DNA of 64,000 bases, from NCBI RefSeq assembly GCF_001429295.1, contig NZ_LMJL01000008.1, positions 537,360 through 601,359 on the forward strand. Reading direction: 5' to 3'. This document shows, piece after piece, positions 1 through 64,000 of the stretch (position 1 is the first letter of the stretch; each line of letters begins with the position of its first letter). The notes under the pieces are model-generated. The model was not told the DNA's origin and ran no database searches. It saw only the letters and a list, made by a program, of their open reading frames with translations. The position numbers were made by a program, and so were the translations under genes. This stretch comes from Flavobacterium sp. Root935. Its GTDB lineage: Bacteria; Bacteroidota; Bacteroidia; Flavobacteriales; Flavobacteriaceae.

Positions 1-296
1 CAGAGTACTAAAGAAATTATCATCAGAATTTTGGATGTCTTTTTTAGATAAGCAGCCTTTTTAGCTTTTGAAAAGATAATCGCCGTTATTGCTAATGAAA
101 ATATTTCAATAACTGTTAAAAGAAAAGCATCTTGAATACATTCGGGAAACACACTAAGATAAGCTGTCTTGCAATCTTCAAACTCAGTGTAGATTTTGCT
201 TATATATATCCACCAAATTTTATCTAGAACATTAATGGCAAGCAATAATACTCCCATACTATAAATAATCATTTTGTATCTAGATTTCATAATCAT
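1..296 (-). CDS. Small integral membrane protein, C-terminus off the left edge
   Basis: An open frame runs from an ATG at 296 (a second in-frame ATG is at 290) to the left edge without a stop, giving 98 residues. Two hydrophobic helices are visible: residues about 9-25 (MIIYSMGVLLLAINVL) and about 60-75 (FLLTVIEIFSLAITAIIF). A loop with two cysteines, a proline and a WW pair lies between them. A third hydrophobic stretch begins at the edge (ILMIISLVL). The length and helix spacing suggest a small three- or four-helix membrane protein. I do not recognise the family. It is codirectional with the YiaA-like gene whose stop is about 70 bp upstream. Confidence 0.6.
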   Translation of the reverse strand, partial: MIMKSRYKMIIYSMGVLLLAINVLDKIWWIYISKIYTEFEDCKTAYLSVFPECIQDAFLLTVIEIFSLAITAIIFSKAKKAAYLKKTSKILMIISLVL

Positions 297-364
297 ACGA
301 ATTAAACTTTAGAAAACCTCAAAACTGCACATTGCTGTGACAGTAATGAGGCTCCGCTAAAATA

Positions 365-838
365 TTATACAATAGTAGATTCAAATTGTTTAAGGTCTCG
401 GGTATTTTTTTGCACAGCCAGAGCCGAGAACAATCCTAATACGAATGACATTCCGAAGAAACCTTTTTCACTCAATAGTAAACTAGCATTCCACAAACCT
501 ATTATAAGTAAGACTATAGAGGCAATAGTACTAAACCAGCTTATACTGTAATATAAGTCGGTTACTGGTATTCCTTCCAGCTTGTCACGCACACTTTTTT
601 GTACTGATATTACAGAAAAAAGACCAAAGAGAAGAATTGTAAAATAATAGCCTTTTTCGTTATAAGCCATTTCCGAATTGTAAAGACCAATACAGTAAGA
701 GGTCATACCAATAATTAATGTCATCCAAGATGCTCCCACAAAGGCAGCGCTCGGTTTTAACGGATTAAATCCATTGTTTGATTTTGCATTTTTTGATTCT
801 GAATTGTTGTTTGATTCATTTGATTTTAGCGGTTCCAT
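365..838 (-). CDS. YiaA/YiaB-family two-repeat inner membrane protein
   Basis: The 157-residue protein has a polar Asn/Ser/Lys-rich N-terminal tail (1-30) followed by two homologous halves. Each half is a helix, a GLYN or GLWN turn, an EKGYY or EKGFF motif, a second helix and a conserved VQK..RD end (residues about 35-88 and 98-150). This duplicated helix pair is the hallmark of the YiaA/YiaB family, known from enterobacteria but of unclear biochemical role. The cytoplasmic membrane is the expected location. It stands alone, divergent from the gene at 965. Membrane stress proteins of this kind fit the stress-gene content of the neighbourhood. Confidence 0.8.
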   Translation of the reverse strand: MEPLKSNESNNNSESKNAKSNNGFNPLKPSAAFVGASWMTLIIGMTSYCIGLYNSEMAYNEKGYYFTILLFGLFSVISVQKSVRDKLEGIPVTDLYYSISWFSTIASIVLLIIGLWNASLLLSEKGFFGMSFVLGLFSALAVQKNTRDLKQFESTIV

Positions 839-964
839 AATTTTATGTTTTATAATTATGAGACAAATTTCAGGATGAATCAGGAGTTATTAAAATCAAT
901 TTCCATATAAAACTGACGATATAAAATACATTTTATTATTTTTACCTCAATAAAAATCTTATTT

Positions 965-2473
965 ATGAATGCACTCCAAGAAATATCAAACATAATGAAT
1001 GAGAATGATAAAAAGGCATTCATACAGTATTTATCAAGAAAAAACAAGCGAAAAGACGCAGGTAATATAGCTTTATTTAATTCTTTAAAAACTGACGATA
1101 TAAAACTTAAAAAAAAGAATTTATTAGATACAAAAAGTACAGATGCGTATCATGCCCTTAGAAAAAGACTTTATGACACCATGATTGACTTCATGGCTAA
1201 TCGAAGTTTTGAAAATGATACTTCACAAGAAAATGCAATACTTCGTCTTATTGTTGTGAGCCGCCTATTTTTTGAACATAAACTCGAAAAAACGGCTTTC
1301 AAATGTTTGGCAAAGGCTGAAGAAATTGCAGTCAACTTGGAACATTTTAGTCTGCTTAATGAAATATATCTGACTCAGATACAGTTTGCCCACTTCGATC
1401 TGTCACAGCCAATTGAAAAAATAATACAGAATTTCAAAGCAAATAAAAAACAGCTCGAATACGAAGAACAGCTTAATTTGGGCTATGCTGTTTTGCGACG
1501 CGAACTGGCTGCTATTTATCATGAAAGCCGGATTGTAGACTTCCAGTCGCTTATAAAAAGCACTATTGAAACATACGGAATTTCTTTAAAACAAGGATTA
1601 ACTTTTAAATCGCTTTACCAGATCTTATTCATTGCCAATGAGTATGCCTCTATAAACAATAATTTCTCGCTTATACAGCCATTTGTTATTAAAAGCTATC
1701 GCTTCATTAGTAAAAAAGCAGATTTGACAAATAAGCATTTGTACTATCATATCTACATATTATATTTTATAGCGAACTTCTATTTTAGAAATGGTCAATT
1801 TAAAGAATCTTTAAGCTATTTGAATTCGATGTTTACACAACTGAATAATCAGTCTGGTAAGTATTATCAGCGTTTTTGCCTGAGATATTTTTTACTGCTT
1901 TCTTTCAATGAAAATTATCTTGGAAATTTTCAAAAAGCGATAGAGACTGCCGAGAAGTCTTTAACTTTAAATAAAAAGACAGATCCTAATGACAGTAACG
2001 ATATTCGTTTGATGCTGATCGTTTTTTATATACAGCAAAATTCAGGACGTAATGCCGTAAAAGAAATGGCAAAACTAAACCATACCGACAGCTGGTACGA
2101 AAAAAAAATGGGAATGGACTGGACAATTAAAAAGTGTCTTGTAGAAATCTTGCTTCATGTACAGGAAGAAAATACAGAACTGGCAATATCGCGTATAAAA
2201 AGTTTTAAACGCCGTTACAAAAAATATCTTTTAACGGTAAATGAAGAGCGAGTTATGCAGTATCTCTTATTTGTAGAACAATATGTACTGAAACCAGAAA
2301 TTATAAAAACTGAAAAATTTCAAAAAACAATTGAAGATTTTATCATTACATCTCAAAACGGACCGAAGGATATTTTGATCATGAGCTTTTTGGCATGGCT
2401 GCTTGCAAAAGTACGACAGAAGCCTATTTATGAGACAACTTTAAATCTTTTAACTACCTATTTTCCTGCCTGA
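965..2473 (+). CDS. Uncharacterised TPR-like helical-repeat protein
   Basis: This 502-residue soluble protein has no signal peptide and no membrane segment. It is almost entirely helical, with aromatic/alanine spacing reminiscent of degenerate TPRs. Examples are a FAKAEEIA-like unit at about 115-150, and FRNGQFKESLSYLNSMF and YLGNFQKAIETAEKSL at about 275-345, the second matching the TPR pattern of small residue, Gly or Asn, and A/Y positions. The N-terminal 70 residues are rich in lysine. I do not recognise a named family. A scaffold or adaptor role is a guess from fold alone. It is a single transcription unit that converges on the lipoprotein at 2598. Confidence 0.75.
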   Translation: MNALQEISNIMNENDKKAFIQYLSRKNKRKDAGNIALFNSLKTDDIKLKKKNLLDTKSTDAYHALRKRLYDTMIDFMANRSFENDTSQENAILRLIVVSRLFFEHKLEKTAFKCLAKAEEIAVNLEHFSLLNEIYLTQIQFAHFDLSQPIEKIIQNFKANKKQLEYEEQLNLGYAVLRRELAAIYHESRIVDFQSLIKSTIETYGISLKQGLTFKSLYQILFIANEYASINNNFSLIQPFVIKSYRFISKKADLTNKHLYYHIYILYFIANFYFRNGQFKESLSYLNSMFTQLNNQSGKYYQRFCLRYFLLLSFNENYLGNFQKAIETAEKSLTLNKKTDPNDSNDIRLMLIVFYIQQNSGRNAVKEMAKLNHTDSWYEKKMGMDWTIKKCLVEILLHVQEENTELAISRIKSFKRRYKKYLLTVNEERVMQYLLFVEQYVLKPEIIKTEKFQKTIEDFIITSQNGPKDILIMSFLAWLLAKVRQKPIYETTLNLLTTYFPA

Positions 2474-2543
2474 ATTTTCGATAAAGAAATTGTAATTTTG
2501 ATTCTCTAGTATTTGATGATTTTTTGTTTATTTACAAAAAACA

Positions 2544-2571
2544 AACCTGCAGCAAGCAACTGCTGCAGGTT
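2544..2571 (-). terminator. Intrinsic terminator for the 2598 lipoprotein gene
   Basis: A perfect 11-bp stem (AACCTGCAGCA at 2544-2554 with TGCTGCAGGTT at 2561-2571) encloses a 6-nt loop. Read on the minus strand it is followed by TGTTTTTTG, the expected U-tract. It lies between convergent genes and mainly serves the minus-strand one. Confidence 0.8.
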
Positions 2572-2597
2572 CAACATTAAGTAATCAACCAGGGCAG

Positions 2598-2891
2598 TTA
2601 TTTACTGCCTTTACTATTAGATGTTGAGTCTGTTTTTACACTAGTACTTCCTTTTTGCGTTGTTCCGTCAGATCCAGAACCTGTAGAACCTTCACCAACG
2701 GCACCGGTTGTTCCATTTGTACTAGTATTTGTGGTGTCAGAATTTGGTCCGACAGTATCAATAGTTGTTTCTGTTGAATCAGCACTATTGGTGTAAGTAT
2801 TATCTTCAGCAGCATTTTCATTCTTTTTACATGAAGAAATGACCGCTGCAAACAAGAAGATTAATATCGAGGTTTTGAATATAGTTTTCAT
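2598..2891 (-). CDS. Small low-complexity lipoprotein
   Basis: The 97-residue protein starts with MKTIFK and a short hydrophobic stretch ending in the lipobox-like VISSC, so Cys21 is the likely lipidated residue, followed by KK. The remainder is Thr/Ser/Gly/Asn-rich low complexity with repeated acidic positions (NTYTNSADSTETT, GSTGSGSDGTTQKG) and no predicted fold. It is probably a surface or periplasmic tethered linker-type peptide; no function can be assigned. It is a monocistronic unit with its own terminator at 2544-2571 and a promoter-like box about 25 bp upstream. Confidence 0.75.
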   Translation of the reverse strand: MKTIFKTSILIFLFAAVISSCKKNENAAEDNTYTNSADSTETTIDTVGPNSDTTNTSTNGTTGAVGEGSTGSGSDGTTQKGSTSVKTDSTSNSKGSK

Positions 2892-2915
2892 AATTTTTAT
2901 TTTTTAGTTATTATT

Positions 2916-2923
2916 CAAAGTTA
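2916..2923 (-). promoter_or_regulatory. Candidate -7 box (TAACTTTG) for the 2598 lipoprotein
   Basis: The box matches the Bacteroidota TAnnTTTG -7 consensus on the minus strand, 25 bp before the start codon. No good TTG -33 element is visible at the usual spacing. Such matches occur by chance in AT-rich DNA. Confidence 0.35.
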
Positions 2924-3008
2924 TTTCTCCACACTCTTTTATTGTTACATTATCGATCTCTAGATTTTATATATTTCATACATCTATCTGAAAATCAAAC
3001 AACAAACA

Positions 3009-5195
3009 CTACAAAATTATTTTTACAGAAGAATCTCCATTTATTTTGTACTCTGCTAAAGTTTTGGATTTAGATTCAGGTTCGATCTTTTTCTTATTTT
3101 GGAAAACTTCAAAATCGATTTTACTTTTCTCATTTAGTAGAATTTTAAAATTGCATTCGAAATCCGCATTTCCTAAAACTTTAAATGTTATTGTTTTTTT
3201 TACTTTTTTAAAATTTACAATTGGATAATCTGTAAAAATTAAAAAGTCTTCATTTCTTACTTGATGATATTGTCTTGTCATAACTCCAAAACCCACGCCA
3301 GCTCCATAAACTTCCTGCCCTACCTGTCCGCTTTTTTCCCATCCATTATAAAGATCTTCGAGCGGAATCCAAAATGTTTTGCCTATTTCGCCTGTTTTAG
3401 CTTCGTCTGAAACCATCTCAGGAGGAAGTTTGGTTGGATAATAATAAGGAAATCTGCTGATAGCATATTTTAAGAATTCTGGAATAAGAATTTTTAATGC
3501 GGGTTCAAGATCTATCGATTCGGCCTGTATTAAATATTCTGATAGCGCTGCATATACTTCCATTTCTTCGTATGCGGCAGTATAAGGTGCTTCGTTAAGA
3601 GGAAAAACAGAAAAGTAATTTGGGTAGTTTTTCCCAAATCCGTATTGGCAATCCCATATCTGCATATTTTTGAAAAGACAAGCCAGACAAGCGTAACTTA
3701 AATCCAGGTATTCTTTTTTGTTCGTAATTTTATATAATTCTAAAAGTGCTCCAGCAGAAAAAGCGGTATTATTGGCTTGATAAAAAATACTAAATCCACA
3801 GCCTATGAGTTTCTTAACTGCTTTTTCAGCTTCATTTAGATAACGTTTCTCCTTTGTCAAGCGATACAGCAGCAGCATTAAATGTGCATATGATCCCGGC
3901 ACATCCTTTTCACCTCCCTCTCCAGGAGCAGTTTCCTTTTTAACAACTTCAAGAGTATCCATTTTATAAAATACCGGCCATTTATAATCAAAATGATGCG
4001 CAACCTTAATGGCAAATTCGACAGATTTTAAAACGAGATCTTCTGCTTTTTTTTCGCCATTCAAAGCGAGTCTTGTCAGATTCATAAGAGGATGATGCAG
4101 GTACCAGGAATCCATTACCATTTCCTTCTTTTGTTCTTCTGACTTATCAAGTTCTTCAATAAGTTCTGGAAGCCATCTGTTGATTGTCTTTATTTTAGGA
4201 TCATAAAACGAATCTATTCCTTCGAGCAAATCATTATAAACTGGATGTGTTTCTCCGTACCAGAGTGTTAATTCATTAAGAGGCATTAATACGGCGAGCT
4301 GAACCATAACTTCTGCCGGAGTATCGTAATCGCATAAATAAGCATTTAAAAAAGAGTTTCCTTTTGTCTGAGTCCAAGATCCTTTATTATGATACAACTC
4401 GTCCAGACAATTTTGGGTAATTTCAGGCCAGTTGTGATAAATGATTTCAGGATGTGGTAAAACGCAATAAACATCTGCCAAATTTCTAATAAACTCTTGC
4501 GTTTCTTGTATTTCATTTTCAATTGTATCTTCAGAAAATAAAACATAGGCATCTGATATTACATAGGCTTTATCTGAAGGCAAAGGTTTTTCTTCTGTTA
4601 TTGGTAATTGAAAACCAATTTCAGGCCAGCTTCCGCCAACAGTATTTTCTAATGATGTTTCTGTTGCCTCACAATATTCGCTTATAGAGCCCAAATCTTG
4701 AAAGTAAAAAAAAGAACCTCCTTTTGGTTTGGTCATACTTGCAAAAAGTAGTCCAGACCTTGAACCTATTTGATTGGTATGGATGGTACCATTTGTATTG
4801 GCAACATTTCCAGTTTGTGTTACAGGAATTATATCTCTTGGCCAAAATGGAATCATAAAAGGCTGATTAGCTTTAAATGTAGTTTTATAATGAAGTAAAG
4901 CTTTATCAGAATTCGGAAAAGAAATAGCTGTGCTGTAGGTGCCCAGTTTTGTTTCTAAATTAATTATGAGTATTTGGTCGTCATCAAATAGATTTGTGAC
5001 TTCAAAACAACTATTCATAGCAAATGCGGCACGAAAGGCCATCTTTACCTGATTTGGCCAAATCACCAAAATCCATAATGAATCGCCTGTATTATAAACT
5101 TGGAAAAAATAGTTATGAAATTCCTTTTCCCATATTAAAACGCTGTTTTCTAAATCGGCCTGCACTGTGGCTGCCCATGGTGAAATTGTATGCAT
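3009..5195 (-). CDS. Large cytosolic protein of unknown family, possible six-hairpin (alpha/alpha) barrel
   Basis: This 728-residue protein begins MHTISPWAATVQ and lacks a signal peptide. The first 220 residues look beta-rich. Residues about 240-600 are helical with Tyr/Trp-rich hairpins (VMDSWYLHHPLMNLTRLAL, PGSYAHLMLLLYRLTKEKRYL, YTAAYEEMEVYAALSEYL). The last 80 residues are again beta-like. A beta-sandwich, alpha-toroid, beta-sandwich layout resembles glycoside hydrolases and uronate hydrolases built on (alpha/alpha)6 barrels, and the paired acidic and aromatic residues in the toroid fit a sugar site. I cannot name a CAZy family, and the absence of a signal peptide is unusual for such an enzyme. 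No operon partner is evident; the DUF6766 gene lies 58 bp upstream on the same strand. Confidence 0.7.
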   Translation of the reverse strand: MHTISPWAATVQADLENSVLIWEKEFHNYFFQVYNTGDSLWILVIWPNQVKMAFRAAFAMNSCFEVTNLFDDDQILIINLETKLGTYSTAISFPNSDKALLHYKTTFKANQPFMIPFWPRDIIPVTQTGNVANTNGTIHTNQIGSRSGLLFASMTKPKGGSFFYFQDLGSISEYCEATETSLENTVGGSWPEIGFQLPITEEKPLPSDKAYVISDAYVLFSEDTIENEIQETQEFIRNLADVYCVLPHPEIIYHNWPEITQNCLDELYHNKGSWTQTKGNSFLNAYLCDYDTPAEVMVQLAVLMPLNELTLWYGETHPVYNDLLEGIDSFYDPKIKTINRWLPELIEELDKSEEQKKEMVMDSWYLHHPLMNLTRLALNGEKKAEDLVLKSVEFAIKVAHHFDYKWPVFYKMDTLEVVKKETAPGEGGEKDVPGSYAHLMLLLYRLTKEKRYLNEAEKAVKKLIGCGFSIFYQANNTAFSAGALLELYKITNKKEYLDLSYACLACLFKNMQIWDCQYGFGKNYPNYFSVFPLNEAPYTAAYEEMEVYAALSEYLIQAESIDLEPALKILIPEFLKYAISRFPYYYPTKLPPEMVSDEAKTGEIGKTFWIPLEDLYNGWEKSGQVGQEVYGAGVGFGVMTRQYHQVRNEDFLIFTDYPIVNFKKVKKTITFKVLGNADFECNFKILLNEKSKIDFEVFQNKKKIEPESKSKTLAEYKINGDSSVKIIL

Positions 5196-5253
5196 ACATC
5201 ATTTGTTTAAGATAGCATTAATGGTAAATTTTGAAGTTTTATTTAAACAAATA

Positions 5254-5910
5254 TTACTCGCCAGTTTCTGCGTGAGGCGCATCTACAGGTTTTGATTGAG
5301 ATGAACCTATCTGTCTCAAATAAATAGAAAGTACTATAATTGCAAATACTGATAAAAATTCGCTCTGCCAATTTTGAAATGATTCAAACCAAAATCTTGA
5401 ATCGGTAATATATTTTGATGCTGTTTCTAGGGGCATTCCTTTAAAAGAGAGCTGTTCATTTTCGTCTTTTAAACTTCCATAAAAATGTGCAACGAATGAA
5501 AGCGCAAATAATAAAAACAACATAATACTAAGTGAATGCTTGTAAAGAGCCAAAATAAATCCTCCTTTTTTAACGGGCCAAGGAGCGTCTTTTTTATTGG
5601 GAGAAGGTTCACGGTCAACCTCTTCTTCTTTATCAAAATCTTTAGATTCTGAAGATCCTTTTTGCTGTAAAAAAATGGTTAATACAACAAGAAGCGCCAT
5701 TTGCAAAAATTCACTTTCCCAATTTTCAAAAGTAGACTCTACAAAATGTCCTGTTGAGAAATAAGATAATATAGTAATTGGAGTCACTCCGTTTTCAATA
5801 AGATCTTTATTATATTCTTTAAAACCAAAAAGAATCTGCCCGGCAAACGAAGCAAAAAATAATAATAAGAAACAAATTGAAAGTCCGTTGTTGCGTATAA
5901 AAGTTTTCAT
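5254..5910 (-). CDS. DUF6766-family membrane protein with duplicated halves
   Basis: The 218-residue protein has two copies of one unit (about 1-85 and 115-205). Each has an N-terminal helix (NGLSICFLLLFFASFAGQ; KHSLSIMLFLLFALSFVAH), a hydrophilic loop with G.P....Y, the conserved F.NW.SEFL motif, a second helix and a QxGSS.SK end. F.NWQSEFL followed by VYLRQ.GS.ESKPV is what I recall of DUF6766, a family of unknown function. A charged linker (DKEEEVDREPSPNKKD) joins the units. Its ATG overlaps the stop of the 55-residue ORF upstream (ATGA), so the two are probably translationally coupled. Confidence 0.75.
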   Translation of the reverse strand: MKTFIRNNGLSICFLLLFFASFAGQILFGFKEYNKDLIENGVTPITILSYFSTGHFVESTFENWESEFLQMALLVVLTIFLQQKGSSESKDFDKEEEVDREPSPNKKDAPWPVKKGGFILALYKHSLSIMLFLLFALSFVAHFYGSLKDENEQLSFKGMPLETASKYITDSRFWFESFQNWQSEFLSVFAIIVLSIYLRQIGSSQSKPVDAPHAETGE

Positions 5911-6074
5911 AATATGTTCATTTCAGAAAACATTACTGATATACCGCCAGCACTTGGCAATTCATAAAACAGTTTTTGTATTGTAGTTATTTTTTTGTAA
6001 CCAAATAAACTTTCGATATCCTTTTCTTGATAATCATAGAAAGTGTTCTTATTATATGTTGAATTCATTTTCAT
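5907..6074 (-). CDS. Small ORF (55 aa) coupled to the DUF6766 gene
   Basis: The frame opens with ATGAAAATG at 6074 (an alternative ATG at 6068) and runs 55 codons to a TGA that overlaps the DUF6766 start as ATGA. The product has a Tyr/Asn/Lys-rich N-terminal half, then KITTIQKLFYELPSAGG and a hydrophobic C-terminus (ISVMFSEMNIL). There is no signal peptide. It is too short for routine ORF calling. The support is the exact ATGA coupling and the lack of any other occupant of this 200-bp space. No family is recognised. Confidence 0.55.
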   Translation of the reverse strand: MKMNSTYNKNTFYDYQEKDIESLFGYKKITTIQKLFYELPSAGGISVMFSEMNIL

Positions 6075-6121
6075 AATTTTAGGTGTATTATATTAAACCA
6101 TAATCCCTCTATCTTCTGCAT

Positions 6122-6292
6122 TTATTCATCTGCTGGTAAAAGCTGAGATTCCATAAATTTTCCCGTAACAATAGTTCCTTGTTCATCTTCCCATTGGGTA
6201 ATGACATTTTCTATCAAATCTGGTTCAAAATCTATAATTTTCATTACTTGATTACCAAATTCCTGCTGTACTTTTTGACCTTTCTTAAACAT
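6122..6292 (-). CDS. Small DUF2158 (YodC)-like protein
   Basis: I place the start at the ATG at 6292, giving a 56-residue product beginning MFKKGQKVQQEFG. The longer 81-residue frame adds a Leu/Tyr/Arg-rich stretch typical of untranslated leader. The sequence is a compact SH3-like pattern: FKKGQKV, a turn, MKIIDFEPDLIENVITQWED, then GTIVTGKFMESQLLP. It resembles DUF2158/YodC proteins (GD.V.L.SGGP.M.V...V.CQW....F....L). Function in that family is unknown. It lies about 48 bp upstream of the 55-residue ORF on the same strand and may be co-transcribed with it and the DUF6766 gene. Confidence 0.65.
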   Translation of the reverse strand: MFKKGQKVQQEFGNQVMKIIDFEPDLIENVITQWEDEQGTIVTGKFMESQLLPADE

Positions 6293-6499
6293 AATCTTAA
6301 TCCTTATTGTTATACAAAATCTTCTCTTTTCATTATTTAATAAATAAATCACAACATGAAAATTCATTTATTTTTCTCAATGTTAAAATTACTTATACTG
6401 GCTTTCAGTATTTTACAACATTATAGAGCTTTATTATATTATTAAATGATTTATTGAATATCAAGTCTTCTAAAATCCCTAAATAAATAGTGCTGCTTT

Positions 6500-6550
6500 A
6501 AAAAAAGAAAAGGAAAGCTTAAATAGTTTTAAAGTTTTCCCTTTCTTTTT
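6500..6550 (-). terminator. Hairpin terminator after the zinc dehydrogenase gene
   Basis: An A/G-rich arm (AAAAGAAAAGGAAA, about 6502-6516) pairs with TTTTCCCTTTCTTTTT (about 6535-6550). Read leftwards the stem ends in a T-tract. It lies 38 bp after the stop of the dehydrogenase at 6588. Confidence 0.65.
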
Positions 6551-6587
6551 ACTTCAATAATAAATTACTACGTGATATAGAGTTGAA

Positions 6588-7685
6588 TTACTTCCAAGGA
6601 TCTAAAACGACTTTTACACATCCGTCTTCGCGTTTTTTAAAAATGTCGTAAGCATGCGAAATCTCAGATAATGGCAGTCTGTGTGTAATAATATCATCAA
6701 GCTGTACTTTTCCCTGAACCACATATTCTAATAATTTATCGATATGTTTATGAGCAGGAGCTTGTCCGCCTTTTAGGATAATTCCTTTGTCAAAGAATTG
6801 TCCCAACGGAAAATTATCGTAATTAACAGGATAAACGCCCAGTACAGCAACTATTCCACTTCTTCTTACAGCACTCATACAAGCTTCTAGTACTTTTATG
6901 GAACCTTTTTCAAAATTAATAGTTGCTTTAATTCGGTCACCTAGATTTCGATCAGGTTCAAAACCTACGGCATCAATACATACATCTGCACCGCGGCCGT
7001 TTGTTAGAGAACGAATATGTTCTACAACATCTTTTGGTCCGTCTTCCCATAAAATAGTAGTGCAGCCCGTTGTAGCTTTTGCTTTATCAAGTCTGTATTG
7101 AAGAGTATCTACAACAATAACCTGCGCTGCTCCTCTTAGCCAGGCACTTTTGGCAGCCATTAAACCAACTGGTCCCGAACCAGTTAGAAAAAGAACCTGC
7201 TCATCTGTTAAATTATCAGGAACAACTCTTGGTCCATAATTCGCATAAGGAACTCTTACGTATTGAGCCTGACCTCCGTCATAACCTCCGTAAAGATCTG
7301 TATATCCAAAAAGTGCCCCTCCTTTTTCTGTGGCTATGCCTCCTTCAGGTCCATAATGTTCAGGATTGCTATGTTCACAATTTCCTGGAACATCGTGATT
7401 ACAGAAAAAACAATTTCCGCATGCAATAGGAAAAGGAACTACAACCCTATCGCCCCTTTTAACATGAGTTACTTCAGAACCAACTTCTTCTACTATCCCC
7501 ATAAATTCATGTCCGAGAACCATAGGTCTGGGCTGAGGAAATCCTCCTGAATAAATATGAAGATCAGATCCGCAAATTGCTGTCGAAGTAACTTTAAGAA
7601 TGATATCGTCTTTTGCATTTAATTTTGGGTCATCGACTGTATCGTATTTTATGGATCCAGGTCCATGGATAACTGCTGCTTTCAT
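6588..7685 (-). CDS. Zinc-dependent alcohol dehydrogenase, formaldehyde-dehydrogenase-like
   Basis: This 365-residue medium-chain dehydrogenase carries the full catalytic set. There is a catalytic zinc site (CGSDLH near residue 38 and the GHEFMGIVEEVG helix), the four-cysteine structural zinc lobe (CGNCFFCNHDVPGNC, about 94-108) and a nucleotide-binding GSGPVGLMAA (about 170-180). The insertion HYGPEGGIATEKGG with FGYTDLYGGYDGGQAQYVRVP matches the glutathione-independent formaldehyde dehydrogenase-like branch. It should act in the cytosol on small alcohols or aldehydes using NAD(H). The exact substrate cannot be read from the sequence. It is a single gene with its own downstream terminator, surrounded by stress genes, which fits aldehyde detoxification. 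Confidence 0.9.
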   Translation of the reverse strand: MKAAVIHGPGSIKYDTVDDPKLNAKDDIILKVTSTAICGSDLHIYSGGFPQPRPMVLGHEFMGIVEEVGSEVTHVKRGDRVVVPFPIACGNCFFCNHDVPGNCEHSNPEHYGPEGGIATEKGGALFGYTDLYGGYDGGQAQYVRVPYANYGPRVVPDNLTDEQVLFLTGSGPVGLMAAKSAWLRGAAQVIVVDTLQYRLDKAKATTGCTTILWEDGPKDVVEHIRSLTNGRGADVCIDAVGFEPDRNLGDRIKATINFEKGSIKVLEACMSAVRRSGIVAVLGVYPVNYDNFPLGQFFDKGIILKGGQAPAHKHIDKLLEYVVQGKVQLDDIITHRLPLSEISHAYDIFKKREDGCVKVVLDPWK

Positions 7686-7834
7686 AATATTTATTTTTAC
7701 ATTAATAGAACGCTAAGTAACTCTTATTTAAACCATTAATATTATATTTTAATTCCATTTTCTTACATAAAAATTGACTGGTAATGATGTAAACTAATCA
7801 TTTTAAGCTATAATATTTTGGGGTGTTGATTTTA

Positions 7835-7842
7835 TAAATTTG
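7835..7842 (+). promoter_or_regulatory. Candidate -7 box (TAAATTTG) for the FAD/Rieske gene
   Basis: The box matches TAnnTTTG and lies 54 bp before the start at 7897. A TTG at 7818-7820 lies upstream at 14 nt, shorter than the usual 17-23 nt for Flavobacterium, so the assignment is tentative. Confidence 0.35.
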
Positions 7843-7896
7843 AGAGAGATTTGAAAAATCTGATTCAAATCCAATAATCCTTAAAACAATTTTATT

Positions 7897-9477
7897 ATGT
7901 CACAAACAGATGATAAATGGAATGATGGCAGCATTTCGTCAGGAAGCAATGTATCGTATTGGATTGATTCTACTTCTATTCTTGCTTTTCAAAATCCTGA
8001 CCAAGATATTACAACAGAAGTCCTTATTGTTGGCGGCGGAATTGCTGGTCTTACTACAGCTTATAAATTATTAAAAGCAGGTAAAAAAGTGGTTTTAGTA
8101 GACGATGGTGTGATAGGAAGCGGAGAAACCGGCCGCACTACAGCACATTTGTCCTGCGCCTTAGATGATCGATATTATTATTTAGAAGATACTTTTGGCA
8201 AAGATGGAGCAAAATTAGCAGCCGAAAGCCACAGTGCTGCAATTGATGAAATAGAAAATATAGTGCAGACTTTAAATATCGATTGTTCATTCAAAAGAGT
8301 AAACGGTTATTTGTTTCTGCATCCTTCGGATAAAATAGAAAATCTAGAAAAGGAATTCAATGCCACACAAAACGCTGGAATAGACACCGCTTTTTTAAAA
8401 GAAACCCCAACAATAAACGGCGGGGAATCTATGCCATGCATTGTTTTTAATAATCAGGCTCAATTTCATGTTTTGCAATACCTTAAAGGAGTTGCTGATG
8501 CTGTTATTGCTCTTGGCGGAACTATTTATACAGAAGCAAGAGCCGAAAAAATTACTAAAGATGGTGCAGAAGTAAATGGGTATAATTTTTCTGCAGAACA
8601 TATTGTTGTGGCTACTAATTCGCCTATTAACGATACTTTTACGATGCACACCAAACAAGCGGCCTACAGAAGTTATGTTATTGCGGGCAAAGTTCCCAAA
8701 GGCAAACTGCCAAATTCTTTATGGTGGGATACTGGCGATTTAAATTCGAAATGGGTTTCGCAACCCTATCATTATGTTCGTTTGGAAAATTTTGATGACG
8801 AATATGACTTGCTGATTTCTGGTGGAGAAGATCATAAAACTGGGCAGGCCGATGAAGAAGGAATTTCGGAATTTGAACGATATGAAAGACTGGAAAGCTG
8901 GACACGAAATTATTTTCCTGTACTTGAAGATATTACCTACAGATGGTCTGGCCAGATAATGGAACCTATAGATGGTTTAGGTTATATGGGGAAAAATCCT
9001 GGTGATGATAATATTTATATTATAACAGGTGATTCTGGCAACGGAATGACTCATGCCACAATTGGCGCAATGATTATCAGTGATGCAATACTTGGAATAA
9101 AGAACAAATGGGAAGAATTATACAGTCCATCCAGAATTTCACTCAAATCTATTGGAGATTTTGCTAAAGAAACTGCGAATATGGCTTCACAATATCTGGA
9201 TTGGGTAAAAGCTTCTGATTTAAAAAATACTGCCGATTTAAATGCTGGTGAAGGAGGTGTTCTTTCGTCTGGTTTGAAAAAAATTGCCGTATATCGTGAT
9301 TATGATAATACGCTGCATGCTTTCTCGGCTGTTTGTCCGCATTTAGGCTGCATCGTGCAATGGAATACTAACGAAAAATCTTTTGACTGTCCGTGTCATG
9401 GTTCTCGATTTGCATCAGATGGAACGGTAATGAATGGTCCTGCAAAAACTGATTTGAGTCCAATACACGTCAAATAA
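7897..9477 (+). CDS. FAD-dependent oxidoreductase (DAO fold) with C-terminal Rieske [2Fe-2S] domain
   Basis: Residues about 40-420 form a glycine-oxidase/DadA-like FAD domain with the dinucleotide motif VGGGIAGLTTAYKL, then VLVDDG and GSGETGRTTAH. Near residue 375 is GDSGNGMTHAT, the FAD-closing motif. Residues about 440-526 form a Rieske domain with both cluster motifs, CPHLGC (Cys480) and CPCHGSRF. This architecture is a known bacterial family whose electron donor and substrate are not settled. It has no signal peptide, so it is cytosolic. The start follows an A-rich leader. It is monocistronic, ending in the bidirectional terminator at 9498. Its companions suggest a redox-stress role, which is inference. 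Confidence 0.9.
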   Translation: MSQTDDKWNDGSISSGSNVSYWIDSTSILAFQNPDQDITTEVLIVGGGIAGLTTAYKLLKAGKKVVLVDDGVIGSGETGRTTAHLSCALDDRYYYLEDTFGKDGAKLAAESHSAAIDEIENIVQTLNIDCSFKRVNGYLFLHPSDKIENLEKEFNATQNAGIDTAFLKETPTINGGESMPCIVFNNQAQFHVLQYLKGVADAVIALGGTIYTEARAEKITKDGAEVNGYNFSAEHIVVATNSPINDTFTMHTKQAAYRSYVIAGKVPKGKLPNSLWWDTGDLNSKWVSQPYHYVRLENFDDEYDLLISGGEDHKTGQADEEGISEFERYERLESWTRNYFPVLEDITYRWSGQIMEPIDGLGYMGKNPGDDNIYIITGDSGNGMTHATIGAMIISDAILGIKNKWEELYSPSRISLKSIGDFAKETANMASQYLDWVKASDLKNTADLNAGEGGVLSSGLKKIAVYRDYDNTLHAFSAVCPHLGCIVQWNTNEKSFDCPCHGSRFASDGTVMNGPAKTDLSPIHVK

Positions 9478-9497
9478 TTTCATAAAAATATAAAATA

Positions 9498-9534
9498 AAA
9501 AAACCTCCATCCTTATTTCAGATGGAGGTTTTTT
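9498..9534. terminator. Bidirectional terminator between convergent genes
   Basis: A perfect 14-bp stem (AAAAAACCTCCATC at 9498-9511 with GATGGAGGTTTTTT at 9521-9534) surrounds a 9-nt loop, with T-runs in both directions. It separates the FAD/Rieske gene from the DUF892 gene. Confidence 0.9.
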
Positions 9535-9552
9535 CATAACTAAGCGTTTCTA

Positions 9553-10188
9553 TTATTTATCATCGCCTTCTGTGGCGTCAAAATTAATAGTATTATAAGC
9601 CGCTTCTGTTAAGGTAGTATCAGCTTCTTTTTCTTCGTTTAAAGTTTGAACCAAAAGTGATACTGCTTCATCTTCACCTAGTGTTTTAGCAAACGCTGCA
9701 AGTGTTCCGTATGTTGCAATTTCATAATGTTCAATTTTTTGAGATGCTGCAATAATTCCGGCATCACGAACTGCTCCTTGCTCTGTCTCTTCCATAATTC
9801 CTTCACCTTCTTTGATCAAGCCTTCCATTGCATCGCATTTTTTTGCAACAGCTTTTTCTCCAACAGATGCAAAAACTTCTTCTAAGCGGGTAACTTGTCC
9901 TTCAGTAACTTTTAAATGCTCATTAATTGCATCAATAAGATTTTGAGAGGTTGCATTTTTAGCCATTTTTGGTAATGCTTTAGTCAAAGCTTTTTCTGCC
10001 CAATAAATATCTTTTAAAGAGTCAACAAATAAGTCTCTTAATCCTTCTGCTGCTGATGATTTAGCTTTTACAGTTCCTTTTGGTGCAGCTGTTTTAGATG
10101 CACTTGTCTTAGACGCACTTGTTTTAGATGCGTTTGTTTTAGATGCAGCTGGCTTTTTTGCAGCTGTCTTTGTATTTGAATCTTTCAT
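9553..10188 (-). CDS. DUF892 (YciE/YciF) ferritin-like protein with basic repeat tail
   Basis: The ATG at 10188 gives MKDSNTKT and is preferred to the ATG 42 bp upstream, which would add a hydrophobic piece unlike the family. The 211-residue product has a Lys/Ala/Ser/Thr tail (about 1-48) with four ASKT-type pentapeptides. It then has a DUF892 domain: LRDLFVDSLKDIYWAEKAL, the HLKVTEGQVTRLEEVF helix, KCDAMEGLIKEGE, and KIEHYEIATYGTL...A..LGE...LL..TL.EEKEAD. The conserved Glu and His positions are those of the four-helix ferritin-like di-iron fold. The tail resembles a nucleic-acid-binding tail, suggesting DNA association. A close paralog is at 18014. Family members in enterobacteria are stress-induced. 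Confidence 0.9.
   Translation of the reverse strand: MKDSNTKTAAKKPAASKTNASKTSASKTSASKTAAPKGTVKAKSSAAEGLRDLFVDSLKDIYWAEKALTKALPKMAKNATSQNLIDAINEHLKVTEGQVTRLEEVFASVGEKAVAKKCDAMEGLIKEGEGIMEETEQGAVRDAGIIAASQKIEHYEIATYGTLAAFAKTLGEDEAVSLLVQTLNEEKEADTTLTEAAYNTINFDATEGDDK
10091..10150 (-). repeat. Four 15-bp tandem repeats inside the DUF892 gene
   Basis: There are four consecutive 15-bp units at 10091, 10106, 10121 and 10136 with consensus GTTTTAGATGCACTT on the plus strand. They encode ASKT plus one variable residue. The units differ by a few bases and remain in frame, so unit gain or loss would change tail length without a frameshift. Confidence 0.85.
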
Positions 10189-10214
10189 GATAATAATTTT
10201 TAAAATTAGTTTAT

Positions 10215-10222
10215 CAAATGTA
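10215..10222 (-). promoter_or_regulatory. Candidate -7 box (TACATTTG) for the DUF892 gene
   Basis: On the minus strand TACATTTGATAAA (10210-10222) lies 22-34 bp before the start at 10188. The same 13 bases occur upstream of the catalase at 15750-15762. The first 8 fit TAnnTTTG. Confidence 0.45.
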
Positions 10223-10459
10223 GGGAGCATTCAAACAGTTAGCTTATACAATTCTAATTCAATATTATAACATTCAAATATTTGAATATCAACCAGTAGA
10301 AAATTGAAAAAAATATAATGAATTCTTAGCTACTATTAAATTAGGTTGTATAAAATTGGGAAATCAAATACTAAAACTATAGTTTAATTTCTTGCAAAAT
10401 ATAAAAGTTCGTTTTTTATAATACACTACTTTTTCCAATAATTGTGGTATATTTACACC

Positions 10460-10885
10460 ATGAGAAGAAATGGAGAAATCATTATAATAGAAGACGACGA
10501 AGATGACAGAAATTTTCTTAAAGATATCTTTGATAGTCTGGGCTACCCGAACAAAATTGTATTCATTGAAGACCCTACACTTGCAATTCCTTATTTGTTA
10601 AAACCTCAGACAAATCCTTTTCTTATTCTTTCGGACATTAATATGCCGAAAATTGATGGATTCGAACTTCGCAGCCAGATTCTTGCTCATGACGGAATAA
10701 GTCAAAAATGTGTGCCTTATATTTTTCTTTCTACTTCAAAAAATCCTGAAAATGTAACTAAAGCTTACAATTATAATGTGCAGGGTTATTTTACGAAAGA
10801 AGAAAATTTCCCAACATACAAGTTAATGATTCAAAATATCATGGAATATTGGCGTACAAGTTTAACTCCTTCATCGTCTCATTAA
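10460..10885 (+). CDS. CheY-like response regulator (single receiver domain)
   Basis: I choose the ATG at 10460 (MRRNGEIIIIEDDEDD) over one 18 bp upstream because receiver domains normally open directly with the first beta strand. The product is about 141 residues. The acidic pocket is EDDEDD, the phospho-acceptor Asp sits in LILSDINMPKIDG, the switch Ser/Thr in FLSTSKNP and the conserved Lys in YFTKEEN. There is no output domain, so it acts as a shuttle or modulator. The DxxMP..DG form with extra residues in loop 4 resembles Rcp1-type regulators that partner PAS-rich or phytochrome-like kinases. The large PAS kinase at 11385 is the obvious candidate partner. Confidence 0.85.
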   Translation: MRRNGEIIIIEDDEDDRNFLKDIFDSLGYPNKIVFIEDPTLAIPYLLKPQTNPFLILSDINMPKIDGFELRSQILAHDGISQKCVPYIFLSTSKNPENVTKAYNYNVQGYFTKEENFPTYKLMIQNIMEYWRTSLTPSSSH

Positions 10886-10941
10886 TTAGATCAAAAACTT
10901 TGGTGTAATCTACTGAATCTTAAGATAAAGAAATAGTTAGA

Positions 10942-11322
10942 TTATTGTAGTACAGATTTGAGCATACTAATGAGTTCATCATAACTATTGGGCTTACTCA
11001 TATAGTGTATAATTTCTTTTTTTTGCAATAAGTCCTGAACAAATTCTTGGGAAGGCGTTGAAATCAAGATTACAGGTATGTCTTTCAGTTTCTCATGACT
11101 TTTTATTTTCTGCAGAAACTCTTTACCATTTAAAAGTGGCATATTGTAATCTAGAAATATCAAATCAGGAAGCTTTTCGGCGCTTTCTAATTTATTGAAT
11201 GCATTAACGGGGTTACTTTCGACGCGAAAAACTATTTCTGTGTCGATACTATAGACCGCTTCCATGAATATTTCAGCGTCATCTATATCATCATCAATGA
11301 GTAGAATTTCTTTGTATAACAT
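10942..11322 (-). CDS. CheY-like response regulator adjacent to the PAS kinase
   Basis: This 126-residue stand-alone receiver has the acidic triad DDDIDD, the acceptor Asp in LIFLDYNMPLLNG, Ser/Thr in VILISTPS and Lys in YMSKPN. It is codirectional with the eight-PAS kinase and 62 bp downstream, so it is probably co-transcribed with it. The kinase itself lacks a receiver, which makes this the most likely phosphate acceptor. It converges on the other CheY-like gene at 10460. It has no DNA-binding domain, so any transcriptional effect must be indirect. Confidence 0.87.
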   Translation of the reverse strand: MLYKEILLIDDDIDDAEIFMEAVYSIDTEIVFRVESNPVNAFNKLESAEKLPDLIFLDYNMPLLNGKEFLQKIKSHEKLKDIPVILISTPSQEFVQDLLQKKEIIHYMSKPNSYDELISMLKSVLQ

Positions 11323-11384
11323 AATTTTATTCTTTTTTTTTTGCGTGCTATTATCCCAATATACGGATTATTCTTTAATCAGGT

Positions 11385-14300
11385 TTAAATACTATTTCTA
11401 TCTTTTGGGAAATCTGGCAGGAAAATATGGAATGTGCATCCTTCTCCTAATTGAGATTCTGCAAATAAAACTCCTTGATGATTCATAACAATTCTTCTGC
11501 ACAAAGCAAGACCAATACCGCTTCCTGGAAAAATATTCTGTCCATGCAGACGTTTGAAAATTTCAAAAATTTTATTTTTATAATCTTCCTTAAAGCCAAT
11601 TCCGTTATCGGTAAATGAAATATGATGATACTCGCCTAGTACTAGCGGAGAATCTGTAAACTGCGCTACATACTCTCGAGAAACTAAAGTCGAACTAACT
11701 TTAATCTGTGGTATAACCTCTGGATTAGTAAATTTTAAAGAATTACTCATTAGATTATAAAACAGCTGATTCATTTGTAAACCTACAGCCTGAACCACTG
11801 GCAGTTTTCCCATTTCAATCACTGCTTTTTTCTCTTCAATAGCCAGCTCAAAATCAGTCCATATATTTTCTATTACTTTATTTAAATCTACAGGCTGTAA
11901 ACTTTTCTCGGGTTGTATTAATCGAGAAAAACTTAGAAGATCTGAAATCAACTGACTCATACGCGCTGCTGAAAAAGCAATTTTTTCCACTAAAGTTTTC
12001 GGATTTCTTCCTGAATTTTCTTCCTGTAGCAAACCTGCAAAAATTCGAATTTTTCGTAAAGGTTCTTGAAGGTCGTGACTGGCTACATATGCAAATTGTG
12101 CTAGTTCTTCGTTAGAATGTTTCAAGGCATAGTTGGTTTGCTCCAAATCTAAATTAGAAGCCTGCAGCTCTTGTAAAACAGTTTCAAGTTCTCTGGTTCT
12201 AAGTGCTACTTCAATCTCCAGTTCCAATTGCAGTTCACGCTGAATCGTAATGTCTTGTGCCGTCCCGCTAATTGTTAGTGGTTTGCCCTCTATATCAAAA
12301 TACGTTTGCCCAACAGCATGAATTACTTTTTCCTTTCCGCTTTCTCCATGAATAATGCGGTATTCAGCTTCGTACTTTCCGCTAGATCCTGCTTGTTGTG
12401 CGGCAAAGAAAGCCTCTGTTACCCGTTTATGATCTGAAGGCTTGATAAGCGCTTGTATATCTTGAGATGATACATGAGTACCATTAAGTCCAAACATTTC
12501 GGCATGGCGTTCAGAAACGGTACTCATTCTTGTATTGACATCCATTGACCATGTACCTAACTGTGCTAGTTCTACAGCAGATCGAAGTGCTTCCTCAGCT
12601 TGTTCAATTTTCTTAATTGCATTGATCTCTGTTGTAACATCAGAACTTACATACAGTACCGCATATACTTCACCCTTACTATCCATCAAAGGCGTAAGAC
12701 TTATATTGTGATACTGCGGCGTTTCTTCTGTAGTATGGATATCTGCTACCCCATTGGCAGCCAAATGTTCTCCACTGCGATAAACCTCTTGTACGGCTTT
12801 TATAAATTCAGGAGAACTTCCTTCCAAGACTGTAATTAAGGATTGTTGCTCTATTGAATCTCCTTTATTTATTTTCTTTATAAAGGGTTCATTTGCATTC
12901 TCAATAATTAAATCCTCGCCTACAAATAAACTTATAGATACAGGCGCAGCTGCTAATACCGAACGAAGTTTAGATTCGCTTTCTCGAAGTGCAATCTCCG
13001 TTAATTTACTCTGTGTGATATCAGTAGCATGAACAATTAAGCCAATTACTTTTCCTTCGTTATTTTTATGCGGCGTATATACAATACTAAGCCATCTGGT
13101 AACTCCCATTCTCGAAGGAGCAAACATTTCATATTTCTCCTGCTCACCTCCGTAAGCGACCTCAAGATGCGGAAGTGTTTTTGCATAGGCAGCTTCTCCT
13201 AAAAACTCCCGTACACTTTTACCAATGGCTTCATGTTCATTTACAGAGAACCACCCCATAAATACACTGTTATAAGTTTGATAACGCTGTTCTTCGTCCA
13301 GATAAAAAATCATGGCCGGAACAGTATCTCTTAATAACTGCAGATGGGCTTCACTATCTTCCATTGCTTTTTGTGCCATAACCTGTGCCGTGACATCAAT
13401 AGCAATATCTAAAATTGCATAAATCTCTCCTGCCTTGTTACGCAGTGGTGTATACGAAATATTATAATAATTATCATTAAGGACTCCATTCTGGTTTATT
13501 TTGACCAGCGAAGCAGGTGAAATAAAAGGAACTCCCGTAGTAAAAATATCATCGAGTATTTTAAGGTATGCTTGACCTTCAGTTATCAATTCTGGCATAG
13601 CTTCTCGCAACGGAAGTCCTTTAATATCTGGTCCTTTACCTACTATATCAATAAAAGTCTGGTTAGGATATTCTATAATAAGATCCCGGCCAACAAATAG
13701 ACCTATACCAGCGGGAGCGGCAGCAATCAGGGTTTTTAATTTGGTTTCGCTCTCCTCTACTTCACGGCGGCTTAGGACCTGTTGCGTTACGTCGGTAGCT
13801 ACTACTAATAAAACTGTTGCATCTCCAAGCGCATTGTGGTTAAGCTGATAAGTTAAGTCAACATACACATCTTCGAGCCTGCCTTTGCGGAGCAATTCTA
13901 CTTCTACTTCTTTGGCAATATAGGCATTACCTGTTTGGATCACTTGTCTTAAAAGGTCGTCAAATCCCTGACCTTTTAGTTCTGGAAGTGCCTCCAAAAG
14001 TGGTTTCCCAATAATTTCATGAGGCTGGCGCCCTACCAATTCACAATAAAATTTATTAGCATTTTGAAAAATCAAATCTTCTTCTATACTAATAGTAGCA
14101 ATACCTACAGGTGACTGTTCGAACATTGTTACCAACTCATCCTGACGTGCTATTATTTCCTGCTGGGCCCTAAATGATGAGGTAACATCAGAAGCCATAA
14201 CGAGAATGGCATAAACAGTATTTTTCTCATCACGTAAAGGTGTAAGGGAGTAATCGAAATACTGTTCTAGATTCGATTTTTCGTTTCGAATTCTGATTCC

Positions 14301-15422
14301 AGAAATTTTATATTCTTCTCCCGTTACATAAACTTCATTGAGCTTTCTATATAAATCCTCGTAATCTTTACCTGAAAAGACTTCTTTTATCTTCTTGCCG
14401 ATAATAGCAATGTCTTTTGACCAGTATTCCATCATTGCATCGTTGACCAATTCAATATAAAATTCACTGCCACGAAATAAAGCAGTACCAACAGGAGCTT
14501 TTTCAATAAGTGCACGAAAACGAAGTTCACTGACCTGCAATTGTTTTTCTTTTTCTTTTTCGGCAGTTATATCTATAGCAATTGCTGTAATATATTTTTC
14601 TCCCGCTGTATCTTTGACTAAAGAAATACTATTGTTAACCCAAATGACAGAACCGTCTTTACAGATGTAGCGTTTGGTAATTAGAAAATCCTTTCCATTT
14701 GCAATACAATCTTTTAAAAGGATCATATTGTTTTCTAAATCATCAGGATGAGTTAGTTCTCCCAGATTCATTTTTAATATTTCCTCTCTGCTGTAACCCA
14801 GCATTTGACAGTAGCGGTCATTAACTTCTATTACCCGCCCTTCAATATTGGCTTGTGCAATTCCTGCATTGGACTGCATTAAAACGCTGTTGAGCTGTGA
14901 TCGAACAGATCCAGATTCTATAAGATCGGGAATAATTGCTGAATTTTCTGTACAGGTGACAAAAACACCTTCAATTGTATTATTGGAATTGAAAATAGAA
15001 CTATATCCCAGAGTCAGGTATACGCGTTGTGAAACGTTATTTCTATTGAGAACTGTTACAATATTAGATTCAGATCTAGAAATACCATCATCTATCATAT
15101 TATAAATAGCATCAGACACACTTTTCCATTCCAGCGGCAAAGTTTCTTTTAATGATTTTCCTAAAGCATGCGGATGCTTTTCTGTACCAGAAAGAAAGGG
15201 GCGAAAAGAATCATTATAAAAAAAAATCTTGTCTTTTCCCCATACAACAAACATAGGAATACTCGAACCAAACATAATACTCAAAGCTGTACGAAGACTA
15301 TTCGGCCAAGATTCTGTTTCTCCCAAAGAGGTATTACTCCATTTCATTTCCCTTACTAGGGTTCCTAATTCTCCTCCATTTTTTAGAAATGAATTTTCGA
15401 ATTCTTTTTTACTTAACTGCAC
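11385..15422 (-). CDS. Sensor histidine kinase with about eight PAS domains
   Basis: This 1345-residue protein has no transmembrane segment and should sense in the cytosol. It opens with a diverged PAS unit (about 20-150, SWPNSLRTALSIMFGSS). Seven more PAS/PAC units follow, at about 175-290, 300-420, 430-550, 560-685, 695-820, 825-950 and 960-1085. Several end in the PAC-like pattern (I)AI..DIT. Units near 565 and 830 share AAP...LFVG.DLIIE..N and look like recent duplicates. A coiled helix then leads to HisKA with phospho-acceptor His1116 in ASHDLQEPLRK. The HATPase domain shows the N-box NQLFYNLMSNSLKF, DNGIGF and GSGIGLALCRRI. There is no receiver domain; the adjacent CheY-like gene probably accepts the phosphate. 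Confidence 0.92.
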   Translation of the reverse strand: MQLSKKEFENSFLKNGGELGTLVREMKWSNTSLGETESWPNSLRTALSIMFGSSIPMFVVWGKDKIFFYNDSFRPFLSGTEKHPHALGKSLKETLPLEWKSVSDAIYNMIDDGISRSESNIVTVLNRNNVSQRVYLTLGYSSIFNSNNTIEGVFVTCTENSAIIPDLIESGSVRSQLNSVLMQSNAGIAQANIEGRVIEVNDRYCQMLGYSREEILKMNLGELTHPDDLENNMILLKDCIANGKDFLITKRYICKDGSVIWVNNSISLVKDTAGEKYITAIAIDITAEKEKEKQLQVSELRFRALIEKAPVGTALFRGSEFYIELVNDAMMEYWSKDIAIIGKKIKEVFSGKDYEDLYRKLNEVYVTGEEYKISGIRIRNEKSNLEQYFDYSLTPLRDEKNTVYAILVMASDVTSSFRAQQEIIARQDELVTMFEQSPVGIATISIEEDLIFQNANKFYCELVGRQPHEIIGKPLLEALPELKGQGFDDLLRQVIQTGNAYIAKEVEVELLRKGRLEDVYVDLTYQLNHNALGDATVLLVVATDVTQQVLSRREVEESETKLKTLIAAAPAGIGLFVGRDLIIEYPNQTFIDIVGKGPDIKGLPLREAMPELITEGQAYLKILDDIFTTGVPFISPASLVKINQNGVLNDNYYNISYTPLRNKAGEIYAILDIAIDVTAQVMAQKAMEDSEAHLQLLRDTVPAMIFYLDEEQRYQTYNSVFMGWFSVNEHEAIGKSVREFLGEAAYAKTLPHLEVAYGGEQEKYEMFAPSRMGVTRWLSIVYTPHKNNEGKVIGLIVHATDITQSKLTEIALRESESKLRSVLAAAPVSISLFVGEDLIIENANEPFIKKINKGDSIEQQSLITVLEGSSPEFIKAVQEVYRSGEHLAANGVADIHTTEETPQYHNISLTPLMDSKGEVYAVLYVSSDVTTEINAIKKIEQAEEALRSAVELAQLGTWSMDVNTRMSTVSERHAEMFGLNGTHVSSQDIQALIKPSDHKRVTEAFFAAQQAGSSGKYEAEYRIIHGESGKEKVIHAVGQTYFDIEGKPLTISGTAQDITIQRELQLELEIEVALRTRELETVLQELQASNLDLEQTNYALKHSNEELAQFAYVASHDLQEPLRKIRIFAGLLQEENSGRNPKTLVEKIAFSAARMSQLISDLLSFSRLIQPEKSLQPVDLNKVIENIWTDFELAIEEKKAVIEMGKLPVVQAVGLQMNQLFYNLMSNSLKFTNPEVIPQIKVSSTLVSREYVAQFTDSPLVLGEYHHISFTDNGIGFKEDYKNKIFEIFKRLHGQNIFPGSGIGLALCRRIVMNHQGVLFAESQLGEGCTFHIFLPDFPKDRNSI

Positions 15423-15854
15423 CTGCGAAATATTTTGTTTTAAGTGGAAAGATAAAGCAATTTTAATGAATGACCAATTTTTTAAAAGTCCAGTATCGAA
15501 AAATCATTAACTAAATTAACTGTAATTACTTGAGCAATTACGTTCAATAATATAAATAATAGATCATTTAGTTTATAAGTCATTCCCTATCTGTAAAAAT
15601 TAACTTTAGTAAAAATTCTAAAAAATTAATCTTGTTCTGATGCCAAAAAAATACGTGATTCGTTGATGGTCATTTTTTATTTATCTGACCTACTGGTAAT
15701 TGTAGAACTATATATTGTAATATTATAAATACGTGACATTAGGATAATTTACATTTGATAAAAGAAAAATTACAACTTTTAACTAGCTAGAGATCTGACA
15801 AGTAAGGGTTATAATTTTTCAAAATTTCAAAGTATTTAACTAATAAGATATTTT
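15423..15854. other. 432-bp intergenic region between divergent PAS kinase and catalase genes
   Basis: The region is very AT-rich with stops in all frames and no credible small ORF. A short inverted repeat, GTAATT with AATTAC, lies around 15520-15540. It should hold both divergent promoters. Only the catalase-side TACATTTG box at 15750 stands out. Confidence 0.6.
15750..15757 (+). promoter_or_regulatory. Candidate -7 box (TACATTTG) for the catalase operon
   Basis: The box matches TAnnTTTG about 97 bp before the catalase start and extends to TACATTTGATAAA, identical to the sequence upstream of the DUF892 gene at 10188. No TTG lies at the normal -33 spacing. Confidence 0.45.
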
Positions 15855-17996
15855 ATGAAAAATTTTCAAGACGAAAAACAACGCGATTTATCAATCAACA
15901 AATCAGATGGCACAAACAAATTTCTAACCACAGATCAAGGCCTTCGAATTAATGATGATAACAACTCGCTGAAAGCTGGAGAAAGAGGACCTTCTCTACT
16001 CGAGGATTTCATACTAAGGGAAAAAATAACGCATTTTGACCACGAAAGAATTCCAGAAAGAATTGTTCACGCACGCGGATCAGGAGCACATGGATTTTTT
16101 GAAGTAACCAATCCAATTCCAGAATTAACTAAAGCAGGTTTTCTTAAAGAAAAAGGTCTTAAAACTCCTGTTTTTGCAAGATTTTCTACTGTTGCAGGAT
16201 CAAGAGGCTCCACAGATCTTGCTAGAGACGCCAGAGGTTTCGCAGTTAAATTTTATACTCAAGAAGGTATTTATGATTTAGTTGCAAACAACATTCCTGT
16301 GTTTTTTATACAAGATGCCGCTAAATTTCCCGATCTTATTCACGCAGTAAAACCAGAACCTCATAATGAAATGCCGCAAGCTGCATCTGCGCATGATACT
16401 TTTTGGGATTTCATTTCATTAATGCCAGAATCCATGCACATGATCATGTGGGTAATGTCTGATCGCGCCATTCCGAGAAGTTATAGAATGATGGAAGGTT
16501 TTGGAGTGCACACGTTCAGATTGATCAACGAAAGAGAAGAATCTGTTTTTGTGAAATTTCACTGGAAACCTAAATTAGGAACTCACGCTGTTGCTTGGGA
16601 TGAAGCGCAAAAAATTTCAGGAAAAAACCCAGATTTTCACAGAGAAGATCTTTGGGAAGCAATTGAAATGGGTAATTTCCCAGAATGGGAATTAGGCGTT
16701 CAGGTAATTCCTGCTGAGGATGAAAATAAGTACGAATTTGATCTTCTTGACCCAACAAAATTGGTTCCAGAAGAATTAGTTCCTGTAACTATTGTCGGCC
16801 GTATGGTTCTGAACAAAAATCCAGATAATTTCTTTGCAGAAACAGAGCAAATTGCTTTTCACCCAGGTCATATTGTACCAGGAATCGATTTTAGTAATGA
16901 TCCGCTTCTACAAGGAAGATTATTTTCATATACAGATACACAACTTTCTAGATTAGGAAGTCCGAACTTCCATGAAATTCCAATTAACAGAAGCGTAGCT
17001 CCAGTTCACAACAATCAACGTGACGGACACATGCGTCAGGAAATTAATAAAGGTCGTGTAAGTTATCATCCAAATTCACTTGGCGGAGGCTGTCCTTATC
17101 AAGCAAAAATTGAACAAGGCGGTTTTGCAAGTTTTAACGAACGAGTTGATGCGCACAAAGTAAGAGAAAGAAGCGAAAGCTTTAATGATCATTTTGGACA
17201 GGCAAAATTATTTTTTAACAGCCAGACTCCAGAAGAAAAAAGCCATATTGTAAAAGCATTGCGTTTTGAACTTGGCAAAGTAGAAACTACTGCCATAAGA
17301 GTTAGAGTGTTAGGACTGCTTTCGCAAATTGATACCACTCTTGCTGAAAAAGTGGCTCTTGGACTTGGAGCTACTGTTCCGCCAATTTTGGAAACGCCGA
17401 TTAATAAAGGTGTATCTCCTGAAAACGAAGGCGGTCCTCAAGAACCTCAAACTGTAGAATCTAGTGTTTCTGCTTCAGAAGCATTGAGCATGATTAAAAA
17501 TCCAACAAATTCACCAACAATTGCTTCTAGAAAAGTAGCCATTATTTGTTCTGATGGTGTTTCTGAAGCTGCTGTTCTGAATATGAAAAAAGCACTTAAA
17601 AAAGAAGACGCTAAGGGATGTATTATTGCGCCACATTTAGGGTCAATTATAACTGATTCTGATGGTGCAATTGCTGCCGAATTTAGTTTTTTAACGGCTT
17701 CATCGGTATTATTTGATGCTGTTTACATTCCACACGGATTAGGATTAAATGCATTGGCAGAAAATGAAGATCTTCTAGAATTCGTTAATGACGCTTACAA
17801 ACACTGTAAAGTTATTGGAGCAGATGGCGAAGCATCAGAAATCATCAGCAGCGCACCTTTTGCTTCAAAAATCACAAATGATGACGCTGGAATTATTATA
17901 ACAAGCGATGTAGCAACTGAAGGATTTGCTCAAGATTTTATCGCTGCAATGACAATGCACCGTTTTTGGCAGCGTGAACCAAACTTATACAATTAA
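15855..17996 (+). CDS. katE: Large-subunit catalase (HPII/KatE type) with C-terminal DJ-1-like domain
   Basis: This 713-residue monofunctional heme catalase decomposes hydrogen peroxide. The active-site His72 lies in [16 protein letters not shown]. The distal Asn and Phe region is around [15 protein letters not shown]. The heme-ligand Tyr359 lies in [14 protein letters not shown]. Residues about 555-713 are the extra flavodoxin/DJ-1-like domain ([14 protein letters not shown], then ADGEASEI) found only in large-subunit catalases. The length matches clade-2 enzymes of 700-750 residues. There is no signal peptide, so it is cytosolic. It leads a two-gene operon with the DUF892 protein 17 bp downstream and shares a 13-base promoter-region motif with the other DUF892 gene. 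Confidence 0.95.
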
Positions 17997-18013
17997 TTTC
18001 AAAGAAAAAACAC

Positions 18014-18577
18014 ATGAAAAATTCAGAAAAACCTATAGAAAACAAAACAGCAAAAAATAACAAGAATTTTGTTGAACCTGCATCAGACGCTGCAACAGAA
18101 TTAAAAGATCTTTTTATTGACAGTCTTAAAGACATTTACTGGGCTGAAAATGCATTAGTAGGTGCCCTTCCAAAAATGGCTGACAACGCTACTGATCCAG
18201 GGCTTGCTAGTGCTGTATTAGAACATCTTGATGTCACAAAAAACCAAGTTAAAAGATTAGAACAAGTTTTTGATCTTTTAGGTGAAAAAGCCGAAGGAAA
18301 AAAATGTGAAGCAATGGCTGGACTTCTTAAAGAAGGAGACAGCATTCTTTTAGAAACTACTCCTGGAGCGGTGAGAGATGCTGGAATAATTGCCGCATCG
18401 CAAAAAATAGAACATTATGAAATTGCAACATACGGAACCTTAGTCGCTTTTGCCAAAACGCTGGGAGAGAATGATGCTGCAAAATTATTAACGCAAACTC
18501 TTGCAGAAGAAAAAGAAGCTGACTGCATACTGAATGATGTAGCTTTAAATGCAGTTAATATTGTAGCAGCCGAATAA
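18014..18577 (+). CDS. DUF892 (YciE/YciF) ferritin-like protein, catalase operon
   Basis: This 187-residue paralog of the protein at 9553 has a shorter polar N-terminal tail (KNSEKPIENKTAKNN). The domain is the same: LKDLFIDSLKDIYWAENAL, HLDVTKNQVKRLEQVFDLLGE, KCEAMAGLLKEGD and KIEHYEIATYGTL.AFAKTLGE. It is predicted to be a four-helix ferritin-like protein with a possible di-iron site. Its start lies 17 bp after the catalase stop, so the two are co-transcribed. Pairing a peroxide-removing catalase with an iron-binding protein would limit Fenton chemistry, which is inference from context. A strong terminator follows at 18617. Confidence 0.92.
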   Translation: MKNSEKPIENKTAKNNKNFVEPASDAATELKDLFIDSLKDIYWAENALVGALPKMADNATDPGLASAVLEHLDVTKNQVKRLEQVFDLLGEKAEGKKCEAMAGLLKEGDSILLETTPGAVRDAGIIAASQKIEHYEIATYGTLVAFAKTLGENDAAKLLTQTLAEEKEADCILNDVALNAVNIVAAE

Positions 18578-18616
18578 ACTTCTTCAAACATTTTAACTTA
18601 TATTTTCAATTTCACT

Positions 18617-18650
18617 AAAAAACATCTGTACAAATGCAGATGTTTTTTTT
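18617..18650 (+). terminator. Terminator of the catalase-DUF892 operon
   Basis: The 12-bp stem AAAAAACATCTG (18617-18628) with CAGATGTTTTTT (18637-18648) has an 8-nt loop and a nine-T tail. Confidence 0.9.
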
Positions 18651-18827
18651 TGATGAGCGCAGAGTAAACTACTAACCAAATTATCCAATCCATTATTCAA
18701 GCATAAAACTTCCAACTCTTAGACCTAACTAACTGTTAATTATACAATTAATACAAATACATATGTAAAATTATAGACATAAAGCAAGTGTACTTTTACA
18801 GTATAAAAATTTAAAAAAAATAACATT

Positions 18828-18992
18828 ATGAATACTTCAAACACAAAAAAAAGCACTGATAGTGCTAAGGCATCAGATAAAAAAACTGATAAAAAAGAAA
18901 GTGCATCAAAAAGCAATTCTAAGGATGATTCTAAGAAAGATTCAAAAGTTGCTTCAGATACAAAAAAAGGAACAACCACAACTAAAAAATAG
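18828..18992 (+). CDS. Lysine/serine/threonine-rich small basic protein (54 aa)
   Basis: An ATG at 18828 after an A-rich leader opens 54 codons ending in TAG at 18990-18992. The composition is 16 Lys, 7 Asp, 1 Glu and mostly Ser/Thr otherwise, with repeated SDKKTDKKESASK-like patterns, a net charge near +8 and no hydrophobic core. It must be disordered and resembles the basic tails of the DUF892 protein at 9553. A nucleic-acid or polyanion-binding role is plausible but unproven. Only 6 nt separate its stop from the start of the strongly acidic protein at 18999, so they form a translationally close pair. It is shorter than routine ORF cut-offs. Confidence 0.65.
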   Translation: MNTSNTKKSTDSAKASDKKTDKKESASKSNSKDDSKKDSKVASDTKKGTTTTKK

Positions 18993-18998
18993 TGATGT

Positions 18999-19280
18999 AT
19001 GAATTTAGATGAAAAAGAAAATTACGGGCAAAAAGACCAGTATTTTCAAAACGACCGAGATGAATATGAAGATCCAGATATTGATTTGCCTCCTGTAGAT
19101 CATTCTATTACAGAAAATGCAGAACCAGATTATAGTACGGATTTCGTTATTAATGAAGATGCCAATCTTGAAGAAGAGGACGATGATGATTTAGAAAATG
19201 ATCTTGACGATGAAGATGACGAAGATCAAGATTCTGAAGAAAGTATTAAGAAAGAAAGAGACACTTATGATAACGAATAA
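18999..19280 (+). CDS. Small highly acidic protein (93 aa)
   Basis: The product begins MNLDEKENYGQKDQ. From about residue 20 it is dominated by Asp and Glu, including the run NLEEEDDDDLENDLDDEDDE. A short hydrophobic patch (STDFVIN) lies near 47-53, and the C-terminus is more mixed (SIKKERDTYDNE). There is no signal peptide or membrane segment. Acidic low-complexity proteins of this kind are common in Flavobacteriia but uncharacterised. It lies directly after the lysine-rich 54-residue gene. Opposite charges suggest the products could associate, which is inference. The terminator at 19299 ends the unit. Confidence 0.75.
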   Translation: MNLDEKENYGQKDQYFQNDRDEYEDPDIDLPPVDHSITENAEPDYSTDFVINEDANLEEEDDDDLENDLDDEDDEDQDSEESIKKERDTYDNE

Positions 19281-19298
19281 TGGATATTCTCTTACAGC

Positions 19299-19326
19299 AA
19301 GCCGCCTAATTTAGGCGGCTTCTTTA
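19299..19326. terminator. Bidirectional terminator between acidic gene and stressosome operon
   Basis: An 11-bp palindromic stem AAGCCGCCTAA / TTAGGCGGCTT (19299-19321) is followed by TCTTTATTT. It separates two convergent units. Confidence 0.8.
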
Positions 19327-19337
19327 TTTATATGGTC

Positions 19338-20966
19338 TTAAACAGGCAGATAAATCCAAAAAGTTGTTCCTTCTTCAGGAATACTGGTGAAGTTAATAAT
19401 TCCGTTATGATTTTCAATAATACGTCTGCAGAGAGCAAGACCTATACCATTTCCGCCGTACTGATCTCTTTGGTGCAGACGCTGGAACATATCAAAAATA
19501 CGGCTTGAATATTCATTATTCATTCCGATACCATTATCTGCAATCGAGATTACGTGAAAGTTACCTACAGGAGCAGCCTGATCAAAAGATTTGTCGCTGC
19601 TAGCTGAGATTTCTTGATAAGATATATTTACCGCTGGTTGTAAAGTATTAAATTTTAACGCATTATTTATCAAATTATAAAATAACTGACGAAGCTGAGG
19701 TTCAAGCCCAGTCACAGTTGGAAGCACATTTACGTTTACAATTGCATTTTTTTCTTCGATAATCAGGCTTAAATCATCTAAAGTTTCTGAGATGACTTCA
19801 TTAAGATCAACTTTGCCAATAAATTTATCATGATTATTAATGCGAGAGTAATTCAGTACATCTGATATTAAATTGGACAATCGGCCCGCAGCAGAGGTTA
19901 TCTTATCAAAATAATACAGTTGTTTCTGCTCTTCAGTCAGATGTTCTGATGCGCGTGACAGCATGATCATAATTTTTCGAAGTGGTTCCTGCAGGTCATG
20001 ACTGGCTATAAAAGCAAATTGCTCCAGCTCTTTATTTTTGAATTTTAATTTTGAATTTGCACTTTCGAGCTCAAGCTGAATCTCCTTTAATTCTGAATTG
20101 TCTTTTAGGGCTTCAACAATCATTTTCTGAGCATTATTATTGACAAAATAAATAAGCCAGCTGCTAAAAGAACCATCTTCAGATTTATTTGGTATAATAG
20201 AAACATTATGCCAGATATAATAATCATCTTTTTTAATTCTAATATCTGCCGAAAAATCTCCTCTAATCTTTTTGGCTCTGCTCCATCCTTCAATCAAAAG
20301 ATCTACATCATCATCATGTATAAAAGTACTTATGCTTTTTTTATCAAAAGAACTAAAAGGTGCTGTTAAATAGGCTTCGAAGGCATTATTTGAAAGCAGT
20401 ACATTATTGCGGTCATTTACAATACAGATTAAAACAGGAATAGTGTCAACTAACTTTCTATAGCGATTTTCACTTTCTCCAAGCTTTTCGGAAAGTGCTA
20501 CAAGCTCAATATTCTTTTTTCTGATTTCATCATAAGCAGATATTGGCGGTTCGTATTTAAAGTAGTCTACCAATGTCTTTATTTTTGCATCTGAAAGAAG
20601 TCCTGGTGAAGGCACTTGATGACTGAGAGTGGTTTTTGAATGGTTATCTGTATAAATATATTCTATATTTCCAGATATTTTGGCTGCATATTTATACGCC
20701 TCGGGATTGCATTTTTTCAGATCAACTTCATCCGTAAGAACAGCCAATATCTCTTTTTGAGTAGCTCTGATAATATTAATTCCTAATACCAGTACAGAGT
20801 TTTTTCCATTAGCTATGGAACATCTTGCTACTTCTGAAACTGCTGTCGAAAATCTGGTTTGAGCCTGTAAAGGCATGCCACACATTTCCGCAATTTTCAT
20901 TGAACGCTTATGGGCCAGTATAAGGTCCATTTCATTATCAAGATTAATTTTTACAATTTCCTTCAT
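19338..20966 (-). CDS. PAS histidine kinase with N-terminal pseudo-RsbT domain, last gene of the stressosome operon
   Basis: Residues 1-110 resemble an RsbT/RsbW-type GHKL ATPase: LQAQTRFSTAVSEVARCSIANGK aligns with the N-box of the neighbouring RsbT, S.T.ATSELVRNLLKYGGG. The N-box Asn is Cys49, and no DxGxGI box follows, so nucleotide binding is probably lost. Residues about 160-285 are a PAS/PAC domain (RKLVDTIPVLICIVND). HisKA carries His323 in ASHDLQEPLRK. The HATPase domain is intact (QLFYNLINNALKF, DNGIGM, GNGIGLALCRRI). There is no membrane segment or receiver. It starts 5 nt after the phosphatase stop. It is probably the output kinase of the RsbRST module. Confidence 0.88.
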   Translation of the reverse strand: MKEIVKINLDNEMDLILAHKRSMKIAEMCGMPLQAQTRFSTAVSEVARCSIANGKNSVLVLGINIIRATQKEILAVLTDEVDLKKCNPEAYKYAAKISGNIEYIYTDNHSKTTLSHQVPSPGLLSDAKIKTLVDYFKYEPPISAYDEIRKKNIELVALSEKLGESENRYRKLVDTIPVLICIVNDRNNVLLSNNAFEAYLTAPFSSFDKKSISTFIHDDDVDLLIEGWSRAKKIRGDFSADIRIKKDDYYIWHNVSIIPNKSEDGSFSSWLIYFVNNNAQKMIVEALKDNSELKEIQLELESANSKLKFKNKELEQFAFIASHDLQEPLRKIMIMLSRASEHLTEEQKQLYYFDKITSAAGRLSNLISDVLNYSRINNHDKFIGKVDLNEVISETLDDLSLIIEEKNAIVNVNVLPTVTGLEPQLRQLFYNLINNALKFNTLQPAVNISYQEISASSDKSFDQAAPVGNFHVISIADNGIGMNNEYSSRIFDMFQRLHQRDQYGGNGIGLALCRRIIENHNGIINFTSIPEEGTTFWIYLPV

Positions 20967-20971
20967 GATCC

Positions 20972-21985
20972 CTAAAATATTTTTCCAACCAAAATTGTAG
21001 CATCATCTGTTCCTCTTACATTGTCTTTATATAAAGCCGAAGCAATAATACCAGGACTTTGCTTAATTATCGAAGTCAGCTCAGCGAGATTCCATCTAGT
21101 ACGGAGTCCGTCGCTGTGCATAATAATAATTTGATGTTTTTGATAAGGAACAACCGTATTGTTTAAGGTACGTGGTATATTATGCCCAATAATACCATTG
21201 TAAGGCGTATAAGTTTTATTATCAAGTCCGTTATAGATACGTGTATTGATATTTCCTATACCGCATATATTCCAAGTTTCGGTTGTATAATCTGCGCAGG
21301 CAATAGTTGCGACAAGTCCCCTGCTCTTTTTAGCATGTTCGTGAACATATCGTAAAATAGATGTCGGATCGTTCTCTGTACATTGTTTAAAGGCTCTTAT
21401 AGCCTGCTGTACGGCTTCATTTGCTTTTGCACCGTGGCCTAATCCGTCGCCGCAAAAAATCTGAAAACCTTTTTTACTATATTTAATGTAATATCCATCC
21501 CCGCAAACTCTTTCACCAGGATAATTTACACTTATAGCAGAAAGGTTTAATTCATTTTCTGAATGGATAACGGAAAAATCAGCCTTATCACAAATTTTTA
21601 TATACTGCACAGTACCCCATCCGCGCATGGAGTAAATCTGAAAATCATTACTTAATCTTTTGATTGCTCCAAGTCCCTGACCAAGTGTGTTTGAAGTAGA
21701 GTAACCATCATTCATTATTTTGGTTACATTTTCAATTCCTATTCCTTTATCCAGACAGTAAATTTCTATTTCATTATGACTTCCGTTGTAATGCGCTCTA
21801 TAAAGCAGATCACCGCCGTCGGCATATTTAATAAGGTTAGAAGTAAGTTCTGCAATTATAATATCCGTTTCAGCAGCTCTGTGTGGTGTAAAACCTAACT
21901 GTAATGCTAAATTATGTATTTCTCTTTTTATAAAAGCAATTAAGCTCCTATCGTCAATTTTGTAAACGGAAAAAGTATTATCCAT
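20972..21985 (-). CDS. RsbT-like ATPase fused to PP2C/SpoIIE phosphatase (RsbX/RsbU-like)
   Basis: Residues 1-130 form a GHKL ATPase with an intact N-box (DIIIAELTSNLIKYADGG; Glu46, Asn50), DKGIGI and the Gly-rich lid STSNTLGQGLGAIKRL. Residues about 145-335 are a PP2C-type phosphatase with metal-binding Asp motifs GERVCGDGYY, FCGDGLGHG, HSDGL and GTDDATI. In Bacillus, RsbX (a PP2C) resets RsbS and RsbR, and RsbU (a PP2C) is activated by RsbT. Here an RsbT-type domain is joined to the phosphatase, so either feedback or output is possible. The start overlaps the rsbT stop by 8 nt, indicating translational coupling. Confidence 0.88.
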   Translation of the reverse strand: MDNTFSVYKIDDRSLIAFIKREIHNLALQLGFTPHRAAETDIIIAELTSNLIKYADGGDLLYRAHYNGSHNEIEIYCLDKGIGIENVTKIMNDGYSTSNTLGQGLGAIKRLSNDFQIYSMRGWGTVQYIKICDKADFSVIHSENELNLSAISVNYPGERVCGDGYYIKYSKKGFQIFCGDGLGHGAKANEAVQQAIRAFKQCTENDPTSILRYVHEHAKKSRGLVATIACADYTTETWNICGIGNINTRIYNGLDNKTYTPYNGIIGHNIPRTLNNTVVPYQKHQIIIMHSDGLRTRWNLAELTSIIKQSPGIIASALYKDNVRGTDDATILVGKIF

Positions 21986-22391
21986 TTTTCCATTTTATTA
22001 TAGTAACGGTTGTACCGTTTCCTAATTCGGTTTGTATATCAAATTCATTCACTAGTCTTTTTGTCCCTGGCAAGCCAAGTCCAAGACTTTTTCCGGTGCT
22101 GTATCCATCCTGCATAGCCATTCCAATATCTTTTATTCCCGGTCCTTTATCAATAAAAGTCACACGCACGCCATTATCGCGTCCGTTGCTTACAGATTCA
22201 ATAATGACTTTTCCTCCTCCGCCATACTTTAAAAGATTACGGACGAGTTCGCTTGTGGCCGTAATTAATTTGGTTTGATTTAAAATACTCATTCCAATCT
22301 GTACGCCATATTCCTTTACACGATTGCGTAACGGAACTACATCCTGCTCTTTTACAATAAGCAGTTCTTCTTTATTCGTTGCTGTCGTCAT
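21978..22391 (-). CDS. rsbT: Stressosome serine kinase RsbT
   Basis: I choose the ATG at 22391 (MTTATNKEELLIVKEQ). The longer frame would place 63 nt inside rsbS and add an unrelated Lys/Arg/Cys stretch. The 137-residue product is a single GHKL ATPase with N-box ATSELVRNLLKYGGGG (Glu48, Asn52), DKGPGI and the lid DGYSTGKSLGLGLPGTKRL, all diagnostic of RsbT rather than RsbW. It should phosphorylate RsbR and RsbS and leave the stressosome upon stress to activate a partner. Its start lies 20 nt inside rsbS and its stop overlaps the phosphatase gene. Confidence 0.92.
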   Translation of the reverse strand: MTTATNKEELLIVKEQDVVPLRNRVKEYGVQIGMSILNQTKLITATSELVRNLLKYGGGGKVIIESVSNGRDNGVRVTFIDKGPGIKDIGMAMQDGYSTGKSLGLGLPGTKRLVNEFDIQTELGNGTTVTIIKWKNG

Positions 22392-22770
22392 ATACCTGCT
22401 CCTCGTTATCGCCATTGTACATTTTCGCGCGAAGCAAATCCATGCCTTTTTCAACGTTTAAGGCACTTATAACACCATTTAAAGATAATCCAAGTTCGAC
22501 GAGTGTAATAGCCACTGCTGGTTGCATACCTACTACGACTGTTTGTGCATCCATAATTTTTGACATTACCGCAATATTTCCTAAAATTCGTCCCATAAAA
22601 GAGTCAATAATAGAAACCGCTGATATGTCAATTAGGACACCCTTTGAATTATGTTTATTTATAGTATTTATTAAATCAGATTCAAGATTTTCCGCTAATT
22701 GGTCATACAAATCTACTTGTATTGTAACTAGAAGAAAATCTCCCATCTTGAGTATAGGAATTCTTTCCAT
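22372..22770 (-). CDS. rsbS: Stressosome STAS scaffold RsbS
   Basis: This 132-residue single STAS domain opens MERIPILKMGDFLLVTIQVDL, as in RsbS, and carries the phosphorylatable Ser57 in LIDISAVSIIDSFMGR. It continues with VVVGMQPAVAITLVELG. In Bacillus the equivalent serine is phosphorylated by RsbT. A C-terminal acidic tail (NGDNEEQVYDDSNE) extends beyond the usual length, and part of it is translated from DNA shared with the rsbT start. It lies 18 nt downstream of rsbR. Confidence 0.93.
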   Translation of the reverse strand: MERIPILKMGDFLLVTIQVDLYDQLAENLESDLINTINKHNSKGVLIDISAVSIIDSFMGRILGNIAVMSKIMDAQTVVVGMQPAVAITLVELGLSLNGVISALNVEKGMDLLRAKMYNGDNEEQVYDDSNE

Positions 22771-22788
22771 TTCAATAATCTTAATTCG

Positions 22789-23616
22789 TTATTTTCTCTT
22801 CACAACCGTAAGCTGAAGCATGTCAAAAGCTGTTTGAAGAGCGCTTGCAAGTGAAGCTTTGGTAATAATTCCTGTAAGATCTATTCCTAAATGCACTACA
22901 GTCTGTGCAATTTCAGGACGAATACCACTAATGATACATTCTGCTCCCATTAATCTGGTTGCACTTACCGTTTTGATAAGATGTTGTGCTACAAGCGAAT
23001 CTACTGCAGGCACTCCTGAAATATCAAGTATAGCAATAGAACTTCCTGTATCAACAATCTGCTGTAAAAGATTTTCCATTACAACCTGAGTTCTTGAGCT
23101 GTCAAGTGTACCAATAATAGGCAGTGCCACAACACCGTCCCAAACTCTAATAACCGGAGTAGAAATTTCGCTGATTTCATCAATCTGTCTAGCGATAACA
23201 TCTTCACGTCCTTTCATATAAGATTCGAAAGTCAGAATCGTCATATTGTCCAAAAGTGTACTTAGCTGTAAATTTGCGTCGTATAATTTTGAAGATTCAG
23301 GCTCAATTTCTGAAAGGATTTTTGAAGCAGCTTCTTTAAAAGTAATTAAATACTGAGCATTTTCACGAGGTGAAAAACCACGTCTCCCTCTTGAACTTGA
23401 AATTCCAATTAGCAGATCATTTACTCTCTCAAATTCTTGTGAGTTTGTATTGCCGTTTGAATGCTGTAAGGCGTCTAATAAAAGGGCTGCGAACTCTTTT
23501 GATTCTTCTTCTTCTGTCGCCCCATCAGTAGAACCATTTGCTTGTAAAAGCTGAGACCATGTAGTCAATAATTTGTTTTGGTGCTCTTTCAAGCTTCCAA
23601 GGAGATTATTTTGCAT
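22789..23616 (-). CDS. rsbR: Stressosome sensor-scaffold RsbR
   Basis: This 275-residue protein has a helical N-terminal sensory region (1-145) and a C-terminal STAS domain (about 155-270). The N-terminus is not recognisably heme- or flavin-binding and resembles the non-heme globin-like domain of RsbRA. STAS motifs are VVALPIIGTLDSSR, ILDISGVPAVDSLVA and ISGIRPEIAQTVVHLGI. Ser207 and Thr239 match the two RsbRA residues phosphorylated by RsbT (Thr171 and Thr205), with Ser replacing Thr at the first. As first gene of a five-gene operon it would co-assemble with RsbS. Only one RsbR paralog is present here. Confidence 0.93.
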   Translation of the reverse strand: MQNNLLGSLKEHQNKLLTTWSQLLQANGSTDGATEEEESKEFAALLLDALQHSNGNTNSQEFERVNDLLIGISSSRGRRGFSPRENAQYLITFKEAASKILSEIEPESSKLYDANLQLSTLLDNMTILTFESYMKGREDVIARQIDEISEISTPVIRVWDGVVALPIIGTLDSSRTQVVMENLLQQIVDTGSSIAILDISGVPAVDSLVAQHLIKTVSATRLMGAECIISGIRPEIAQTVVHLGIDLTGIITKASLASALQTAFDMLQLTVVKRK

Positions 23617-23869
23617 TTGCTGTGATATTTGGATATTTATGTAAATATAGACAAATAATTCTCCATAATTTCCAATTCAAGAAAATACATGTAAAAAAAA
23701 AATTACTAAATTTTGAAACTTTTATCGTTTTATATGACAGGTAATTACTTATTAATTTTGAGAAAAATTGTATGAAGCAATTATAAAAATTTAAAAAATC
23801 ATCATACAAACAACCTTAATTTTTTGCTTCAACATATAGTTGTTATTAGGTTATTTTCAGGAAATAATA

Positions 23870-24838
23870 CTATGCTAATGCCTTGCAGGATTCAAAAAAT
23901 TCATAAGCTCTTTTTTCTGCATAGGAATACGTTGAATTACGCAACGGAAAAGCGCAGTGACCTCCATATTTTGGAGTTTCCAGATACACGTATTCACTTT
24001 CTTTTGCTATAGCTCTAGGATAACATCTTTCACCTAAAAAAGGATCATCAAGCGAATTGATAATTAAAACCGGAATAGTAATATTTTTAAGTGAAAATTC
24101 AGGGGAAACCTGCTGGTAATAGTCATCTCTGCTCGCAAAACCATGCAGCGGTGCCGTAAAATATTGATCAACTTCATCAAACGAAGAAATTTTATCGATT
24201 TGATCACGGTTAATAAAATCTGGAAACTGAGCCGCTTTATATTTGAGTTTTCTTTTAATATCAATTGTAAAATTCTTCAGATAAACTCTGTTGAATCCTT
24301 GTTTGAGTACTTCGGCACTGGTGGCAATATGAGTTGGCACTGAAATAGAAACCCCTGCTTTTATGCGTTCGTCGAGTTTTGTCCAGCCAAAATAATTTAA
24401 AAGCTGTACACCGCCCATTGAATATCCGATTAAATAAACTTCTTCGAATCCTTTTTTTAAAACAAACTGCACGACCTCATCCAGATCGTCAACTGCACCA
24501 TGATGATAAAGTCTTGGCAGGCGGTTCATTTCTCCTCCACAGGTACGATTGTTCCATGCAAAGACTGAAACTCCTTTTTGCTGAAAATAAGCTGCACAGC
24601 TGTTATTATAAGTTCTTCTAGAATCTCCTTCTAAACCGTGGCACAGAATAACCGCTTTTTTAGGATCATTTATCATAAAATCGATATTGATAAAATCACC
24701 GTCATTTAACTCCAGTTTTTCTCTTGTGTATCCTGGCACATCAAACTTCTTAAACAAAGCAGCATAAATAGTAGAAACGTGCCTGTTTCGATGAATAATA
24801 GAAGGAAAATCATATTCTGATTGTTCAATTAGTGGCAT
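23870..24838 (-). CDS. YheT-family alpha/beta hydrolase
   Basis: The 322-residue protein shows the YheT/EMB8 pattern. It has the N-terminal PSIIHRNRHVSTIYAALF, then ELNDGDFINIDFM, the oxyanion region ILCHGLEGDSRR, the nucleophile Ser in GYSMGG, Asp in NSLDDPFLGE and His in YGGHCAF. It is probably a cytosolic esterase, and substrates in this family are poorly defined. There is no signal peptide. It lies 253 bp upstream of rsbR on the same strand, so co-transcription is unlikely but not excluded. A promoter-like TAGCTTTG box is just upstream of its start. Confidence 0.87.
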   Translation of the reverse strand: MPLIEQSEYDFPSIIHRNRHVSTIYAALFKKFDVPGYTREKLELNDGDFINIDFMINDPKKAVILCHGLEGDSRRTYNNSCAAYFQQKGVSVFAWNNRTCGGEMNRLPRLYHHGAVDDLDEVVQFVLKKGFEEVYLIGYSMGGVQLLNYFGWTKLDERIKAGVSISVPTHIATSAEVLKQGFNRVYLKNFTIDIKRKLKYKAAQFPDFINRDQIDKISSFDEVDQYFTAPLHGFASRDDYYQQVSPEFSLKNITIPVLIINSLDDPFLGERCYPRAIAKESEYVYLETPKYGGHCAFPLRNSTYSYAEKRAYEFFESCKALA

Positions 24839-24865
24839 GATAAAAAAGATTTAATGTGCTTTATA

Positions 24866-24873
24866 CAAAGCTA
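24866..24873 (-). promoter_or_regulatory. Candidate -7 box (TAGCTTTG) for the YheT-like gene
   Basis: The box matches TAnnTTTG 28 bp before the start codon at 24838. No convincing -33 TTG is seen. Confidence 0.35.
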
Positions 24874-25031
24874 AGAAATCAATCGATAGGAAATTTAATA
24901 CAGCCTTTTTAATTTCAATTTTCTGAATTATTAATAATATGCGAATGTATTTTTTAAGGAAAAATACATTTATGTCTAGATCTTGCAAAATCGAAATGCT
25001 ATTATGTAATAGCTCATTCTCTGAAAACAAA

Positions 25032-25039
25032 TAAATTTG
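25032..25039 (+). promoter_or_regulatory. Candidate -7 box (TAAATTTG) for the lipoprotein at 25065
   Basis: The box matches TAnnTTTG 26 bp before the start codon and is the same 8-mer as at 7835. No -33 element is visible. Confidence 0.35.
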
Positions 25040-25064
25040 AGATGATTTACTAAAAAATACAATT

Positions 25065-25562
25065 ATGAAAAATCTATTAATGCTTTTATTATCAATTTTC
25101 TTTTTTTCATGTCAATCAAAAGAAAATAAAAACACTTCTGTATCTGGCTCAGATTCAATTGCTACCAATAAAGACACTTTAACTACTAAAATGGTCACGA
25201 ATACAAAACAAGAAATAAACAAACAAGTAGGTGACACAATCTTCATGGATTCTAAAAATGAGCAAGGTTTATTTATTGCTGATGGTTTACTGGATTCTAT
25301 TCATCCAAAAGTATATGTTAAGTTTAAAAATGAAGATTTAGGCGAATTGAATGGCAATATTATTCCAGCTGCAGGCAAAGGAAACATTCGTTTCAATCAA
25401 ATTATTTTCCCAAATAAAAATTCAGACGGACCTTTTGGAATGGATTTGAAAATTCCGTTAACGCAAAAAGGAAATCATATTATTGTAATTGGACATTCGC
25501 AAATGGCTGACAATCCTTATTGGGGTAAATTTAAGGTGCAGCTTGAGAATAAAAAGAAATGA
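25065..25562 (+). CDS. Lipoprotein of unknown function
   Basis: The 165-residue protein has a hydrophobic signal (MKNLLMLLLSIFFFSCQS) with lipidated Cys16. A Ser/Thr/Lys/Asn-rich linker follows to about residue 55. The globular part contains GDTIFMDSKNEQGLFIADG, GNIRFNQIIFPNKNSDGPFG, a near C-terminal HIIVIGHSQMADNPYWGKF and a short basic end. The GHSQMADNPYWG motif with its paired polar residues looks conserved, but I do not recognise the family. It is monocistronic, followed by 231 bp without a gene, with a leftward gene cluster upstream. Confidence 0.75.
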   Translation: MKNLLMLLLSIFFFSCQSKENKNTSVSGSDSIATNKDTLTTKMVTNTKQEINKQVGDTIFMDSKNEQGLFIADGLLDSIHPKVYVKFKNEDLGELNGNIIPAAGKGNIRFNQIIFPNKNSDGPFGMDLKIPLTQKGNHIIVIGHSQMADNPYWGKFKVQLENKKK

Positions 25563-25793
25563 TAAATATAAAGCCTTAATTAAATTTATTCTGCTAAATT
25601 TATATAAAAACCTAAATTACAATATTTTACAAATAAATCCTCAGAACTTAATCTAGATTAATCGATAAGCTGCTGCCTCCTATATAAATTTGTAAAAGAA
25701 ATCTAAGAAAAAAAACAGATAAAAACTTAGATCTTAATAACAAATACCAAATTGGGATATTCCTAAATTTATTAATCTTAAAAAACCAAAAAA

Positions 25794-26612
25794 ATGAGTA
25801 CAATTACAGTAAAAGACGGAACAGAAATTTATTATAAAGATTGGGGAACTGGACAACCAATTGTTTTTCACCACGGATGGTCTTTATCAAGTGATGATTG
25901 GGATGCACAAATGATGTTTTTCTTAAAACAAGGATATCGTGTTATTGCACATGATAGACGCGGGCATGGTCGCTCTGGTCAAAGTTCTGAAGGAAATAAC
26001 ATGGAAACCTACGCATCAGACATTGCGGAATTAACAGCTGAACTTGATCTAAAAGATGCTATTCATATTGGCCACTCAACCGGCGGCGGTGAAGTAATTC
26101 GCTACGCAGCAAAATACGGAAAAGACCGTGTTGCAAAAGCTATCATTATTAGCGCAGTAACGCCAATTATGATAAAAAATGAAGCCAATCCTGATGGTGT
26201 TCCGCTATCTGTTTTTGACGAAATAAGGGAAGGTACTGGATTTAATAGAGCACAATATTTTTATGATTTTCCAATTGCTTTTTATGGATGGAACCGCGAA
26301 GGAAAAGAAGTTCAGGAAGGAATTAAACATAATTGGTGGCGTCAGGGAATGATGGGTTCTGTTTTAGCACATTATGAAGGAATTAAGGCTTTCTCTGAAT
26401 CTGATTTTACAGAAGATCTTAAGAGTTTAGATATTCCTGTTCTTGTACTGCATGGAGAAGACGATCAAATTGTTCCTTATAATCAAGCACCAAAAGCTGC
26501 TAAATTATTGAAAAACGGTAAACTAATTTCTTATCCAGGATTTCCTCACGGTATGCCAACAACTGAAGCTGCGACTATTAATAAAGATATTTTAGAATTT
26601 ATTAAATCTTAA
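25794..26612 (+). CDS. Alpha/beta hydrolase, non-heme chloroperoxidase/arylesterase type
   Basis: This 272-residue cytosolic enzyme has the complete set: HHGWSLSSDDWD oxyanion loop, HDRRGHGRSG, nucleophile Ser in GHSTGGGE, Asp in LHGEDDQIVP and His in PGFPHGMPTTEA. Length and motif spacing match the cofactor-free haloperoxidase/arylesterase group (perhydrolase-like). Members hydrolyse small esters and can form peracids in vitro; the natural substrate is not evident. The start lies at the end of an AT-rich leader. A terminator at 26637 follows. The neighbourhood suggests detoxification, but that is weak evidence. Confidence 0.9.
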   Translation: MSTITVKDGTEIYYKDWGTGQPIVFHHGWSLSSDDWDAQMMFFLKQGYRVIAHDRRGHGRSGQSSEGNNMETYASDIAELTAELDLKDAIHIGHSTGGGEVIRYAAKYGKDRVAKAIIISAVTPIMIKNEANPDGVPLSVFDEIREGTGFNRAQYFYDFPIAFYGWNREGKEVQEGIKHNWWRQGMMGSVLAHYEGIKAFSESDFTEDLKSLDIPVLVLHGEDDQIVPYNQAPKAAKLLKNGKLISYPGFPHGMPTTEAATINKDILEFIKS

Positions 26613-26636
26613 AAATAACAAACTGCTTTTCTATAT

Positions 26637-26673
26637 AAAAACCTCCAAAATCAAAATGTTTTTGGAGGTTTTT
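26637..26673. terminator. Bidirectional terminator after the haloperoxidase-like gene
   Basis: AAAAACCTCCAAAA (26637-26650) pairs with TTTTGGAGGTTTTT (26660-26673), a perfect 14-bp stem with T-runs on both strands. It separates this gene from the leftward metalloprotease operon. Confidence 0.9.
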
Positions 26674-26763
26674 ATTTTTAGGTAATTAACAATTTGGCTA
26701 AAAAACAAATACGGCTCCTATTAAGGATACCGCATTTATCAAACTAATTCAATTAAAAAAAAA

Positions 26764-27285
26764 CTATAAACTTGCTTTCACTTCACCGCAAGTCAACATG
26801 TTTTTTGGATAATAAGGATTTTTGATTTCCTTACTGTCACTCACCCATCCTGCCCCGGTCATGGGACAAACTTGTAAAAACAATGCAGTATCTTCTGCTT
26901 TGAATTTAGGTGCCAGATCCCAAAACTTGACAGACAATGATTGAAAAACTTTGCGCTGTTTATTGATGTTTTTTGTTGCAGCAACTTGAGCCGCAAGTTC
27001 TATGATTTCTTTTCTTTTTATCGTTGCTTCGTTCATTTTCTCGAGAGTTAGTTTTTTAAACTTAAAACTCTGTAATGAATTCTGTAATGCTGTGGCATTT
27101 TTTACAACTGCAACACTATCTGAAATTAGAAGGTTGTTTTTTAAAGCCAGATAATTGCTTGTGATTTCTTTTTTCTGTGCTTCTCGTTTTGCTGTCAATT
27201 CTGGAGCAACTTCTTCTTTTGATGTTAACTGAGCCTGAGCCAGACTGCTTAAGCAAATAAATGCTAGTGCTATTATTTTTTTCAT
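26764..27285 (-). CDS. Secreted DUF3347-like protein, end of the SusCD/peptidase operon
   Basis: The 173-residue protein has a signal peptide (MKKIIALAFICLSSLAQA). The mature part is helical and ends in CPMTGAGWVSDSKEIKNPYYP, then MLTCGEVKASL. This CPM...W.S....I.NPYY...M..CG.V signature is how I recall DUF3347, which is linked to heavy-metal (copper) efflux systems. The Cys/Met pair is a plausible metal ligand. Its ATG overlaps the stop of the upstream metalloprotease gene (27282-27285), so the two are translationally coupled. A metal chaperone role for the secreted zinc protease would be an inference. It is the last gene of the operon. Confidence 0.75.
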   Translation of the reverse strand: MKKIIALAFICLSSLAQAQLTSKEEVAPELTAKREAQKKEITSNYLALKNNLLISDSVAVVKNATALQNSLQSFKFKKLTLEKMNEATIKRKEIIELAAQVAATKNINKQRKVFQSLSVKFWDLAPKFKAEDTALFLQVCPMTGAGWVSDSKEIKNPYYPKNMLTCGEVKASL

Positions 27286-29726
27286 ATTGTAGTTGTAGTG
27301 GTATTAATTTTTGAAAGGATTTTATCGATTTCAATCAAAATACTATCGAAATGTTCTTTATTTAATCCTGCTGTTCCGTTCATTAGTTTTGTAACATCAG
27401 CTCTTAATTTGACCAAATGTTGTTTTCCGTATAATCGTACATCACTGCGCTGCGCTGTATTTAAAGCTTTCCCTGGGTCTGCCTCTTTAGGCAATAACAA
27501 CAAGTTTAGTTTTTCAATATAACTACGCTGTAAACCTCTTCTGTAAAAATCTAATTTTTCATTCCCGCTAAAATTTATCCATACGGTTTGCCCAAGATCG
27601 TTTAAAAATTCAGGAACGGTATAAGCTCCTTCTGACTGCATTGCTTTAAGGCTGATGTTATAAAGCATTCCAGAACTCAAAAGCATATTTAATACCTGAT
27701 TTTGCTGATCTGCTATTTGATCTTCTGTTTTTAAAGCAATTAATTGATTAATTTCCTGCGGATACATCCAAAGAGGCGCAACAAACAATTGTCTTCCTAC
27801 GTAATCAATCGCTGCTTTTACTTTTGCTTTTGGAACGGGCTGGTATACTACACCTTTTTCATCGACAGTTCTTTTAGTAATGTAGTTATTACCTATATAT
27901 TTTAGTACGTGATATAAATACAAACCATATTGTCTTACAACTGCTTTGTGCATATCTGATAAATTATCATATGCATCATTTGGCTGATACGTCCATTGAA
28001 TAAGATTTGGAACTACACGCTTTAAATTTTTGATTCCGTAATCACTTGCAGTTACTGCATCGTCACTAAGATCTTCTGTCTGACTGCGCGGATCTTCATC
28101 TTTTCCTTCTCCTCCAAACCATAATTTAGGATTTGCAGTTAAGCTGTCAGTCGTTAGTTTTGCAAGCATTTTTTCTTCTTCAAACTCATCTTTTGCTTTT
28201 GGAAAATAGCTGTATCCCCATTTAAGAGCCCATTTGTCATAAGCGCCAATTCGTGGATAAATACCTTGCGGACTAATATTATCTTCTGGCTGTGCAACAT
28301 AGTTAAAACGTGCATAATCCATTATAGAAACGGTATGTCCATTTGCTTCAACCCATTTTTTGTCTCTTAATTTTTCTACCGGAGTGGCGCTGCTCGCTCC
28401 CATATTATGACGTAAACCGATTGTATGGCCAATTTCATGAGAAGACACAAAACGAATTAGTTGTCCCATTAATTCATCATCTAAATGCATTTTTCTGGCT
28501 CTGGCGTCTAAAGGTCCTGCCTGAATCATGTACCATCTTTGCACTAATTTCATCACATTGTGATACCAGCCAACATGGCTTTCTATAATTTCTCCACTTC
28601 GTGGATCACTTACTCGCGGTCCATAAGCATTTGGTGTTTCAGAAGCATAATATCTTACTACAGAATATCTTGCATCTTCTAAACTCATTGTTTTATCGTC
28701 TTCCGGCCATTCTTTACCCACAATCGCATTTTTAAAACCTGCAGCTTCAAAAGCTTTCTGCCAATCGTTGATTCCCGCAATTAAATACGGTCTCCATTTT
28801 TTTGGCGTTGCAGGGTCGATGTAGTAAACAATTTGTTTCTTTGGTTCAACCAATTCGCCATTTAGATATTTCTTAATGTCTTTGTCTTTTGGTTCCAAAC
28901 GATAACGCTGAATTATGAATTTCGTTTGCGCACGCTGCTCATCATCATCGAACAAAACATATTTATTGGCAAAAAAACCAACTCTTTCATCGGCAAAACG
29001 TTTGCGCATTGGTGTTTTTGGCAATAGTACAATAGAAGTATTTAATCGTAAGGTTACACTTCCGCTGCTCGCTGTTGAGTTGGTGTACGTTTTTGTTGTT
29101 TTTACCTCAATGTTAATTGGATAGGTATCGATCGATTCAATAAAAGATTTATCATCTGCAAGAGAGGTTAGTTTTTTCTCTGTTTTCTCTTTACTTTCCA
29201 AAGAAAACATTGGATTATCTTTCTTGAAGGCATCAGTTACATCAATAACAACATTTCCTGTTTCAGGATTGGTTGTTTTTATTGGAAAAGCGGCCACAAT
29301 TGGATTTTCATTACTACCTGCTAATGCTTTTGCCAGCATCGAATCTGCGTTGCGGACATCTTGTTTGTATTGTAACGATCTTAAAAAAACGGTATTATTT
29401 GCTCCTTTTTCAAAATAAATAGTCTGCTCGTTGGCTTTTTCACCGCCAAAAACCCCCATTCCTTCTGGAGTAGAAAGGTATCTTGTTACAACAAGCATAT
29501 ATCTGTTAAACAAACTATCAGGAATTTGAAAGTAAAACTTCGTATCTACCTGGCTAATCGTAAAAAGACCAGCTTTATTTTTAGAATTGTCTTTTATGAT
29601 TTTCTCGTAGGGCTGTAAACCTTTCGGCTGTGTACTTATACTATCCGCTTTTTTTTCGGGCGTTTGGGCAAAACCATGCTGGTGTATAGCCACCAGCATG
29701 ATTGTTAAAATAAATAATTTCTTCAT
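27282..29726 (-). CDS. Secreted zinc metalloprotease, DUF5117/DUF5118/DUF4953 type
   Basis: This 814-residue protein has a signal peptide (MKKLFILTIMLVAIHQHGFAQ). A DUF5118-like N-terminal segment (YEKIIKDNSKNKAGLFT) and a DUF5117-like beta domain (about 80-300) precede the peptidase. The zinc site is SSHEIGHTIGLRHNMGAS, an HExxHxxGxxH zincin with three His ligands and a catalytic Glu. A C-terminal helical region follows. This family is widespread in Bacteroidota next to SusC/SusD. It starts 5 nt downstream of susD and overlaps the DUF3347-like gene. Its likely location is the periplasm or outer membrane. The substrate could be a peptide or protein cargo handled by the adjacent SusCD. Confidence 0.92.
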   Translation of the reverse strand: MKKLFILTIMLVAIHQHGFAQTPEKKADSISTQPKGLQPYEKIIKDNSKNKAGLFTISQVDTKFYFQIPDSLFNRYMLVVTRYLSTPEGMGVFGGEKANEQTIYFEKGANNTVFLRSLQYKQDVRNADSMLAKALAGSNENPIVAAFPIKTTNPETGNVVIDVTDAFKKDNPMFSLESKEKTEKKLTSLADDKSFIESIDTYPINIEVKTTKTYTNSTASSGSVTLRLNTSIVLLPKTPMRKRFADERVGFFANKYVLFDDDEQRAQTKFIIQRYRLEPKDKDIKKYLNGELVEPKKQIVYYIDPATPKKWRPYLIAGINDWQKAFEAAGFKNAIVGKEWPEDDKTMSLEDARYSVVRYYASETPNAYGPRVSDPRSGEIIESHVGWYHNVMKLVQRWYMIQAGPLDARARKMHLDDELMGQLIRFVSSHEIGHTIGLRHNMGASSATPVEKLRDKKWVEANGHTVSIMDYARFNYVAQPEDNISPQGIYPRIGAYDKWALKWGYSYFPKAKDEFEEEKMLAKLTTDSLTANPKLWFGGEGKDEDPRSQTEDLSDDAVTASDYGIKNLKRVVPNLIQWTYQPNDAYDNLSDMHKAVVRQYGLYLYHVLKYIGNNYITKRTVDEKGVVYQPVPKAKVKAAIDYVGRQLFVAPLWMYPQEINQLIALKTEDQIADQQNQVLNMLLSSGMLYNISLKAMQSEGAYTVPEFLNDLGQTVWINFSGNEKLDFYRRGLQRSYIEKLNLLLLPKEADPGKALNTAQRSDVRLYGKQHLVKLRADVTKLMNGTAGLNKEHFDSILIEIDKILSKINTTTTTI

Positions 29727-29731
29727 GAGAA

Positions 29732-31156
29732 TTAAAATGGAACCTTTTCGTCTGTGTTTAAGGTAAGTTTAGGATTCTTTTGCAGAACAGATAAAGGAAA
29801 TGGTATAATATATAATCTAGAGTTTGGCTGCAACGTATATGTTTTTTGAGGAACAGTTTTGTTTACAATTGGAAATACTCTCGTAACTGTTTTAGCATAT
29901 TCTGTTTCGGTATTTAATCTCTTCAAATCAAAAAAACGGTTAAAGCCTAAAAGCAGTTCTTTTCTTCTTTCGTTAATAACCAAGTCCATTGTTTCTTTAC
30001 GAGTAGTTGGAACGGTTAAGTTAACAGTACCAGATAAAATACGTTTTGCTCTTAATGTATTTAGAACATCAACGGCTTCTTTAAACTGGTTATCTCTTGC
30101 GTAACATTCTGCGAGCATTAAATATACCTCTGTTGTTTTCATACCAACTGTCGGATAAAAGAATTTCGTATATACCGTTGCCCAATAGGCGGTATTTGAA
30201 CCCTGATCCAGATTGGTTGCGCTTGTAGTATTGAAAAACAAATTAAAACGCGCATCGTTTGTACCAAATAAAGTCCTTAACTCGGGACTGATGATATATT
30301 GGTAAGCAAAGTTCATCTCATTATAACCCGTCATATACATGTAACTTAGGACTTCAACATTATTTGCTGCTGGAACAGCAAGTACATTTGGTCCGCCTTG
30401 GGCATTATAAGCAACCATATCAAATATTTGATTGTTATAGCTTAATGATTTTTCTGCAGCTTCTTTTGCTTGGGCAATTTCACGTTTAAACAAATGAACT
30501 TTAGCCTTAAATGCATAAGCAAAAGCTAATGAAGGATGGTAAATGTCAAGTGGTTTTTCTTGGAGAAACGGCAGTGCATCTTCAATATCTTTCTGAATAA
30601 AATCGTAAACCTGGGCTACGGTAGATTTTGAAGGCTGTGCTTCTAAATCAAATTTATCCATAATACAAATTCCGCCATCTGTAGCAGCAGTCTGAGGATC
30701 ATAACCTTTTGCGTAAGTATTCACCAATAAAAAGTGATCATAAGCTCTGTAAATTTTAGCTTCTGCTTTAGCTAAACGCTTGGTGTTTTCATCACCTTTA
30801 CTTTCATCTACTAATGAAATAATGGTATTCCATCTGTTAATATAGGTGTAAGCCTGATTATAAAAACTAGAACTTCCAATTAAAGAAACTCTATCTACAC
30901 TTTCATCAAAAGTAAAATTGACAATATCTACATTTGGAGTTTTGCCTATTACGTTTGCTTCTTTCATCCATTGATCGTCTGACAAATACTGAAAGTTATT
31001 GATTGGATAACCTCTGTTTGGCAACGATACCAATTCAAGAAATTGTTCTGGTGTTTCAATAACTAAAGCTCCTTTTGGCGTAATATCTGTATAATCTTCG
31101 CATGATGTTACTGTAAGCATCATCAGCGACAGCAGTGTTATATATATCTTTTTCAT
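29732..31156 (-). CDS. SusD/RagB-family outer-membrane lipoprotein
   Basis: The 474-residue protein has the signal MKKIYITLLSLMMLTVTSC with lipidated Cys19, then EDYTDITPKGALVIET as in SusD-like proteins. The TPR-bearing core includes YRAYDHFLLVNTYAKGYD, FAYAFKAKVHLFKREIAQAKEAAEKSL, EVYLMLAECYARDNQFKEAVDVLNTLR and ERRKELLLGFNRFFDLKRLN, all standard SusD landmarks. It forms the lid on the SusC channel at 31161, whose stop is 4 nt upstream, so they are co-transcribed. The ligand cannot be read from the sequence. Confidence 0.93.
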   Translation of the reverse strand: MKKIYITLLSLMMLTVTSCEDYTDITPKGALVIETPEQFLELVSLPNRGYPINNFQYLSDDQWMKEANVIGKTPNVDIVNFTFDESVDRVSLIGSSSFYNQAYTYINRWNTIISLVDESKGDENTKRLAKAEAKIYRAYDHFLLVNTYAKGYDPQTAATDGGICIMDKFDLEAQPSKSTVAQVYDFIQKDIEDALPFLQEKPLDIYHPSLAFAYAFKAKVHLFKREIAQAKEAAEKSLSYNNQIFDMVAYNAQGGPNVLAVPAANNVEVLSYMYMTGYNEMNFAYQYIISPELRTLFGTNDARFNLFFNTTSATNLDQGSNTAYWATVYTKFFYPTVGMKTTEVYLMLAECYARDNQFKEAVDVLNTLRAKRILSGTVNLTVPTTRKETMDLVINERRKELLLGFNRFFDLKRLNTETEYAKTVTRVFPIVNKTVPQKTYTLQPNSRLYIIPFPLSVLQKNPKLTLNTDEKVPF

Positions 31157-31160
31157 TTTT

Positions 31161-34100
31161 TTAAAGAGTAAGGTTAAAGCCTAATAAATACGTTTTTGGC
31201 GATGGCAAATTACGTGTAGCAGAGTTTGCGCTGTAAACTTCTGGGTCGATACGATTTCCGGCTGCACTCCAATACCAAATATTATTCATTTGAAAAGTAA
31301 ATTTTGCTGATGAAATATTCATTTTAGCAGCAAAGGTTTTTGGCAGATTATAACCTAGTGAAATGTTTCTAAGTTTGATATAATCTCCATCTACAACATT
31401 TGCACTTGAATTTTTCCACTGGCTGCTTATAGTAGTTGCGTAATTTCTAACACTTTCGTCTAAATCTACATATAGACGCGTATTGCCATTTTGATTGGCA
31501 TCTGTGTAACGATCTGCAATACCTGATAGGTTTACCACATCTGTATCCATCGCAAGAACTTCTTTACGCATTACGTTCCCGCCAGAGAAAACAAATAAGA
31601 AATTCAAATCAAACTGCTTATACGAAAATCGCTGTGATAACGAACCTGTATAAGTTGGCATTAAACTTCCCATGTTTACTAATGCATCGGGATTTGTTAC
31701 CGTTTTTATACTTGTAGAAATTGGATTGCCATTTGCATCAAAAGTAATTGATGGATTGCCATTTTCATCTAAAACATACGGATAACCATTTGTTGTTCCT
31801 CCGTATTGGTATGCATATAAACTATTGTACAATTCATTTTCTTCAAAGAAATCTCCAGGCGAAGCAATATATACAGAAGCTGATGACTGTGCTCTTGTCA
31901 CTTTTCTAACAGTTGTTTTGTTGTAAGCAAATACAACATTAGAAGCTACACGAAAACTACCATTGTTGTACCATTCAGACCCAACAGTAAATTCGACTCC
32001 TTTGTTTAATAAGGCTCCCGCATTAATTCTTCTTGTCAAAGCTCCCACTGTAGGATCTAAATCTGTCGTTGCCAATAAGTCGCTGCTATATTTACGGTAT
32101 AAATCAATACTACCATTTAACTTCGCCCTAAACAAACTATAATCTAAACCAACGTTTGTACTTTGCGTTTTCTCCCATCTTAACATAGGATTAGGCTGTG
32201 CTGTAATATTGGTGTATTGTAAAGATTGATATAAGTTATCGTTTCTTCTTGTAGCGGTAATGTATGGAGTTGTACTTTGATCTATATTTCCGTTAATACC
32301 ATAAGTTCCTCTAAGTTTAAGAGAGGTTACCCACTTTACTTCTTTCATGAATTCTTCATTGCTGACATTCCATCCTAAACCTGCAGACCATAAAGGACGA
32401 TTTTTATACTTCGGATCTACTCCAAATAAATCTGCTCTATCTACACGGTAACTTCCTGTTAAGTTATATTTAGATAAATAGGTGTAACTCGCAGTACTAA
32501 ATACTGAAAAATAACGGTGCAGTATTTCTTTTTGTGTTCTCGCTAAAGCCCCTAAAGTTCTATTATTTCCGAATATATAACTTGAAACTCCAGTCTGACT
32601 TAATGCAAGATTATTCATTACAGCCGATGTAAGCGTTACAGGGTCGTAACCATAACGCAGCGACTCGACAGTTCTTGGCAGAAAAGTTTCGCGCATTTCA
32701 AAACCGGCTAAAGCATTAATAGAATGTTTCCCTTCACCAAATTCCTCAGCATAGTCTAATTGATTTCTAAAAGAGTAATTAGTAGATTGATTACTAGATT
32801 GTTCGTAACGTCCTCCTGTAGAAAAGCCTTCTACTGGTGTATAAACATTTGTTGTTGGATTATATCCTGTCAGTGTATTAATTGCATAACGCATTTTATA
32901 AGAGTTAATGTCATAATACTGTTCATTATCGTTTCTTCTTACCTCATATTGAAACTGTGTATTATAACTTAGTCCTCTCCAAATTTTAGCTTTTAGATTA
33001 GCAAATGCTCTTAAACTTAGTGAATTTTGTTTCTCAATCCCTTCTTGAAGTGAGTTTAAAATATTAAAAGACATTGGTTTAAAACCACTTAAACTTGCCA
33101 GTTTTTCGGCAACAGCTGGATTAATAACACCGCTGGAAGTAAAACCATCTCTAATTCCAACAAAAGGTGCTATTACAAGATTTCCATTGTCATCTGTAAT
33201 TCGCTCGTATCTTTTTTGAATAGTCAGGTAATCATTATAATCACCATCGGTTACGTCGTCATTGCTATAAGTTCCATTTACCCCAAATGTTGCATTCAAC
33301 CAGTTATTGATCTGAAAACTGCTTTTTGCATAAAGATTAAAGGCTCTGCTTTGGTTGAATTTTACCCGATTTTTTGATTCGTCGTAATTTAACGACACGT
33401 ATGTATTTTGTTTACTTGTACTACCAGAAAATGCAATATTGTAACGCTGTCTGAATTCATTCTGCCATACATTATCATGATAATCTTGTATGTAGTCGTT
33501 TTTTCTCCATTGCGCAAGTGTGCTGTCGTAATCAGCATTACTAATTTTTCCTTCTTCCAAATTTCTGTTCAGTTGATAAAGAGGACTGTAATATTTCATA
33601 CTGCTGTTTCCAATATCTCCATAATTGTTAAACATCGTCGATGTGTTTGCAAATCTGGCTCTTTCTCTATTGTATACAGCTTGTTCAAGATCAATTATAT
33701 CACTTGTAGAAGCATAATTCATATCTCGCAAATTCGGTTTTTCGGCAATAAAGAAATCTGAATTTATACTTACTTTTAATTTTCCATTTCCTTTTTTGGT
33801 TGTTAAGACGATAATACCATTTGCTGCTCTTGAACCGTAAATAGAAGCCGCAGCTGCGTCTTTAAGAACGTCTACACTTTCTATATCATAAGGATTAATA
33901 TCATTTAGAGTCAATTCTGTTGGAAGACCATCTATTACAATAAGCGGACTGTAACCAACTTCAAGAGAAGAAAAAGTACCTATACCTCTCAAGATTGGTT
34001 TATCTGCTGCAGCGCCGCTTGGATTTTTTTGAAACATCAAACCTGCAACACGACCTTCCAGCGCACTTGATAAATCAGTATTAATGTTTTCATTTAATGT

Positions 34101-34808
34101 TTTTTCATCAACTTTGGCAATTGCTCCAGTAAAATTACTTCTTGCTATGGTTTGAAATCCCGTTATCACAACTTCTTTCATCGCAGCCACTTTGTCCTCT
34201 ACAACTAGGGTCAGCTGTGTTTTGCCTGAGATACCAAAAGATTTTTTCTCAATAGTCAATCCAGAGCATTCAAGAATGCCATTTTCTGGAACATTATCAA
34301 ATGTAAAACTTCCGTCAAAATCGGTTATACTATTTCTGTTTGTTCCTACAAGGGTAACAGTGACTCCAGGAAAAGGCTCATTTTTATTATTTAAAACCTT
34401 TCCTCGGACGTCGATTGATCCGTTTCCCAAATTTTCCGCTTTTTCTTTTCCTGCAGTTACCACAATGGTTTGATTGGTAAGCGAGTATTTTAAATTTTGC
34501 GAACTGAAAATTCGATTTAATGTTTCTTTTAAACTCGAATTCTTTACATTAATAGTAACAGGATTCGAATCTTTGAGCAATTTCTGAGTATAAAAGACTT
34601 CGTAGTTACTTTGTTTAGCAACTTCTTTTAAAACCGTTTCAAGCGGTGCGTCTTTGAAATTAATGCTAATATTCTGCGCTTGTCCTGAATAACTGCAAAG
34701 CAGCATAATAAGTGCACCGAATATCTTTAAACAAGTAGAAAAATTAAATCTGGGGATATTTTTTCCAGATTTTTTGTAAGGTTTTTTTGGTTGTAAATTT
34801 AATTTCAT
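31161..34808 (-). CDS. SusC/RagA TonB-dependent transporter with STN domain
   Basis: I place the start at the ATG at 34808 (MKLNLQPKKPYKK). A 9-residue longer form adds MFNYNQCKC, which is unlike a signal sequence. The order is: signal to about residue 45 (CSYSGQAQ); STN secretin/TonB N-terminal domain (about 46-110, ISINFKDAPLETVLKEVAKQ); carboxypeptidase-like beta-sandwich (about 130-205, GKVLNNKNEPFPGVTVTL); plug with SusC-type VVITGF, IDGLPTELTLNDINPYDIES and ASIYGSRAANGIIVLTTKKG; and a barrel ending LLGFNLTL. The STN domain, absent from the second SusC here, signals to FecR. FecR and the ECF sigma gene lie immediately upstream. Confidence 0.94.
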   Translation of the reverse strand: MKLNLQPKKPYKKSGKNIPRFNFSTCLKIFGALIMLLCSYSGQAQNISINFKDAPLETVLKEVAKQSNYEVFYTQKLLKDSNPVTINVKNSSLKETLNRIFSSQNLKYSLTNQTIVVTAGKEKAENLGNGSIDVRGKVLNNKNEPFPGVTVTLVGTNRNSITDFDGSFTFDNVPENGILECSGLTIEKKSFGISGKTQLTLVVEDKVAAMKEVVITGFQTIARSNFTGAIAKVDEKTLNENINTDLSSALEGRVAGLMFQKNPSGAAADKPILRGIGTFSSLEVGYSPLIVIDGLPTELTLNDINPYDIESVDVLKDAAAASIYGSRAANGIIVLTTKKGNGKLKVSINSDFFIAEKPNLRDMNYASTSDIIDLEQAVYNRERARFANTSTMFNNYGDIGNSSMKYYSPLYQLNRNLEEGKISNADYDSTLAQWRKNDYIQDYHDNVWQNEFRQRYNIAFSGSTSKQNTYVSLNYDESKNRVKFNQSRAFNLYAKSSFQINNWLNATFGVNGTYSNDDVTDGDYNDYLTIQKRYERITDDNGNLVIAPFVGIRDGFTSSGVINPAVAEKLASLSGFKPMSFNILNSLQEGIEKQNSLSLRAFANLKAKIWRGLSYNTQFQYEVRRNDNEQYYDINSYKMRYAINTLTGYNPTTNVYTPVEGFSTGGRYEQSSNQSTNYSFRNQLDYAEEFGEGKHSINALAGFEMRETFLPRTVESLRYGYDPVTLTSAVMNNLALSQTGVSSYIFGNNRTLGALARTQKEILHRYFSVFSTASYTYLSKYNLTGSYRVDRADLFGVDPKYKNRPLWSAGLGWNVSNEEFMKEVKWVTSLKLRGTYGINGNIDQSTTPYITATRRNDNLYQSLQYTNITAQPNPMLRWEKTQSTNVGLDYSLFRAKLNGSIDLYRKYSSDLLATTDLDPTVGALTRRINAGALLNKGVEFTVGSEWYNNGSFRVASNVVFAYNKTTVRKVTRAQSSASVYIASPGDFFEENELYNSLYAYQYGGTTNGYPYVLDENGNPSITFDANGNPISTSIKTVTNPDALVNMGSLMPTYTGSLSQRFSYKQFDLNFLFVFSGGNVMRKEVLAMDTDVVNLSGIADRYTDANQNGNTRLYVDLDESVRNYATTISSQWKNSSANVVDGDYIKLRNISLGYNLPKTFAAKMNISSAKFTFQMNNIWYWSAAGNRIDPEVYSANSATRNLPSPKTYLLGFNLTL

Positions 34809-34856
34809 ACATTTACATTGGTTATAGTTAAACAATAGGTGGACAACTTATACTGG

Positions 34857-34915
34857 CTATAAACTTTTATAACAACCAGAAGCATCGCAACTGCCTCTGG
34901 TTTTTTAGTTTATAG
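34857..34915. promoter_or_regulatory. Two-tier hairpin between the FecR gene and susC
   Basis: An outer 9-bp stem CTATAAACT (34857-34865) with AGTTTATAG (34907-34915) encloses an inner stem ACCAGA (34875-34880) with TCTGGT (34896-34901). The 59-nt element lies between the FecR stop (34941) and the SusC start (34808). Only the plus-strand reading has a clear T-run (TTTTTT). On the transcribed strand it could be a weak terminator, attenuator or mRNA-processing stem. Confidence 0.6.
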
Positions 34916-34940
34916 ACCAATATATACGGTAAATCTAGCT

Positions 34941-36080
34941 TTAGGGATAAACAATAATTGTTTTTCCTTCGACCTTAAATTTTATATTACTAAGCTCAAG
35001 TACTTTTAATACTTCAGATAAATTTTTATTCATAAACGTACCTCCGTTAAATCTGACATCCGAAACATCGCCGCGGTATTCTACTTTAATTCCATACCAG
35101 CGTTCTAATTGTTTCATGACTGTTTTTAAGTCGGCATTATCAAATTTAAAACGGCCGTTTTTCCAGGCAATCGCAGCTTCGGTATCCACTTCTTTAATTT
35201 TAATTTTAGCAAAATTGTCAGATACACTAGACTGCTGTCCGGGTTTTAAAATTGATTTTTGATTTTTATAAGAAACCGCAACACTTCCTTCTAATAAAGT
35301 GGTTTTTAAAACCGATTCATTATTATAAGCATGGACGTTAAAATGAGTTCCCAGTACTTCAATCGACTGGTTGCCTGACTTTACTATAAAAGGTTTATTT
35401 TTATTTTTGGCTACTTCAAAATAAGCTTCTCCTTCTAACTCCACAACTCTTTGATCGCCGTTAAACTGAGTTGGATATTTAATGGATGAAACGGTATTTA
35501 AGTATACTTTGGTTCCATCTGCCAAGACAATATTATACTGTCCTCCTGTTGGAGTTGAAAGGGTATTAAATGAATCTGGATCATCTTTTGAAGCATCAGC
35601 ATTTGGGTTAATGATATAAGTAATAACACCATTTGCTCCCATTTTAATAGTCACTTCTTGCTCGTCTCCTTCTTTGGCAATTGTATCTTTTCCAGAAATC
35701 GCAGACAGGACAATTTGTTTTCCGTTAGAAAGCGTTAAGATTCCTCTAGTGCCCCCTGGAGCAATTTCTTGTGGTTTTGCAGCAACCTCAATATTTTGTT
35801 GTTTGGGTTTGGTGAAATAAAATATTCCCGTACCCAATAATACAGCTATTGATGCGGCCACAGCAACACGAGGCCAAATACGAATTACCTTTGTTTCTTT
35901 ATACAAAGGTAACTTCGATTGCAGCAATTCGTAACTATCCTGTAGTTCATACTCGTTAAGCTGGCTGTTACTATTCGAAGCTTTATGCAAATACCAGGCA
36001 TCGAGTTTGTCTTTATCTTCATGAGATAAAGTCCCTTCCTGATATTTTTTTAGCAATGCTAAGATTTCCGTTTCATTCAT
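34941..36080 (-). CDS. FecR-family anti-sigma factor
   Basis: The 379-residue inner membrane protein has a cytoplasmic N-terminal helical region (1-70, EGTLSHEDKDKLDAWY). One transmembrane helix follows (about 73-90, VAVAASIAVLLGTGIFYF). The periplasmic FecR domain (about 170-290) has NTLSTPTGGQYNIVLADGTKVYLN, RVVELEGEAYFEVAKN and the LGTHFNVHAY motif. The C-terminal DUF4974/STN-like domain (about 310-379) has FDNADLKTVMKQLERWYGIKVEY. It holds the ECF sigma factor at 36277 until the STN domain of the SusC relays substrate binding. It lies 196 bp downstream of the sigma gene, so both may share one promoter or have separate ones. Confidence 0.93.
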   Translation of the reverse strand: MNETEILALLKKYQEGTLSHEDKDKLDAWYLHKASNSNSQLNEYELQDSYELLQSKLPLYKETKVIRIWPRVAVAASIAVLLGTGIFYFTKPKQQNIEVAAKPQEIAPGGTRGILTLSNGKQIVLSAISGKDTIAKEGDEQEVTIKMGANGVITYIINPNADASKDDPDSFNTLSTPTGGQYNIVLADGTKVYLNTVSSIKYPTQFNGDQRVVELEGEAYFEVAKNKNKPFIVKSGNQSIEVLGTHFNVHAYNNESVLKTTLLEGSVAVSYKNQKSILKPGQQSSVSDNFAKIKIKEVDTEAAIAWKNGRFKFDNADLKTVMKQLERWYGIKVEYRGDVSDVRFNGGTFMNKNLSEVLKVLELSNIKFKVEGKTIIVYP

Positions 36081-36276
36081 AAATACAATACGAAATTTGG
36101 TCCCGTTTTTAAGTAAGACAGTTAGAAATGACTTTTGTCATAGACAATGACAAAAAAAAATTAAAAAATTATTATCATATCATTAATAAAGCAAGAATAG
36201 TATTAACTCTTCTTTACGGATTACAACGATATATCAATATTTTACGAGAGAAATTAACAAAAACACAGCGACATAG

Positions 36277-36846
36277 TTACCACATAAAAACACCCATAAA
36301 ATTTTTGAGTTTTTCTCGTAATATTTTAACGGAATTATAAACTTGCTGTTTGGCTGTTTTGTCTGTAATATTTAATTGAAGTGCAATTTCGTCGTATGAA
36401 AGTTCTTCTACTTTCCTTAAGAGAAAAACTTCGCGCATTTTTTCGGGAAGCAAAGCAATTTCTTTTGCAATTATTGCTTCTAATTCTTTTTCTCTAAGTC
36501 TAGAATCAGCAAATACATAGTCGTTTTCAACAAAATTAGAAATGGAATCGGCATAGCGGGAAACCACTTTTTCGTGAGCGATATAATTGAGTACTCTATT
36601 TTTTACCGCTTTATATAAATAGGAAGAAAGAGATCCTGTTAGTATCAATTCGTAACGTTTGTTCCAGATCGAAAGAAAAACTTCTTGAACAACATCATTA
36701 GCCTCATCTTGATTTTCAAGTATTTTATAGGCATGATTCAATAAAAGTTTCGAATACCTTTCAAAAATTTCTGTATACGCTAGCTGATCATCTTCTTTAA
36801 GAAGATCAACTAAAATATGATCAGCATATTCGCTATAAACAGGCAT
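36277..36846 (-). CDS. ECF RNA polymerase sigma factor (Bacteroidota FecI-like)
   Basis: The 189-residue protein has sigma region 2 (YTEIFERYSKLLLNHAYKILENQDEANDVVQEVFLSIW, about 25-60). Region 4 (LPEKMREVFLLRKVEELSYDEIALQLNITDKTAKQQVYN, about 130-170) has a clear helix-turn-helix. Length and motifs match the FecI-like ECF group paired with FecR in Bacteroidota SusCD loci. It should direct transcription of the SusC/SusD/peptidase genes downstream when released by the anti-sigma. Its upstream region, 36847-37174, should hold the promoter, but no clear box is visible. Confidence 0.92.
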   Translation of the reverse strand: MPVYSEYADHILVDLLKEDDQLAYTEIFERYSKLLLNHAYKILENQDEANDVVQEVFLSIWNKRYELILTGSLSSYLYKAVKNRVLNYIAHEKVVSRYADSISNFVENDYVFADSRLREKELEAIIAKEIALLPEKMREVFLLRKVEELSYDEIALQLNITDKTAKQQVYNSVKILREKLKNFMGVFMW

Positions 36847-37174
36847 TTATGGGAAGGGTTGAGAATCAAAAAAGCAATATTAAACATTTTTTGTGTTAAA
36901 AACTAAAAGATGATTCAGTTACAAAAGGATGCATAGTTTTATAAGAATCCTTTTCTTACATCACCTTTTATTGATGATTCCATTATGCGAAAAAAGCGAT
37001 TTTACCTGTCTCTTTTTCTAATGAAAAATTTCAGATTTTCACTTACAATTAAAATCAGAAATATTCTAAAACAACAAAACAGAAAATGATCTTTTGGACC
37101 AATTTCTGTTTATAAATTCGATTAGAATGCAATCAAGCAATTTTAATTAATGCTTTCTGTTCTTAGAAACTTTT
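36847..37174. other. 328-bp intergenic region upstream of the ECF sigma gene
   Basis: The region is AT-rich without a credible ORF. It contains an inverted repeat AAAAGGAT (36923-36930) with ATCCTTTT (36947-36954) and, nearer the pectin locus, the hairpin at 37077-37111. It separates the FecI/FecR import locus from the pectin locus. Confidence 0.6.
37077..37111 (-). terminator. Possible terminator after the 37175 lipoprotein
   Basis: AAACAGAAA (37077-37085) pairs with TTTCTGTTT (37103-37111). Read leftwards it continues TGTTGTTTTAG, a weak U-tract. The position 64 bp after the stop is right, but the stem is AT-rich. Confidence 0.4.
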
Positions 37175-37825
37175 TTAATTAAAAATAACCGCATGATTTT
37201 TTTCTAAATGTTCTTCTGAAACTGCTTTTTTGGCTGTAAAAGTCTTTCCTTCAGAGCGTTTTACATCGCCTTGATATTGCATACTAAAACTCACATCATT
37301 CTCACTCGAAGTTAGTACACCATCTTTATAATAACTGGCAGTACCTTTTCCTGTAAAACTAACTTTATACGACTGACCGTTTTCTATAACTTTAAAAGTT
37401 CCGCCTGAAGGTCTAATGCTGATACCATTTTTAACCGACATTCCTCCTTTTTCAGAATTAATATTTTTGCCAAGTAAAGATTGTCCCCATCTTGTAAAAG
37501 TATAAGCAGTTGCTTCTGAATAACCTCCAAAGGCATAATCTCCTTTTGATAAATTATTTTGAAGGGAAGAAAACAATTCAAAATACACTACTGCCCCATC
37601 CTCTTCTCCAGAAATCGACTTTGATTTTAATGAAAAATCAATGTTATAGGCATTTCCTCTAACGCCGAAATTTTCAAGATAACCCTGCGACAACTCGACA
37701 CTTTGATTCCCTATTTTTAAAAAACCTTGATTTCCATTTCCATTGGAGTTTTCCTCATCATCCTTGGAACAGGAGGAAAATAATGTTATGAAAACCAGCG
37801 CTAATAATTTGATACTGTTACTCAT
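37175..37825 (-). CDS. Lipoprotein of unknown function, last gene of the pectin locus
   Basis: The 216-residue protein has the signal MSNSIKLLALVFITLFSSC (lipidated Cys19) and an acidic/Asn/Gly linker (SKDDEENSNGNGNQG). The beta-rich domain has repeats such as VVYFELFSSLQNNLSKGDYAFGG, GGTFKVIENGQSYKVSFTGKG and NDVSFSMQYQGDV. The pattern of alternating strands with aromatic residues suggests a small beta-sandwich or calycin-like binding protein. I do not recognise a family. It lies 85 bp beyond the stop of the giant pectinase gene on the same strand, separated by the hairpin at 37869-37904. It could be a separate unit or a read-through product, perhaps binding sugars at the surface, which is inference. 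Confidence 0.7.
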   Translation of the reverse strand: MSNSIKLLALVFITLFSSCSKDDEENSNGNGNQGFLKIGNQSVELSQGYLENFGVRGNAYNIDFSLKSKSISGEEDGAVVYFELFSSLQNNLSKGDYAFGGYSEATAYTFTRWGQSLLGKNINSEKGGMSVKNGISIRPSGGTFKVIENGQSYKVSFTGKGTASYYKDGVLTSSENDVSFSMQYQGDVKRSEGKTFTAKKAVSEEHLEKNHAVIFN

Positions 37826-37868
37826 ATCTTTATGATTAAATTTTTTATACTAATGAATTCATTTTCAT

Positions 37869-37904
37869 AATCAGGGACAATAAATCAAATTCCTGTCCCT
37901 GATT
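37869..37904 (-). terminator. Strong hairpin after the giant pectinase gene
   Basis: A perfect 11-bp stem, AATCAGGGACA (37869-37879) with TGTCCCTGATT (37894-37904), and a 14-nt loop lie 7 bp after the stop codon at 37911. No T-run follows on either strand, so it may be an mRNA 3'-end stabiliser or a factor-dependent terminator. Confidence 0.6.
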
Positions 37905-37910
37905 TCAAAC

Positions 37911-40900
37911 TTATTTAACTATGATTCTAGTAGATAATCCTGTTTTTAGGCTTTTGATGAAATAACTTCCTGATGCAAGATCTGATATAGAAATATCTGT
38001 TTCAAAACCTGCTGTATCTAATTGTTTTATTAGAAGTCCGTTCATACTAAAAATTACTACGCTGTCATAATCAATGCTGGATTTCAAGGTAATTTTACCA
38101 GTTGCAACTGTTGGAAATGCATAAAAATCACCTAACTTTTTCCATCGTCCGTAAAGCGTAAAGTTTTCTTTTTGTTTACTGTCAAATCCACTTATTTCTT
38201 TTCCGTAAGCGCTGTCAGAATACCATCCTAAAAATCGATACCCTACGCAGGAAGCCTCTTCAAGTTTATAAACCGTTCCCGTTTCTACGCTTGCTTTATT
38301 AGGATTAACTGTTCCTGATGGTAAGTTCATATAAGAGATATTATAGAAAGTAGGCGGCACAACCTCATCGGCTTTGTTATTACCTCCTGCTCCCCAAAAA
38401 GCATATAAAACTTGGTTTCCTGTTGCAGTAACTGCAATTTCTTTTAAAGAATTAGGCACTGTGGCAGAAGCCGACCATCCGAAAAATGTGTACCCTTTTA
38501 AAACTGGAACGGGCAGCGTTAACAATGTACCCTCAGTATATTCTAGGGGAGTTAAACCCGTTAAAGCTTTACCGTCAATTGAATTCATATAAGAAATTGC
38601 AGATTTTACAACTGGTTTTGCGTCGGGTTTGTTGTTTCCGCCTTCGCCCCAAAAAGCATAAAACACTTGATTTCCTGTTGCTGTAGCCGGAATACTTTTA
38701 ATTAATCCAGGCGAAGTCGCTGTACTTGACCAGCCAAAAAAAGTATATCCTTCTAATTTTGGTGTTCCTAAATTGGTAACTGATCCTTCCATAAATTCAG
38801 CTGGTGAAAGGGTTATGGGTTTTCCATCGATAGAATTCAGATAATTTATTGGTGAAAATTTAGAATCTGCTTTTAACCATCTCGGATCTCCCAAAGCTCC
38901 GCCGCCGATACCTGCTGCTGCTAATGGAGAATTTTTAGAAAAACTAAAATTTCCCTGTAGTGGATTAGGATATGAAAGTGCTGTCATACCTAAACCTGTC
39001 AATGTTTTAACATTGGTTTCTGTAACGGCAATAGTTCCTTTTGTTGATTGAGCAGATACTCCTGTAAAAAGATTGTTGTCTAAAACTGCCGTTCCTGCGC
39101 CATTGACATTGTTAGAATAGAACATATAAATCGCTTTCGGATTTTCACGTTCGTCCTGCATAATATTATTCTTGAAGGTGAAAGTTGATGTTTTACTGTA
39201 TTGATTATCTATAAATACAAAACCATTTCCTTCCTGACTGCAGGCATTATAAATTGTATTATTTTCGATCGTTACATTTATTGGCTCGTTTACATTATCT
39301 TTTTTCTGAAGAATTATAAAGTTGTTTCCTTTTGAATAATTGAAAATGGTCGAGTTTTTAATCGAAACCGAATTTACAATATGTGAATCTGGCTGAATAA
39401 AATTACCTCCCTGAGCGCTGCTTCCGTCAATTAAACAATTATCTAAAGCAATTTTTGAAATTGGATGGTCGCTAGTTCCTTCTGTTACTAATAAACTTTG
39501 TTTGATTCCTTTTATCGAAGCGTTTTTTATTTCAAAATTAGATAAACCTGCTCCTTTTTTAAACTGCATTACATTAGAATCAGCATTTGTGAAATCAAAA
39601 TCTACACCATTGAAACTGAAACTTCCTGAGAAGATTTCTGGATTTTCTGAATAAAAAGATCCAGCAAAAACAGGTTTTGCACCTTCATCTGGAACAAATG
39701 TATATTTATGATTTTTCACCGCTAGCGGAGTACTTGTTGTGTACGTACCGCCAGCCATAATAAACTTTGTACCATCTTCTGCTGCATTATATTTCTCAAC
39801 AAAATTTTGCGGATTTACATAAACATCTAAACTTCCGTTTTGAGTTGACGTAATATTATACACAAGGCTGTTGATGTAAACTTCAATATTGGTATAAATG
39901 CCATCAACTGTTTTTAAATTACCATCAGCAGCACTTGCAGGATTCAACCCTTTCTCTGTTTCCCATTTATCTGGCATACCGTCTCCGTCTGTATCTAAAG
40001 GTGCTTCGCCAGTAGGAAGAACCGGCCATCCTCCAGTTGCTGATGGTGTATCGATATAACCGTTTGTACTTCCGTTACCGCCATTCATAATACTTGCAGT
40101 TCCAGAGCGAGTATCATCTACGGCTCTTTTATCTACAGCATCTCTGTATAAATTGGCACCCGCATTTTCTAAAACCAATTCATAAGCTTTTGTCGCACTG
40201 TGTGTCGTAATTTCGCCAAAAGGATGCGGGGCTTCAATTTTAACTTCTTCTTTATCAGCATCACTTACTGGCAGCTGGCTGCTATGAAACTGACTGTAAA
40301 CACCATAAGTCCAGTTATCCTGAGTAGTTCTTGGAGACCCGACAACATAGTTACCGTCTACATAATATTTTCCCCAGATTCCGTATAATGGAGAAGTGGC
40401 ATCTAAACTTCTTCCCGTTGATAAAATACGTTCTTTAGTAGAATTAGAAGTTCCAGGGCCTGGTTTCCAGTAATTATTAACCAGATTCACATTCATAGCG
40501 TCTCCGCCGTAACAACTGTTTCCTCCCCAGTTGTATATGACGTTGTTACGAATATCCACTAAATCGGTTTTTGCAAAAATATCGTTAGCATATTCTCCCA
40601 ACCTTGGATTACGGCTGTCATGATGCGCTAATAAATTATGGTGAAAAGAAGCATTTTTACCTCCCCAAACACCACCATAACCGTGAGCTCCTTTGGCATG
40701 AACTGAATTACGTAGACTTTCGGAAATGATACACCATTGAAGCGTAAAGTTTTCATTTTGGTAAAAAGAAACACATTCGTCTGTTGACCAGCTCATTGAA
40801 CAGTGATCTACAATGATATTTTTTTGGAAACGTCCGCCTAATGCATCATTTTCTACATCATGGGTATCTCCCATTCTAAAACGTAAATAACGAAGAATTA

Positions 40901-43900
40901 CATTATTTCCTCTTACTTTAACATTGTAATCTTTTATCGTAATACCACCGCCTGGCGCTGTTTGTCCGGCAATAGTGATATTATCCGTAACACTTAATTC
41001 ACTTTTCAATTCGATATTTCCCGAAACTTTAAAAACAACAATTCTAGGACCTGCCTGATTTATGGCATCACGAAGAGAACCTGCTCCCGAATCATTTAAA
41101 TTGGTTACATAAATTAGTTTTCCGCCGCGGCCTCCTGTTACGTATTTACCGTAACCTTCGGCTCCTGGAAACGCAGGAACAGTTTCTGTACCTCCGCCAG
41201 TAGTTTCTTTTTTCACTTCAATCTTTCCTTCTCCTGTAAAAAACTCAGGATTTGTGGTTTTGTCATAAAGTCCTTCTTTAAAATCTACTCCATTTATAGT
41301 AAGCTTTTGAACATTCAAAACAGTATTTAATACCGCTTTTCCATTAGCCGTTATATTCAAATTTAAGTTTGACCCTGCAGCGCGTTCATGACTAAAAATT
41401 ACGTAATTATCCTGACCAACGTTTATTGTTCCAGAACCAAAAGCATTTGCAGATGCCCCATCAATCGCAGTTGGATAATTTAGTGTTGGGAATTTTGTAC
41501 TTTTTTGAGTTAAATCCCAAGTTCCTATAAATTCGCTGTTGTCTCCTTTTAAAAGTAAAATACCTGTATTGGCAATAACGCCTTGACCCGTATTCATCGG
41601 AATAATATTTCCACTTCCAGAAACTGGTCCGCTTAGAGTCATTATGGTTTGATTGGCTATTCCTGAAATCATTTCAAATTTCACATTTCCAGAAATTACT
41701 ATTGGAGCTTCTAACGTCATTCCTGCACCGCTTGTATTGTAATATACGCGTGTTCCGTCTTTAAAAATTAAATTTCCTGTGGCTTTATGAGCACCTCTTA
41801 ATCGAAGTGTACCTGCGCCAGAAAAAATAATATCAGCTGGAAAAACAGTAGCTGTTGTTTCTATTTCTTTTGTGCTTGAAACAGTTTTACCTGCAGCTGG
41901 CATTTCAGCTGGACTGAAATTTGCTGCATTATCCCAGCTTTTATTTACTGCTGCTGTAAATTCATAATCAAAATTTGTTGGCGGAGTTACTTCGTCAGGT
42001 TTGTTGTTTCCTGCTGTTCCCCAAAAAGCGTATAATGTTTGATTTCCTGTTACAGTCGCTGCAATTTCTTTTAAAGAATTTGGAACTGAAGCAGAAGCTG
42101 ACCACCCGAAAAAAGTGTAACCTTTTAAAGTTGGAACTGGAAGTGTTTGAGCTGTGCCTTCAGTATATTCTATTGGTGTTAAACCTGATATAGTAGTACC
42201 ATCAATCGAATTTAAATAGGCAATAGAAGATTTAACAGCTCCGCCAATTGTCATATTGATAGTGCTTGCATCACTTAATCCGCCATATTCATTTGCAGTT
42301 TGTATGGTATAAACATAAGTACCTGCTGTTTTAGAAGTTTCTACATAACTTGCTTCAGTCGTAATAGCTAAAATTTTACCGTCTCTACTCACAACATAAC
42401 ACATTGCATATTGATTTTCATCCCATTTTAAAGTGTTATTTCCAGCAGCAATAAGATTGGCTGGTTTTGTAACTTGTTCTACAACTCTGCGCGGGTCCCA
42501 TTTATCTGTACCGCTTAGCACATTTTCAATTGTGAATTCATCTGCTTGAGCTTTTGTCAAAACTGGATTATAATTTCCTGTCTGCGAAATGCCGTTTACT
42601 GTAAATGTATTGGTTCTATTATCAGTATTAACGGCAATTCCGTTTCCGTTTACACTATTGTATTCTGCAAAAAGTGCTGGATATGTTCCCATATTTGCCC
42701 ATCCAAGTACATTGGGCTCATTTATCATTTTAGTATTGAGATAAACTGCTCTTGGTGAATTCTGCCACGGACGCCCTAAATAATAACTGGCTGAAGCGGT
42801 AATGGTATTATTATTAAAAATATAGCCATATTGTGTAGCTACATCGTGGTTTGGTGCTACGATATAACCGGGTGCAACAGAAACCAATTTACATTCTTCA
42901 AACCAATGTGTTCCTCCTCCACATATAAAATCGACATCGCCTTCGATTGTTGATTTATAATAAAAACTTCTTTTTCCGCCTGTTACCTGCGTATCTTGTT
43001 TACTTCTTAATCTAATTCCGTTATAAACATTTCTATCTCCTGCGGGATTTAGTGCAGGTTTTTGTCCAGAATTTATAATTCCGTCTTTGTGTTCTATCGT
43101 AATATTTTCCATGTACAAATCATTGGCTTCGATAGAAAGAACGGCATTTTTAATTCCCTGACCTGGATTTCCCTGAAAGATTACTTTGTCTTTGGATTGT
43201 GCAACCAAAGAAACATTGTTTTTTCCTGATGGAAGTTTCAATACAATATCCTGCGGATTTGTACCATCTCCACCCAAATTATAGGTTCCGTTGGTAATTA
43301 AAACCAAAAATCTCGATGCAGAGTTATTAGGCGCTGCGTTAAATGCTTCGGCTATGGTTTTTACATATTTTCCAGAAGCAAGCTGTTCTGTAGTAGCATC
43401 AGCATCGACAATTAAATCAAATTTTCGTTTAACTGGAATTGGTTTTTCCATTGTTTTAAACGATAAACTAATCGCGTCGCCATTGTTTCCGGAAAGGTCC
43501 TTTACAAATCCAGCAGGTATAGTAAAAGTATATTGTTTATTATATTCTAATCCGAAGTAACTAAATTTTACCGTTTTATTTACAAATTCGGCAGTTAGAT
43601 TTTTTCCATTTAAAACTGCTTGTCCAGTACCTAATTGAACTTGTTCGTTAAAGTTCAGAATGATATTTCCATTTGCTCCCACAGTTAATGAAGCTTCTGC
43701 TGGAAACGAAGATTCGAGAACAGGTGGGTTTGTATCTGTAACCAAAACCTCATCGGCTTTAATCATCACATTAGATAAAATCGTAGCCGTTACATCGACA
43801 GCAGATCCATGTTTGGGTCCGTTAATATTTGGAAACCATCTCAGGTATATTTTTTCTTTACCTTCTGCTTCAGCAGGAAGAATTCCTCCAATAGAAGTAA

Positions 43901-45197
43901 TTGTATTGGTATTGATGGTCGTTAATGCCGAAACATTCACGAAATTTACGCCGTCTAATGAATATTGAAAAGTCCATTCATCAGCTCCATAATAATAGCC
44001 AAGCAGTCCTGAGGCAACATTAATATTTTTGTAGCCCACTGTAGAAAGCGTTGTCATAAAATAATAGAAATTTCCTCGCTCTGTATTCCAGACGCAAACC
44101 CCATTTTTTCCGCCTCTGTTTTGAAGTCTTAAATTAGGCGCAAACACATTGTCGACAACATTGTAAGCAAATAATTGAGGTTTATTTTCTATTTTAGAAT
44201 AAAGTTCTGCTACTCTCGGATTAGCATATTGGTCATTTTTGAATGTCCATCCCGCAATAAAATTTTGATTGGCATAAGTTCCTGTAACTGTTTGGTTTTG
44301 ATCCATAACCACAGAGGTACTTAACGAAGTAGAACCATCAGACCAATTGCTGAATTTAATAATATCATTTTCAACAGCTGTAATGGTAACATTTGTTCCT
44401 TTTTCATACACCGAAAATGCACCGTCCTTTCCAGCTGGAGCAATAGAATAATCTCCTAATCCGAATGCTCCATTAACATTAACGGTCAGGTTATAAGTTG
44501 GAATTGTTTCGTACTCTGCAATAAGAATTGTATTATCATTGATGGTATAGGTTAAAGGATTTGCTGTTGAAACTACAGCGCCTTTATCATCTATCCATTG
44601 TTTAAAATTATATCCGAAATTTTTATTGGCAGTTAATTTTAATTCGGTTCCTTTTGCAAATGTGCTTCCTCCAGGATTAGTAACCACAGTTCCTGATGAA
44701 GCTGGATTAACACTTGTGGTTAGTTTATAAGTAACCGCATTAGAATTTTCGGTTATTTTTTCAAAATAATCTAAATTGAATAAATAGCCCGTTCCTAATC
44801 CTGTAAAAACCAGATACAAATCGTATGTACCTGTTGTTGGCGTAATGGTGGTAGAGAACTTTTTATAATCAGAAAATCCAGTACTTCCAGAGACAACAGC
44901 TGTTCCTATTAAAGTTCCTGTTGCAGATCCTAACCTCAATTCGATATTACCTCCTGCTGAACCCGCAGCGGCGATATCAAAACGAGTTACAAATTCGGTA
45001 AACTGGACGGCATTAAATTTAATCCACGTATTATTTTTAATGTAACCTACGTTTCCTCCTCCCGAAAGAGAAGCATTGGTTTCTGCCCTCGCTCCCGAAG
45101 CCTGATTAAAAGTTTCGGCTTCAATTCTCTCAATGGTCTGAGAGAACCCCATTACTGTAAACAGTATGAGGAATAGGTGAATAAATTGTTTTTTCAT
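37911..45197 (-). CDS. Giant T9SS-secreted multimodular pectinase: CBM6-like, CE8 esterase, PL1 lyase, beta-helix, InlB repeats
   Basis: I choose the ATG at 45197 (MKKQFIHLFLILFTVMGFSQ); an earlier in-frame ATG adds 19 polar residues before the signal. The product is about 2428 residues. The layout is: CBM6-like (23-146); two divergent InlB-type repeats (157-303); an unassigned domain (303-485); Big_5-like (491-584); pectin methylesterase CE8 (591-850) with Asp735 in KQDT, Asp756 in DFICG and Arg809 in LGRPW; Fn3-like (911-983); InlB repeat (985-1058); autotransporter-like beta-strand region (1076-1326); PL1 pectate lyase (1336-1781) with Arg1529 in HDSRNPRLG and the Ca loop DTDGDGMPDKWE; DUF5123-like beta-helix (1790-2106); three InlB repeats; and a T9SS C-terminal domain (2357-2428). 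It would de-esterify and cleave homogalacturonan extracellularly. Confidence 0.93.
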   Translation of the reverse strand: MKKQFIHLFLILFTVMGFSQTIERIEAETFNQASGARAETNASLSGGGNVGYIKNNTWIKFNAVQFTEFVTRFDIAAAGSAGGNIELRLGSATGTLIGTAVVSGSTGFSDYKKFSTTITPTTGTYDLYLVFTGLGTGYLFNLDYFEKITENSNAVTYKLTTSVNPASSGTVVTNPGGSTFAKGTELKLTANKNFGYNFKQWIDDKGAVVSTANPLTYTINDNTILIAEYETIPTYNLTVNVNGAFGLGDYSIAPAGKDGAFSVYEKGTNVTITAVENDIIKFSNWSDGSTSLSTSVVMDQNQTVTGTYANQNFIAGWTFKNDQYANPRVAELYSKIENKPQLFAYNVVDNVFAPNLRLQNRGGKNGVCVWNTERGNFYYFMTTLSTVGYKNINVASGLLGYYYGADEWTFQYSLDGVNFVNVSALTTINTNTITSIGGILPAEAEGKEKIYLRWFPNINGPKHGSAVDVTATILSNVMIKADEVLVTDTNPPVLESSFPAEASLTVGANGNIILNFNEQVQLGTGQAVLNGKNLTAEFVNKTVKFSYFGLEYNKQYTFTIPAGFVKDLSGNNGDAISLSFKTMEKPIPVKRKFDLIVDADATTEQLASGKYVKTIAEAFNAAPNNSASRFLVLITNGTYNLGGDGTNPQDIVLKLPSGKNNVSLVAQSKDKVIFQGNPGQGIKNAVLSIEANDLYMENITIEHKDGIINSGQKPALNPAGDRNVYNGIRLRSKQDTQVTGGKRSFYYKSTIEGDVDFICGGGTHWFEECKLVSVAPGYIVAPNHDVATQYGYIFNNNTITASASYYLGRPWQNSPRAVYLNTKMINEPNVLGWANMGTYPALFAEYNSVNGNGIAVNTDNRTNTFTVNGISQTGNYNPVLTKAQADEFTIENVLSGTDKWDPRRVVEQVTKPANLIAAGNNTLKWDENQYAMCYVVSRDGKILAITTEASYVETSKTAGTYVYTIQTANEYGGLSDASTINMTIGGAVKSSIAYLNSIDGTTISGLTPIEYTEGTAQTLPVPTLKGYTFFGWSASASVPNSLKEIAATVTGNQTLYAFWGTAGNNKPDEVTPPTNFDYEFTAAVNKSWDNAANFSPAEMPAAGKTVSSTKEIETTATVFPADIIFSGAGTLRLRGAHKATGNLIFKDGTRVYYNTSGAGMTLEAPIVISGNVKFEMISGIANQTIMTLSGPVSGSGNIIPMNTGQGVIANTGILLLKGDNSEFIGTWDLTQKSTKFPTLNYPTAIDGASANAFGSGTINVGQDNYVIFSHERAAGSNLNLNITANGKAVLNTVLNVQKLTINGVDFKEGLYDKTTNPEFFTGEGKIEVKKETTGGGTETVPAFPGAEGYGKYVTGGRGGKLIYVTNLNDSGAGSLRDAINQAGPRIVVFKVSGNIELKSELSVTDNITIAGQTAPGGGITIKDYNVKVRGNNVILRYLRFRMGDTHDVENDALGGRFQKNIIVDHCSMSWSTDECVSFYQNENFTLQWCIISESLRNSVHAKGAHGYGGVWGGKNASFHHNLLAHHDSRNPRLGEYANDIFAKTDLVDIRNNVIYNWGGNSCYGGDAMNVNLVNNYWKPGPGTSNSTKERILSTGRSLDATSPLYGIWGKYYVDGNYVVGSPRTTQDNWTYGVYSQFHSSQLPVSDADKEEVKIEAPHPFGEITTHSATKAYELVLENAGANLYRDAVDKRAVDDTRSGTASIMNGGNGSTNGYIDTPSATGGWPVLPTGEAPLDTDGDGMPDKWETEKGLNPASAADGNLKTVDGIYTNIEVYINSLVYNITSTQNGSLDVYVNPQNFVEKYNAAEDGTKFIMAGGTYTTSTPLAVKNHKYTFVPDEGAKPVFAGSFYSENPEIFSGSFSFNGVDFDFTNADSNVMQFKKGAGLSNFEIKNASIKGIKQSLLVTEGTSDHPISKIALDNCLIDGSSAQGGNFIQPDSHIVNSVSIKNSTIFNYSKGNNFIILQKKDNVNEPINVTIENNTIYNACSQEGNGFVFIDNQYSKTSTFTFKNNIMQDERENPKAIYMFYSNNVNGAGTAVLDNNLFTGVSAQSTKGTIAVTETNVKTLTGLGMTALSYPNPLQGNFSFSKNSPLAAAGIGGGALGDPRWLKADSKFSPINYLNSIDGKPITLSPAEFMEGSVTNLGTPKLEGYTFFGWSSTATSPGLIKSIPATATGNQVFYAFWGEGGNNKPDAKPVVKSAISYMNSIDGKALTGLTPLEYTEGTLLTLPVPVLKGYTFFGWSASATVPNSLKEIAVTATGNQVLYAFWGAGGNNKADEVVPPTFYNISYMNLPSGTVNPNKASVETGTVYKLEEASCVGYRFLGWYSDSAYGKEISGFDSKQKENFTLYGRWKKLGDFYAFPTVATGKITLKSSIDYDSVVIFSMNGLLIKQLDTAGFETDISISDLASGSYFIKSLKTGLSTRIIVK
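38360..38860 (-). repeat. Tandem InlB B-type repeat DNA within the giant pectinase gene
   Basis: Two adjacent copies encode the YMNSIDG...TEG..LTLPVP.LKGYTFFGWSA...YAFWG unit. A third, very similar copy lies about 3.5 kb away at 42000-42215. Stretches such as the one encoding GYTFFGWSASA are close to identical at DNA level, making them possible recombination points. Confidence 0.75.
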
Positions 45198-45279
45198 TTG
45201 GTTTTTGGTTTTAGTTAGTAATAGTTTGTCAAAAGAGTTTTTATTCTTCTTCACACTCTTTTGACGGTTTATAAAAATT

Positions 45280-46077
45280 TTAATTTAATTCTTTCATTCC
45301 TTCAAAAACAAGCCTTGCAACTTCTACAGCACCTTTGGTTTGAAAGTGTGTATTGTCTTTTTGACCATTCGGATAAGCTTCATATAATCCTGCTGGCAAA
45401 TTCATAAAATAGTTTTCACTCACATAAGGCTGTCCTTTCTTTGTAAAAAAGTCCATTGATTTCTGGTTTAAATCGATAATCATTACGTTCATTTCTTTCG
45501 CAATTTCTTTTACAGCGTCAGGATATAAACCATGAATATTCTGCAGTTTACCTTCCTTCCATGGAAAATTTCTAGATACTGGAGTTATCAAAATTGGTTT
45601 GGCTCCTTTTGCTCTTGTTTGTTCAATAAAAAGCCTTAAGAATTCTTTATAGCCTTCAAGATTAACATAGCGTTCTGGTTTGTCTTCAGCTGCATCGTTA
45701 TGACCAAACTGCATTAAAACCAAATCTCCCTTTTTGAGATTTTCATAAACAGAACGCCATCTGCCTTCCTGAAAAAAAGTACGAGTGCTTCGGCCGCCTC
45801 TCGCCCTGTCATCTACAAATGCGCTGTCTGTTTTGATTAATTTATCGATCTTTTTTAAGCTGTCTTTGACTAAAAATTGCTGAAACACTTGTCCCCAGCC
45901 TGTAACTGGATATCGGGTTTTCATGTAATCTTTTCCTTCTTCGTAATTATTGGCATAATTAGCTACTGTGGAATCGCCGATTAAATAAACTGTGGTTACC
46001 GCTTTCGATCTGGTAAAAGCCATTATCAAGACTGCTAGAGTCATGCTTACTAGTGGAATTACAAATTTTGTTTTCAT
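45280..46077 (-). CDS. Rhamnogalacturonan acetylesterase (CE12, SGNH hydrolase)
   Basis: The 265-residue protein has an N-terminal hydrophobic segment (VIPLVSMTLAVLIMAF) as signal or anchor. All SGNH blocks are present: LIGDSTVANY with the nucleophile Ser (block I), RGGRSTRTF (block II), GHNDAA (block III) and DNTHFQTKGA with Asp and His (block V). The GDSTV and GWGQ motifs and the GHND form identify the CE12/RhgT branch, which removes acetyl groups from rhamnogalacturonan. It lies 2 nt after the alpha/beta hydrolase gene stop region and 82 bp before the giant gene start, in the pectin operon. A periplasmic location is most likely. Confidence 0.9.
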   Translation of the reverse strand: MKTKFVIPLVSMTLAVLIMAFTRSKAVTTVYLIGDSTVANYANNYEEGKDYMKTRYPVTGWGQVFQQFLVKDSLKKIDKLIKTDSAFVDDRARGGRSTRTFFQEGRWRSVYENLKKGDLVLMQFGHNDAAEDKPERYVNLEGYKEFLRLFIEQTRAKGAKPILITPVSRNFPWKEGKLQNIHGLYPDAVKEIAKEMNVMIIDLNQKSMDFFTKKGQPYVSENYFMNLPAGLYEAYPNGQKDNTHFQTKGAVEVARLVFEGMKELN

Positions 46078-46078
46078 A

Positions 46079-47074
46079 TTATGTGCTAAATATTTTAGTT
46101 AAAAAATTGTCGATGTATTGAATTGTAGGCTCAAACCACGGATTAAAAAGACAAAATGAATGAGGAGAATTTTCAAATTCATGAACTTCAGAATAGATTG
46201 CGTTTTCATTCAAAACGTTTCTGTAATCGTCTCTTCCTGCGTGCATCCGTGCGATTGAACTATTGATGAATAATGTCGGCGGTGTTGTTGCATTTACATA
46301 ACTGAGAGGAGAAGCAGCTTCCCAAAGTTTAGGATTGTCTTTTCTGGAATAACCAAGCCAATAGGTTCCTGCCGAAATGTTTTTACTGTCATCTCCTTCA
46401 CTGCTTTCAGAATGTACAAATGAAATAGTGCCATCGATACTTACCACAGCATTAACCTGAGATTTGGAATTTGAATGGGCTATCACGCCTTCAAAAAGCG
46501 GCATATTTGCTGTCGTGCCCATAAAAGCGGCCAATTCGCCTCCCGCCGAAAATCCAAGAGCAGTTATTTGATCTGGGTTGATGTTGTACTTTACTGCATT
46601 TTCTCTTACCCAGCGAATGCATGCTTTGAGATCGTAAATCGCTGCGGGAAAAAGCGCTTCTGTAGAAAGTCGATATTCTGGGGTAAAACACACATATCCT
46701 AGGCTTGCGAGTTTTTGTGCCATTTGATGATGCTGCTGTCTGCTTCCAGAACGCCAGCCTCCGCCATGAATAATGATAATTGCGGGTTGTTTTTTCTTGG
46801 CATTTTTATCATAAAATATATCCAGTTTCATTTTACGTTTTCCGTAACTGCAATAAGTTATATCTGTTTTCTGCATCACATTATCAAAATGCAGTTCAGG
46901 AACTCTCGTCGTTTGCGGAAAATATTTAAGCGTTTTCTTAAAAGCACTTGCATTGGTAAACGAAGTATCCCTGACATTTGTAATGCCTTTTAAATACTGA
47001 GCGTTTACGTTTTGAAAGAAAATCATACAAACCCCAATAATTACTGCGCTAAGATTTTTATTTTGAAATTTCAT
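46079..47074 (-). CDS. Alpha/beta-hydrolase esterase of the pectin locus
   Basis: The 331-residue protein has the signal MKFQNKNLSAVIIGVCMIFFQNVNAQ. The hydrolase is of acetyl-esterase/lipase (BD-FAE/CE10-like) type: the oxyanion motif IIIHGGGWRSGSRQQHH, YRLSTEALFPAAIYDLKACIRW, nucleophile Ser in GFSAGGELAA, and His in the C-terminal SPHSFCLF. Such enzymes remove acetyl or feruloyl groups from glycans. Which one acts here is unknown, but pectin acetyl groups are the natural candidate. It lies in the operon between the CE8 and CE12 genes, with a 1-nt spacing to CE12. It is probably periplasmic. Confidence 0.85.
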   Translation of the reverse strand: MKFQNKNLSAVIIGVCMIFFQNVNAQYLKGITNVRDTSFTNASAFKKTLKYFPQTTRVPELHFDNVMQKTDITYCSYGKRKMKLDIFYDKNAKKKQPAIIIIHGGGWRSGSRQQHHQMAQKLASLGYVCFTPEYRLSTEALFPAAIYDLKACIRWVRENAVKYNINPDQITALGFSAGGELAAFMGTTANMPLFEGVIAHSNSKSQVNAVVSIDGTISFVHSESSEGDDSKNISAGTYWLGYSRKDNPKLWEAASPLSYVNATTPPTLFINSSIARMHAGRDDYRNVLNENAIYSEVHEFENSPHSFCLFNPWFEPTIQYIDNFLTKIFST

Positions 47075-47120
47075 TGTCCATATCTTTAACTTATTATGAT
47101 TTATATGATTTAAAAATGAA

Positions 47121-48116
47121 TTATTTAATTGCCGGTTTCCAATCTCTCAAAACGGCTTTCATCGAATAATCTTTTTTAAATTCTTCGGCTGATAATACAT
47201 GAGACCATTTTACGCGGGAGTTTGTATTTCCTCCTGTCCCTGTAGACAAATATTCAGCATAAAAGGTGGTCTTTTCGGCTTCTGGTTTACCCCAATTGTG
47301 CCATCCTTCTGGTTTAATGTGCGGTCCCATTTCGCATTTTAGAAAAACTGTTCGGGCATAATTGCGCCAAGGTCTTCCTAAATAATAAGTACTGTTCCCC
47401 GAATTTGTAGTCAACTTGCAATTCAGAAATACAAATCCATACGGATTAGATTGAGGCGTATTGGCTGCAGTTATGTAGGAACCGCCTTTCTTGGCAAAGA
47501 TTTCACATTGATCAAAAACAGCTGTTGAACCTCCAAAAATAAAATCGGTTGTTCCTTCGATATAACAATTTTTATAGTACTGCCTGCTGGTATCTGCACG
47601 CAGATAAAGTGTATCTTGGAAACCTAAAAATCTGCAATTTTCAAAAATGACTTTATCGCCGTCGATTCTCACTGCTACTGCTTGTCCAACTGGTCCAGAT
47701 GAATTTTCGAAAGTTATATTTCGTGCTTTAAAATCATTTGCTGTAATTATAAAACTGGCAGATCCTGAAGTTCCAATTGTTCCGCCTGCACCACTCGATT
47801 TGGAAGCATAATCATCATAAGTAAGAATTACTTTTTCTTTGCTTTCGCCTATTAAAGTAATATTGTTTTGGTTTAAAACTACTTCTAGTTTTTCTTTGTA
47901 AACACCGTTTTTAATGAAAATTGTAGTTTCGGTTGTTTTTAATAATGCAACCGAATTCAAGGCAGCCTGAACTGTTGTAAAATTCCCAGTGCCATTGGCA
48001 TCTACAACAATATCGTACGATTTGAGTTCTTTTGGAGCTTGAGTTCTTATAGCATCATTTGCAAATGAAACATTCGTAAAGAAAATCGAGACTGCTAAAA
48101 ATCTGAATAGTATCAT
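47121..48116 (-). CDS. Pectin methylesterase (CE8), periplasmic
   Basis: The start is set at the ATG at 48116, which gives a clean signal peptide (MILFRFLAVSIFFTNVSFA). The longer 8-residue extension would overlap the upstream gene. The product has 331 residues with the right-handed beta-helix of CE8 and all signature sites: GNFTTVQAALNSV, VRIDGDKVIFENC, the Asp in FLGFQDTLY, the Asp in GTTDFIFGG, and the Arg in YYLGRPWRNYART. It removes methyl esters from galacturonan. It is a single-domain enzyme, unlike the esterase module in the giant protein, so it may finish imported oligomers. It lies 13 bp after the GH28 gene. Confidence 0.94.
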   Translation of the reverse strand: MILFRFLAVSIFFTNVSFANDAIRTQAPKELKSYDIVVDANGTGNFTTVQAALNSVALLKTTETTIFIKNGVYKEKLEVVLNQNNITLIGESKEKVILTYDDYASKSSGAGGTIGTSGSASFIITANDFKARNITFENSSGPVGQAVAVRIDGDKVIFENCRFLGFQDTLYLRADTSRQYYKNCYIEGTTDFIFGGSTAVFDQCEIFAKKGGSYITAANTPQSNPYGFVFLNCKLTTNSGNSTYYLGRPWRNYARTVFLKCEMGPHIKPEGWHNWGKPEAEKTTFYAEYLSTGTGGNTNSRVKWSHVLSAEEFKKDYSMKAVLRDWKPAIK

Positions 48117-48129
48117 TTTGTTTTCTGTT

Positions 48130-49812
48130 TTAATCCACAACTTTCACTTCTCCTTTAATCGACTCTAGAACTTTTAGATCTTTATTCATAACCATTTTCT
48201 TTCCGTTAGTTTTTAATGAAATATCTTTTGTTTCTAAACCGCCAACCCAAAACATCTGATTTTCTCCAGTAGATTTCAAGCCATCCAAACTCACATTCTG
48301 GCTATTAGAAAAACTTACGGCAATTCCTGGTTTGTCTAATCTTAAATCAAGATTTTTAAAAGCAATTTTGCTTGAGTAATTCATCTGAATACCTACATCT
48401 GAACGAATGATCATATTTTCAAATTCGATATTAGTAACTGGCATTTCGGGAATTCCCATAATTTTCAAAGCCTGAGAAGCTCCGTTTACATAGATATTTT
48501 TAAAATACATATTTTTGAATGCAGGAGTTTCTTCTGAGATTGGTTCTTTTGCTACTGTTACTTCTCCTGTATCTTTATCTTCTGAGAGTGATTTTCCGAA
48601 ATAGTACAAATTGAAATTGATGGCATCAGTCGGAATATTGTTCATTCGAATATCTTCCATCCAAATATTTTCGACCACTCCGCCTCTGCCTCGAACCGAT
48701 TTAAAACGAAGTCCGCAGTCTGTACCATTGAATGTGAGGTTTTTAACGAATATATTTCTAACATCTCCAGACATTTCACTTCCAATAGTAAAACCGCCGT
48801 GTGCATGATAAACTACACAATCTGTTATTACAAATAATTCTGTTGGTTTTCCTCTGTCCCTTCCTTCTTTATCTTTTCCGGATTTGATACAAATCGCATC
48901 GTCACCAACATCAAAACGGCAGTTAGTTACCGATCCGATTCGGCAGGATTCTAAATCCAGGCCATCGCCATTTTGAGAATACCAAGGATTGCGAATCGTT
49001 AAATTGCGTAAAGTAAGATGTTCACACATTAACGGATTTACGTTCCAAGCAGGAGAGTTTTGAAAAGTCACTCCATCCAAAAGCAGCTTTTTGCAATTCA
49101 CTAAACTTACCATTACTGGACGAAGCGCTTCTTTGTAAGGCTCCATGTTTTCTATGGTTTGTTTTTTAGGATGTTTATTTCTTTCCTCATTCCCCTCATA
49201 AGCTCCTTTTGAAGGATACCATATTTTACCGTCTTTAGACAATACACCGCCAGATTTTACCAATTCGTCCCATTGTCCTGCAGTCATTTTACCCATTTTG
49301 ACAGGCCTCCATACAGCACCATTTCCATCAAAAATACCTTGGCCTGTAATCGCAATATTTTCTAGGCCAACCCCCATAATAGGCGATTCGCATCGAATTA
49401 CTTTACTTCCTTCAAAATAAGACTCTATCAGCTTGTATTGTTTTAAATCGCTTGTAAAAGAAATAAAAGCGCCATTTTGGGTATGAAGGTTTACATTGCT
49501 TTTCAGTTTTATAGGGCCTGTTGTCCATAAACCAGCAGGAATTACGACCACACCTCCACCTGACTTAGAGCACTTTTCGATTGCTGTATTAATGGCATTT
49601 GTACAAAGTTGCTCGGTGTTGGGCACTGCTCCAAAATCAACAATATTTAATGTGTCTGTTTTAAATTTCGGAAGCTGTACTTCTGGCATTTTGAAGGGAA
49701 TTTTTAACCCCGAATCTGCCTTTTTTTCTGTCACATTTTGAGCTCCTTTCTTTTGACTCATACAAGAAAAAGCAACAAAAAGAAATGCTGCTAGAAGAAT
49801 TGTTTTTTTCAT
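48130..49812 (-). CDS. GH28 polygalacturonase-family glycoside hydrolase (lipoprotein)
   Basis: The start at 49812 gives MKKTILLAAFLFVAFSC, with Cys17 as a probable lipidation site. The product is about 560 residues. The GH28 beta-helix carries the conserved set DFGAVPN near residue 63, NGDGLDLESC, VGDDAICIKSGKD, a His in HGGFTIGSEMSG, and RFKSVRGRGG, corresponding to the three catalytic Asp and neighbouring His/Arg/Lys. The insertion and KPTELFVITDCVVYHAHGG region match Bacteroidota GH28 enzymes that act on galacturonan or rhamnogalacturonan oligomers. The specificity cannot be fixed from the sequence. It lies between GH105 and CE8 in the operon. Confidence 0.93.
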   Translation of the reverse strand: MKKTILLAAFLFVAFSCMSQKKGAQNVTEKKADSGLKIPFKMPEVQLPKFKTDTLNIVDFGAVPNTEQLCTNAINTAIEKCSKSGGGVVVIPAGLWTTGPIKLKSNVNLHTQNGAFISFTSDLKQYKLIESYFEGSKVIRCESPIMGVGLENIAITGQGIFDGNGAVWRPVKMGKMTAGQWDELVKSGGVLSKDGKIWYPSKGAYEGNEERNKHPKKQTIENMEPYKEALRPVMVSLVNCKKLLLDGVTFQNSPAWNVNPLMCEHLTLRNLTIRNPWYSQNGDGLDLESCRIGSVTNCRFDVGDDAICIKSGKDKEGRDRGKPTELFVITDCVVYHAHGGFTIGSEMSGDVRNIFVKNLTFNGTDCGLRFKSVRGRGGVVENIWMEDIRMNNIPTDAINFNLYYFGKSLSEDKDTGEVTVAKEPISEETPAFKNMYFKNIYVNGASQALKIMGIPEMPVTNIEFENMIIRSDVGIQMNYSSKIAFKNLDLRLDKPGIAVSFSNSQNVSLDGLKSTGENQMFWVGGLETKDISLKTNGKKMVMNKDLKVLESIKGEVKVVD

Positions 49813-49844
49813 TTTTATCATAACCAATTGTATAATGTGATGTA

Positions 49845-51068
49845 TTATTTTTTGTCTGAAAGCATTTGCAGTTCAATTCCAGCCATTATAAACGGACCGA
49901 CAGCTTTTGCATCATCATATCTTATGGGTTCCGAAATATAGTATTCGAATGAACCGTCACGATCTTGAGGATTTTTTCCTCCTAATCCGGCAACCGCACA
50001 GCATTTGGTAATCGATATTGTGCCGTCTGGATTTTCTTTTATAAACTCTTTTAGAATTCCTTTGAAACCTTTTTGCGCCGATTTAAGGAATTTTTCTCCG
50101 ACATAACCTTTGTTATAGGCTTTCGCAAACGAATACACAAACATGGTTGAGCAGGTAGATTCCAAATAATTACCTTTTCGTCCCGGCTGATCCATAACCT
50201 GCCACCACACGCCTGTTTTAGAATCCTGTGCTTTTAGAACAGCTTCATATACCTTTTGAAGAATTTCTATTAAATTTTTTCTTTTGGGATGATTCTCTGG
50301 AACAAAATCTAGTATGTCTACCAACGCCATACAGTACCAGCCTTGCGCACGCCCCCAGACATGGGCAGAAGTTCCAGTATTTTTATCTGCCCAAAACTGA
50401 ACTCGTTTTTCATCATAACCGTGAAAATTCAAACCTGTTTTGGAATCAAAAGTGTGTTTTTGAATAAGTTCTGCTTGTAAAATCGCATCGTCAATTGCTT
50501 TTGGATCATTAAAAACAAATCCATATTGAGCAGCAAAAGGGTCTGCCATATAAACACCATCGAGCCACATTTGCCACGGGTAACTTTTTTTGTGCCAATA
50601 ACCGCCATCAGAAGTTCTTGGATGCGTTTCTAATTGTTTGTGAAGCATATCCATTGCGATTTTATATCGCTTATCATTCGTTTTCTTGTAAATTTCAAAA
50701 AGAAGTTTTCCAGAATTCACTAAATCTAGACTGTATTTTTCAAGCTCGTAGCCACCGCCAATTTTACCTTCTTTATCAATAAGCTGGTCTGCGTATGAAA
50801 GTCCGTAATCGTAATATTTTTGTTCTTTCGTATAATCATATAATTTCTGATTAGCAAGTGTGACCAAACCATTGGTGTAATTCCATTTTGGAAATTTTAC
50901 ACCATCAAGAAATACAGGATTCGGAACACGTTTTTGATCAGAATCGGCCATTTTCTTTGCCCACTCGATTGGCGTTATTCCAGATTTTTCTTTTGATTTT
51001 AATTGTCCAAAGGATATTAGAGGACAAACAATCAAAAAGAATGCATAATATTTCAATTTTTCTTTCAT
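49845..51068 (-). CDS. GH105 unsaturated rhamnogalacturonyl hydrolase
   Basis: The 407-residue protein has a signal peptide (MKEKLKYYAFFLIVCPLISFGQ). The (alpha/alpha)6 barrel signatures of YteR/YesR-type GH105 are present: HPRTSDGGYWHKKSYPWQMW, LDGVYMADPFAAQYG with the catalytic Asp, and HVWGRAQGWYCMALVDILD. It removes the 4,5-unsaturated uronic acid left by pectate or rhamnogalacturonan lyases such as the PL1 module of the giant protein, so the lyase and GH105 form a functional pair. It is probably periplasmic. It lies 6 nt downstream of the GH43 gene, clearly in the same operon. Confidence 0.93.
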   Translation of the reverse strand: MKEKLKYYAFFLIVCPLISFGQLKSKEKSGITPIEWAKKMADSDQKRVPNPVFLDGVKFPKWNYTNGLVTLANQKLYDYTKEQKYYDYGLSYADQLIDKEGKIGGGYELEKYSLDLVNSGKLLFEIYKKTNDKRYKIAMDMLHKQLETHPRTSDGGYWHKKSYPWQMWLDGVYMADPFAAQYGFVFNDPKAIDDAILQAELIQKHTFDSKTGLNFHGYDEKRVQFWADKNTGTSAHVWGRAQGWYCMALVDILDFVPENHPKRKNLIEILQKVYEAVLKAQDSKTGVWWQVMDQPGRKGNYLESTCSTMFVYSFAKAYNKGYVGEKFLKSAQKGFKGILKEFIKENPDGTISITKCCAVAGLGGKNPQDRDGSFEYYISEPIRYDDAKAVGPFIMAGIELQMLSDKK

Positions 51069-51074
51069 AACTTC

Positions 51075-52718
51075 TTAATTACCTTCTACTCTAAACCAGT
51101 CATAATCGGCATAACTGCTGTCGTTTACCGCTTTTGTTCCTGTGGCAAAAAGACCAATTTTTGCGCCGACCCATCTTCCTGCAACTGGTTTAAAAGAATC
51201 ACCTAATTTTTTGAAATTCTTTCCATCGATACTGTAATAAAAAGTAACTCTGGCATCAAACGGTTCTTTGTTCTGAATCATCTCCACTTTAGCGCGAAGC
51301 TGTACTTCTTTTTTATTTATCAAAACTGAGGCAATATCTTTTTCACCTTCTTTGACAGTTCTCGCATTTTTCATTGTGCGCTGTACCAGATTCAGATTTC
51401 CTGTTTTATCCTGTTCTATTGCGATATAAGAATAGTCTTCACCAAATACAATTAAACCAGAACTGCTTACTCCTGCTTCTGGATTGTTCTCGAAAGTCAG
51501 TTTTGCAGTTGCTGTAAAATTATCGCCTGGAAATTTTTGCAGTAAAAGGTTGGGCGACATCCACATTGTGTTGGTATTTTCATCGCGTGGAATACAGTTT
51601 AAACGCATAAATCCAAGATTTGCAGACGACCATCCCCAATGTTTAGCCGGGTCTTGATTGGCCTGCCACTGCCATTGTAATCCAAGTTGATGTCCATCAA
51701 ATTCATCAGAAGAAACCAAGGGAGTTGCAGGATAGTTTTTGCCTACATTTGGTTTTGTCCATTCTAAAACCGGTTCGCCAATACCATCTTTATTAGAATC
51801 TATTCCCATAATCGGCCAGTTATCTTTCCAAGTAACAGGCTGTAAATTGACTACACGTCCGTATGCCCAGCGATCTTGAAAATGTATGAACCATCCGTCA
51901 CCATTTGGCGTTTCTACATAACCTCCCTGATGTGGTCCATTCATTACAGTATTTCCTTGATGCAAAACTATTTTAGACTCATAAGGACCCCAAACATTTT
52001 TAGAGCGCATTGCCAATTGCCATCCGGGTTTTACACCTCCAGCGGGAGCCATAATCCAATAATAACCATCGCGTTTGTACATTTTAGAACCTTCAACTGT
52101 TGTGTGGCCGTTGTGTCCATCAAAAACCATCGCGGCATTGCCAATTAGTTTAGTGCCATCTGGCGTAAGTTCAGACAGCATTAAAACTGTTTTTACATTG
52201 GCACGGCTTCCTGCAAAAGCATAAGACAAATAGGCTTTTCCATCTTCATCCCAAAACGGACAAGTGTCGATAATTCCTTTTGCTTCTTTGACTAAAACTG
52301 GTTCTTCCCAAACACCTTCTGGATTTTTGGTTTTGACCATGTAAATTCCGAAATCTGGATCTCCCCAATAGATGAAATATTCTCCATTGTGGTAACGAAT
52401 AGAGGGAGCCCAAACGCCATCACCATGACGAACGGTGCGATAATGCTCAATAGGAAATTGATTTTGTAATGCATATCCAACCAACTGCCAATTTACCAAG
52501 TCTTTGGAATGAAGAATAGGAAGCCCGGGAATACTATTAAAACTGGATGCGGTCATATAATACCCCTCTTTGCCTGCACATACATCGGGATCCGAGTAAT
52601 CTACGTGTAAAATAGGGTTCTTATATTTTCCGTTTCCTAAATCGGCATTCCAGCCTTGAGCTTTTACTCCCAAATAACATAATAATCCAAGGGAAAGCAG
52701 TAATTGTTTGAATTTCAT
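51075..52718 (-). CDS. GH43 family glycoside hydrolase with C-terminal beta-sandwich
   Basis: The 547-residue protein has a signal peptide (MKFKQLLLSLGLLCYLGVKAQ). A five-bladed GH43 propeller (about 30-330) has NPILHVDYSDPDVC with the base Asp, VWAPSIRYHNGEYFIYWGD, the pKa-modulating Asp in GIIDTCPFWDEDGK and the acid Glu in HTTVEGSKMYKRDGYYW. A GH43_C2-like beta-sandwich follows (about 345-545, SDEFDGHQLGLQWQWQANQ). It would act on arabinan, xylose or related side chains of pectin; the subfamily cannot be fixed by eye. It is the first enzyme gene after the surface proteins, separated by 128 bp containing a strong hairpin. Confidence 0.92.
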   Translation of the reverse strand: MKFKQLLLSLGLLCYLGVKAQGWNADLGNGKYKNPILHVDYSDPDVCAGKEGYYMTASSFNSIPGLPILHSKDLVNWQLVGYALQNQFPIEHYRTVRHGDGVWAPSIRYHNGEYFIYWGDPDFGIYMVKTKNPEGVWEEPVLVKEAKGIIDTCPFWDEDGKAYLSYAFAGSRANVKTVLMLSELTPDGTKLIGNAAMVFDGHNGHTTVEGSKMYKRDGYYWIMAPAGGVKPGWQLAMRSKNVWGPYESKIVLHQGNTVMNGPHQGGYVETPNGDGWFIHFQDRWAYGRVVNLQPVTWKDNWPIMGIDSNKDGIGEPVLEWTKPNVGKNYPATPLVSSDEFDGHQLGLQWQWQANQDPAKHWGWSSANLGFMRLNCIPRDENTNTMWMSPNLLLQKFPGDNFTATAKLTFENNPEAGVSSSGLIVFGEDYSYIAIEQDKTGNLNLVQRTMKNARTVKEGEKDIASVLINKKEVQLRAKVEMIQNKEPFDARVTFYYSIDGKNFKKLGDSFKPVAGRWVGAKIGLFATGTKAVNDSSYADYDWFRVEGN

Positions 52719-52773
52719 TTTTTAATTGTTTTTGATATAATTCATTGATTCGTTTAGGTTAATCAGCATCGAA

Positions 52774-52820
52774 CAGTACATAGAAGTATCCTCAACCACA
52801 AGGATACTTCCTCAGTACTG
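52774..52820 (-). promoter_or_regulatory. Long hairpin between surface-protein and enzyme genes
   Basis: Inner stem GAAGTATCCT (52783-52792) pairs perfectly with AGGATACTTC (52801-52810) around an 8-nt loop. An outer stem CAGTAC (52774-52779) pairs with GTACTG (52815-52820). There is no T-run, so it is more likely an mRNA processing or stability element than a simple terminator. It lies in the 128-bp gap between 52718 and 52847. Confidence 0.7.
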
Positions 52821-52846
52821 AAACCACTTACTTAATTAACAAAAAC

Positions 52847-54496
52847 TTATGGGAGCCATCTCGTATCTCCTACTTTGTTGGTTACAATTGGAGAATTAGA
52901 GTCTTTAATCATTAAATTTCCGTTTGCTGGATCGACAAATAAATTTTGTGCACTAATGCCTAAATCTGTTCCTTGTATTCCAGCGGCACCAAGCAGATAA
53001 TCTGTTGTGGTGTAATTATTGCCGTATGTCGTAGGTGTGTTGGCCGCAATTGCCTGAATCACTTTACCGCAGGCAGAGGCCAGTAACACATTTTTAAAGA
53101 TTAATGTTGATCCTACTGCAGATGGTATATTGATTAATGATCTGTTGTAAGCATAATCGTAAATGGTAACATTTTGATATTCCAAATGAATTGGATATGC
53201 AGATGTTCCATAATCGAATAGGTTTTTAAAGTTTCTATTTTTATCTGTTGTCTGATAGTAATCTCTCATAAAAGTACAATTTGAGAAAACTGCTCTTTTT
53301 ACATTGTCAGCTCCGGCAGAACCAAAAGCAAATGTACCGTAAGGTCCTGTGTGTCCTCCAACTTGATCAAACGTGCAATAGCTCATATCAAAGTTTCCGA
53401 TTTCTTTGTATTTTCCGTTTCCTTGATGTCTCCAGAAACCTCTTTTGAAATAGTTGAAAACACAGTTGTAGAATGTGATAGATTCTACTGTCCAAGAAGT
53501 TCCACTATTAAAGAAATAGCTGGCATCTATAGTTTGGTAAAAACGAATATTTTCAAAAGCAAGAGATGATAAGTAAGATCCTTCTGCAATATTCCAGTTT
53601 CCGTTCATTTCAATCTGCGGACGTTCTCCTTGTGTTCCTCCTGTCAGCTTAAATCCTTTTGATATGGTAAACGGAGTAATTTTGAATAATGAACCTGCTT
53701 CAAGGAAATATTCTGTTCCTTCTGGAACCGTTGGATCGTCATTGTTAGTTCGCAGTAATGCATCTAAATCCATTCCTTTTGTTACAATAATAGTAGAAGC
53801 TGATGGTCCCGCAGAACGGAAAGAAACCTGATTATAAGGTTTATCATAACGTCTTGGTTTATTGTTATCAAAAATATTAACGTTATACAAAGTGTTTTTT
53901 TCTAATCCTTCAACCTTTGCTTCTCCTTTACTCATTTCATCAGAGGTTAATTTACGTCCAATAGCAGGAAGTTCTGCAGACTGAGCTGGCTGAACCGAGA
54001 TACTGTCTACTGGATTTCCAGCAGAAACTGCCCATGTTACAGTTACATTTGTTTCGGTAATATTCACTCTTTCTACTGGCTGTAAAATAGGATCAAACGG
54101 CGGGCGGTCTTCTGTCAAAGCGCTTGTGTAAGCCCATTGTGAATTATGATCTCCGTTAACGTGATTCGATCTTACTCTTATATAAAACTGGGTTTTATAA
54201 GGAATGTCGTCCATCAAAATTTGTGTATCTGTAATGGTATACGATTTGTACAAACTTTTATAATAGTTATCCAAATGAAGTTCAACTGTATAAGACGCTG
54301 CATCATTGACTTTGTACCACACCACAGCGATTGAATTGCTTTTTACTAATGGGGCAGGAAGCACGAATTTTGGCTGGAATAAGTCTTCGACAGGTTTATA
54401 ACGAAACTCATCTGTATCGCAGGATTTTAGCATTTCTCCACAGACAATTAAGCCCATAAATGATAAAATATAAATTAATGTTCTAAAATTTTTCAT
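52847..54496 (-). CDS. DUF4957/DUF5123-type surface glycan-binding lipoprotein
   Basis: The 549-residue protein has a signal ending MLKSC (lipidated Cys26). Two Fn3-like domains follow: about 40-135 (PAPLVKSNSIAVVWYKVNDAASYTVELHL) and about 140-235. A right-handed beta-helix of the DUF4957/DUF5123 type spans about 240-549, with repeated NGNWNIAEGSYLSSLAFENIRFY and VESITFYNCVFNYF strands and the C-terminal NGNLMIKDSNSPIVTNKVGDTRWLP. In position it replaces SusE/SusF directly after SusD and probably binds pectin at the surface. The same terminal motif (GDxRWL) closes the beta-helix module of the giant enzyme. Confidence 0.88.
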   Translation of the reverse strand: MKNFRTLIYILSFMGLIVCGEMLKSCDTDEFRYKPVEDLFQPKFVLPAPLVKSNSIAVVWYKVNDAASYTVELHLDNYYKSLYKSYTITDTQILMDDIPYKTQFYIRVRSNHVNGDHNSQWAYTSALTEDRPPFDPILQPVERVNITETNVTVTWAVSAGNPVDSISVQPAQSAELPAIGRKLTSDEMSKGEAKVEGLEKNTLYNVNIFDNNKPRRYDKPYNQVSFRSAGPSASTIIVTKGMDLDALLRTNNDDPTVPEGTEYFLEAGSLFKITPFTISKGFKLTGGTQGERPQIEMNGNWNIAEGSYLSSLAFENIRFYQTIDASYFFNSGTSWTVESITFYNCVFNYFKRGFWRHQGNGKYKEIGNFDMSYCTFDQVGGHTGPYGTFAFGSAGADNVKRAVFSNCTFMRDYYQTTDKNRNFKNLFDYGTSAYPIHLEYQNVTIYDYAYNRSLINIPSAVGSTLIFKNVLLASACGKVIQAIAANTPTTYGNNYTTTDYLLGAAGIQGTDLGISAQNLFVDPANGNLMIKDSNSPIVTNKVGDTRWLP

Positions 54497-54508
54497 ACTA
54501 CTATTCGA

Positions 54509-56401
54509 TTAAAAATTAAAACCATAAAAATTTTGAATGGCTCCTCGATGATCTGTAATTACCTTGGAAGGATAAGGACATAAATAACGTAATGGATCAT
54601 TTGGAGATACAGATGAAGCATTGTTGTAATTGATAAAACCTCTAAAACTCCATTTAATATCATTTCTAGGTTCATAACTTGCAGTATCATTATTTAATGA
54701 ATACCAGCTTATCGCAAACGGAAGTTCTGTATAACCAGCTGGACGTGCTTGTAGAATTTCATCAATACCTTTAATATCTAAAATGGTTCTGCCTGAGTTT
54801 GCAGGATCTGGAATATTTTTATAATAAATACTTCCTGGAACTTGGTCTATTCCCGGCACATAAGCTCCATTTGCTACGCGTCCCCAGTTAAGCAGTTTAT
54901 AATATTGATTGTAAATAACTTCACTAAATTTATTCCAGCGTGCTAGATCGAATTTACGTTTGCTTTCGCCTCCAAATTCCCATTTACGCTCATCCATAAT
55001 GGCTTTAAAAAACAACTCTGGAGATGATTTAGCTTGTACATAATTGTCTACTTTGTCCTGCCAGTTAGACTGCGCAAATGCTCTTCGACGCACTCGTCTC
55101 AAACATTCTTTGGCATCTTCGCGCGGACCAAAACGTTCGTTTACGGCTTCTGCATACATTAATAATACATCTGCAAATCGCATCCATGCGTAGTTTATAC
55201 CTGTTCCTTTTGTGCTGGTGCTTCCTAATGGATCTGTCATAAATAATTTCGACCATTTTCCTACTGCTAAACGTGCTAAATCCAGACGGATTACCTGATT
55301 CAGGTTTTGATCGTATGATAATGGTGCACATGTAATATCTCTTCTTAAATCTTTATTATCAAATGAATAAAGATATTCTCCGCATAAACTTAAATTTCCT
55401 GATGCGCTTCCGTATGGATGATTTCCTTCAATAATTGGAACTCCCACAAAATAGCCGTATTCTCCAGATGAGTTTTTTAGCATTGGCAGCGAAAATATCA
55501 CATCGTCATTAACTGGGGTTTCCCAATTATTTTGTTTTACCCAAAAATCTTTGAAACTCAATTTTAAATCGTGCTGTCTGCCTTGGATTACTTTATCCAG
55601 ATATTGAATGGCAATGTCATAATACTGCTCGTAATTTTTACCTCTTTCCATGTGCCCAATACTTGCAGGATTGTTTTCGTCAGGGCGAAGTGTCCATCCT
55701 CCTCTTGTAAGCGCCAGCAAACCAATTAAACTTTGATTGAAACTTCTCGATGCGCGTTCTACTCCATAATCTAATTCACTTGCATTTTTCATTAAAGGTT
55801 CAACCGATTTTAAATCGTCGATTAAAAACTCAAGAATTGTATTTCTATCGGTAACTCCTACGGCAAAATTTTCGTCTCCAGTTGAGGATTTTGTTCTAAA
55901 AACAACATCTCCCCAAATACGAATCATGTCTAAATAAACCATTGCGCGAAGTGTTTTTACTTCGCCATACATATGCATAATATTTGACGGCTGTGTTTTA
56001 GGATCTGAATTATATAGTTCTGAACTTTCAATTCCTTCAATTACATCATTTGCTGTATTGATAATTTTATACATCGCACTCCATGTCGAATTTAAGGTTG
56101 TCCAATATGGTTTTGGATCAAAACAGGCAATATCCGACCCGTTTCCGTTTACTGTATTGGTTGTAACTCCCGACATTTCGACATCGGTATTCATATTAAA
56201 AACAAAGGCCAGACGATTTGAATAAGCATCATCGGTAAGCATAAGCGTGTACACGCCGGCAACTGCAGATTGTATGTCTTTTTCTGATTTGAAAACTTCT
56301 GCCTGAGTAAAACCTGTTGCAGGCTGTACATCTAGATAATCTTCGCAGGCTGTAAAAGTCAGCGCAAAAATTAACAGAAAACTTAATAATATCTTTTTCA
56401 T
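54509..56401 (-). CDS. SusD/RagB-family lipoprotein of the pectin locus
   Basis: The 630-residue protein has signal MKKILLSFLLIFALTFTAC (lipidated Cys19), then EDYLDVQPATGFTQAEVFKS, the standard SusD start. Landmarks include MYGEVKTLRAMVYLDMIRIWGDV, NYAWMRFADVLLMYAEAVNERFG, DERKWEFGGESKRKFDLARWNKFSE and a Trp-rich C-terminal part. It binds glycan above the SusC channel. It lies 24 bp downstream of the SusC gene and 12 bp upstream of the DUF4957/DUF5123 lipoprotein gene, a classic PUL order. Confidence 0.95.
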   Translation of the reverse strand: MKKILLSFLLIFALTFTACEDYLDVQPATGFTQAEVFKSEKDIQSAVAGVYTLMLTDDAYSNRLAFVFNMNTDVEMSGVTTNTVNGNGSDIACFDPKPYWTTLNSTWSAMYKIINTANDVIEGIESSELYNSDPKTQPSNIMHMYGEVKTLRAMVYLDMIRIWGDVVFRTKSSTGDENFAVGVTDRNTILEFLIDDLKSVEPLMKNASELDYGVERASRSFNQSLIGLLALTRGGWTLRPDENNPASIGHMERGKNYEQYYDIAIQYLDKVIQGRQHDLKLSFKDFWVKQNNWETPVNDDVIFSLPMLKNSSGEYGYFVGVPIIEGNHPYGSASGNLSLCGEYLYSFDNKDLRRDITCAPLSYDQNLNQVIRLDLARLAVGKWSKLFMTDPLGSTSTKGTGINYAWMRFADVLLMYAEAVNERFGPREDAKECLRRVRRRAFAQSNWQDKVDNYVQAKSSPELFFKAIMDERKWEFGGESKRKFDLARWNKFSEVIYNQYYKLLNWGRVANGAYVPGIDQVPGSIYYKNIPDPANSGRTILDIKGIDEILQARPAGYTELPFAISWYSLNNDTASYEPRNDIKWSFRGFINYNNASSVSPNDPLRYLCPYPSKVITDHRGAIQNFYGFNF

Positions 56402-56425
56402 CTTTTTGTGATTTAATTCGTTTAA

Positions 56426-59400
56426 TTAAAATGACAGCTGCACTCCAAAAGCGTAGTTACGAGTTCTTGGATAGGCATTGTAATCAATATTTGGTGTTAG
56501 GCCTGTTTCCAGGTTTACTTCAGGATCATATCCAGAATAATTTGTCCAAACAAATAAGTTACTTCCGGTTACATAAAGTCTAATTCTGCTGAATCCTACT
56601 TTACTGCTGTTTTGCTTTGGAATTGTATATCCGATACTCAGATTATTTAATCGAAGAAACGAACCATCTTCAACGGCATAAGACATTGCAATAGGACGTC
56701 CGATACTCGTCGGATTCCACATTGTAGCATTTTCGTTTTGTTTCGCCAGCATTTCTGGTGAATAGCGAAGATCGTTCCCCATGTCATCAAAATTTCTCCA
56801 GCGGTTATTCAAACCTACTTCCATCCCTAAATTATTTTGTGTGTTTTGATACCATGAGGTCATCATGATTTTGTTGGCATTATACACATCAAAACCTGAC
56901 ATGAAATTGAAGAATGCAGATAAATCAAAGTTTTTCCAAACTGCATTTAAACCAAATCCTCCCGAGAAATTAGGATTAGTATCTCCAATAACTTTTCTGT
57001 CTTTATCTCCAATTACATACGTATTTGGATCTGACGGATCAACAGCTGTAAGTTTTTTGAATTTAGCATTTCCAGGACGCGGATCTCCCGAAAGATTTTT
57101 TGAGTTTGCTACACCGTCTTTCAATTTCCATGTTCTTGTAACTGAATCAAAAGATTCGAAATCATCCATTGTGTAGAAGCCATCATTTTCAAAACCAAAA
57201 ATTAAACCTTTTGTACCGCCAACATAAGCACGGTAATCGTCATCATTTAATAATTGTGTTCCTGCCCAGCCAGAACTAAGAATCCACTCTTGTTCTCCAC
57301 TTGAAAGCTTATCAATTTTGTTTTTGTTGTGCCCGATATTAAAAGTTAAATCAAGCTGAAAATCTTTTTTTCTGATAACATTTCCTGTAATTGCAAACTC
57401 AATTCCTTTGTTAGAAGTCTGCCCGACATTTGTCATCATTTTTGTAAAACCAGATACCGAAGCAATATCTGACGGCACTAATAAATCTTTTACTTTATTG
57501 TGATAAAAATCAAGACTACCTGTAAGGCGTTCGTTAAAGAAACCGAAATCAAGACCTAAGTTGGCGGTATAAGTTGTCTCCCATTTTACATTTGGATTGT
57601 TTAAGTATTTGTCATTATAAAAATTATAGTAATAATGATTTTCTTCTCCCCATCCTACAGAACGGTCTCTAGATACGCCGTAATATTTCGCATATAAATC
57701 GCCGCTGATTCTGTCATTTCCAGATGCTCCATAACTTACACGAGCTTTTAAGTTGGAAACCACTTTGCTGTCTTTTAAGAAACTTTCGTTTGAAACTCTC
57801 CAGGCAAAAGCTCCCGCAGGAAATACTCCCCATCTATTATCAGGTCCAAACTTTGTAGAACCATCCGTACGAACAGTAAACGTAAAAAGATATCTTTCGT
57901 CGAATCCGTAATTTACACGTCCGAAAAAGGAAGAAATTCTATTTGGAGAACCTGCGATTGAACCGTTATCAAAAGGAGTTCCTAATGCCAGATTATCTAA
58001 AGCTTTTGAACCTGAGATTTCTTCTGGGAAATAACGCGTGCGGTAAAATTTGGCAGAACTTTCCTGATCTTTAATTTCCTGCCCAAGCATTAATTGAAAA
58101 TCGTGTTTTTCCTTTAATTTGAATCCGTAGTTTAAAACATTGTTCAACTGCCATCTCGGCGACTGAGTCATAGACCAATATACAACAGGCAGATTATTAT
58201 TTGCATTGGCTGTACCAGTATCTGTACCCCAGAAACGACCATCTTCACTGTATTTGTATTCATAACCAAATGAAGAACGCAGTGTTAAACCTTTTTTGAT
58301 AGTCCAGGTTAATGCTCCGGTAGTATTAAAAGTTCGTGTAGTTCGTTCACGGTAATTCTTTTCTGATTCTTCTATTGGGTTGAAACGCGCACGTATTTCA
58401 TAATCTTCTGGATCAAAATAAGTATTATCATCTGGTAAAGTCATATAATCTTCTAAACCTGCCGTTGGTGCTTCGCGTAAAGCTCGAAGCAAACTAACAC
58501 CTTCTGTTCCAGAACCGTCTATTGTTTGATTTGTCAAACGGGTTTGATATTCGAAAGTAAGATTGTCTGTTAATTTTGAATTCAAGATTAAATAAAGATA
58601 GTTTTGGCGCATACCAGTTCCTATCAATGCTCCCGGCTGCTCTTGATTGACAAATGTGAATTTGAATTTCGTTTTTTCACTTCCTCCGTTAACGTTTATA
58701 TCGGTATATCTGGTAATTGGGTTACTTCCAAATATTTCGTCCTGCCAGTCTGTTCCTTTGTTGCCTTTATAAATGTATAATTCATTGGCACGTCCGTAAT
58801 TGTTATAAAATCCAGTTGGATTTGAGTTACGCTGACGTTCGTATTCATACTGCATCATTATGAACTCATACGGATCCATTACATCAAGGTGATTGGCAAG
58901 CGTTTTTATTTGTGTATAATTATGAATGTTTACCGAAACTTTTCCTGCCTTTGGGACTTTTGTAGTAACCAAAATTACTCCGTTGGCACCTCTCGCTCCA
59001 TAAACAGCTGTTGATGCAGCATCTTTTAAAACTTCTACAGATTCGATATCTGTTGGCGGAATATCATTTAAGTTGGCAACTTCAAATCCGTCAACCAAGA
59101 TTAATGGTGAGTTATCTTCTGTAATAGATCCGCCGCCGCGAACTCTAATCATAACTTCAGATCCTGGAGAACCATCGGCAGTTGTAACTTGCACACCTGG
59201 AAGTCTTCCTACCAAAGCTTCAGCTACCGAAGCTGTTGGTACTTTTGCTAACTCTGTACCTTTAATACTCGAAATCGCTCCTGTTAGATTTTTACGCTTT
59301 TGCGTACCATAACCAATAATTACGACTTCGTTCAGCTCACTGCTAGATTCTTTCATTTGAACAGTAATGCCAGATGTGCGCCCTTTTAACGCTACCGTTT

Positions 59401-59647
59401 CATCTGTCAAACCAATAAATTTGACAATCAAAACGGCTGTTTCTGGATCTGTCACGGCAATGCTGAATTTACCATCAAAATCGGTTACTGTATTTGTATT
59501 TTCATTTTTTACTATAATCGTTGCGCCGGGAATCAGCCCCATATTATCCCTTACTGTACCCGTCACGGTTACACGCTTCTGAGCATAAGCGCTGCATGTT
59601 AAAAGTAACACGGCTAAAATGCTCCAGATATATTTTTTTATCTTCAT
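56426..59647 (-). CDS. SusC/RagA TonB-dependent transporter of the pectin locus
   Basis: The 1073-residue protein has signal MKIKKYIWSILAVLLLTCSAYAQ. A carboxypeptidase-like sandwich (about 25-105, VTGTVRDNMGLIPGATIIVK) is followed by the SusC plug: VVIIGYGTQKRKNLTGAISS, LPGVQVTTADGSPGSEVMIRVRGGGS, VDGFEVANLNDIPPTDIESVEVLKDAASTAVYGARGANGVILVTTK. The barrel ends YAFGVQLSF. Unlike the SusC at 31161 it has no STN domain, matching control by the HTCS rather than by FecI/FecR. It imports oligogalacturonides (by context). The terminal aromatic barrel signature is typical. Confidence 0.95.
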   Translation of the reverse strand: MKIKKYIWSILAVLLLTCSAYAQKRVTVTGTVRDNMGLIPGATIIVKNENTNTVTDFDGKFSIAVTDPETAVLIVKFIGLTDETVALKGRTSGITVQMKESSSELNEVVIIGYGTQKRKNLTGAISSIKGTELAKVPTASVAEALVGRLPGVQVTTADGSPGSEVMIRVRGGGSITEDNSPLILVDGFEVANLNDIPPTDIESVEVLKDAASTAVYGARGANGVILVTTKVPKAGKVSVNIHNYTQIKTLANHLDVMDPYEFIMMQYEYERQRNSNPTGFYNNYGRANELYIYKGNKGTDWQDEIFGSNPITRYTDINVNGGSEKTKFKFTFVNQEQPGALIGTGMRQNYLYLILNSKLTDNLTFEYQTRLTNQTIDGSGTEGVSLLRALREAPTAGLEDYMTLPDDNTYFDPEDYEIRARFNPIEESEKNYRERTTRTFNTTGALTWTIKKGLTLRSSFGYEYKYSEDGRFWGTDTGTANANNNLPVVYWSMTQSPRWQLNNVLNYGFKLKEKHDFQLMLGQEIKDQESSAKFYRTRYFPEEISGSKALDNLALGTPFDNGSIAGSPNRISSFFGRVNYGFDERYLFTFTVRTDGSTKFGPDNRWGVFPAGAFAWRVSNESFLKDSKVVSNLKARVSYGASGNDRISGDLYAKYYGVSRDRSVGWGEENHYYYNFYNDKYLNNPNVKWETTYTANLGLDFGFFNERLTGSLDFYHNKVKDLLVPSDIASVSGFTKMMTNVGQTSNKGIEFAITGNVIRKKDFQLDLTFNIGHNKNKIDKLSSGEQEWILSSGWAGTQLLNDDDYRAYVGGTKGLIFGFENDGFYTMDDFESFDSVTRTWKLKDGVANSKNLSGDPRPGNAKFKKLTAVDPSDPNTYVIGDKDRKVIGDTNPNFSGGFGLNAVWKNFDLSAFFNFMSGFDVYNANKIMMTSWYQNTQNNLGMEVGLNNRWRNFDDMGNDLRYSPEMLAKQNENATMWNPTSIGRPIAMSYAVEDGSFLRLNNLSIGYTIPKQNSSKVGFSRIRLYVTGSNLFVWTNYSGYDPEVNLETGLTPNIDYNAYPRTRNYAFGVQLSF

Positions 59648-59809
59648 AACTAGACTATTTTTTTATTTGTTTTAAAAATGAAGTCATTAGATTTTATACT
59701 TATATGCAGAATGTTTCCACGATGATAGGATCATGTGTTATAAGTGTAAATCTGTTAAGGACTGCTTATTTTATTTTATTAAAGTATTCCGAGTGTATCC
59801 GCAGATGTA

Positions 59810-60571
59810 TTAAAGCTCATTTAAAAAGAAATCTGCATTCGTGACCTTATTGGCTTCAATAGGAAATGCTGCTTGTAATTCTTTTGTTTTTACAACCTGC
59901 ATGTTCTGATCTAAACACTCTATTTTAACACGAACATTGTTAGCTTCTTCGCCCGTTTGAAATAAAATAAAATCGTGTGTATAATTAATTCCGCCGCTGG
60001 CAGTTGCCTTACTTCTGGTAACAAACATGTCTTCTTTTACAAAAGTTCCATCAGAAACTTTATAGCCGCTTCGTTTTATGGAAACTGTTGTTTTAATTGT
60101 CGAATAACTTTTGTCTGCCGTAATATCCAATGATTTTAAACGTAGTATTCCTGTCCTCGTAATGATGTTCAAGGTAAGCGGTTCTTCAAAAGGAGATGCA
60201 TACGGCATGGCATCTGATAAGTTGACATGCTGGTTTGCCAATGCAGGCTGAGGCACAACCAAATCATTTAAATTGGTTGGAGAAGGAATCATTTGATCTG
60301 GATAATCGGATGCTACAAATTTGTATTTTCCATTGTCTAATGAAAAACGATAAAGCAAACTGTAATTAGCAAAATAATCTCCATTGTCTTTATAGACAAA
60401 TAAAGGTCTGGTTGAGATTCCGACATTCAAATTCCACGGCTCACCATTTAATTGAAAATCTAATGATTTGACTGTAGAACTTTCATATTTAAAATCATCA
60501 TTAGAGCAGGAAGTCAGCACGAAAAATAAACCCACTCCAAGTATTAGGTTTTTCATCATTTTCATATCCAT
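59810..60571 (-). CDS. Lipoprotein at the head of the pectin locus, unknown family
   Basis: The 253-residue protein begins MDMKMMKNLILGVGLFFVLTSC, with lipidated Cys22 (starts at the third or sixth codon are equally possible). The mature part is beta-rich: KSLDFQLNGEPWNLNVGISTR, NYSLLYRFSLDNGKYKFVASDYPDQMIP, LTLNIITRTGILRLKSLDIT and a C-terminal EANKVTNADFFLNEL. The LNG.PW...V and DYPDQM pattern suggests two beta-sandwich domains. It is upstream of SusC by 162 bp. It is probably a surface-exposed or periplasmic binding protein of the locus, which is inference. Confidence 0.8.
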   Translation of the reverse strand: MDMKMMKNLILGVGLFFVLTSCSNDDFKYESSTVKSLDFQLNGEPWNLNVGISTRPLFVYKDNGDYFANYSLLYRFSLDNGKYKFVASDYPDQMIPSPTNLNDLVVPQPALANQHVNLSDAMPYASPFEEPLTLNIITRTGILRLKSLDITADKSYSTIKTTVSIKRSGYKVSDGTFVKEDMFVTRSKATASGGINYTHDFILFQTGEEANNVRVKIECLDQNMQVVKTKELQAAFPIEANKVTNADFFLNEL

Positions 60572-60577
60572 ATAAAT

Positions 60578-60676
60578 TTAAAAATGAAGAATATTTGCCT
60601 TTTCGTTTCTTCTACAGCTGCGGCTGACTTTTTTCGTTGGTGGCGAAAATTTGGTGTGAGTGTTAGTTTGGTTCAT
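60578..60676 (-). CDS. Possible 32-residue leader ORF upstream of the PUL lipoprotein
   Basis: The ATG at 60676 opens 32 codons ending in TAA at 60578-60580, 6 bp before the lipoprotein start. The peptide MNQTNTHTKFSPPTKKVSRS, continuing CRRNEKANILHF, is basic and has no family I know. It lies between the TAGTTTTG box and the gene it precedes, the right place for a leader peptide. It may equally be a chance ORF. Confidence 0.25.
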   Translation of the reverse strand: MNQTNTHTKFSPPTKKVSRSCRRNEKANILHF

Positions 60677-60725
60677 AATTTTGGTTTTAAGATTAGTTAG
60701 TTAAAAATCCGTTAAGATTATGAAG

Positions 60726-60733
60726 CAAAACTA
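60726..60733 (-). promoter_or_regulatory. Candidate -7 box (TAGTTTTG) for the pectin locus
   Basis: On the minus strand TAGTTTTG (60726-60733) matches TAnnTTTG. A TTG lies upstream at 60748-60750 at 14 nt, shorter than usual. It would give a 5' leader of about 140 nt before the lipoprotein at 60571. Confidence 0.4.
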
Positions 60734-60964
60734 GATATAGCTAATCTCAAATTGGGGTAAATATTGCTTTTCAGAAAGGGTTAAATCGCTATTTATCCCA
60801 TAAAAACTGACTATTTGATAATTAACTTTATTATTTTTTATATTATGTAAAAAAATATTCACAAATAAAAAAACATATATCAAACACCGTATAATTAATA
60901 TCCAAAATCATTTCGTGGCAAACTTTGAGGATTAATGTAATTCCAAATCGCAGTAGCAAACTCA

Positions 60965-60997
60965 TAAAAAAACCTCAATACAAATTAGTATCGAGGT
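60965..60997 (-). terminator. Terminator of the HTCS gene
   Basis: Read leftwards, ACCTCGATAC pairs with GTATTGAGGT (60972-60981 and 60988-60997 on the plus strand), one G-T wobble in a 10-bp stem, followed by T6 (60966-60971). It lies 94 bp after the HTCS stop at 61091. Confidence 0.8.
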
Positions 60998-61090
60998 ATG
61001 ATGGAATTTTTTAATACAGAAAAACATAGATTTTATTTGTGCCACAAAAACGTTTCACTTTGCATTAAATCTGTAAAAAGTTATTTATAT

Positions 61091-64000
61091 CTAACGGAAT
61101 TGTTTACGATATTCTACAGGAGTATAATTGTATTTTGCCCTAAAGCATTTTCCGAAGTATTTTAAATCATTAAAACCAACTTCAAAACAAATTTCTTTAA
61201 TCAGCAGATCTTCATTTTTAAGAAGCTCTGCAGCTTCATTCAGCCGCATATCTCGAATAAAAACAACTGGAGAAACACCTGTAATACTTTTAAGTTTATT
61301 AAAAAAACTAGCGCGTGACATGCACATTAATTTCCCTAATTCATCAACAGAAAAATCAGATTTAGAAATGTTTTCTTTCACCAATTCAATTACTTGAAGC
61401 ATAAATTTATTGTCTCTATTGGAGATCTGCAATGGTTTCTCCTCTTCTATTTCAGCAATTCTTCCTGTAGAATACAACTGCTGCAGACGAATACGCTGTT
61501 CTAAAACATTTTTTACTCTTGCTTTTAAAAAACTTACATTAAAAGGTTTTGTAATATAATCATCTGCACCGTATTCCATTCCTTGCAATTTACTTTCAAT
61601 TGCTGTTTTTGCACTAAGTAAAATCACAGGAACATGACTGATTGCAAAGTTGTTTCGGATAATTTTAAGCATTTCTATCCCGTCTAATTCAGGCATCATA
61701 ATATCGCTGATTATAAAATCTGGCGATACTTCTGCCGCTTTTAAATGCCCTTCTTCTCCGTTTTCTGCTATATAAATGGTGTAATCACTTTCTAAAATTG
61801 AAACAATAAACTTTCTCAATTCAGGATCATCTTCAACCACCAAACCAATAGGTTTTTCTCTTATTTCTGTTTCAGTATGTTCTTCTGCTGTTAATTCATC
61901 CTCTGCCAAATGTTCATCTGTTTCTTCAAACACTATATCTACCGCATTCGAAAAATGACTGTATCCTTTTTGAAAAGAAATTTCAAAACTGCTTCCTTTA
62001 CCCAGTGTTGTTTCAAGTGAAATTTCGGCACCATGTTTTTCAACAGAATCTTTTACGATTGAAAGACCTATTCCAGTACTTGGATTAAAAGGATTTTCAT
62101 TATAATTTGAAAAACGGACAAATAACTTTTTTTGAACTACCGAATTGATTCCCGGACCATTATCGCTCACTTTTAAAGAAACCTTTTTTTCAGATTCTTC
62201 TACTTTTACTTCAATCAAATTTCCTTTTTTGCAGTATTTAAAAGCATTCGAAAGCAGATTGACTAAAATTTTATCAAGACTATCTGGATCTGCCCATATA
62301 TGCGGTTTGGTTTCACTAATATCTACTTTTAATTTTATGTTGCGCTGAATACTGGTTTCTGTAAAACCTTCACAAACTTCAGACACAAATTGCCCTAGAT
62401 CTATTTCACGAACTTCTAATTTTCTATCCTGCATTCTTCTCAAGTCTAAAATCTGATTGACAAGATTGAGCAGCTTAGTACTGTATTTTTCGATAACACG
62501 AAGCTGTGATTTAACCGAATTATCTATTTGATCATCTGAAAGCATTACTTCTAAAGGAGCAGTAATCATGGTGAGAGGCGTGCGAATTTCATGTGAAATA
62601 TCAGTAAAGAAATTCAATTTCAATTCACTTACTTCTTTTTCAACCCTTACATCGTTACGCAGTTTTAAAATTGTTAAAACCGCTCTTCGAATTAATAAAA
62701 ACAAACCAATTCCCAATAATAAATAACATAAATACGCCAAGTTGGTTCCCCAAATTGAAGGTCTTATTGTAATTTTAATCTGTCTCTCATTGTCCAGCCA
62801 TAAATTGTGCCCATTTGTAGAGGAAACTAAAAGTGTATAACTTCCTCTCCCCAGATTGGTATAATTAATAGATTGTCCTGCTTTAATGTAATTCCATTCT
62901 TTATCAATTCCTTCTAATTTGTAGCGATAAACAATGTTTTCATTTTTGATATAATCTAATGCAGAAAACTGAACCCTGAAAAAATTCTGATCGTGCTGCA
63001 GCGTGACTTCCTTTAATAAATCAGGATTTTTGGGTGTCTCAGGATTTACTTCGTACAATTCTTTATTGTTTACCAAAAATCCAGATATTGCCAGATAAGG
63101 TTTAAACGTAGACGATTTAATTGCCTCTGGTTTAAAATAGATAACTCCATCTGAATAACCTGAAACAATTTCGCCGCTTGATAATCTGCATTTTGTTGCT
63201 TCTGAGAATATTTCGGTTCCAATAATAGACTTTAACTCCGGAAAGGTTTCACAGCTATTATTTTTAGGATCAAAACGAACTATCTGATTATCACCCATGA
63301 GCCATATTTTTCCAAATTTGTCCTCCTGCATTCCGACAACACCTTCTAGTGGAAAACCAAAATTTTCACTCCAAAATGTTTTAACCTTTACGTTATTCTG
63401 CTTATCTATATCAATTAGAATCAGTCCTTTTCCGTTTGTAGCCAATGCCAAACGATTATCAGAAGTAACAATTACATCCAGAATATCATTTCCAGAAGCC
63501 TGAAAATGTTCTTTAATTTTCAATTGGGATTTACTGCCTTCTGAAAAAGAAAATAATTTGTAAGACGATACAAAAAAGATTTTATGCTCTTTGGTTTCAA
63601 CGATTGAACGAACTTTATCTGCTCCGCCAATTGGATAGTTTTTTAGTTCGTTTCTATAACTCACAAAACTGATTCGGTTGTTTGATTCTCGAACTAAATT
63701 AATTCCGCCTCCCCAAGTAGCGAAATAAATTTGGTCGTTTGTTGCTTGAAAAACTTTATAAATATCATCTGAACTAATACTATACTTATCCTTTTCATCA
63801 TATTTATAGTGTTGTACTGCAAAACTAAAAGAGGACTGCTTGGGAGTAAGACAGAAAACGCCATTTCCGCGTGTTCCAATCCATATTCTGCCTTTAGAGT
63901 CCTGCATCATACTGTAAATATCTGCGCCCCAGTCTGGACTGTTTTGTGATAATGTTCCGTCAGAACCCAAGAAACCGATCTTTCTTTTTTGCGAATCAAA
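61091..64000 (-). CDS. Hybrid two-component (HTCS) sensor-regulator, N-terminus off the right edge
   Basis: The frame continues to the right edge without a start, so about 970 residues of a protein normally 1300-1450 long are present. From the visible N-terminus there are Reg_prop beta-propeller repeats (SKGRIWIGTRGNGVF, FATWGGGINL, GKIWLMGDNQIVRF). A Y_Y_Y domain follows (YKLEGIDKEWNYI), then one transmembrane helix (LAYLCYLLLGIGLFLLIRRA). HisKA has the acceptor His in DISHEIRTPLTM. The HATPase motifs are NLLSNAFKYC, DNGPGI and GIGLSI. A receiver has its Asp in ISDIMMPELDG, and a C-terminal AraC HTH has VGFNDLKYFGKCFRAKYNYTP. The periplasmic propeller senses pectin oligomers and the AraC domain activates the adjacent locus. 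Confidence 0.95.
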   Translation of the reverse strand, partial: FDSQKRKIGFLGSDGTLSQNSPDWGADIYSMMQDSKGRIWIGTRGNGVFCLTPKQSSFSFAVQHYKYDEKDKYSISSDDIYKVFQATNDQIYFATWGGGINLVRESNNRISFVSYRNELKNYPIGGADKVRSIVETKEHKIFFVSSYKLFSFSEGSKSQLKIKEHFQASGNDILDVIVTSDNRLALATNGKGLILIDIDKQNNVKVKTFWSENFGFPLEGVVGMQEDKFGKIWLMGDNQIVRFDPKNNSCETFPELKSIIGTEIFSEATKCRLSSGEIVSGYSDGVIYFKPEAIKSSTFKPYLAISGFLVNNKELYEVNPETPKNPDLLKEVTLQHDQNFFRVQFSALDYIKNENIVYRYKLEGIDKEWNYIKAGQSINYTNLGRGSYTLLVSSTNGHNLWLDNERQIKITIRPSIWGTNLAYLCYLLLGIGLFLLIRRAVLTILKLRNDVRVEKEVSELKLNFFTDISHEIRTPLTMITAPLEVMLSDDQIDNSVKSQLRVIEKYSTKLLNLVNQILDLRRMQDRKLEVREIDLGQFVSEVCEGFTETSIQRNIKLKVDISETKPHIWADPDSLDKILVNLLSNAFKYCKKGNLIEVKVEESEKKVSLKVSDNGPGINSVVQKKLFVRFSNYNENPFNPSTGIGLSIVKDSVEKHGAEISLETTLGKGSSFEISFQKGYSHFSNAVDIVFEETDEHLAEDELTAEEHTETEIREKPIGLVVEDDPELRKFIVSILESDYTIYIAENGEEGHLKAAEVSPDFIISDIMMPELDGIEMLKIIRNNFAISHVPVILLSAKTAIESKLQGMEYGADDYITKPFNVSFLKARVKNVLEQRIRLQQLYSTGRIAEIEEEKPLQISNRDNKFMLQVIELVKENISKSDFSVDELGKLMCMSRASFFNKLKSITGVSPVVFIRDMRLNEAAELLKNEDLLIKEICFEVGFNDLKYFGKCFRAKYNYTPVEYRKQFR

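Follow-up and report, generated by a model that had tools for sequence, protein, structure and literature searches.

In a Flavobacterium stressosome operon, the terminal histidine kinase begins with a third RsbT/RsbW-type GHKL domain (here T''), the ATP motifs of which have been lost. On comparative grounds, we put the chance at slightly above even that the operon encodes a stressosome with a histidine kinase exit, in which the kinase would be coupled to the core by the docking of T'' on RsbS/RsbR at the place where RsbT docks. The output kinase thus carries a conserved RsbT domain devoid of ATP motifs, with which motif-bearing relatives group, and this provides a concrete link to the stressosome that is testable with few proteins. 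If the docking model is true, the switch kinase would have been copied twice, once to be fused to a reset enzyme and once to be turned into a dead coupling part. The operon with the T'' kinase suggests how stressosomes can operate where the usual stress sigma factor is missing.

Organization and conservation of the operon

The window is the whole stretch of 64,000 nucleotides of Flavobacterium DNA that was analysed. The operon lies on its minus strand in the order rsbR, rsbS, rsbT, a gene fusing an RsbT-like domain to a PP2C phosphatase (T'X) and the kinase gene, with the following features:

22789..23616, minus strand: rsbR (Pfam RsbRD_N, 8.6e-13, and STAS, 6.1e-14)
22996-22998 and 22900-22902, minus strand: predicted phospho-acceptors Ser207 and Thr239 of RsbR (conserved residues)
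22372..22770, minus strand: rsbS, a single STAS domain (Pfam STAS, 5.5e-10)
22600-22602, minus strand: predicted phospho-acceptor Ser57 of RsbS (87 of 87 loci)
21978..22391, minus strand: rsbT (T), the free GHKL switch kinase, with ATG at 22391 (HATPase_c, 1.8e-11)
20972..21985, minus strand: T'X, fusion of an RsbT-like domain and an RsbX-type PP2C domain (Pfam HATPase_c_2 and SpoIIE; AF2 model)
21581..21985, minus strand: T' domain, residues 1-135 of T'X (ATP motifs intact)
20975..21550, minus strand: X domain, residues ~146-337 of T'X (Asp residues conserved; top structural matches 3zt9 and 3w40, the latter RsbX)
19338..20966, minus strand: T''-PAS-histidine kinase, the putative output protein (Pfam PAS, HisKA and HATPase_c)
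20607..20966, minus strand: T'' domain, kinase residues 1-120 (hhalign against RsbT, AF2, Foldseek and VIA)
20472..20540, minus strand: start of the linker helix between T'' and PAS, with [PA]Y[DE], kinase residues 143-165 (motif in 84 of 84 kinases)
20166..20465, minus strand: PAS domain of the kinase (Pfam)
19998..20000, minus strand: phospho-acceptor His323 of the kinase (84 of 84 loci)
19299..19321, minus strand: hairpin AAGCCGCC-7-GGCGGCTT, directly past the kinase stop, read off the sequence and likely the end of the operon

All three components of an RsbRST module are present and in order, namely RsbR (sensor plus STAS), RsbS (STAS) and RsbT (GHKL kinase). The placement, strand and tight spacing of the five genes given in the first-pass annotation all hold, with a gap of 18 nt between rsbR and rsbS, overlaps of 20 nt between rsbS and rsbT and of 8 nt between rsbT and the fusion, and a gap of 5 nt before the kinase. 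For rsbT, the list of open reading frames also contains a longer alternative with a TTG start at 22454. The 260 bases upstream of rsbR lack a strict match to TTG-N17..23-TAnnTTTG, which we took to be the promoter motif, and contain two loose ones.

The phospho-acceptors named by the same annotation are at the positions given and are conserved: Ser207 of RsbR was found in 86 of 86 distinct loci and Thr239 in 82 of these 86, the remaining 4 having Ile, while Ser57 of RsbS is kept in all 87 distinct loci. Its description of the ATP motifs of RsbT as intact is likewise borne out, the N, G1 and G2 residues that were checked being kept at all 87 loci. Among solved sequences, the closest to RsbT is SpoIIAB.

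The search of Bacteroidota genomes for a conserved rsbR-S-T-PP2C-kinase order, which the annotation had proposed, recovered the five-gene order with the T'' kinase in 85 of 95 loci (84 distinct). Almost every locus had been fetched by way of the fusion gene. The recurrence shows that the operon is not a chance arrangement. A search with T'' alone retrieved 27 loci with T'' kinases, 20 of them already in the other set, and all 27 have the same operon order. In a sample of 395 genomes from the phylum, T'' occurs on a kinase in 8, all of which are among the 9 that have a full-length fusion; in the ninth (G188) the kinase carries an intact RsbT domain. The Flavobacterium genome itself has only one T''.

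In Bacillus, the stressosome module controls sigma-B. The Flavobacterium genome, which is 99.99% complete, contains one sigma factor with region 3, in a frame of 293 aa (25 of 27 Sigma70_r4 matches pass the cut-off, and region 3 is present in only one frame), one SpoIIE-type phosphatase, which is the operon fusion, and three STAS matches, namely rsbR, rsbS and one in a 512-aa frame. The region-3 sigma, SpoIIE and STAS searches of this genome therefore found no RsbU/RsbV/sigma-B cascade, and we set aside the idea of a hidden one; the first-pass view of an RsbRST module in a member of the Bacteroidota that lacks sigma-B is supported. The PF13581 list of the genome has no small free frame besides the fusion, but the same search missed the operon's own RsbT and is therefore weak evidence on a free RsbW.

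The fusion phosphatase and the N-terminal domain of the kinase

The N-terminal part of T'X matches HATPase_c_2 with 25.3 bits, below the Pfam cut-off of 27.4, and the C-terminal part matches SpoIIE; the AF2 model of the fusion has a pLDDT of 90.7 and a pTM of 0.90. Residues E46, N50, D79, G81, G83, G102, G104 and G106 of T' and D163, D180, D292, D327 and D328 of X are present in 87 of 87 loci. By sequence, the X domain is closest to the Moorella phosphatase 3zt9 (2.6e-32), followed by RsbX (3.3e-19), the best SpoIIE being at 3e-8; by structure, the order is again 3zt9 (3.7e-17), RsbX (3w40, 4.8e-14) and then SpoIIE (6.4e-12). The X domain thus combines the conserved Asp residues with a PP2C fold nearest RsbX. 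The protein as a whole is not a single-domain RsbX, since all 87 distinct loci, a set selected for the fusion, have the RsbT-like domain attached to it. With RsbX and the Moorella phosphatase as the closest relatives of its PP2C domain, T'X is probably a feedback (reset) phosphatase, and we reject the phosphatase as a stressosome output.

Pfam identifies PAS, HisKA and HATPase_c in the window kinase, and its His323 and its N, G1 and G2 residues are present in 84 of 84 loci, as expected of a histidine kinase. Among the 84 relatives, six have a short kinase (396-403 aa), and L036, the one of these that was scanned, gave no PAS match. The first ~120 residues are unnamed by Pfam, and the T'' domain that they form had been overlooked in the first-pass annotation.

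T'' is related to RsbT by hhalign (E 1.8e-8), and profiles built from T'' alone retrieve RsbTs. T'' has no match up to E = 1 among solved sequences. Its AF2 model has a pLDDT of 89.2, and Foldseek gives 13 matches at E <= 0.001, every one of them RsbW, UsfX or SpoIIAB. The VIA Z scores run from 14.3 (RsbW) to 11.9 for RsbW, UsfX and SpoIIAB, as against 10.4 for SiaB, 9.7 for LvrC and 8.2 for DesK. Asp14, Gln36-Thr37, Glu45 and Arg48, which align with invariant residues of RsbT, are retained in 83 or 84 of 84 kinases, whereas the N-box Asn, DxGxG and GxG..G motifs are each found in 3 of 84. T'' therefore has the fold and sequence relationship of the RsbT family but not the N, G1 and G2 motifs of a working kinase, and it is apparently catalytically dead. 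In three relatives, the RsbT domain of the kinase retains the ATP motifs. Two such intact RsbT-kinases were taken into a midpoint-rooted tree, in which T, T' and T'' form one group each and the two join T'' (97/95; 88/79). A derivation of T'' as a copy of T' was discarded, the hhalign match between them (0.0046, probability 7.6) being far weaker than that between T'' and RsbT.

Proposed coupling of the kinase to the stressosome core

In the docking model, RsbR and RsbS would form the sensor core and RsbT (T) would be the switch kinase that phosphorylates Ser57 of RsbS and Ser207/Thr239 of RsbR. T'X would be recruited to the core by its own RsbT-like domain and would reset it rather than serve as an exit. 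T'', which has no ATP site yet keeps the fold and part of the conserved helical face of RsbT, would seat the kinase on the RsbS/RsbR core at the RsbT docking place; when the core is phosphorylated, the conserved linker helix would transmit the event and alter the kinase's state. The kinase would then hand phosphate on to a single-domain receiver, whose gene adjoins that of the kinase in some relatives and presumably lies elsewhere in this genome. Comparison shows the gene order, the domain identities, the motifs kept or lost, the linkage of T'' to the operon and the receivers of some relatives, and it found no sigma-B cascade; we infer all of the protein contacts, the direction of regulation and the phosphotransfer in this model. 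More tentatively, and with the balance somewhat against it, the dead RsbT copy might physically anchor the kinase on the RsbS/RsbR core, and T' the phosphatase, both competing with RsbT there; RsbT, T'X and the output kinase would then be freed together by a single phosphorylation event. The stressosome would in that case have a direct exit to a two-component pathway that uses neither RsbU_N nor a sigma factor.

Of the 34 loci from outside the Flavobacterium group, 16 have a single-domain receiver gene directly 3' of the kinase, on the same strand and at a spacing of -22 to +71 bases, and 18 have none on that strand within 400 bases. Loci of Chryseolinea and Chitinophaga are among those with the receiver gene. 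The four of these 16 genes that were scanned with Pfam are all Response_reg. These receivers fit a two-component exit through the kinase, as the first-pass annotation had proposed, and they overturn a reading in which no linked response regulator is conserved. Within the Flavobacterium group, a receiver gene on the same strand within 400 bases was found in 2 of 51 loci, 246-278 bases away. The window has two receiver genes at 10442-11322, adjoining another kinase.

Several observations weigh against docking. No receiver gene stands behind the kinase in the window and few do so in the Flavobacterium group (the 2 of 51), the operon has a patchy occurrence even among members of its own genus (25 of 299 genomes), and T'' has no ATP lid, so that it might fail to bind if RsbT grips RsbS by the lid or the nucleotide. 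The main rival is a pairing in which RsbT freed from the core heterodimerises with T'' or grips its linker helix, which would switch the kinase without any contact between kinase and core; we consider this unlikely, though it deserves serious attention. It would resemble the activation of RsbU by RsbT, which binds and orders a coiled-coil linker (PMC12143880). The T'' linker opens with [PA]Y[DE]; every one of the 84 kinases has this motif within residues 126-165, compared with 225 of 8415 40-residue stretches from all ORFs of at least 200 aa, kinases included. Similar letters, SPYEM or APYEM, stand just past RsbU_N in RsbU_N kinases from other Bacteroidota loci (SPFVM in L043), but this likeness is short and was spotted after the fact. 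RsbT also shows a higher mean identity across T'' operons (71%) than across RSTX operons (57%) at similar RsbS divergence (18 T'' loci against 7 RSTX loci, with pairs that are not independent). T'' itself, however, is RsbT-like and not RsbU_N-like, and the window kinase has no match to RsbU_N (PF08673) at E 0.001. A further point against docking is that the notion of RsbS as an extra-loaded and unusually constrained hub is unsupported: compared with RsbT, RsbS shows no special conservation in T'' operons, being the more alike of the two in 117 of 153 pairs there, against 21 of 21 in RSTX operons.

That T'' serves only as a cap, for structure or dimerisation, or senses a ligand, on a kinase that the stressosome does not regulate, would agree with its loss of ATP motifs. 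We think it improbable, given that T'' was seen only on kinases directly behind R-S-T-T'X (the 27 of 27 loci and 8 of 395 genomes above) and that its mean identity (52%) matches that of the catalytic part of the kinase (51%). The first-pass model, in which phosphatase and kinase are both outputs, draws on the presence of both genes in the operon, each overlapping or nearly abutting its neighbours. Its kinase half is supported; the phosphatase half conflicts with the RsbX-like PP2C domain, with an unfused X holding the place of the fusion in 5 other loci, and with the lack of any target STAS protein in the genome beyond RsbR, RsbS and the one in the 512-aa frame, and we regard the two-output model as very improbable.

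Comparison with known stressosomes

Like the Bacillus subtilis RsbRST-RsbX system, the operon has RsbR, RsbS, RsbT and an RsbX-type phosphatase with the phospho-acceptor residues in place; unlike that cascade, it has a putative kinase exit and an RsbX that carries a second RsbT-like domain, and no RsbU, RsbV or sigma-B was found. SypE of Vibrio fischeri also combines kinase-like and PP2C domains in one protein that acts on a STAS partner, but it has a receiver domain and is not known to belong to any RsbRST operon. The Moorella thermoacetica phosphatase 3zt9, named MtX, is the closest solved relative of the X domain and differs in consisting of one domain, in a chain of 193 aa. According to PMC12143880, the Moorella stressosome has as its output a diguanylate cyclase with an RsbU_N domain.

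The Vibrio vulnificus RSTX operon (PMC9237108) shares the rsbR-S-T-X order, the lack of sigma-B and a two-component protein directly downstream (VvD1-D2), but its X is single-domain. Here RsbT-like domains are present on both X and the kinase. For VvD1, no RsbU_N was detected, and the authors report no positive interaction between it and RsbT. The PMC literature that pairs RsbT with Flavobacterium or Bacteroidota is unrelated by title, and a mention in the Pane-Farre 2005/2017 reviews is possible. Histidine kinases with RsbU_N are known from behind stressosome genes in Proteobacteria (PMC9237108 and PMC12143880), and they resemble the window kinase in having an N-terminal link domain and a PAS domain behind RsbT. 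We found such RsbU_N (PF08673) kinases in the Bacteroidota loci L043, L164 and L165 and, behind a lone RsbT, in L166, where the best match of the RsbU_N region to solved sequences was at E 0.29 and was not RsbU. All four combine the RsbU_N link with HisKA_3, whereas the window kinase combines an RsbT-like link with HisKA.

The operon and where it occurs

The features of the operon in the window are as follows.

23616 to 19338, minus strand: five-gene operon, tightly packed
First gene of the block, minus strand: rsbR (R), RsbRD_N and STAS domains
Second gene, minus strand: rsbS (S), STAS domain
Third gene, minus strand: rsbT (T), GHKL kinase
Fourth gene, minus strand: T'X, an RsbT-like domain (T') fused to a SpoIIE-type PP2C phosphatase (X)
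Fifth gene, minus strand: PAS histidine kinase, the last gene before the hairpin
19321-19299, 3' of the kinase stop codon: hairpin, read from the sequence

The gene spacing (gap 18, overlap 20, overlap 8, gap 5 nt) is as the first-pass annotation gave it, and the predicted phospho-acceptors that it named, RsbR Ser207 and Thr239 and RsbS Ser57, are present in the window proteins. A very acidic 93-aa ORF without a Pfam match (18999-19280) converges on the operon. The 145-aa ORF antisense to rsbS (22379-22816, plus strand) has matches in 46 loci and is probably a mere shadow of the highly conserved rsbS.

Relatives among the best 80 of 197 confirmed places belong to Flavobacterium and other Bacteroidota (Spirosoma, Chitinophaga, Pedobacter, Mucilaginibacter, Chryseolinea and others). 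Our gene-order survey comprised 95 loci, the window included, a set biased towards the fusion because it was fetched through matches to the fusion protein. Within this set the order is conserved in Bacteroidota, as the first-pass annotation had proposed to check: R-S-T-T'X followed by a kinase with an RsbT-like N-terminus (T''), in one direction throughout, was found in 85 of 95 loci. One of these, from Spirosoma telluris (L122:9353-11046), has T'' and the remainder of the kinase in two overlapping frames, which may be a real split or a frameshift. R alone is missing at a contig start in one locus, the contig edge is reached after T'X in two, five carry R-S-T-X with an unfused phosphatase, in one (L038) R-S-T-T'X is accompanied by a kinase whose RsbT domain is intact, and in the last (L040) RsbT alone was recovered. 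Residue counts were made on 87 distinct fusion-bearing loci, one pair being a duplicate (L034 and L079, the same locus in Flavobacterium limi and another genome of the genus).

Searches with the kinase N-terminus alone matched 25 of 299 Flavobacterium genomes and 8 of 395 genomes in a class sample; seven of these eight carry T'', and in the eighth (G1085) the RsbT domain is intact. Of the 28 places fetched from these searches, 20 repeat loci already surveyed, among them the window locus itself from the same species (L168). All 27 T''-bearing places have R-S-T-T'X-T''kinase, and the 28th (L194, from G1085) has R-S-T-T'X and the kinase with the intact domain. In a phylum sample T'' was found on a kinase in 8 of 395 genomes, and all 8 belong to the 9 genomes that have the fusion at full length; other T'' matches at E 0.001 were RsbT-sized frames or the L038 kinase. 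The operon is sporadic, yet its five parts travel together. Flavobacterium hungaricum (L045/L082), F. ustbae (L055/L061) and Flavobacterium sp. DG2-3 (L057/L068) each carry two copies.

A third RsbT-like domain on the kinase

A Pfam scan named no domain before residue 168 of the window kinase, and among the 25 of 76 NCBIfam matches listed, all start at residue at least 146. A first T'' profile, built from kinase N-termini only (86 rows), recovers the RsbTs encoded in the operons it was made from, and a second finds RsbTs in other genomes (E to 6.9e-12); the T'' and RsbT profiles align over 107 columns with E 1.8e-8. The structure predicted for T'' (pLDDT 89.2) best matches UsfX, RsbW and SpoIIAB, which account for 13 of 13 Foldseek matches at E <= 0.001 and for VIA Z of 14.3 to 11.9 (rmsd 1.8-2.9 over 103-115 residues); SiaB (10.4), LvrC (9.7) and DesK (8.2) score lower.

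Judged by its residues, T'' is a domain without an ATP site. At the N-box position 3 of 84 sequences have Asn and 55 have Cys, and the DxGxG and GxG..G patterns each occur in 3 of 84; in RsbT and T'X all ATP-motif residues checked are kept in 87/87 loci. Asp14, Gln36-Thr37, Ala42, Glu45 and Arg48 of T'' are kept in 83 or 84 of 84, and all of these except Ala42 align to invariant RsbT residues in the profile alignment. Mean identity of T'' (1-150) is 52%, compared with 51% for the catalytic half of the kinase. T'' is retained in six short kinases (396-403 aa), one of which (L036) was scanned with Pfam and gave no PAS match.

Three kinases behind R-S-T-T'X have a fused RsbT domain that keeps the ATP motifs:

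L038:9206-10582
L163:4061-5872, which also has a C-terminal receiver domain
L194:4864-6237, outside the tree described below

A tree was built from 77 RsbT-like domains over 138 columns; it was midpoint-rooted for drawing only, and many of its forks are unresolved. T, T' and T'' are each confined to one side of a branch, and the L038 and L163 domains group with T'' (97/95, then 88/79), although the long T'' stem makes long-branch attraction possible. On the simplest reading, the RsbT joined to the kinase was still active, and its ATP site was lost later.

Proposed coupling of the kinase to the stressosome

In Bacillus it is established that RsbT phosphorylates RsbS and RsbR and that RsbX resets them (PMC9237108); once free, RsbT attaches to RsbU, whose coiled-coil linker it brings into order (PMC12143880). 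According to PMC9237108, RSTX modules in Bacteroidetes and two-component exits are already known, the RsbU_N domain was not detected in the majority of downstream proteins considered, and no positive interaction was reported between Vibrio vulnificus RsbT and VvD1, the two-component protein downstream of its RSTX. Our PMC searches turned up no earlier account of a kinase with an RsbT-like domain, nor of RsbT fused to RsbX.

Our committed reading is that T'' is a putative coupling element between stressosome and kinase, and our first choice is that it would dock the kinase on the stressosome core. The main rival is that T'' pairs with RsbT instead. Consistent with pairing, the linker start after T'' resembles that of RsbU_N kinases, a likeness noticed after the fact, and RsbT is more conserved in T'' operons, in a comparison of few, non-independent pairs. 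RsbU_N kinases are present in some Bacteroidota RSTX loci (L043, L164, L165), and in L166 with RsbT alone found beside the kinase; in these proteins RsbU_N takes the place that T'' has in the window kinase. Their architecture, RsbU_N-PAS-HisKA_3, is a second exit type in Bacteroidota.

Phosphatase, receivers and probable exit route

The nearest sequences to X are the Moorella stressosome phosphatase 3zt9 (2.6e-32) and RsbX (3.3e-19), with SpoIIE at 3e-8, and structure matching gave the same order (3.7e-17, 4.8e-14 and 6.4e-12). The five conserved Asp of the PP2C half are kept in 87/87 loci and the T' ATP motifs are intact. We read T'X as a predicted reset enzyme, whose T' domain would bring the phosphatase to the stressosome core. 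The first-pass annotation had proposed both phosphatase and kinase as outputs; this is not supported for the phosphatase, X being nearer to 3zt9 and RsbX than to SpoIIE, and the kinase is kept as the probable exit, a role that the receiver genes behind the kinases of relatives fit. Its remark that no sigma-B factor lies at the locus extends to the whole genome (99.99% complete), where our search found no sigma-B cascade; a single sigma factor in it has region 3, and there are one SpoIIE phosphatase and three STAS hits.

Outside the Flavobacterium group, 16 of 34 loci have a receiver gene coding for 131-170 aa behind the kinase, on the same strand and at -22 to +71 bases. Inside the group (51 loci, including two records named only Flavobacteriaceae and one [Flexibacter]) two loci have a receiver gene behind the kinase, farther off, at 246 and 278 bases. 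Pfam confirmed Response_reg in 4/4 scanned of the 16 and 1/1 scanned of the 2. The window has no receiver gene directly behind the operon kinase, and its nearest ones lie beside another kinase:

10942-11322: receiver gene, 99 bits against the receiver profile of the relatives
10442-10885: receiver gene, 70 bits against the same profile

Taken together, the receiver genes in relatives and these profile matches suggest that the operon kinase probably phosphorylates a single-domain receiver. The neighbour of the window receivers is a 1345-aa many-PAS histidine kinase (11385-15422), which has the motif SHDLQEPLRKI in common with the operon kinase. The genome has three DUF892 genes, two of which (9553-10230 and 18014-18577) are found less than 15 kb from the operon. 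One of these two comes immediately after a long gene that looks catalase-like by eye (15855-17996), and relatives of the gene at 18014-18577 occur near the operon in 11 of 94 other loci.
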